Source: a virus. From it: a DNA stretch of 22,760 bases. Below the pieces are notes generated by a model. The model was not told the origin of the DNA and did not search any database. It saw only the letters and a program-made list of their open reading frames with translations. Made by a program: the position numbers and the translations under genes. The DNA is taken from IMG/VR virus record IMGVR_UViG_3300036828_000024, positions 1 through 22,760 of that record; one strand, 5' to 3'. Position 1 is the stretch's first letter, and each line of letters opens with the position of its first letter. Below are positions 1 through 22,760 of this stretch, in pieces.

Positions 1-1409
1 ATTATTGCCTGAACGATACCGACAACACGGAACTTCTCTTCAACCAACTCAAGCCGCAATTGGAATTGCGCTATTCCTTGTCCAATACATACAACGTTGA
101 TCTACGATCCAAATCGGATGCGCAAATTGCTGAAGCTGTCATCAGCAATGAATTGGAACGCTTGACTGCCAGAAAGCCGGAACGAACATTATCGGTTCCG
201 CGATACTTCTATTACATTCCGCCGCCTCCGCTCAAATTCAGTTCTCCAGTCTTTAACGAATTGGCTAGAACGATCCGCGACACACCATTTGAACTGGACG
301 AAACCGGAAAGGTGAAACTTCCCGAAGCGATCAGCAAATATGCGGTGAAGTTCGATGACAATACCTACAGGATTGGCATCGGGGGATTGCACAGTTCTGA
401 AAAGCAATCAAGACTCACAAGCGAACGGGGCATCTTGCTTTTTGACCGGGATGTTGCAAGCTATTACCCATCGATCATTCTTAATTACGAATTGTTCCCG
501 CGTCATTTGGGGAAGCCTTTTCTTCAGGTGTACCGCAGCATAGTTGAAAAGCGATTGACAGCAAAGGATACCGCGGACAAAGTAACCAGTGACGCATTAA
601 AAATCACCATTAACGGCACATTCGGCAAGCTGGGCAATCGTTACTCCATTCTTTATTCGCCCGAATTGCTGATTCAAGTCACCATCAGCGGTCAACTATT
701 CTTGCTGCAATTGATTGATATGCTTTACACCTACGGAAGTGAAAACTACATTCGCGTGAAATCCGCCAACACAGACGGCCTTTTGATTTCATGCCCTGAA
801 TACGCAGTGCAGCTAATGCGCAAAATCATTTCGAAATGGGAAAAGGAAACGGGATTCAAAACAGAGGAAACCGCATATCAGGCTATCTATTCCAGAGATG
901 TGAACAACTACATCGGAGTGAAGAAAGACAATTCCGGAATCAAGGTGAAAGGGGCATACAGCGAACGTGGATCAAGCGGCGATTCTCCGCTCTCGCGCAA
1001 CCCTGAAGCATTCATCTGTGGTGATGCGATCAAGCAATACTTAGTTAATCAAACACCTATTGAAAAGACCATCCGCGAATGCAATGATATCCGACGCTTT
1101 GTGTTTGTTCGCAACGTGCGGGGAGGTGCGCAGAAAAGCGACAAGTATCTTGGCAAAACAATTCGATGGTATTACTCAACTGAAATGCATGGAAACATTC
1201 GCTATGTTATCAGCGGCAACAAAGTTCCGAATACTGACGGAGCAATGCCATTAATGGAGCTATGTGAATCGATTCCTGATGATCTGGATTATCGTCGCTA
1301 TGTTAACAATGCGGAATGTATCCTGTGGGATATAGGTGCGATATCGAATAAACCGCTTGATTACAATGATAAGTTCACAAATAATTTCGCGAATTACTTT
1401 GAACGCTAG
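1..1409 (+). CDS. Family B DNA polymerase, C-terminal part (cut by left window edge)
   Basis: This is the polymerase half of a replicative family B DNA polymerase. The frame is open to base 1, so the true start lies outside the window; the first internal start-like codon is a TTG at 60. The edge peptide YCLND matches the Exo III motif (Y-x3-D) of the proofreading domain. Counting from the TTG, motif A is DVASYYPSII at residues 131-140 (catalytic Asp131), motif B is KITINGTFG at 181-189, and motif C is SANTDGLL with Asp239. A thumb-region stretch around NNYIGVKKD (282-290) follows. Motif C has Asn237 where most family members have the first Asp of DTD; the Asp normally essential for catalysis is kept. 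It is the only convincing plus-strand gene, and its stop overlaps the end of the oppositely oriented late operon by 4 bases. The family call is secure; I cannot name the subfamily. Confidence 0.93.
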   Translation, partial: YCLNDTDNTELLFNQLKPQLELRYSLSNTYNVDLRSKSDAQIAEAVISNELERLTARKPERTLSVPRYFYYIPPPPLKFSSPVFNELARTIRDTPFELDETGKVKLPEAISKYAVKFDDNTYRIGIGGLHSSEKQSRLTSERGILLFDRDVASYYPSIILNYELFPRHLGKPFLQVYRSIVEKRLTAKDTADKVTSDALKITINGTFGKLGNRYSILYSPELLIQVTISGQLFLLQLIDMLYTYGSENYIRVKSANTDGLLISCPEYAVQLMRKIISKWEKETGFKTEETAYQAIYSRDVNNYIGVKKDNSGIKVKGAYSERGSSGDSPLSRNPEAFICGDAIKQYLVNQTPIEKTIRECNDIRRFVFVRNVRGGAQKSDKYLGKTIRWYYSTEMHGNIRYVISGNKVPNTDGAMPLMELCESIPDDLDYRRYVNNAECILWDIGAISNKPLDYNDKFTNNFANYFER

Positions 1410-1543
1410 TAGGAGCTTATGTGCACCGAGGATGAATCTGTCACCTTCCACTGCCAAGCCACGATTAGCGCGTCTTGCGAGACGGAGAGAATTTGTGCCA
1501 GCAGCGCGTTCGTTGAGTTCGGTGGTGCTTTTTCATCTGCCAT
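1406..1543 (-). CDS. Small 45-residue protein at the end of the late operon
   Basis: A 45-codon gene begins 9 bases after the tailspike stop codon. An almost ideal ribosome binding site overlaps that stop (TAAGGAGCAAAA then ATG). The product starts MADEKAPPNS, has a short amphipathic or mildly hydrophobic middle (NALLAQILSVSQDALIVAW, about residues 12-30) and a polar C-terminus ending HISSY. There is no clear signal peptide or transmembrane helix. Its stop codon overlaps the polymerase stop on the other strand. I do not recognise a family. Position, spacing and the ribosome binding site argue that it is real; a small regulator, a lysis accessory or a virion component would all be possible. 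A plus-strand ORF of identical length overlaps it (1419-1556), but its Cys-rich product looks less protein-like. Confidence 0.6.
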   Translation of the reverse strand: MADEKAPPNSTNALLAQILSVSQDALIVAWQWKVTDSSSVHISSY

Positions 1544-1552
1544 TTTTGCTCC

Positions 1553-3688
1553 TTAGAATGTACTTAGTGCTGTGCGCTTCCATGTGTTCGTGGCCGTGCA
1601 AACGTAGTGATAGTTCGCGTCGTCGGTGAACTGCCCGGCATTACAGGCCTCGCTACTGGTGGCTGGAGTGTGCAGAGTCTCCTGATACAGGGTTCCTATG
1701 ACGCAGCCGCTGGTGTTTCCGGTCGGTGGAGTAGTACCATCTCCTGCGTAGCCTGTGTCAGTAAATGGAAATGTATTGCCAGAATATGACTGCACCATAG
1801 TCGTTGTGCCAATATATCCTTGCGTGGCTCCTCCTACCGTACGATAAATCGCTACTCCCCATGCGCCGGTAGGAAAAGATATCAAGAGATTGTAATTAGT
1901 ACCCGATAAACTAGCATTTCCATTCGGAATGGTGAATGTAAATGGAGTCCCGTGCCCGCAGGAAGCAAGTGGTACACCAACGTAGGTATAGGTTGTACTA
2001 CCGACTGTGCCTTGAGGACCACCGCCCATAGATCCAGCAGCAGCAATCGATGCTGCTGTTAAGCCGGTGTTAATTGTTTGATCTGCTGTATACGGCGTGA
2101 TGGTTGCACCAGCAGGAGAGTTATAGCCTTTTACCAATGTTGCATAACCTCCGCCAATGTTATAACTTCTCCAGAAATACATATCAAAAAGCTGATCATT
2201 TCCACTGACGCTCCACGGACCTACTACGCCTAGATAGCTGGACATAGAAGTTCCGCCTTTTGCTGGTGGAAGCGCGGCCCATCCTCCACTGTTGCCAGGT
2301 ATCCCGTATTGATTAAAATTTGACATCCAGAAAGAAGGATTACGTTGATACCCATAATTTAATGCCTGCCCACTCAGCAGGATTCCAGAGCCAAGAACAT
2401 TTCCTCCCATATCATTCACTGTCATGATCGCACCAGAAGTAGGATCTTGCTGAGATGGGTCCATGCCTACGATCATGTTTCCCTTAGGGTGGGTGCTCAT
2501 ATGATCGAACTGAAAGCGGCAATATTGAAGAGTTGTGAAATCACCGTGTGAAGGATTGATCATGTACAGGTTCGGATCAATATCATCGAGATAAGCGACT
2601 ACGTTCAGGAAAGTACCACCCCCTCTGCCAGTAGCATCCCCGGCATTCAGCGTTCCGCTTCCGTCTCCAGCCACAATATCGTCAAGATGCATCACTCCAG
2701 TCGTAAGCGATGCCCCCGCACCCATGATCGAATATGCCGCCCCGTTAAGATCGGAGCGAAATATATTTACCATCTGACCGCTGTCATTCTTGACATCGGT
2801 ATAGCAGTCGGAAATGCTGCTGTAGTCGATCGTGGTGCTATCGCTGGTCAGACTGTTTTGCCAAAATCCATAGCTATGTGCAGATTGATTGCAGTGAATA
2901 TCCACATTACTGAAATGTAAAAACTCCTGATTTGGTCCACCGTTAACATAGACCCCAATGAAATTAGTGATTCCCTGTCCGGGGCCGGGAGCTATTTGCA
3001 TGTCACTGATCGTAAAAGCACTCTGAGAGTAAGGACTGCCACTGGCATTCGTAAATTCCAGCGCTCCGGTAAAATTAGAGCCAGTAGCACAAGCATTATA
3101 TTTCGGGAAGAGTGCTCCACCGTGCATGGATAGCTTGTTGGTTCCATTGACGCGAATAAGAAAATCAGCTGGGCCGTTACATCCATAGACCTGTGTCCCG
3201 CCCTGGGTTCCACCATCTCCTGCATTAGAGATTCTAGGACCAAAATCAATTTCCAGAGAATCTTGTCCCTGAATAAGCCACTGGGCCTCCAGATGAATCT
3301 TTCCGCAGCCCAGAAAACTTAGTTTCTTATTGTTCAACGCATAGTTCACGGTCGTCAGCGCATTCAGCGCGGCGCTCGAATCAGTAGCGCCCGTGCAGTC
3401 CACACCGACAACGAAACGAGCATCAATTACATTCGCCGGTAACACCGCACTGGCCGGCGGGCAGTACGCCCCCACGGTGCCAGAAGTGCAAGAAGTAGCA
3501 ACGGTAACTTGTCCTGCGGTTGTAATTCCACCAGTCACTGTAAGCCCACCAGAACCATCAGACCCTACGCCCGGATAGGCATTCCCAGTCGCTCCCACTT
3601 TCACGCCAGTACTAATCTGCACCTGTGCCCAGCATGATACAGAGAGCAGAATCAAACCAAAAGTAGTCAGCGCTTTGAAAAGTTTCAT
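1553..3688 (-). CDS. Beta-helix tailspike or receptor-binding protein with predicted signal peptide
   Basis: This 711-residue protein is probably a receptor-binding tailspike, possibly one that attacks surface polysaccharide. Residues 1-22 look like a Sec signal peptide: basic start MKLFK, hydrophobic FGLILLSV, then CWAQ with likely cleavage after the Ala. About residues 90-150 resemble the start of pectate-lyase-like right-handed beta-helix proteins (CTGATDSSAALNA, then FGPRI). A long Gly/Asn/Ser/Asp-rich beta region follows to about residue 530. Near residues 560-655 there is a fibronectin-like module (TTYTYVGVPL, then AIYRTVGG and FPFTDTGYAGDG). The C-terminus is a Cys-containing cap (CNAGQFTDDANYHYVC, ending TWKRTALSTF). 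It is the last large gene of the operon, where host-specificity proteins are expected, and AAGGGAT lies upstream of the start. A signal peptide is unusual for a tail protein. No catalytic residues can be assigned, so enzyme activity is inference. Confidence 0.75.
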   Translation of the reverse strand: MKLFKALTTFGLILLSVSCWAQVQISTGVKVGATGNAYPGVGSDGSGGLTVTGGITTAGQVTVATSCTSGTVGAYCPPASAVLPANVIDARFVVGVDCTGATDSSAALNALTTVNYALNNKKLSFLGCGKIHLEAQWLIQGQDSLEIDFGPRISNAGDGGTQGGTQVYGCNGPADFLIRVNGTNKLSMHGGALFPKYNACATGSNFTGALEFTNASGSPYSQSAFTISDMQIAPGPGQGITNFIGVYVNGGPNQEFLHFSNVDIHCNQSAHSYGFWQNSLTSDSTTIDYSSISDCYTDVKNDSGQMVNIFRSDLNGAAYSIMGAGASLTTGVMHLDDIVAGDGSGTLNAGDATGRGGGTFLNVVAYLDDIDPNLYMINPSHGDFTTLQYCRFQFDHMSTHPKGNMIVGMDPSQQDPTSGAIMTVNDMGGNVLGSGILLSGQALNYGYQRNPSFWMSNFNQYGIPGNSGGWAALPPAKGGTSMSSYLGVVGPWSVSGNDQLFDMYFWRSYNIGGGYATLVKGYNSPAGATITPYTADQTINTGLTAASIAAAGSMGGGPQGTVGSTTYTYVGVPLASCGHGTPFTFTIPNGNASLSGTNYNLLISFPTGAWGVAIYRTVGGATQGYIGTTTMVQSYSGNTFPFTDTGYAGDGTTPPTGNTSGCVIGTLYQETLHTPATSSEACNAGQFTDDANYHYVCTATNTWKRTALSTF

Positions 3689-3712
3689 GAGTGTGATCCC
3701 TTCAAGCAGACA

Positions 3713-4489
3713 TCAAATTCCATACTGGCAGTGAATGTACGCTCCTATATCCACACTCGGGTTGCTATCAACATGGCTCATATAGCCGCCATCAGCCATA
3801 TAGCCAGCCCAGTAATTAGCAATACCGCTAGTGTAATAACCCAACGTGTTGTCCGGTGTCGTCGGTAATGGATTATTGGCTGATGCTATTGAAGTACAAG
3901 TCCCGGCAACGCAGTTGTAAATTGCTATATTGCCGCTTACATCATCATAGGAATAGACCCATGCGTACCAAGTGCCTGTCGAATAAGTTCCTGCACCGGT
4001 TGCAAGATTAGCAAAACCACTCCAGCCCAGGTTAGGTTGCACTGCGGAGTTAAGAGCAACGGTCGTCACAATGGCCTGATTTGCAGTTGAACTGCCAAAA
4101 AATACCTGAAAGCCACCAACGGTAATAGCTGTTACCTCAAAAACCTGCCAGAATGTGTTTGCTTTTCCATTGGTCGTAATATTAGAAGTCAGATTCAGAT
4201 AACTACTGCTCCCGTTCAGTTGAACGGCTGGATTATTACTGATCGCAGCAACAGCCGCTACATATGTTGGTTGGGCAGGAACGCTGGATTGAGTAGCATT
4301 ATTCCCGCCGATGCTATCCACCATGCTCCCGTAGCCTAATCCGTGCGAGGCGGTCCAATGCGATGTTGCCGTAGCCGGAACAGTACATCCAGTCGGCACC
4401 GTGGCCGTAGAAAAGTTCCGGCTGCCTACTCCGAATTGTTTAGCCGCCAGCAGGGGCAGAACCACCAGAATGACAAGGAGCCGCTTCAT
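3713..4489 (-). CDS. LamG/concanavalin-like lectin-fold protein with predicted signal peptide
   Basis: This protein has 258 residues from the ATG at 4489. That start overlaps the upstream stop as ATGA and places a signal-like segment at the very N-terminus (MKRLLVILVVLPLLAAKQF); an in-frame ATG at 4507 would add six residues in front of it. The body resembles LamG or concanavalin A-like jelly-roll domains: SIGGNNATQSS, then PAVQLNGSSSYLNL, a strand-rich core (FWQVFEVTAITVGGFQVFFG), and a late segment GTWYAWVYSYDD with YNCVAGTC. Such domains usually bind carbohydrate, so a role in adhering to surface glycan is likely. It sits between a modular fibre and the tailspike, both of which also have signal peptides. 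The fold assignment is from pattern only. It could instead be a secreted host-modifying protein and not part of the virion. Confidence 0.68.
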   Translation of the reverse strand: MKRLLVILVVLPLLAAKQFGVGSRNFSTATVPTGCTVPATATSHWTASHGLGYGSMVDSIGGNNATQSSVPAQPTYVAAVAAISNNPAVQLNGSSSYLNLTSNITTNGKANTFWQVFEVTAITVGGFQVFFGSSTANQAIVTTVALNSAVQPNLGWSGFANLATGAGTYSTGTWYAWVYSYDDVSGNIAIYNCVAGTCTSIASANNPLPTTPDNTLGYYTSGIANYWAGYMADGGYMSHVDSNPSVDIGAYIHCQYGI

Positions 4490-5529
4490 TGCACGCTCAC
4501 ATTCCATGTAACCGCACCCGGCGTCACGCTCGTAGAAGATCCATTGCAGCGCTTATAGTTCAGGTTGCCAGCTGTAGGCCAAGCTACGAAATAGACGAAC
4601 CCGGCACCCCAGCCCGCCACCCCTGATATATCGACAGAAGGAGTAAAAGCGAAGACGCTGCCCGTAGTCACGGCAGGAATTGATACGGTAGTTGCGGAGC
4701 TATCGCATACGCTCGCAGCTATGGCCGTCGTTGCTGTAGTAATCGTCGTCAAAATCTTTCCACCACCAAGCGAAGCCAGTGCCGTCGCTGGGCTGGTGGT
4801 ATCAAATTTCCACGCTGTAGGAGTACCCAGCGCTCCGATCTCTACATAATTTGTGGGCAGAGTTCCTACATTGATCGCATGGGCAGTCTTGTCAATCGTG
4901 ATACTAGGGTCGCTGTCCATAGCCAGCGCTGTACTGTTTGCGATCTGAACAGAACCAGCCGGAGGCGATGGAGTAGCGCTCCCGCCGCCAGCACCCATGG
5001 TGTTCCATTGCGATCCGTTCCATACTCGCGGAGCATTCAAATTCACATTAAAGTAATTTCCACCCGGAGATGGAACAGGAGACACTTCAACATCTCCATA
5101 TCCATAAGACCTGCTTGCTGTAGGTGAAGACTGAAAGCGAATTGTTTGGAGATTTAATTGAGAAGTAATATCCTGAGTCGCCTGAGTGATACTAGCAACT
5201 GTTACGCTTGTGCAATTCACTGAAGCATTCGGACAAATTTTAAACTGCCAGTGTGAACCAGATGGACTGATGTAATCATTTCTTTCAATCAGCGTAGCGT
5301 TAAGCACTCCGATTGGAGACAACGTGTAGTTATGCACTCCGGGAGTCCATGCCGTGCCGTTAAATGTGTAGATAGTTCCCTGATATCCAGTTGGCGGAAC
5401 AAATGTCACCTGTACAGTTCCGTTGTTCCACGTTTGACCATCGGAGTCCGTAATAGTTGCTTGCACTGTTGAATACTGAGCCGTAGCCCGAATGCCTACA
5501 AGCAATAAGAACCAGATAAACAGCTTCAT
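4486..5529 (-). CDS. Modular tail-fibre-like protein with predicted signal peptide
   Basis: The protein has 347 residues and begins with a clear Sec-type signal (MKLFIWFLLLVGIRATAQ, likely cleaved after ATA or AQ). About residues 18-115 form a beta module that I associate with Acidobacteriota phage and prophage fibres (TITDSDGQTWNNGTVQVTF, then SHWQFKICPNAS). About residues 140-180 contain GYGDVEVSPVPSPGG and PRVWNGSQWNTMG, and a Ser/Pro/Gly linker follows. The last 95 residues look like a trimerisation or beta-sandwich head domain common in fibres (SVCDSSATTVSIPAV through RCNGSSTSVTPG and WNVSVQ). It starts 16 bases after the preceding fibre gene, with AGG about 9 bases before the ATG, and overlaps the lectin-like gene by 4 bases. 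A receptor-binding or spacer role is likely. The exact function is unknown. Confidence 0.7.
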   Translation of the reverse strand: MKLFIWFLLLVGIRATAQYSTVQATITDSDGQTWNNGTVQVTFVPPTGYQGTIYTFNGTAWTPGVHNYTLSPIGVLNATLIERNDYISPSGSHWQFKICPNASVNCTSVTVASITQATQDITSQLNLQTIRFQSSPTASRSYGYGDVEVSPVPSPGGNYFNVNLNAPRVWNGSQWNTMGAGGGSATPSPPAGSVQIANSTALAMDSDPSITIDKTAHAINVGTLPTNYVEIGALGTPTAWKFDTTSPATALASLGGGKILTTITTATTAIAASVCDSSATTVSIPAVTTGSVFAFTPSVDISGVAGWGAGFVYFVAWPTAGNLNYKRCNGSSTSVTPGAVTWNVSVQ

Positions 5530-5545
5530 AATTTAACCTGCTCTG

Positions 5546-6139
5546 CTAACTGCCAGCAGCAAAGTAACATGCAGTACCGTTTCCATTAATCGAACCGCTA
5601 CTGGCAAGACCCCAACTAAATCCGGACAATGAAATTGTTCCATCATCCACTTGAGCCAAAGATGAATTTCCACCAGATAGGCGATTTGCACTCAACACAA
5701 CACCAAAGATGTGACTCGGAAATGGAATAGGAAAATTCTGACTTGCGTGTGTGCCATTAGTTATACTTGCTGTTGTTCCCATTTGAACAAGCAAACCGCT
5801 GGGACTTAATTCCCAAACACCGTTTGAATTTTGTCCAGCAGTAAATTGGCTCATTGTAACCAAATATCCCGGTACATCGTTGTGAGTCAGTATGTTTTCC
5901 AGAGAAGTTACTAAATTCGTAAAGTTGGAATCAAGCGTGTCGTAACCCTTAGCTACCATAGCTTGGCCAATTGCAGCAACCATCACCGATAGCTGATAAA
6001 ACAACTTATTCGCCAGCGGGGAACCAAATAAACCATTAACAGCCGCACCATTCAGTCGCTGAGGATCACTTCCATAGGAGCCATCCGCTTGTATGTTTGT
6101 CTGCGATTGATCCCAAATCTGAAAATTACTTGTTGGCAT
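5546..6139 (-). CDS. Tail fibre protein
   Basis: The protein has 197 residues from the ATG at 6139, which has a good ribosome binding site (GAGGTAATT before ATG). A GTG 18 bases upstream would overlap the preceding gene and has no such site. The N-terminus (MPTSNFQIWDQSQTNIQADG) resembles fibre N-termini that attach to the baseplate. Residues about 115-197 look like a gp53-like fibre tip: NGVWELSPSGLLVQMG, then FPIPFPSHIFGVVL and a Gly/Ser-rich end. There is no signal peptide, unlike the next three genes. The gene follows the DUF2612 baseplate protein directly, the usual site for the fibre that is anchored to the baseplate. The downstream signal-peptide-bearing adhesins may be alternative or additional tips. 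Confidence 0.75.
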   Translation of the reverse strand: MPTSNFQIWDQSQTNIQADGSYGSDPQRLNGAAVNGLFGSPLANKLFYQLSVMVAAIGQAMVAKGYDTLDSNFTNLVTSLENILTHNDVPGYLVTMSQFTAGQNSNGVWELSPSGLLVQMGTTASITNGTHASQNFPIPFPSHIFGVVLSANRLSGGNSSLAQVDDGTISLSGFSWGLASSGSINGNGTACYFAAGS

Positions 6140-6147
6140 AATTACCT

Positions 6148-6759
6148 CTATGTCCACTTACCGACATCGAATCCAGAAATTACAAGTGTTTCTAAATCAA
6201 ATCCAAAGAATGGCCCCGTTACTGGCGCTGTCGGAGGATTGTACAGAACACCTTCCGGACGGGGAATAATGAAACCATTCGCAATTAAGTCTTGCTCAAT
6301 AGACGTAAACGAACCCGCGATTGTAATGTTGGCCGTCATGTTCTGGTTATCCTGAACCCCAAGCACACCACCGGGAAACAGATGTCGCCAGATTTGATAA
6401 AGGGAAAGAATAGTCCCGTCCCAATGATCCTTAGCAATCGTCGCATACAAAAGAATCCTGTAGGTAGCATCATCCAATACTGGCGATACTCCTCCGGATG
6501 GTTGAAACGGAACTGTTCTGCTGGCACCAACCAATTCACCAATCGCATCTAATTGTTTTCCTACTGCAACATCGATATCGTATGCAGCATTGAACTGTTG
6601 AATGCATGTTGTAAGATCATCAATCGGTGTCATCAGTGCTGTTTGCCATGCAATGAGATTCGGAGATAGCTTGTATTGCGAAGTGAACAGATTCACATAA
6701 TAAGCAAGCAATTGCTTCATCTGTCGAACCTGAACCGTCATTGGAGTTACCGTTGCCAT
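6148..6759 (-). CDS. DUF2612 baseplate or fibre-connector protein (gpI-like position)
   Basis: DUF2612 proteins are found at the edge of the baseplate, where they may link wedge and fibre. The family signature is visible: GKQLDAIGELVGASR, then DDATYRILLYATIAKDHWDGT and LYQIWRHLFP. The start chosen is the ATG at 6759, 1 base after the gpJ-like stop; this gives 203 residues. An in-frame TTG at 6768 would add three residues and overlap that gene. Neither has a strong ribosome binding site, so coupling to upstream translation is likely. The C-terminal 40 residues (PRPEGVLYNPPTAPVTGPF onward) are Pro/Gly-rich and may contact the fibre. The place after gp25-like and gpJ-like genes matches gpI of P2-like phages. 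Confidence 0.85.
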   Translation of the reverse strand: MATVTPMTVQVRQMKQLLAYYVNLFTSQYKLSPNLIAWQTALMTPIDDLTTCIQQFNAAYDIDVAVGKQLDAIGELVGASRTVPFQPSGGVSPVLDDATYRILLYATIAKDHWDGTILSLYQIWRHLFPGGVLGVQDNQNMTANITIAGSFTSIEQDLIANGFIIPRPEGVLYNPPTAPVTGPFFGFDLETLVISGFDVGKWT

Positions 6760-6760
6760 C

Positions 6761-7945
6761 TCATACAACCGTTAGCGTAATATTCGATATAATTCCCTGT
6801 GCAACCTGATTAAAAGCGATTGGGATATCTGCCGTTCCTAACGATCCCCCGGCAATACCTGCTGTAAGCGCAGTAATGGAATATAGCGGTCTGGTGATAT
6901 CCGGGGTTACTGACATAGCCGCGCTATACAAAGCTGAAATAGTAACAATCTCTCCAATTTGAAGACTATTCAAATAGTCATTAATGGCCAATTGAATCGC
7001 GTTTGTTGTATCTGTTGTATATCCAGCGAATGAATGAATCGTGCACTGCACAGCAATATCAATGTACGTAGGTCTAAAAAACGATATCGCCATGGTTTGT
7101 TGCGTGATCGGATCAGTCACATTGACGGTAGTAGTGCCGTTGGTAAAACATCCCGGAGTCTTATTTAAATAAATAACATTGGCAATGTCATTTGTGTTTC
7201 CACCTTCGACAACCATGCTGATTGAATGCGGGGGATTGCCGTAGGAGTCCACTGCGCCGGTCGGATTCTCCACACCTATGGTTCCATACCTTGTGACTCC
7301 GGGAACCTGCGCTATAGCCGCCAAAGTGCCATCGACAAGGGATTGTGAAGGCAATACAACAGACAGGGATTGCCGCATCCGAAAAGCCGAATCGGTTTCG
7401 ATTCCGGTTCCCGGTGTTGCAGCACTCGCATTGGTTGCGCCAGTCCAGCCGGAAACCGGATTGTACATGATGTTGATCGTGTTTGGTGGGGCCGTGATCT
7501 GTCCAAGCGCCTGACAGGTTGCGGTGACAATTGCATTCCCAAATGCGGAAAGCAAAAAACTGCTGGGAAGATTCCAAAGATTACCATTCGCATCCTGCAC
7601 AACACGATTAGTTAAATGCAAATGAGCAGTGCCAGTAACCGTAATTTGCGCTGTTGATGGTGTCGATGAAGCTCTCGCAATTCCATTTAATTTATAAAGC
7701 GAATCCTGTTGCGCTCCAATTGCCGTCATTGGAAACATGCCATTGAACACTGCTTGCGCAAGCATCATGCAATCGTTAATCATCAGCGCAAAATTTGCTA
7801 TGCTCTGCGTGTCCGTTGTTGAAATATTACTGATTACGGATTGGCCATAAATCGATGCGTACTGTTGCACAAGAAAATCATTAATATCGCTGTAAGACGG
7901 TACATGCAATCCAGCCGCATCTATGTAAGGCGCAAAATATGACAT
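6761..7945 (-). CDS. Baseplate wedge protein, gpJ-like
   Basis: This 394-residue protein is the gpJ/gp6-type wedge subunit that builds the periphery of the contractile-tail baseplate. Characteristic features are the N-terminus with YSDINDFLVQQYASIYG, the segment AQAVFNGMFPMTAIGAQQD, the core (TGIETDSAFRMRQS, then GTLAAIAQVPGVTRYGTIGVEN), HSISMVVEGG, and the late segment AIQLAINDYLNSLQIGEIV. The length fits the family. The ribosome binding site AGGTGAGAGC precedes the ATG, and the gene starts 4 bases after the gp25-like gene, the classic gp25-gpJ-gpI order. I see nothing abnormal in it. Confidence 0.93.
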   Translation of the reverse strand: MSYFAPYIDAAGLHVPSYSDINDFLVQQYASIYGQSVISNISTTDTQSIANFALMINDCMMLAQAVFNGMFPMTAIGAQQDSLYKLNGIARASSTPSTAQITVTGTAHLHLTNRVVQDANGNLWNLPSSFLLSAFGNAIVTATCQALGQITAPPNTINIMYNPVSGWTGATNASAATPGTGIETDSAFRMRQSLSVVLPSQSLVDGTLAAIAQVPGVTRYGTIGVENPTGAVDSYGNPPHSISMVVEGGNTNDIANVIYLNKTPGCFTNGTTTVNVTDPITQQTMAISFFRPTYIDIAVQCTIHSFAGYTTDTTNAIQLAINDYLNSLQIGEIVTISALYSAAMSVTPDITRPLYSITALTAGIAGGSLGTADIPIAFNQVAQGIISNITLTVV

Positions 7946-7949
7946 GCTC

Positions 7950-8411
7950 TCACCTGATGGTCATCTTTGTTAACGTCTGTCTCCTAGCCGCTATCGCTAA
8001 TGGTGTTGTCGTAGTCACAGGAATTGCCGCTGCATTACCGGGAGCAAAGTTAACCTGCACTTCACCGAACTGTGTGTACACAATCGCAAAATAGCTAAAC
8101 GTTCTGGTTAGCGAATTGTAATTCAAAGTGACATGCGCCATTCCTGTAACGTATGGAACCGCTATGATCGTTTGTTGAATTAATAAAGCAGCAACCTGCG
8201 AACTGTTTCCGGACGTTCCAAGAACTTTCTGAAACAGAGGAAACCCCTGCGTCAAATCTGCCCACCACTCGCCTTGCAGCAAGAGCAACGATGTTTGAAT
8301 CAATTGCGCAACCGCATCCGCATCGGTAAGAAAATTCTGTTTCCCGCCGCCATAAACAGGATCGTGATTGGAGTCCAATCGCCTTACCGAAATTGTTGGT
8401 GTAGGAATCAT
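7950..8411 (-). CDS. Baseplate wedge protein, gp25/gpW-like
   Basis: The protein has 153 residues and is a gp25-like wedge component, the part that joins the hub to the first sheath ring and starts sheath assembly in T4 and P2. Supporting features are the pattern from FLTDADAVAQLIQTSLLLLQGEWW through LTQGFPLFQKVLG, and the later strands MAHVTLNYNSLTRTFSYFAIVYT. The gene starts inside the stop codon of the spike gene (ATGA, 4-base overlap), so translation is probably coupled. The 30-residue C-terminal tail (NAAAIPVTTTTPLAIAARRQ) extends past the core and may be flexible. Confidence 0.85.
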   Translation of the reverse strand: MIPTPTISVRRLDSNHDPVYGGGKQNFLTDADAVAQLIQTSLLLLQGEWWADLTQGFPLFQKVLGTSGNSSQVAALLIQQTIIAVPYVTGMAHVTLNYNSLTRTFSYFAIVYTQFGEVQVNFAPGNAAAIPVTTTTPLAIAARRQTLTKMTIR

Positions 8412-9097
8412 GGTGTGCTACTAACCTTCATGTACCAAATAACACCGTTTATGATTACCGGAAAACAAAATGTCGCATTGGTAGGAGTACCGCTAATTAC
8501 ACCTGTACTGGTTGTAAATTGAATCGTGCCATCGTTCCCTAAACCAATCTTAGTTTGATTGTCCATGCTTCGTAATTCAACAGCATTGGTTGAGTAATTC
8601 TGAATTCGATTCGGTTGACTGCGCGGAGCCAGAATCGCAAACCCGTCCGAAAGATCATGCCGCCTCATAAGCTCTTGGTTGCGTACAACATAGTTACCAT
8701 TAACATCGGTGATAAGATTGCCACTACCATCAACCGGAAAGCCATTTGTAGCCCATGCGTTAATACACATATCGGCAAAGCAGACATAGCATTCCGAACC
8801 AACAATATTGGGAAATGTCAGGCACCATGTAGCATCTCCGGGAAGCATCAACAGCACATCGTCCAGTTGCGGTATAGATTTAACAGTAAATCCGCCACCA
8901 GTCATGTTAATTAAGTTCTCCGCAATTGCAAGCTGAACACTGACATATTGTGTCGAAGGATGAAAAGCGGTAATGATTCCCGGCAAGCCGCAACGCATGG
9001 TTTTGGCGATTCTCTTCGCCACGCTCTTCAAGGAAAGAGCTTCAAGTTGAGTTCTCTCGCCAACCGATATTGTTCCCGAAAATGAATTGCTGCTCAT
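8408..9097 (-). CDS. Gp138-type baseplate spike (membrane-piercing tip) protein
   Basis: This 229-residue protein resembles the Gp138 N-terminal domain family of central spikes, which close the tail tube and puncture the outer membrane. The family pattern is visible: GIITAFHPSTQYVSVQLA, then KSIPQLDDVLLMLPGD, SECYVCFADMC and RRHDLSDGFAILAP. The C-terminal third (VELRSMDNQTKIGLGNDGTIQF onward) reads as a short beta-helix tip and is brief by comparison with phages that carry long needles. The start forms a TGATG junction with the hub gene, with a one-base overlap. A puncturing spike fits a diderm (Gram-negative-type) host. Confidence 0.85.
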   Translation of the reverse strand: MSSNSFSGTISVGERTQLEALSLKSVAKRIAKTMRCGLPGIITAFHPSTQYVSVQLAIAENLINMTGGGFTVKSIPQLDDVLLMLPGDATWCLTFPNIVGSECYVCFADMCINAWATNGFPVDGSGNLITDVNGNYVVRNQELMRRHDLSDGFAILAPRSQPNRIQNYSTNAVELRSMDNQTKIGLGNDGTIQFTTSTGVISGTPTNATFCFPVIINGVIWYMKVSSTP

Positions 9098-10086
9098 CAG
9101 AACTGCACCTGTAGCGCCAAGATCGATGCACCGTTTATGAATCCGGTAATTTCCGTATACCAGTCATTGCCTCTTGAGTCGCCATAGTGATGAACACATC
9201 CGATTGTGTATGTGTTTCCAACCGGAGAAAGAATAGTTGGATATCTCCCTTGCTGGCGAGTCAATTGAGCAACTGTTACTCGGGAACTCAATTTAATTTG
9301 CTGCAATAATGTTGCTCTTGAATCAAGTAACACGGTAATAACTACACCTTGCTGTGTCTGCTGTGGAGTACCAATCAATCCATTCGTTTCATCGTAATTT
9401 AATTGGGAAACCGTTGTTGCTTCGCGTAAGGATCGAATATTTGCCGCCAAATTGGAAACCCAAAACAGAGCGTTGTTCGTATCAGCAACGTTTTGCAAAA
9501 AGTCTTGCGGCTGGCCGAAAATCGTAGTTGCGCGAGTAATCGGATCAGTTCCCAGCGGATCAACATTCTGTGCGTTCAATGGTTGCCTACACGCCTGAGC
9601 CATTTGCTGCACCAGTACTCTTTGCGTAACGTTGCCGCCGAATGTTTCGGAAACAAAATTGTTTGTTCCTTCCAGAACTCCCACCATGCAATGAAGCGTC
9701 AGTTTGTAATTAATTCCCTCTTCTCTTTCCCACAACGGTTGAATGATCATGCCTTGAAAGATCGTGCCTAATACCTGATCTGATTGGTATCCGGCAGACA
9801 GTTTGCAAATCATGCCGTAGGTGATCATGTCTTGCTCAACCGGAGAATTCAAGTTGTAAATGGTCAAATCACAGTACCACCATCCCGCGAAGCTCTGTGT
9901 TGTATCAAACCTGATATGCAATGTTTCCGGTTGCCATGCCGTACTTCCAAACGAATAGGTTGTTGTTTGTAGCATCTGATCACTATTCGGATCAGGACGC
10001 ACAGTGATAACCTCCACCTTCCACGCACGACCAAAGCGTTTGCGTAGTTCTATCTTCTGTTCCATCGCTGGCGCGGAGCTAGACAT
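9097..10086 (-). CDS. Baseplate hub protein (gp27/gpD-like)
   Basis: The protein has 329 residues from the ATG at 10086. I chose this start because GGGGTGAT lies just before it, a good anti-16S match, while the GTG at 10092 has none. The hub forms the central ring to which the spike, plug and tube attach. Visible features are an N-terminal beta domain (WQPETLHIRFDT, then FAGWWYCDLTIYNLNS), an interior segment IFQGMIIQPLWERE, the later motif GLIGTPQQTQQGVVITVLLDSR, and the C-terminus HHYGDSRGNDWYTEITGF. This matches hub proteins of small myoviruses with plug-hub-spike order. It overlaps the plug gene by 8 bases. Confidence 0.83.
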   Translation of the reverse strand: MSSSAPAMEQKIELRKRFGRAWKVEVITVRPDPNSDQMLQTTTYSFGSTAWQPETLHIRFDTTQSFAGWWYCDLTIYNLNSPVEQDMITYGMICKLSAGYQSDQVLGTIFQGMIIQPLWEREEGINYKLTLHCMVGVLEGTNNFVSETFGGNVTQRVLVQQMAQACRQPLNAQNVDPLGTDPITRATTIFGQPQDFLQNVADTNNALFWVSNLAANIRSLREATTVSQLNYDETNGLIGTPQQTQQGVVITVLLDSRATLLQQIKLSSRVTVAQLTRQQGRYPTILSPVGNTYTIGCVHHYGDSRGNDWYTEITGFINGASILALQVQF

Positions 10087-10417
10087 TATCACCCCAAAGC
10101 AAAATGAATTGGATTCCTAATTCGTTTACACCCGGATAATCGCTATCAACCACACTACCTACACAAAGCACATATGCACTTCCGATTTGAAGGTATTGAT
10201 ATTGATTAAGAATGTTTGCCGCCGGATACCATCCTGTCAGCAACGGAATATCCATCAACAACGGGTTGCCGTCCTGATCCCAAATGCTCATTACCCAGTA
10301 TTCAGACATTTCGTTATAGGCAATCAGCAATCCTAATTGAAGAGGATTTCCGTTCACAGTCAGATTGACTGGGAACAATTGCCTTGGAGAAACCGATAAC
10401 GGAATGATTTGATTCAT
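10079..10417 (-). CDS. Baseplate plug protein (Pam3 gp18-like)
   Basis: This small beta-rich protein of 112 residues resembles the baseplate plug family described from cyanophage Pam3. The plug sits inside the hub. Pattern: MNQIIPLSVSPRQLFPVNLT, then LLIAYNEMSEYWVMSIWDQDGNPLLMDIPLL, YLQIGSAYVLC and a closing ELGIQFILLWGD. The start shares one base with the stop of the Dit-like gene (TAATG), and the gene lies between the Dit-like and hub genes, as in related phages. Length is typical. Confidence 0.8.
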   Translation of the reverse strand: MNQIIPLSVSPRQLFPVNLTVNGNPLQLGLLIAYNEMSEYWVMSIWDQDGNPLLMDIPLLTGWYPAANILNQYQYLQIGSAYVLCVGSVVDSDYPGVNELGIQFILLWGDNV

Positions 10418-11277
10418 TACATTAAACCATGCAAAGCTGATTGCAATAATTGACTGGTAAACAATCCAGCGCCGGGAACTGTTTGAGAGGCGTTGTATGT
10501 GGGAAGTGATGAGCCTCCCGGATAACTTAGTTTCATTGTGTTGTAGTCTTCTTCTGTCATCGTGTGCGCTTCTACTGTTGTAGGATCGGACACAGTTCCA
10601 TTGACAGTCCCCTGCGTTGTTTCACCGATAGATTGAATACGTTGACTCTGAACCTGAGCCGCGATATCAGCAACAATAATTTCCTGAAACGTTAATACCA
10701 TTGCCAATCCACCGAAATATGTTTTTGGCGAATCCTCAACGGATATTTCTCTCAGCACCATGTTGTCGTATGTGTATAGGCGAGTGTTAACCGTCATCAC
10801 TTGCCGCTCTTTCATAAACAGTTTCATTTGCAGAAATGCGGCAACACTCTTGGATGGATTGTTACCCCACATCGGAGAAAATCCCGGCAATGTGTACATG
10901 GAGATTGCATCTGACATGGCCACTTCCAATGTCAGTGTCATTGGCTGCATGATCACGTGATCAGTGATGTTGTACCCAGTCTGTACAGGATGTTGCGTGA
11001 TCTCCGCATTGATCCTGTGACTTGCTCTCATAATGGCATCGAACACGAACATGTACGTTTGCGTTTCTGAATTAAATCCGCTGCCATAATCCTGTGCCGT
11101 AATAGTGAATGGATTTTGTTCTGTTCCGGCAGTACTGTTTCCTGTCATGCTGCCAATCTTCCCTTGAAAGGTAATCGCGTACAGCGCTTTCTCTTTGCTC
11201 CAGTTCGAAGGCGTGTATGCCTTGATGACTTCCGGCAAGGTAGTTTTCGAAGGAAGATTAATAAGCGATACATCCAT
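10417..11277 (-). CDS. Dit-like baseplate/distal tail protein
   Basis: The protein has 286 residues. The segment ASHRINAEITQHPVQTGYNI, followed by TDHVIMQPMTLTLEV (about residues 84-118), and the later LYTYDNMVLREISVEDSPKT with GLAMVLTFQEI (about 160-200) match Dit-like proteins that sit between tail tube and baseplate hub. The N-terminal 75 residues and the C-terminal 80 residues (Thr/Ser-rich, ending SALHGLM) fall outside the core and are probably contact arms. It starts 2 bases after the tape measure stop. The ribosome binding site is weak, so coupling is likely. Confidence 0.78.
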   Translation of the reverse strand: MDVSLINLPSKTTLPEVIKAYTPSNWSKEKALYAITFQGKIGSMTGNSTAGTEQNPFTITAQDYGSGFNSETQTYMFVFDAIMRASHRINAEITQHPVQTGYNITDHVIMQPMTLTLEVAMSDAISMYTLPGFSPMWGNNPSKSVAAFLQMKLFMKERQVMTVNTRLYTYDNMVLREISVEDSPKTYFGGLAMVLTFQEIIVADIAAQVQSQRIQSIGETTQGTVNGTVSDPTTVEAHTMTEEDYNTMKLSYPGGSSLPTYNASQTVPGAGLFTSQLLQSALHGLM

Positions 11278-11279
11278 AT

Positions 11280-12566
11280 TCAGTACGCAGACCTCAATTC
11301 CGCGAGATTGTACGATGTCTGTTGTTTCCGTTCCGCTTTGATTCGTTCATTGATCTGTGTTGCAATCTGCTCCGGTGTGGCATGGGGCTGCATGATATTG
11401 ATGGTTCCGATATTGACCCCGCCGCCGCTATACATCCCCGCTCCCCGCTGCATTCCCCGCGTGTAATGTGAAAGAGTATCTTCGAAATATCCGCCACGCT
11501 TTAACGCTCCCGCAAACTGCTCCGCACTTTGCGCTCCCATTGCTCCCGGATATTTGCGGCGAATTAAATTTGTGTAATAGTTCCCGAACTCCCCCAGTGA
11601 ACTGAATGCGCGATATTCCGTACTCCCCGGATAACGAATTCCGGCAAGATTGTTCAGCGATCTGGCACCACGATTGGTGAAGTTGCCAGTTTCGTGTTCC
11701 CATTGACCATAGATCAAAGCAGGATTGATACCAAGACTCCCACCCACCTGTGCAGCTAATGCCCTGATGTTGCCGGTATCTTGTATTGGAACCGGACTGG
11801 TTACTTCAGCGCCAGTACTCACCGTTTTGGTCGTTCCACCTGTGACGAATGTAGTAAGTCGCGCCAGCATGTTGAACACAGGTTCAGACACTTTCGCAAT
11901 CCCGCCAATGATGATGAATATATCTTTGAGAAGCTTCAGCAACGGAACAACTAAATTAGCAATCATGGTTGACCATTCAGGAATGTGCTGAACAATGTAA
12001 GCATTCAAATCCTGAAGGTTGTTTAAGAATTTCTCTCCGCCCAGTCCCTCAACAATCTTGCTTACCACATTCATCAGGAAATATTGCATCTCCACACTGA
12101 ACTTCGAAAACTCAAAGCGGATATCGCGTATCCGTCGCATGTTTTCTTCGAAGTTAGGCCCGAGTTGTCCAGTCAAGGTTTTTTGCAATGTTTGCAGTTC
12201 AACAAATCGCCTGTGCAACTCAGGATCGAACGCAATCTGTTCAAGCGTTGCCCCTAATGCTTCTGTAGCGATCTTCAATGAACGTGCATGTTGCACATCC
12301 ATGAACATCGTCTGACCCCATAACCTGAAATCCTGATCACGCATTGCAACCTTGTCGGCAGTGGCAATAGCAGCAATACCAACACCGACAAGTGCCCCGG
12401 CAACGGCAACCCCAGTCGAAGCAAGCGCACCCATTTCCGGGATAATCGTTGTCTCGATCAGGCGTGTTGCATCCTTCAGCGCATTGTTAAATTGAGTCAG
12501 TTGTGTTTGGTTGACCTGAAAGCCCAAACTAACGAGGTAGCTTTTGAGTGCCTTGATATCAGCCAT
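11280..12566 (-). CDS. Tape measure protein with glucosaminidase-like domain
   Basis: The tape measure fills the tail tube, sets tail length and is released into the host at infection. This one has 428 residues, short for the class; at roughly 0.15 nm per residue it implies a tail near 60 nm (inference). Residues 15-45 are helical, and 48-70 form an Ala/Gly/Val hydrophobic stretch. Residues 205-225 are hydrophobic (LVVPLLKLLKDIFIIIGGI). Residues about 266-372 match glucosaminidase-type peptidoglycan hydrolases: LIYGQWEHETGNF with candidate catalytic Glu292, ARSLNNLAGI, then FSSLGEFGNYYTNLI. This domain probably opens the cell wall locally during DNA entry. The gene overlaps the frameshifted chaperone frame by 8 bases. 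The place between chaperone and Dit-like gene is diagnostic. Confidence 0.87.
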   Translation of the reverse strand: MADIKALKSYLVSLGFQVNQTQLTQFNNALKDATRLIETTIIPEMGALASTGVAVAGALVGVGIAAIATADKVAMRDQDFRLWGQTMFMDVQHARSLKIATEALGATLEQIAFDPELHRRFVELQTLQKTLTGQLGPNFEENMRRIRDIRFEFSKFSVEMQYFLMNVVSKIVEGLGGEKFLNNLQDLNAYIVQHIPEWSTMIANLVVPLLKLLKDIFIIIGGIAKVSEPVFNMLARLTTFVTGGTTKTVSTGAEVTSPVPIQDTGNIRALAAQVGGSLGINPALIYGQWEHETGNFTNRGARSLNNLAGIRYPGSTEYRAFSSLGEFGNYYTNLIRRKYPGAMGAQSAEQFAGALKRGGYFEDTLSHYTRGMQRGAGMYSGGGVNIGTINIMQPHATPEQIATQINERIKAERKQQTSYNLAELRSAY

Positions 12567-12789
12567 GGTGCTTTCTCAACCATTCATCTACCACAGTCTT
12601 ATTGGCGTTTTGAACATCCAATATCTCGTGTGCAACCAACAAATCGTGAAAGCTGTAAGTGCCGTTCGTAGCTTCCTTTTGTTTCCACATCCCTTCCACA
12701 ACCGGACGATAGAGGAATGCATCAATATTCGGAAAATCAATTAACTCGATGCTTGCGCCGTTAGTATGTTGTTCAATCCTCCGGTTAAG
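12559..12789 (-). CDS. Tail assembly chaperone, -1 frameshift extension (GT-like)
   Basis: This 76-codon stretch has no usable start codon with a ribosome binding site, yet it is clearly coding. It is read when ribosomes slip -1 at CCCCTTTTTTC (12789-12799) in the preceding gene, giving a 218-residue fusion (142 + 76 residues). The -1 frame is closed upstream by a stop at 12805-12807, so slippage must occur in the short window that contains the slippery run. The product contains IELIDFPNIDAFLYRPVVEG, then MWKQKEATNGTYSFHDLL and AHEILDVQNANKTVVDEWL, a charged helical domain of the sort seen in second halves of tail chaperones. It fills the otherwise empty space before the tape measure and ends 8 bases inside it. 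By analogy with lambda G/GT, the extension recruits tube subunits to the tape measure. Confidence 0.88.
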   Translation of the reverse strand, partial: LNRRIEQHTNGASIELIDFPNIDAFLYRPVVEGMWKQKEATNGTYSFHDLLVAHEILDVQNANKTVVDEWLRKHHG

Positions 12790-13214
12790 AAAAAAGGGGA
12801 AAGATTAAAAAACAGTGAGTGTGATGTCAGCACCACTACGGTTGAAATGTCCGTCTTCAATTCCGGAATCGCAAACGTTCCGTTAGCCATCAGTACCGAT
12901 AACACAACTTCTTCTTCTCCCACCGCTGTATACTGTCCTACAACTCTCAATGCTTCCTGTTGAACCTGTTCGAATAGATTGCGGTCCAGTGTCATCAGCA
13001 TTCCTTGAATCAATGCTTGTGCAGCTTGTTCCTTCTGTGTTCTGTCCTGTTCAGTCTGTGGTTCCGGTGTGCTATCTTCCAGTGAATTTTGCGCCATTAT
13101 CTTGCGCAAAGAATCAATTAATTTAAACAACAACCATGATCCAACCGCTGCATTCATTCGCCGCAACTGATATCGGTTGTTATTGACAATGACATCCTTG
13201 GTTTCACCTTCCAT
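12741..13214 (-). CDS. Tail assembly chaperone, G-like short form
   Basis: The 157-residue protein lies between tube and tape measure genes, the standard place of tail assembly chaperones, which wrap the tape measure while the tube polymerises and are absent from the virion. It is mostly helical after a beta start (DVIVNNNRYQLRRMNAAVG), has a Gln/Glu/Thr-rich charged middle (residues 48-65), and ends in a hydrophobic SLFFNLSPFFLTGG segment. The slippery run falls in codons 139-142, so the last 15 residues are unique to the non-shifted form. GAGGGAGCA lies just before the ATG. Sequence similarity to named families is weak; the call rests on position and the frameshift. Confidence 0.83.
   Translation of the reverse strand: MEGETKDVIVNNNRYQLRRMNAAVGSWLLFKLIDSLRKIMAQNSLEDSTPEPQTEQDRTQKEQAAQALIQGMLMTLDRNLFEQVQQEALRVVGQYTAVGEEEVVLSVLMANGTFAIPELKTDISTVVVLTSHSLFFNLSPFFLTGGLNNILTAQASS
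12789..12799 (-). promoter_or_regulatory. -1 ribosomal frameshift slippery site
   Basis: The mRNA reads CCCCUUUUUUC. In the chaperone frame (CC CCU UUU UUC) it contains two overlapping X-XXY-YYZ heptamers, C CCU UUU and U UUU UUC. Both allow P- and A-site tRNAs to re-pair after a -1 shift. I see no strong downstream stem-loop. A GGAGGA run lies about 6 bases downstream, in codons for Gly-Gly. Confidence 0.85.
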
Positions 13215-13226
13215 TGCTCCCTCACA

Positions 13227-13724
13227 TTAGAGACTGTTCAAATTCGCGCAAAGCAGCGTCCATGTAATCATGGTTGGATTTGCCGCATAAGCTTTATCCG
13301 GAATCTTGGTGGGAAACACTCCTAACGCTTCGTGTGATGTTCCATCCAAGACATTGCGCAAAAGCATCGAAGTACTCGCCCACTGCGAGATGTCGCCCTG
13401 ATTGCAAAGCGTATCGTGCAGGTTAATCCAGAACAACAGGTACTTATGCAGGATGCTGGTTTGCTGACATTCAATCGTGATGCGTCCAGCTTTACCAGCA
13501 ACGTAAGCTGGCAGCACAGTACCATCGGCTGATGTCTCCAGCACACCGTGTTCTGTGATGTATTCAACAGTGATCTTTCCGGCACCAATGTAACCGCTGA
13601 ATTTGAATGCACCTGCAAGCGGAGAAGCAATTGCACCTGATAAATCCTTGAAGCTGTAGGTTGTCGAAACACCCTTGAAGATGTTTCCGAAAGCACTCAA
13701 TGCATTCACAATTGAAGTGGACAT
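13227..13724 (-). CDS. Tail tube protein (DUF3277 family)
   Basis: This 165-residue protein is the inner tube subunit of the contractile tail. It carries the DUF3277 layout: TYSFKDLSGAIASPLAGAFKF near the N-terminus, then ITVEYITEHGVLETSADGTVL, a KAGRITIECQQTS strand, an ILHKYLLFW helix, and a final strand PTMITWTLLCANLNSL. Length is typical. It follows the sheath gene by 11 bases, with AGGAG before the ATG. Sheath-tube-chaperone order is standard. Confidence 0.9.
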   Translation of the reverse strand: MSTSIVNALSAFGNIFKGVSTTYSFKDLSGAIASPLAGAFKFSGYIGAGKITVEYITEHGVLETSADGTVLPAYVAGKAGRITIECQQTSILHKYLLFWINLHDTLCNQGDISQWASTSMLLRNVLDGTSHEALGVFPTKIPDKAYAANPTMITWTLLCANLNSL

Positions 13725-13735
13725 AATTTACTCTC

Positions 13736-14872
13736 CTACTGCTGAACGTAAACAGCAATCAGAACTGATTGAACAGCTTCACTCAGAATCACGGCACAGT
13801 AAATTGGCGCGGCCTGTCGATTCGCGGGTTTTGCTCCCAAGGATGCGTAAGTTGGTGATTGATTTAAATATCCCGGAATCGACATGCCCGCTTGTAATTT
13901 AAGTATAGTTTGCCCCTGCCACACACCAGGTGATAGAAAGCCACGATTAACTGACTTCGAACAGGACGTATTTGCAGATTGAATTAAAACTGATTGTCCC
14001 TCATCAGTTTGAGGTATCGCCGGATATAGAAACAATGTGTTAGTCATGTCGTACTGCAAATCAGATACGAGCATGTCGATGCCCAAAATCTGATCAAAAT
14101 ACTGACCACTTCCAGTCACACCCGGAGAAAGCGAATTGTAAGTGTTCGCATAACTGGAATAGACATTCCCGTTGTTTCCGTTGATCGTATTGAATTGACC
14201 AGCAGTAACAGGTTCAACAATCATCCCAATAACATTCTTGAAGGGAAGAATAAAATAACTTCCCGCCAGTCCGGTATTGCGTCCCATCACTAGGCCCATT
14301 AATCCCGCCGCAAAATAGTTGTTGTTTAATGCGGTTCCACCCTGCGTAGTGATATACGTCCCAATGTAGCGATTCAACGTTGCTCGTGTCAGAATTGAGA
14401 AAGGATCGTTAATGCCCGTTAAGCAATCGGGAGAACTGGTTTGCCAGAAATATTGCGCCACAGGAGATGCAGTCTGAACCCATTGTGACACCGCAACTAT
14501 ATCATCATCAATTGCACCTTGAATCGTGAACAGATACCAGTCCGGAGATGCAACACGGCAAGCCTGTGCCGCTTGTAATGGTGTTTCCGTTGGTCCCTGC
14601 ACTCCAATCCACAGATAGAACGGAGTGGGTATCTGTGAGAAATATGCTTGCGCAGCAAGATATTCAGCAGACGTAGAAGAAAAACCGTCCGTAAGCATTT
14701 GTTGCAAAGCCACAAGCCCACCTGAATACAAGCGAACTCGTGAATTCGGACCACTAAGAGGAAGGACAGTACTTTTTCCGATAATCAATGCCTGATTGAA
14801 CTGTGGAGGTTGTACAGCTTGCGGTGAAACCTGAACAGTTACATCTACGATAAAATCTAATGGCAGAGTCAT
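13736..14872 (-). CDS. Tail sheath protein (DUF3383 family)
   Basis: The protein has 378 residues and belongs to DUF3383, the contractile sheath subunit of small myoviruses. Visible features: the N-terminal arm ending in FNQALIIGKS, RVRLYSGGLVALQQMLTDGF with EYLAAQAYFSQIPTPF, a domain around PDWYLFTIQGAIDDDIVAVSQ, and a C-terminal arm that would exchange strands with neighbouring subunits. The presence of a sheath plus gp25/gpJ proteins identifies the phage as a myovirus type. GGTGGTGAAAC lies upstream of the ATG, and the gene begins 10 bases after the terminator stop. Confidence 0.92.
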   Translation of the reverse strand: MTLPLDFIVDVTVQVSPQAVQPPQFNQALIIGKSTVLPLSGPNSRVRLYSGGLVALQQMLTDGFSSTSAEYLAAQAYFSQIPTPFYLWIGVQGPTETPLQAAQACRVASPDWYLFTIQGAIDDDIVAVSQWVQTASPVAQYFWQTSSPDCLTGINDPFSILTRATLNRYIGTYITTQGGTALNNNYFAAGLMGLVMGRNTGLAGSYFILPFKNVIGMIVEPVTAGQFNTINGNNGNVYSSYANTYNSLSPGVTGSGQYFDQILGIDMLVSDLQYDMTNTLFLYPAIPQTDEGQSVLIQSANTSCSKSVNRGFLSPGVWQGQTILKLQAGMSIPGYLNQSPTYASLGAKPANRQAAPIYCAVILSEAVQSVLIAVYVQQ

Positions 14873-14882
14873 GTTTCACCAC

Positions 14883-15707
14883 CTATAAGATTTCTGGCTG
14901 TATATCGAATATCTCGCCCGTATCTTTAAATCCAACTATCTCAACTGAAGTAACAGGCTCGTAAATATAGCTCTCAAAAATTTCTTCGAAGAAATCACAA
15001 CTGACATCAACCTGCTCCCACCACTGCCCTTCGAACAATTCCGGCGCTCTTACTGGCGTTCCCATGTCCCCGGTCAAATACAATCGCGAACTGGCTAATT
15101 GATCATGCGTCCAATCTTCCAGCAGCATTGATTTAATCAAGCGAATCGTGTCACACGAATTCGGACCTCTTGCGCGAAGGAATACATTCCAGTTGCGGGT
15201 GTAAGCTCTTACTCGCGATGCCGAATCCATACCTTCGTTTGCCCATTGCGTTTCATCACGCAAATCGCTGTAATTGGTCATGACTTCTACACATCGAATG
15301 AACACCACATCGTCATCAATCGTGTAGGCAGGTTGGCCCTGTGTCTGCCATGACAACCGCACTGTTGTGTTTGCCAACGAATCATAAAAGCTGATTGTCT
15401 CCTTACCATCCGCACTCACCGGATTTGAAAGAGTGATAATTAAATCTGTTCCCTCTCCAGCCATGTTCTGAATGAACGTACCAAGTGGAATACCAATTCC
15501 AAAAGCAAAAAATCCCGGCTCAATGTTCACTGGGATTAGCGGCGTAACCACATCGTTCGAACCATAAGTGACATGACATTCCAATTCGAGATTAGCGGCG
15601 ATTCCAAGTATTTGCGTTACGAGCAACTGAAACAGTACATCCATATCATTCGGCGTTAGCGCCGTACTCGTATATACCGATCCATCCGCAAGTACTGTCT
15701 GTGTCAT
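14883..15707 (-). CDS. Tail terminator / neck protein (gp12-like) with inserted beta module
   Basis: The start at 15707 gives 274 residues and an ATGA overlap with the upstream gene; an ATG at 15758 would overlap that gene by 55 bases and is unlikely. The C-terminal half carries the pattern of phage neck/terminator proteins: TVRLSWQTQGQPAYTID, DDVVFIRCVEV, RAYTRNWNVFLRARGPNS and DTIRLIKSMLLED. The protein caps the tail and joins it to the head. Residues about 63-109 are an extra beta segment (GIGIPLGTFIQ, LIITLSNPVSADGK, TISFYD) which resembles an insertion in the DUF4054 protein two genes upstream. The last 40 residues are acidic (DFFEEIFESY onward). Confidence 0.78.
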   Translation of the reverse strand: MTQTVLADGSVYTSTALTPNDMDVLFQLLVTQILGIAANLELECHVTYGSNDVVTPLIPVNIEPGFFAFGIGIPLGTFIQNMAGEGTDLIITLSNPVSADGKETISFYDSLANTTVRLSWQTQGQPAYTIDDDVVFIRCVEVMTNYSDLRDETQWANEGMDSASRVRAYTRNWNVFLRARGPNSCDTIRLIKSMLLEDWTHDQLASSRLYLTGDMGTPVRAPELFEGQWWEQVDVSCDFFEEIFESYIYEPVTSVEIVGFKDTGEIFDIQPEIL

Positions 15708-16078
15708 TGTCCACTCATGCGAACCGCATACGCTTTGCGATATCCATAATCCTGCCACGGACCAACTTTCACAACTCTGTAGTTCTCACCTTGCCATGTA
15801 ACGATATCGCTTATCCTGCTTCCCGTGTTGCCTGATGTACCACTAGTTTCATAAATGAGTTGACTTGTCCAAATCGCAATCACTCCCGTAACCCGATCAG
15901 CTTCCGGAACCTGTTCCAATTCTTCCGGACTAGGAGGTTGAATCGCTCCCCAAGCTTGGATAAGAACTGTTTTATTGTTCCATCTGCCCATGACATACTG
16001 ACCACCACTACTGCGGGTAATAGTGAAAGATTGAGCAAAATCCGGATCATTAACGATTTCTGCAATAGAAAAAGGCAT
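15704..16078 (-). CDS. Head-closure (head-tail connector) candidate
   Basis: This 124-residue protein sits between an HK97 gp10-like neck protein and the tail terminator, a place usually held by head-closure or connector proteins. It is mainly beta: FAQSFTITRSSGGQYVMGRW, a central VLIQAWGAIQPPSPEELEQV segment, then SDIVTWQGENYRVVKVGPWQ near the end. The last pattern (strand, W-x-GENYRVVKV, W-x-DYG) is common in such connectors. It starts 1 base after the preceding stop. The family cannot be fixed by eye. Confidence 0.68.
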   Translation of the reverse strand: MPFSIAEIVNDPDFAQSFTITRSSGGQYVMGRWNNKTVLIQAWGAIQPPSPEELEQVPEADRVTGVIAIWTSQLIYETSGTSGNTGSRISDIVTWQGENYRVVKVGPWQDYGYRKAYAVRMSGQ

Positions 16079-16079
16079 A

Positions 16080-16703
16080 TCACAAATTCTCTACGTGCGT
16101 GATCGATCTGCGCAATTCACCTGTATCGATCAACGGAGTATTGGCAGCATCCAATGCTACCCAAGTTCCATACCGAGGCATCAGCTTTTCGCCCTTTGCT
16201 TCCTGTTGTGCCTTTATGTAAAGAACCATGTTCATAATCTGCCGCCGCTTTTTCTTGCTTCTCAATTTAGAAATCTTTCGCTCAATCGTTCGCGGCTGAT
16301 TTTGTGGCCAACCATTGCGTGGATCAGTGAACCAATCTTTAGCTCCGTTCGCTGCAAAAGTACCAACCGCTTTTAATTGTTTCTTCGCTTCCTGTTTCTT
16401 GCCGTCCAGCGTAAGACTCGCAACTTGATTTAATCCTTCTTCAATCTTTTCGTGATTCGCTTCTATCGAAGGTTCAATCACCGGACGCGGCGGAATATTG
16501 TGCTTCTGGCTTCCATTGGTGTGAATGTAAAGCAAACCAGCATTGGTAACAGCAGTTCTTTCCATTGACCCGATAAATTGCTGTTTTCGCCTAGTGTCTT
16601 CTTCCGGCACACCAATGTATGTCTTTGCCTCTTCCAGTTCGCCAATCGCCGCACGAATGAAGGACAAATCACCGTTTTCCGAAACTGTAAGTGTCGGACC
16701 CAT
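16080..16703 (-). CDS. HK97 gp10-like neck / tail-completion protein
   Basis: The protein has 207 residues. It matches the general pattern of gp10/gpG-like morphogenesis proteins that form the head-tail interface: a helical N-terminus with KTYIGVPEEDTRR, then NAGLLYIHTNGSQKHNIPPR followed by PVIEPSI, a basic helical middle (KISKLRSKKKRRQ), and the C-terminal signature TPLIDTGELRRSITHV. It begins 3 bases after the DUF4054 gene, with GGTGA before the ATG. The Lys/Arg-rich stretch (about residues 140-155) could contact DNA or capsid, which is inference. Confidence 0.8.
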   Translation of the reverse strand: MGPTLTVSENGDLSFIRAAIGELEEAKTYIGVPEEDTRRKQQFIGSMERTAVTNAGLLYIHTNGSQKHNIPPRPVIEPSIEANHEKIEEGLNQVASLTLDGKKQEAKKQLKAVGTFAANGAKDWFTDPRNGWPQNQPRTIERKISKLRSKKKRRQIMNMVLYIKAQQEAKGEKLMPRYGTWVALDAANTPLIDTGELRRSITHVENL

Positions 16704-16706
16704 GAT

Positions 16707-17438
16707 TCACCAGAGCAACATGTTTCCCGAACCAAGCGCCATTGCGAACATTGCCAGTTGTTGGCCGTAAGACGTTAGCGCATACGTTCCCCAATCATCG
16801 AACTTACTGATAGGTGACATGCCTACAGAAACATCTCCCACCGCTTTTGAAGTTCTGATTCCCATCGCTAGTCCGGCAGACGCAACCTGTGCAGGAGTCG
16901 ATCCCGGCCCAGCAGTTTGACCCTGCAACCACATGGTCACGTAATGCGCAATGTAGAGAGCCATGCAAAACGGCCACATCTCCTGATAGCGAACCTGCAT
17001 GATCGAATTGGTTGCCAACCAGATGTATGCGTTCAGAACTGGCAGTGGCACCGCCGGATTGATGTAAATAGTTAATTGAATATTGGTTCCGGCAAGAGTG
17101 GTGTTCTGGGATAACGTAAGCGTTTTGGCGTTCTCATCGTTAGCGACAATCACAGAACCGCTTGCAATGCCAGTTCCCGCGATTAATTGCCCCGCTGCCA
17201 GCCCCGTAAGGTCTGAAACGTCAGAAACTACCTCTGAGATTCCATCAATCGTTCCTAGAGGATTTGCGGGTGTTCCGCCGAAGGCCGGAAACCATGCGAA
17301 GAAATCCGCCGCTGAATAAGGCGGATTTGTACCAATCAGGATGTTGGAAGCAAGTGTCAGTGACGATAACAGTCCCGGCCCCTCATTGCCCCAACCCCAA
17401 AATTCCATGAGAGTCTGATTGTAGTCCGGGAATGCCAT
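16707..17438 (-). CDS. DUF4054 head-tail connector with inserted beta module
   Basis: DUF4054 proteins are head-tail connectors. The family halves are visible but split: FFAWFPAFGG near residue 46, and PVLNAYIWLATNSI, then MALYIAHYVTMW, GDVSVGMSP and WGTYALTSYGQQL from about residue 131 onward. Between them, about residues 65-125 form an additional Thr/Ala/Gly-rich beta module (LAAGQLIAGTGIASGSVI, then LTLSQNTTLAGTNIQLTIY). This makes the protein (243 residues) considerably longer than usual family members. The module type recurs in many virion proteins and probably projects outward. Its position after the capsid genes is typical. Confidence 0.82.
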   Translation of the reverse strand: MAFPDYNQTLMEFWGWGNEGPGLLSSLTLASNILIGTNPPYSAADFFAWFPAFGGTPANPLGTIDGISEVVSDVSDLTGLAAGQLIAGTGIASGSVIVANDENAKTLTLSQNTTLAGTNIQLTIYINPAVPLPVLNAYIWLATNSIMQVRYQEMWPFCMALYIAHYVTMWLQGQTAGPGSTPAQVASAGLAMGIRTSKAVGDVSVGMSPISKFDDWGTYALTSYGQQLAMFAMALGSGNMLLW

Positions 17439-17441
17439 GTT

Positions 17442-17753
17442 TTATTTCTTCCACTGACTCTGCAATCCTGCGGGTTTTTTTTCCAGATTTGCTTTCTCTT
17501 CCTGCTCTTTCTGCTTCGCTATTGCAGCGAGTGCAGATTTCTCACTGACTTCAACCAAACTTCCATCTTCAATACTGGCTTTAAATAAATCATCTTTCTC
17601 GCACCAGTCCGGAATTTCCTGCGGAGTATTGTTCTGATTCGGATACACAGTAAAAGATTGTTTATTTATTTGCAGTCTTTCATGTGTAACCGGATTTTCT
17701 TCAATTTTTCCATCGAAGAATTGCATTGCTTTTTTGGTAATAACCCATGCCAT
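17442..17753 (-). CDS. Small head-region protein of unknown function
   Basis: The protein has 103 residues. I recognise no named family. The N-terminal two thirds are mixed alpha/beta (MAWVITKKAMQFFDG, then SFTVYPNQNNTPQEIPDW and DDLFKASIEDGSLVEV), a layout seen in small proteins downstream of capsid genes. The last third is a highly charged helix rich in Lys, Glu and Gln (KQKEQEEKANLEKK). There is no signal peptide or membrane segment. The ribosome binding site GTAGGAGATTAAA is strong and lies directly after the post-capsid hairpin, suggesting separate control of translation. A minor capsid or connector accessory role is a guess from position. Confidence 0.75.
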   Translation of the reverse strand: MAWVITKKAMQFFDGKIEENPVTHERLQINKQSFTVYPNQNNTPQEIPDWCEKDDLFKASIEDGSLVEVSEKSALAAIAKQKEQEEKANLEKKPAGLQSQWKK

Positions 17754-17768
17754 TTTAATCTCCTACAT

Positions 17769-17796
17769 TTTGAGGGTCCAATTACGGACCCTCAAA
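17769..17796 (-). other. Perfect 11-bp hairpin after the major capsid gene
   Basis: The mRNA can form TTTGAGGGTCC paired with GGACCCTCAAA around a 6-base loop, with no mismatch. It lies 36 bases past the capsid stop and about 16 bases before the next start. No U-run follows on either strand, so it does not look like a standard intrinsic terminator. It may instead be a partial attenuator or an RNA stabiliser. Confidence 0.75.
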
Positions 17797-17831
17797 GTTG
17801 AACAAAGCACAGTATGGGGAAGAGCTTCGAA

Positions 17832-18842
17832 TTAACCTATGCCATCCAGATAATAGAACGATTGATTGCGCTTGAACTGCACCTGTCCAATACAACCATT
17901 GAAAATTGTCTCGTATGCTCCGCCATCTTTCACGCTTGGAACTGTAAATACCTTTGTAGGAGGTTGTGGAGCATGAAGCAAAACATTGTTCTCATCATTG
18001 CGATAAAACGCCGCACGTGATGTACTGCCCGAACCTTGCGTATTGATCCATGGATTCGCAACAGGCTTGAACTTGAAATCAACACCATTCGCTTTGGCGA
18101 TATTATTTGCTTCGATGTATTCCCCAACCGAAGCGAAACCGCCAGTACCACCAAGCACCATCGGTTGAAACAGGTTATTGAACACGTTGTAATCAATTAA
18201 GCATGTATTGGGAAATGCATCAGCGGCATATACAGCCTGTCCAACTACCTGTGTCAATGCGAAATTTACATCTGATTGAATCTGTGCAGGAGTCTTGGCA
18301 GACCACAAACGAGAACTGCCAGTACCCGTTGCTGGCGCAAGAGATGAAACCACCAATGGATTATTGATCAACCCCGGCTGTTGCATCCAGCCGTTATAGG
18401 TTACACACTCCATTGCTTTGTTCCATGTCAGTGTTACGCCATCCTCAAGCATGGATTGCAAACTGAATGGTGCAGGTTGACCACTACGATTTGCAGTTTC
18501 GAGTTTCTTCAAATCAATTACAGTGATCAGAAAACCAACCTGCCAAACCCAAGTCACCCACAAACCTTTATAGATGTTTGCTTGGATCATGGGAATATCA
18601 GTGTTATTTGTTCCCTGCAAACCATACTGATTGGTTCCGGTAGTGCCATAATCAGACGCATACGCAGTCAGATAATCCGGCATCCCGCCGCCAAACTTAA
18701 TTGTGATATCGCGGGGATGCGTCATCGATGACAGCGGCTTAACCAGAACTGGACTGGCTAACTCCAGTTGCGAATTCAGAAACGCAAGCGAAGAGGATAC
18801 GGCAGCATCCAGAGCGTAGCTACCACCATTTTTCTTAAACAT
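17832..18842 (-). CDS. Major capsid protein (DUF2184, HK97 fold)
   Basis: This 336-residue protein forms the icosahedral shell. It fits the DUF2184 major capsid family: N-terminal helix (LAFLNSQLELASPVLVKPLS), the central VTWVWQVGFLITVIDLKKLE region, a P-domain helix segment around SLQSMLEDGVTLTWNKAMEC, AAFPNTCLIDYNVFNNLF-like segment near residue 210, and the C-terminal pattern VQFKRNQSFYYLDGIG that typifies these capsids. No long leader precedes the fold, so the separate DUF2213 gene probably supplies scaffolding. The gene follows the cement-like gene by 48 bases, and a possible AU-rich stem brackets its ribosome binding site. Confidence 0.92.
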   Translation of the reverse strand: MFKKNGGSYALDAAVSSSLAFLNSQLELASPVLVKPLSSMTHPRDITIKFGGGMPDYLTAYASDYGTTGTNQYGLQGTNNTDIPMIQANIYKGLWVTWVWQVGFLITVIDLKKLETANRSGQPAPFSLQSMLEDGVTLTWNKAMECVTYNGWMQQPGLINNPLVVSSLAPATGTGSSRLWSAKTPAQIQSDVNFALTQVVGQAVYAADAFPNTCLIDYNVFNNLFQPMVLGGTGGFASVGEYIEANNIAKANGVDFKFKPVANPWINTQGSGSTSRAAFYRNDENNVLLHAPQPPTKVFTVPSVKDGGAYETIFNGCIGQVQFKRNQSFYYLDGIG

Positions 18843-18874
18843 GTAAATTAAACCTGCCTTTCGCTGTAATTTAC
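18843..18874 (-). promoter_or_regulatory. Possible leader stem-loop around the capsid ribosome binding site
   Basis: The 8-base arms GTAAATTA and TAATTTAC can pair around a 16-base loop that contains GGCAGGTT, the likely ribosome binding site. The second arm abuts the capsid ATG. The stem has only one G-C pair and is weak, so a regulatory role is speculative. Confidence 0.4.
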
Positions 18875-18890
18875 GCTCTCGCCAATCTAA

Positions 18891-19463
18891 TTAAGCTGCA
18901 ACTCTCGACAGCAACGTAATCTCTGCAATACCGTTCGCGTCCAAAACACCTGTGCGAAACACCACATTTGTTAACACTACAGTGTTAGTACCATCTGCAA
19001 CCGCTTCAAATCCGCCAACAACACCAGCCGGAATTGCACCGTTAAAAACAGTACGAACATACACAGGATTCTGACTGACAGGAGTACCATTGTTGATCTT
19101 TATAGTGATCGAACCACGCTCAAGAACTTCAGCCATCTGTCCCTGTAAATATTGCCCGATCAGCGGCGTTTGCACTACAGACAAAGTTGTGTAGGCAAGT
19201 TGCGTTTTCACATTGCGTACCGCAACCCCCGCAAATTTTGCCGCCGTAAACGTTCCGGCACCAGCAATGAAATCTTTCACATTCTGATAAGTTCCGCCTA
19301 GTGAATCGGCAACAATAATGACTGGATCACCGAAACTAATCGGATTAGCAGTTGTGTTTAGAACCTGTCGTGCGGCAATGACACGTTCACCCAACCGGGA
19401 TACATTGCCAATGAATCCAAGATTCAATTGAGTTACAGGAATAACTCCACCGAAACTGCTCAT
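18891..19463 (-). CDS. Capsid cement / decoration protein candidate
   Basis: The 190-residue protein has the layout of phage structural cement proteins encoded just before the capsid gene: VIAARQVLNTTANPISFGDP, then VIIVADSLGGTY, FAGVAVRNVKTQ, GQMAEVLERGSITIKINNGT and NPVYVRTVFNG. It is beta-rich, with no signal peptide or Cys. Such proteins bind the shell after expansion and stiffen it. AAGGGG lies about 10 bases before the ATG. The family call is by pattern; a DUF2190-like decoration protein would be the nearest alternative. Confidence 0.75.
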   Translation of the reverse strand: MSSFGGVIPVTQLNLGFIGNVSRLGERVIAARQVLNTTANPISFGDPVIIVADSLGGTYQNVKDFIAGAGTFTAAKFAGVAVRNVKTQLAYTTLSVVQTPLIGQYLQGQMAEVLERGSITIKINNGTPVSQNPVYVRTVFNGAIPAGVVGGFEAVADGTNTVVLTNVVFRTGVLDANGIAEITLLSRVAA

Positions 19464-19501
19464 AATGTAAACCCCTTAATGTAATTTCGTTTTAACCCGA
19501 T

Positions 19502-20923
19502 CTAGCTTCGCTTCTGATTTCCGGTAACAAAGATATCCCGGTACAACTTTTCAGCATCTTGCATAAACTTCACTTGCTTGGAAGGACCGTTATCAACTGA
19601 ATCCTGCGCTTCCCTGCCACGATTGTTCGAAGCATGGGCAAATTTTCCGTAACCACCACTTGTCTTTCCAGTGGATTTTCCTTGCACACTTTTTAATGCG
19701 GTATCGAATGCAGCGATTAATTTCTTATTGCCACTCTTAGCAACAATCGGTTTCAACAACTTCAACGCATCCCGCGCACCTTGCCGCCGCGCTTTGCGTA
19801 ATTCATCCGTACCGGGACCAACAGACACGGGACGATCAGAAGGCTCAATTACGAATGCATCTCCAGCCTCCTCGTCTTTTGCCTCTTTCTCTTTTTCCTC
19901 TTCATCATCAGCATCGGAATCGTCTGCTGCTTCATCTTCTGCTTCGTCTTCACCATCATCATCATCATCGGTATCGGAATCGGTAGTATGAGATGATTCC
20001 TTTTTCTCTTCGCTGCTCCACTTCTTGAACAAATTGCCAAGCTCTTCAATATCGGCATCCATTGTTTTCTCCTGCGTTTCACCATGTTCCAACAAGCGAT
20101 CCACAGCATCGTGAAAACGCTTGCGATCAGACGCGGCATCTTTAGCATCATCCTTAGCGTCTTTCACATCTTTTGCAGGAGTGCTATCAGTTGCAACAGA
20201 GTGATGAGAATTTTTCTCAATCTCACCAACAATCTGATCAACAATATCGGCAACTTCCTCCGGTTTCGCATCCTTCGCCCAATTTGCAAGCTTGGATTTG
20301 CGATTGCTACTAAGAATTCTGTCTAATATAGGAATTGTCATCAAAATATCTCCTGCTGGAGTTACCGAATCTACAATTACCGCTTCTCTTCCCGCTCTAG
20401 CGTTTTCTACAATTGCAACATGATTACCAATAATATCGACTTGTTTAATTACACTTCCATCTTTCAGAACATGGTAATTGTAGCCGCAACTCAACTCCCG
20501 AAGTCCAGCCTTTATTTTGTCAATCAGGTTTTTGGATTTGACAATTAAATCGGAAAGCAGCGGTAAGTCGCCTGATTCCAAAGCTTCAGAACCAGCACGA
20601 ACATTAATTAATTGTCCCTGCTCATGCCGCTTGACAGAATCAAGATCGATTAATTCTTCCGGATGTCCATCCGTAACAGACTTACCCAAGAAACTAGCAA
20701 TGGTTTTATCGGAAAAGACCTCGCTTGGATCACGATAGAGGTTCACATCCTGATCATCATCGACAGTAATCCCCTGATCAGCCAACTCCTGTTTGTCCAG
20801 TTCGCGGCCTTTGTAGGTTTGAAATCCACTGCGCCCAATCACCGCATTCTTGAAGATTACGTACCCTTCCGGAGTCTCTACCCAATTCGGGGACAGGCGC
20901 ACACCGTAGTACGCAATTGCCAT
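19502..20923 (-). CDS. DUF2213 prohead protease fused to acidic scaffold
   Basis: This 473-residue protein probably combines capsid protease and scaffold. The N-terminal part (about 1-190) is the DUF2213 domain: RSGFQTYKGREL, FSDKTIASFLGKSVTDGHP, LRELSCGYNYHV and IIGNHVAIVENARAG. By analogy with HK97-type proteases, His87 (DGHP), Ser145 (ELSCGY) and possibly His168 (GNHVAIV) are catalytic candidates. Residues 195-300 are helical and charged. Residues 303-355 are extremely acidic (Asp/Glu/Ser), and 370-473 form a helical, more basic tail that could hold the capsid-binding end. The gene precedes the cement and capsid genes, as expected, and GGGTGAT lies before the ATG. Protease activity is inferred from motif positions. 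Confidence 0.85.
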   Translation of the reverse strand: MAIAYYGVRLSPNWVETPEGYVIFKNAVIGRSGFQTYKGRELDKQELADQGITVDDDQDVNLYRDPSEVFSDKTIASFLGKSVTDGHPEELIDLDSVKRHEQGQLINVRAGSEALESGDLPLLSDLIVKSKNLIDKIKAGLRELSCGYNYHVLKDGSVIKQVDIIGNHVAIVENARAGREAVIVDSVTPAGDILMTIPILDRILSSNRKSKLANWAKDAKPEEVADIVDQIVGEIEKNSHHSVATDSTPAKDVKDAKDDAKDAASDRKRFHDAVDRLLEHGETQEKTMDADIEELGNLFKKWSSEEKKESSHTTDSDTDDDDDGEDEAEDEAADDSDADDEEEKEKEAKDEEAGDAFVIEPSDRPVSVGPGTDELRKARRQGARDALKLLKPIVAKSGNKKLIAAFDTALKSVQGKSTGKTSGGYGKFAHASNNRGREAQDSVDNGPSKQVKFMQDAEKLYRDIFVTGNQKRS

Positions 20924-20926
20924 GAC

Positions 20927-21121
20927 TCAATCACCCTTACCGTGAATCTGGTACGGATCGTATTGGGGAAAAGAAGGACTCGGAAAAACGCTCACCTGTT
21001 CATCAACACCAGTGATGTTTCCGGCATTGCGCGAAGCATAGAACACGCTTTCACCCTTTTCCGGACCATATTCCTCTCTCATGTTCGACAGAATTTCTTG
21101 ACCTTTTTGAGTAAGCGGCAT
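20927..21121 (-). CDS. Small conserved phage protein
   Basis: The 64-residue protein begins MPLTQKGQEILSNMREEYG and continues with KGESVFYASRNAGNITGVDE. Short proteins with this Lys-rich start, followed by GE-x-VFYAS-x-N-x-G, are common in phages near head genes, and no function is known to me. The last 25 residues are Pro/Ser-rich. The ribosome binding site AGGAGGAAAT is excellent. It sits between the minor head protein and the protease-scaffold gene, so a head assembly role is possible. Confidence 0.85.
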   Translation of the reverse strand: MPLTQKGQEILSNMREEYGPEKGESVFYASRNAGNITGVDEQVSVFPSPSFPQYDPYQIHGKGD

Positions 21122-21129
21122 ATTTCCTC

Positions 21130-21969
21130 CTAAGCAGCTATTGGTACTCCTGCCACTGATTTAAATTCTCTTTCAGACATGCGTACAATTCGGCCACTGT
21201 GATACACCTTGCTAGGCCAACGAACATCAGACAAATGCACCAAAGGTAACGCAATACAACGACAGTTATAAATATTCCCCGCATGATAATATCCAACATT
21301 GCGCTCATGTACCAAAGCCTCTGGTGACGGCGGTTGATTCCAGTTCACCAATACCTGATTCATGTGCTTGTGCGACTCACGCACTCTTGCATCATGCGCC
21401 GTTACCCATCGATACCAATCCAGCCCAATTGATTCTGCTCTCGTTCTCGTAATCGCAGTATCGGCTTTTGCAACTTCTGTTCTAGCGATTCTTTGAATTT
21501 CGAAATTTCTTAAGCCACGCATGTAAGGCGCTAAATCGTGCATGATGCTTTCCGATCTGCGCCCCGCCATAAATTGCTTTTCTACGTGATGCACCGCCCG
21601 TTCCGCTACCTGTTGCGGCACTGTCGAAATGTACTGAGCGTTGGTTTGAATCAAGAACACCAAGCGATTCCGCATCCTTGGCTCTTGTAGCTCTCTCCGC
21701 AACAACTCGTAAATAATGCTCCCCCTGCCTCCCTGTCTCGCCGCTTCGCGCCAACTGACGGCATTCTGCGCTGCTACGTGTGTCACCATCGCAGATGCAA
21801 TGCGTGTAGCGAACTCCGATAGCAATTTCGCAGAAGATGCATATTCCCTTAGCAGCAATTGAACTTCGTTCCATGTTTCAAACCTCGGTATCTTGAAAAA
21901 CTTCAGCAACAAAGAATTAATTGCGCGGCCATACGCAATTTCAAAACGCAATGGACGTTCGAAGTTCAC
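21130..21969 (-). CDS. Minor head protein (Mu gpF / SPP1 gp7-like)
   Basis: The 279-residue protein belongs to the phage head morphogenesis family, whose members bind the portal and are packaged in small numbers. The signature lies in the C-terminal half: IARTEVAKADTAITRTRAES, then WVTAHDARVRESHKHMNQVL, and HAGNIYNCRCIALPLV. The His, Cys and Asp residues there resemble the conserved set of the family. The N-terminal 150 residues are helical and Arg-rich. The ATG overlaps the portal stop by 4 bases (ATGA). Portal followed directly by this gene is the standard arrangement. Confidence 0.88.
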   Translation of the reverse strand: MNFERPLRFEIAYGRAINSLLLKFFKIPRFETWNEVQLLLREYASSAKLLSEFATRIASAMVTHVAAQNAVSWREAARQGGRGSIIYELLRRELQEPRMRNRLVFLIQTNAQYISTVPQQVAERAVHHVEKQFMAGRRSESIMHDLAPYMRGLRNFEIQRIARTEVAKADTAITRTRAESIGLDWYRWVTAHDARVRESHKHMNQVLVNWNQPPSPEALVHERNVGYYHAGNIYNCRCIALPLVHLSDVRWPSKVYHSGRIVRMSEREFKSVAGVPIAA

Positions 21970-22760
21970 TCGTTACCACGCTTTCTTGCTTGTCCTCCTT
22001 CATCTTCTTCCGCTTCCAAATCGGTCCATTCGCCAGTATCAGGGTCACGCACCTTTCCGGAACGTGCGGCCATGGTTTCAACATCAAGAGGAATACCAAT
22101 CTCATCCGTAGCGTTATCGATATCCTCAGCGGAAATGTTGGTGTAAATTTCAGTCTTATCCGAAAGTGCTTTCAGTTCCATGACAGCAGTACGCTGCGAA
22201 ACTAAGCCAGCGGAGAACGGCCCAACAATCGCTTCCGTTCCTGTTTGCGCCAGTTCTGCTTTTTCCTTTTCACTAAGTACACGAATGGACGGAAATACAA
22301 AATCAAGATCGTCCGGAATCTCTCCAAACTCAGACATGCACATGATGGGATACAGCATGTCGAGTTGCGGTTTCATATCGTCATGCTGATACTGCGCGAT
22401 CCGCTCTTCATAGTTGCGCTCATCAGCTTCGTTCACCGTGCCCAGTGCGGAAACATTGCGCCCAAACATTTTTGAATAAGGAATTTCAAAGGCACCGGAA
22501 ACGGATACTTCAAAACGATCCAACACATCGGAGATACCGCCAAACGTGTACTGATGCGATTCCAACTTGCCATCTTTGGGAAGCACCAGCATCGATTGAT
22601 TAGAAATTAATTGATTTTGCGCTTCCATGATCTGGTAGTACTTTTGCGCGGCCATTTGGCTTGCGCCTAAACCAGAGACAACCTGAGCTAGTTCCGGATT
22701 GACTTGAGTAAGAATCTGCGCACGAAACATCAGTTGCAGAATGTTCCATGATGCGTTATC
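21966..22760 (-). CDS. Portal protein, C-terminal part (DUF1073-like, cut by right window edge)
   Basis: The frame is open to the window edge (codons upstream of the ATG at 22730 read DNASWNILQL), so the gene starts outside. The visible 264 residues match the C-terminal part of DUF1073-type portals: FGGISDVLDRFEVSVSGAFE, then IPYSKMFGRNVSALGTVNEA, RNYEERIAQYQHDD, and FPSIRVLSEKEKAELAQTGT. The Asp/Glu/Arg-rich tail (DPDTGEWTDLEAEEDEGG) is probably flexible. The portal ring is the DNA entry channel and seeds head assembly. A large terminase subunit is expected upstream, outside the window. Confidence 0.88.
   Translation of the reverse strand, partial: DNASWNILQLMFRAQILTQVNPELAQVVSGLGASQMAAQKYYQIMEAQNQLISNQSMLVLPKDGKLESHQYTFGGISDVLDRFEVSVSGAFEIPYSKMFGRNVSALGTVNEADERNYEERIAQYQHDDMKPQLDMLYPIMCMSEFGEIPDDLDFVFPSIRVLSEKEKAELAQTGTEAIVGPFSAGLVSQRTAVMELKALSDKTEIYTNISAEDIDNATDEIGIPLDVETMAARSGKVRDPDTGEWTDLEAEEDEGGQARKRGNE

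Follow-up and report, generated by a model that had tools for sequence, protein, structure and literature searches.

In the 22,760-nt window (the whole stretch of viral DNA that was analysed), a tail assembly chaperone gene and the tape-measure-like gene behind it are separated by 174 nt (12740-12567) with no obvious gene, raising the question of whether this gap encodes a second part of the chaperone that is reached by a change of reading frame. The structural genes in question all lie on the minus strand, in the order sheath, tube, chaperone and tape measure:

13736-14872, minus strand: tail sheath (phrog_205, E 1.5e-61)
13227-13724, minus strand: tail tube protein of the KPP10_Orf10 family (PF11681, E 4e-28), the upstream neighbour of the chaperone
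12741-13214, minus strand: tail assembly chaperone, zero-frame short form (TAC-N/gpG-like), 157 aa
11280-12566, minus strand: tape-measure-like protein with a C-terminal glucosaminidase domain (PF01832, 41 bits; weak match to the tape measure family phrog_12506)

The chaperone matched Phage_TAC_15 (PF21822) with 30.6 bits, above the curated cut-off of 22, and phrog_1688 with an E-value of 4e-9. The best PDB match of its AlphaFold model (pLDDT 90) was 5IR0 (Z 8.2 over 97 residues, 3.2 Å), a match that the tool itself flags as middling, and Foldseek gave a weak E-value of 0.48. 5IR0, a protein of the satellite PLE1, was identified in 2026 as its tail assembly chaperone and resembles that of HK97 (PMC12987554). 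The protein of the window is tentatively predicted to adopt a tail-assembly-chaperone fold. Moreover, its gene lies between those of the tail tube and the tape measure, as in G/GT-type loci.

Two neighbours differed from those of related loci. The sheath lacks an insertion of approximately 80 residues that is found in L002 (1443-2834) and L015 (4001-5377). Additionally, where the tape-measure-like protein of the window carries the glucosaminidase domain, that of L002 (3980-5479) has an apparent lytic transglycosylase domain; it looks as if the murein hydrolase has been swapped on a similar N-terminus. A 468-aa ORF lies on the plus strand (3-1409), opposite the minus-strand structural genes; it is open at the edge of the record and had no Pfam match.

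The junction between the two genes contains the following features:

12805-12807, minus strand: TAA bounding the -1 frame upstream
12792-12798, minus strand: slippery heptamer C CCT TTT in the chaperone phase
12789-12795, minus strand: slippery heptamer T TTT TTC in the chaperone phase, overlapping the former
12743-12741, minus strand: chaperone stop codon TAA
12562-12804, minus strand: -1 frame of 81 open codons, the putative C-terminal extension of a long form (gpT-like; DUF6889/phrog_4364)
12566-12564, minus strand: tape-measure ATG
12559-12561, minus strand: TGA ending the -1 frame, inside the beginning of the tape-measure gene

A sequence-only reading had proposed that the seemingly empty 174 bases encode a domain in the -1 frame. 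The frame is indeed open from 12804 to 12562, its upstream bound at the TAA was confirmed, and it overlaps the tape-measure gene by 8 nt. Openness alone proves little, since 2.5% of dinucleotide shuffles were also open over 174 nt in a given frame and 7.6% in some frame. The coding capacity instead follows from the homology of the product, which matched phrog_4364 (E 1.5e-13) and Pfam DUF6889 (PF21829; 24.4-24.6 bits, just above the curated cut-off of 23.9). Among the homologues, 46 of 47 -1 extensions matched DUF6889 at E ≤ 0.01 (best E 3.5e-14), and all 42 zero-frame parts matched Phage_TAC_15. Across the window and five relatives, the region behind the chaperone stop showed a pN of 0.15-0.31 against a pS of 0.57-0.90 (pN/pS 0.23-0.50), and changes at the three codon positions of the -1 frame amounted to 0.27, 0.23 and 0.56, an enrichment at the third position. 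Judged by these substitution patterns, purifying selection acts on the -1 region.

From the TTTTTTC site onwards, the extension comprises 78 aa, and the predicted fusion of approximately 218 aa would consist of 140 shared residues and the DUF6889 domain. The model of the 78-aa domain (pLDDT 80) features a long C-terminal helix. No PDB relatives of the domain were found by sequence and none that were convincing by the fold of this model, which does not imply that the fold is novel.

How ribosomes would reach this domain is suggested by the junction, which reads TTT AAT CTT TCC CCT TTT TTC TTA ACC GGA GGA in the chaperone frame. The slip site, CCCCTTTTTTC, contains six consecutive T and lies close to the end of the chaperone gene. 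With TCC CCT TTT TTC as the chaperone-frame reading, both CCCTTTT and TTTTTTC are phased as X XXY YYZ, and the overlap of the two frames in the window contains no further site of this type; the earlier claim of two overlapping in-phase heptamers as the sole slip site therefore held. We consider it very probable, from comparative sequence evidence, that this contractile-tailed phage uses a programmed -1 ribosomal frameshift of the lambda G/GT type in its tail assembly chaperone gene. The majority of ribosomes would produce the 157-aa short chaperone, and a minority would slip back by one base on TCC CCT TTT TTC, enter the -1 frame and produce the long form. If lambda gpG/gpGT is a guide, the part common to both forms would coat the tape measure protein, and the rare C-terminal DUF6889 domain would bring in tail tube subunits. 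The slipping of ribosomes, its frequency and the binding partner of the extension are all inferred, and tube recruitment by the extension is extrapolated from lambda.

We then collected relatives from isolated phages and from contigs of viruses and of bacterial genomes. Because tblastn with the chaperone gave no matches in isolated phages, the -1 domain was taken as the search probe. The resulting 96 loci, including the window's own sequence (L024), fell into 65 clusters at 85% nucleotide identity, 64 of which were scorable. In 60 of the 64 clusters, the domain lay in the -1 frame relative to the chaperone ORF, and the overlap contained an in-phase TTTTTTN, so both the run and the frame relation proposed for the window are widely kept. 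In those genes, 60 of the 2304 overlap codons carried in-phase TTTTTTN, against none of the 7668 codons elsewhere. Two exceptions lack TTTTTTN: AbTJ (L005) has TTTGGGA/GGGAAAT/AAATTTT, and Faunus (L011) has GAG TTT TTC, that is, the weaker GTTTTTC. In the other exceptions, L006 and L096, no intact chaperone ORF stood in the right place, a -1 relation could not be assigned, and the loci are apparently broken or rearranged. As an independent check, a search with the DUF6889 model covered two overlapping draws, each of approximately 300 genomes, from the phyla to which two prophage hosts belong; it added one prophage not previously seen (L115), which carries GCC CCT TTT TTC TCG in the same frame relation.

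Within the clade of the window, the run CCCCTTTTTT was kept in L025, L027, L028, L029, L030, L031 and L044, and it was exact in L025, L027, L028, L029 and L030 despite a pS of 0.57-0.90; elsewhere, synonymous sites were near saturation in the closest relatives. Among 19 conserved degenerate chaperone positions compared across the window and seven relatives, the slip-site CCT and TTT were the sole invariant codons.

These comparisons bear on three other explanations. Assembly errors can yield isolated frame changes, so the two frames might formerly have been one, separated by a sequencing error or gene decay. This explanation is refuted by the relatives, and we give it practically no weight: the arrangement recurs in 60 of 64 clusters, isolated phages and prophages included, and relatives show nearly saturated synonymous divergence together with purifying selection.

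Alternatively, the DUF6889 domain might be a separate small gene whose translation begins around the chaperone stop, either at a non-standard start codon or by reinitiation. Some Chaseviridae records do annotate it as a small hypothetical protein of its own, phage GJ1 has a Shine-Dalgarno-like GGAGG ahead of the annotated ATC start, and a GGAGGA lies near the junction in the window. However, the -1 frame of the window has no ATG, GTG or TTG ahead of the domain core, and 46 of 64 clusters have none from the upstream stop to 30 nt inside the matched domain, in line with the earlier suggestion that the domain lacks a start of its own. The starts annotated in databases disagree (GJ1 ATC, PP101 GTG, Myduc TTG), and some of them would truncate the conserved domain, whereas the upstream TTTTTTC is common to these Chaseviridae. 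Moreover, GGAGGA is not kept in most relatives, and a separate gene would have no need for invariant in-phase slip codons. Separate translation is therefore very unlikely. Neither of the two findings that the sequence-only reading had named as fatal to it, a slippery run lost among relatives or a second domain encoded separately with its own start, was borne out by the relatives.

Slightly less probable still is slippage of RNA polymerase, rather than of the ribosome, on the C4T6 run. The run is homopolymeric and conserved, as this explanation would have it, but six Ts are a short run for transcriptional slippage. Additionally, conservation tracks the codon phase and the tandem-slip pattern, including the partners GGGTTTT and CCCTTTT, and AbTJ has no T6 yet carries other in-phase heptamers. 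Ribosomal frameshifting accordingly remains the preferred reading.

Frameshifting of -1 type is classical in tail chaperone genes, as in lambda gpG/gpGT and its counterparts in long-tailed dsDNA phages (PMC5009743), and an efficiency of 6-7% was measured in an HK97-like cluster (PMC3711429). A paper of 2025 made the same case for Vandenendeviridae and Andersonviridae, where the motif is GTTTTT (PMC12846349). As in lambda, the chaperone gene of the window lies upstream of the tape measure gene, and a -1 slip near its 3' end would give a short and a long form. Unlike lambda, the window has CCCCTTTTTTC instead of the lambda heptamer, and its families are TAC_15/DUF6889 in a contractile-tailed virion.

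Vandenendeviridae and Andersonviridae, represented by Pseudomonas phage Adele (PMC12846349), share with the window the contractile tail, the order sheath, tube, chaperone and tape measure, a -1 frame open past the chaperone stop and a downstream ORF misannotated as a separate gene. They differ in having several tube genes and an invariant GTTTTT motif in place of C4T6, and by eye the -1 extension of PAK_P1 lacks the DUF6889 core motif. Closer counterparts were found in Chaseviridae (phiEcoM-GJ1, 4HA13, PM1, PP101, Myduc and ZPAH14), which have a homologous -1 domain behind an in-phase TTTTTTC and the same gene order. Compared with the window, their overlap is longer (84-93 nt after the slip site), their zero-frame tail is different and they have a single heptamer.

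A stimulatory element was also sought downstream of the slip site, where folding prediction gave one candidate:

12730-12783, minus strand: possible, unproven stimulatory hairpin (CGGAGGAUUGA / UUGAUUUUCCG), starting 5 nt after the slip site

The sequence-only reading had seen no strong downstream stem. This was roughly right, although a hairpin of moderate to weak stability, with pairing that relatives do not keep, is predicted in the window (z -1.3 to -2.2). In the window as well as in L025, L027 and L028, its three closest relatives, a hairpin is predicted a few nt past the slip site (z -1.7 to -2.9 over 60 nt), with 3' arms at different, non-homologous places. The hairpin was absent from L029-L031, the consensus fold reached just -0.9 kcal/mol and no covariation support was found. 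Among the relatives, no stimulatory element conserved in structure or position was found. The GGAGGA run, which the same reading thought might matter, was rejected as a stimulator: it is kept in L025 only and lies 3' of the slip site. Shine-Dalgarno-like stimulators known for -1 frameshifting lie 5' of the slip site, so it is on the wrong side.

Given that this mechanism is classical in tail chaperones and was argued in 2025 for two families of contractile-tailed phages, the window very probably represents a further instance of it. The modest new point is that, as sequence comparison indicates, frameshifting adds DUF6889/phrog_4364 to these chaperones as their C-terminal domain; no mention of DUF6889 was found in the literature searched. 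This suggests a likely function for the widespread DUF6889, phrog_4364 and probably phrog_3976 as families of unknown function, in Chaseviridae, prophages of Clostridia and Bacilli, and unclassified myophages. Many records omit the -1 domain or annotate it as a truncated separate gene or small hypothetical gene. The loci also provide a deep comparative case of G/GT-type frameshifting beyond lambda-like siphophages. A bolder version, which we regard as rather doubtful, is that DUF6889/phrog_4364 forms a second widespread gpT-like, tube-recruiting domain made only by frameshifting, and that the tandem CCCTTTT and TTTTTTC site in the clade of the window sets an unusual ratio of long to short form for a tape measure that is short, with hairpins that would have evolved more than once a few nt past the site perhaps playing a part.

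Several records showed further peculiarities. In L015, an HNH endonuclease-like ORF (6516-7076) separates the -1 domain from the tape measure gene and looks like a homing endonuclease insertion. In the Clostridiales MAG RUG10998, six or more contigs (L096, L100, L102, L103, L104 and L108) carry the chaperone module as copies or fragments, some of them rearranged. In addition, the -1 domain of 'Staphylococcus phage Pel53' (PP952070.1) is much like that of Escherichia coli Chaseviridae phages, and the host label of this record may be wrong.
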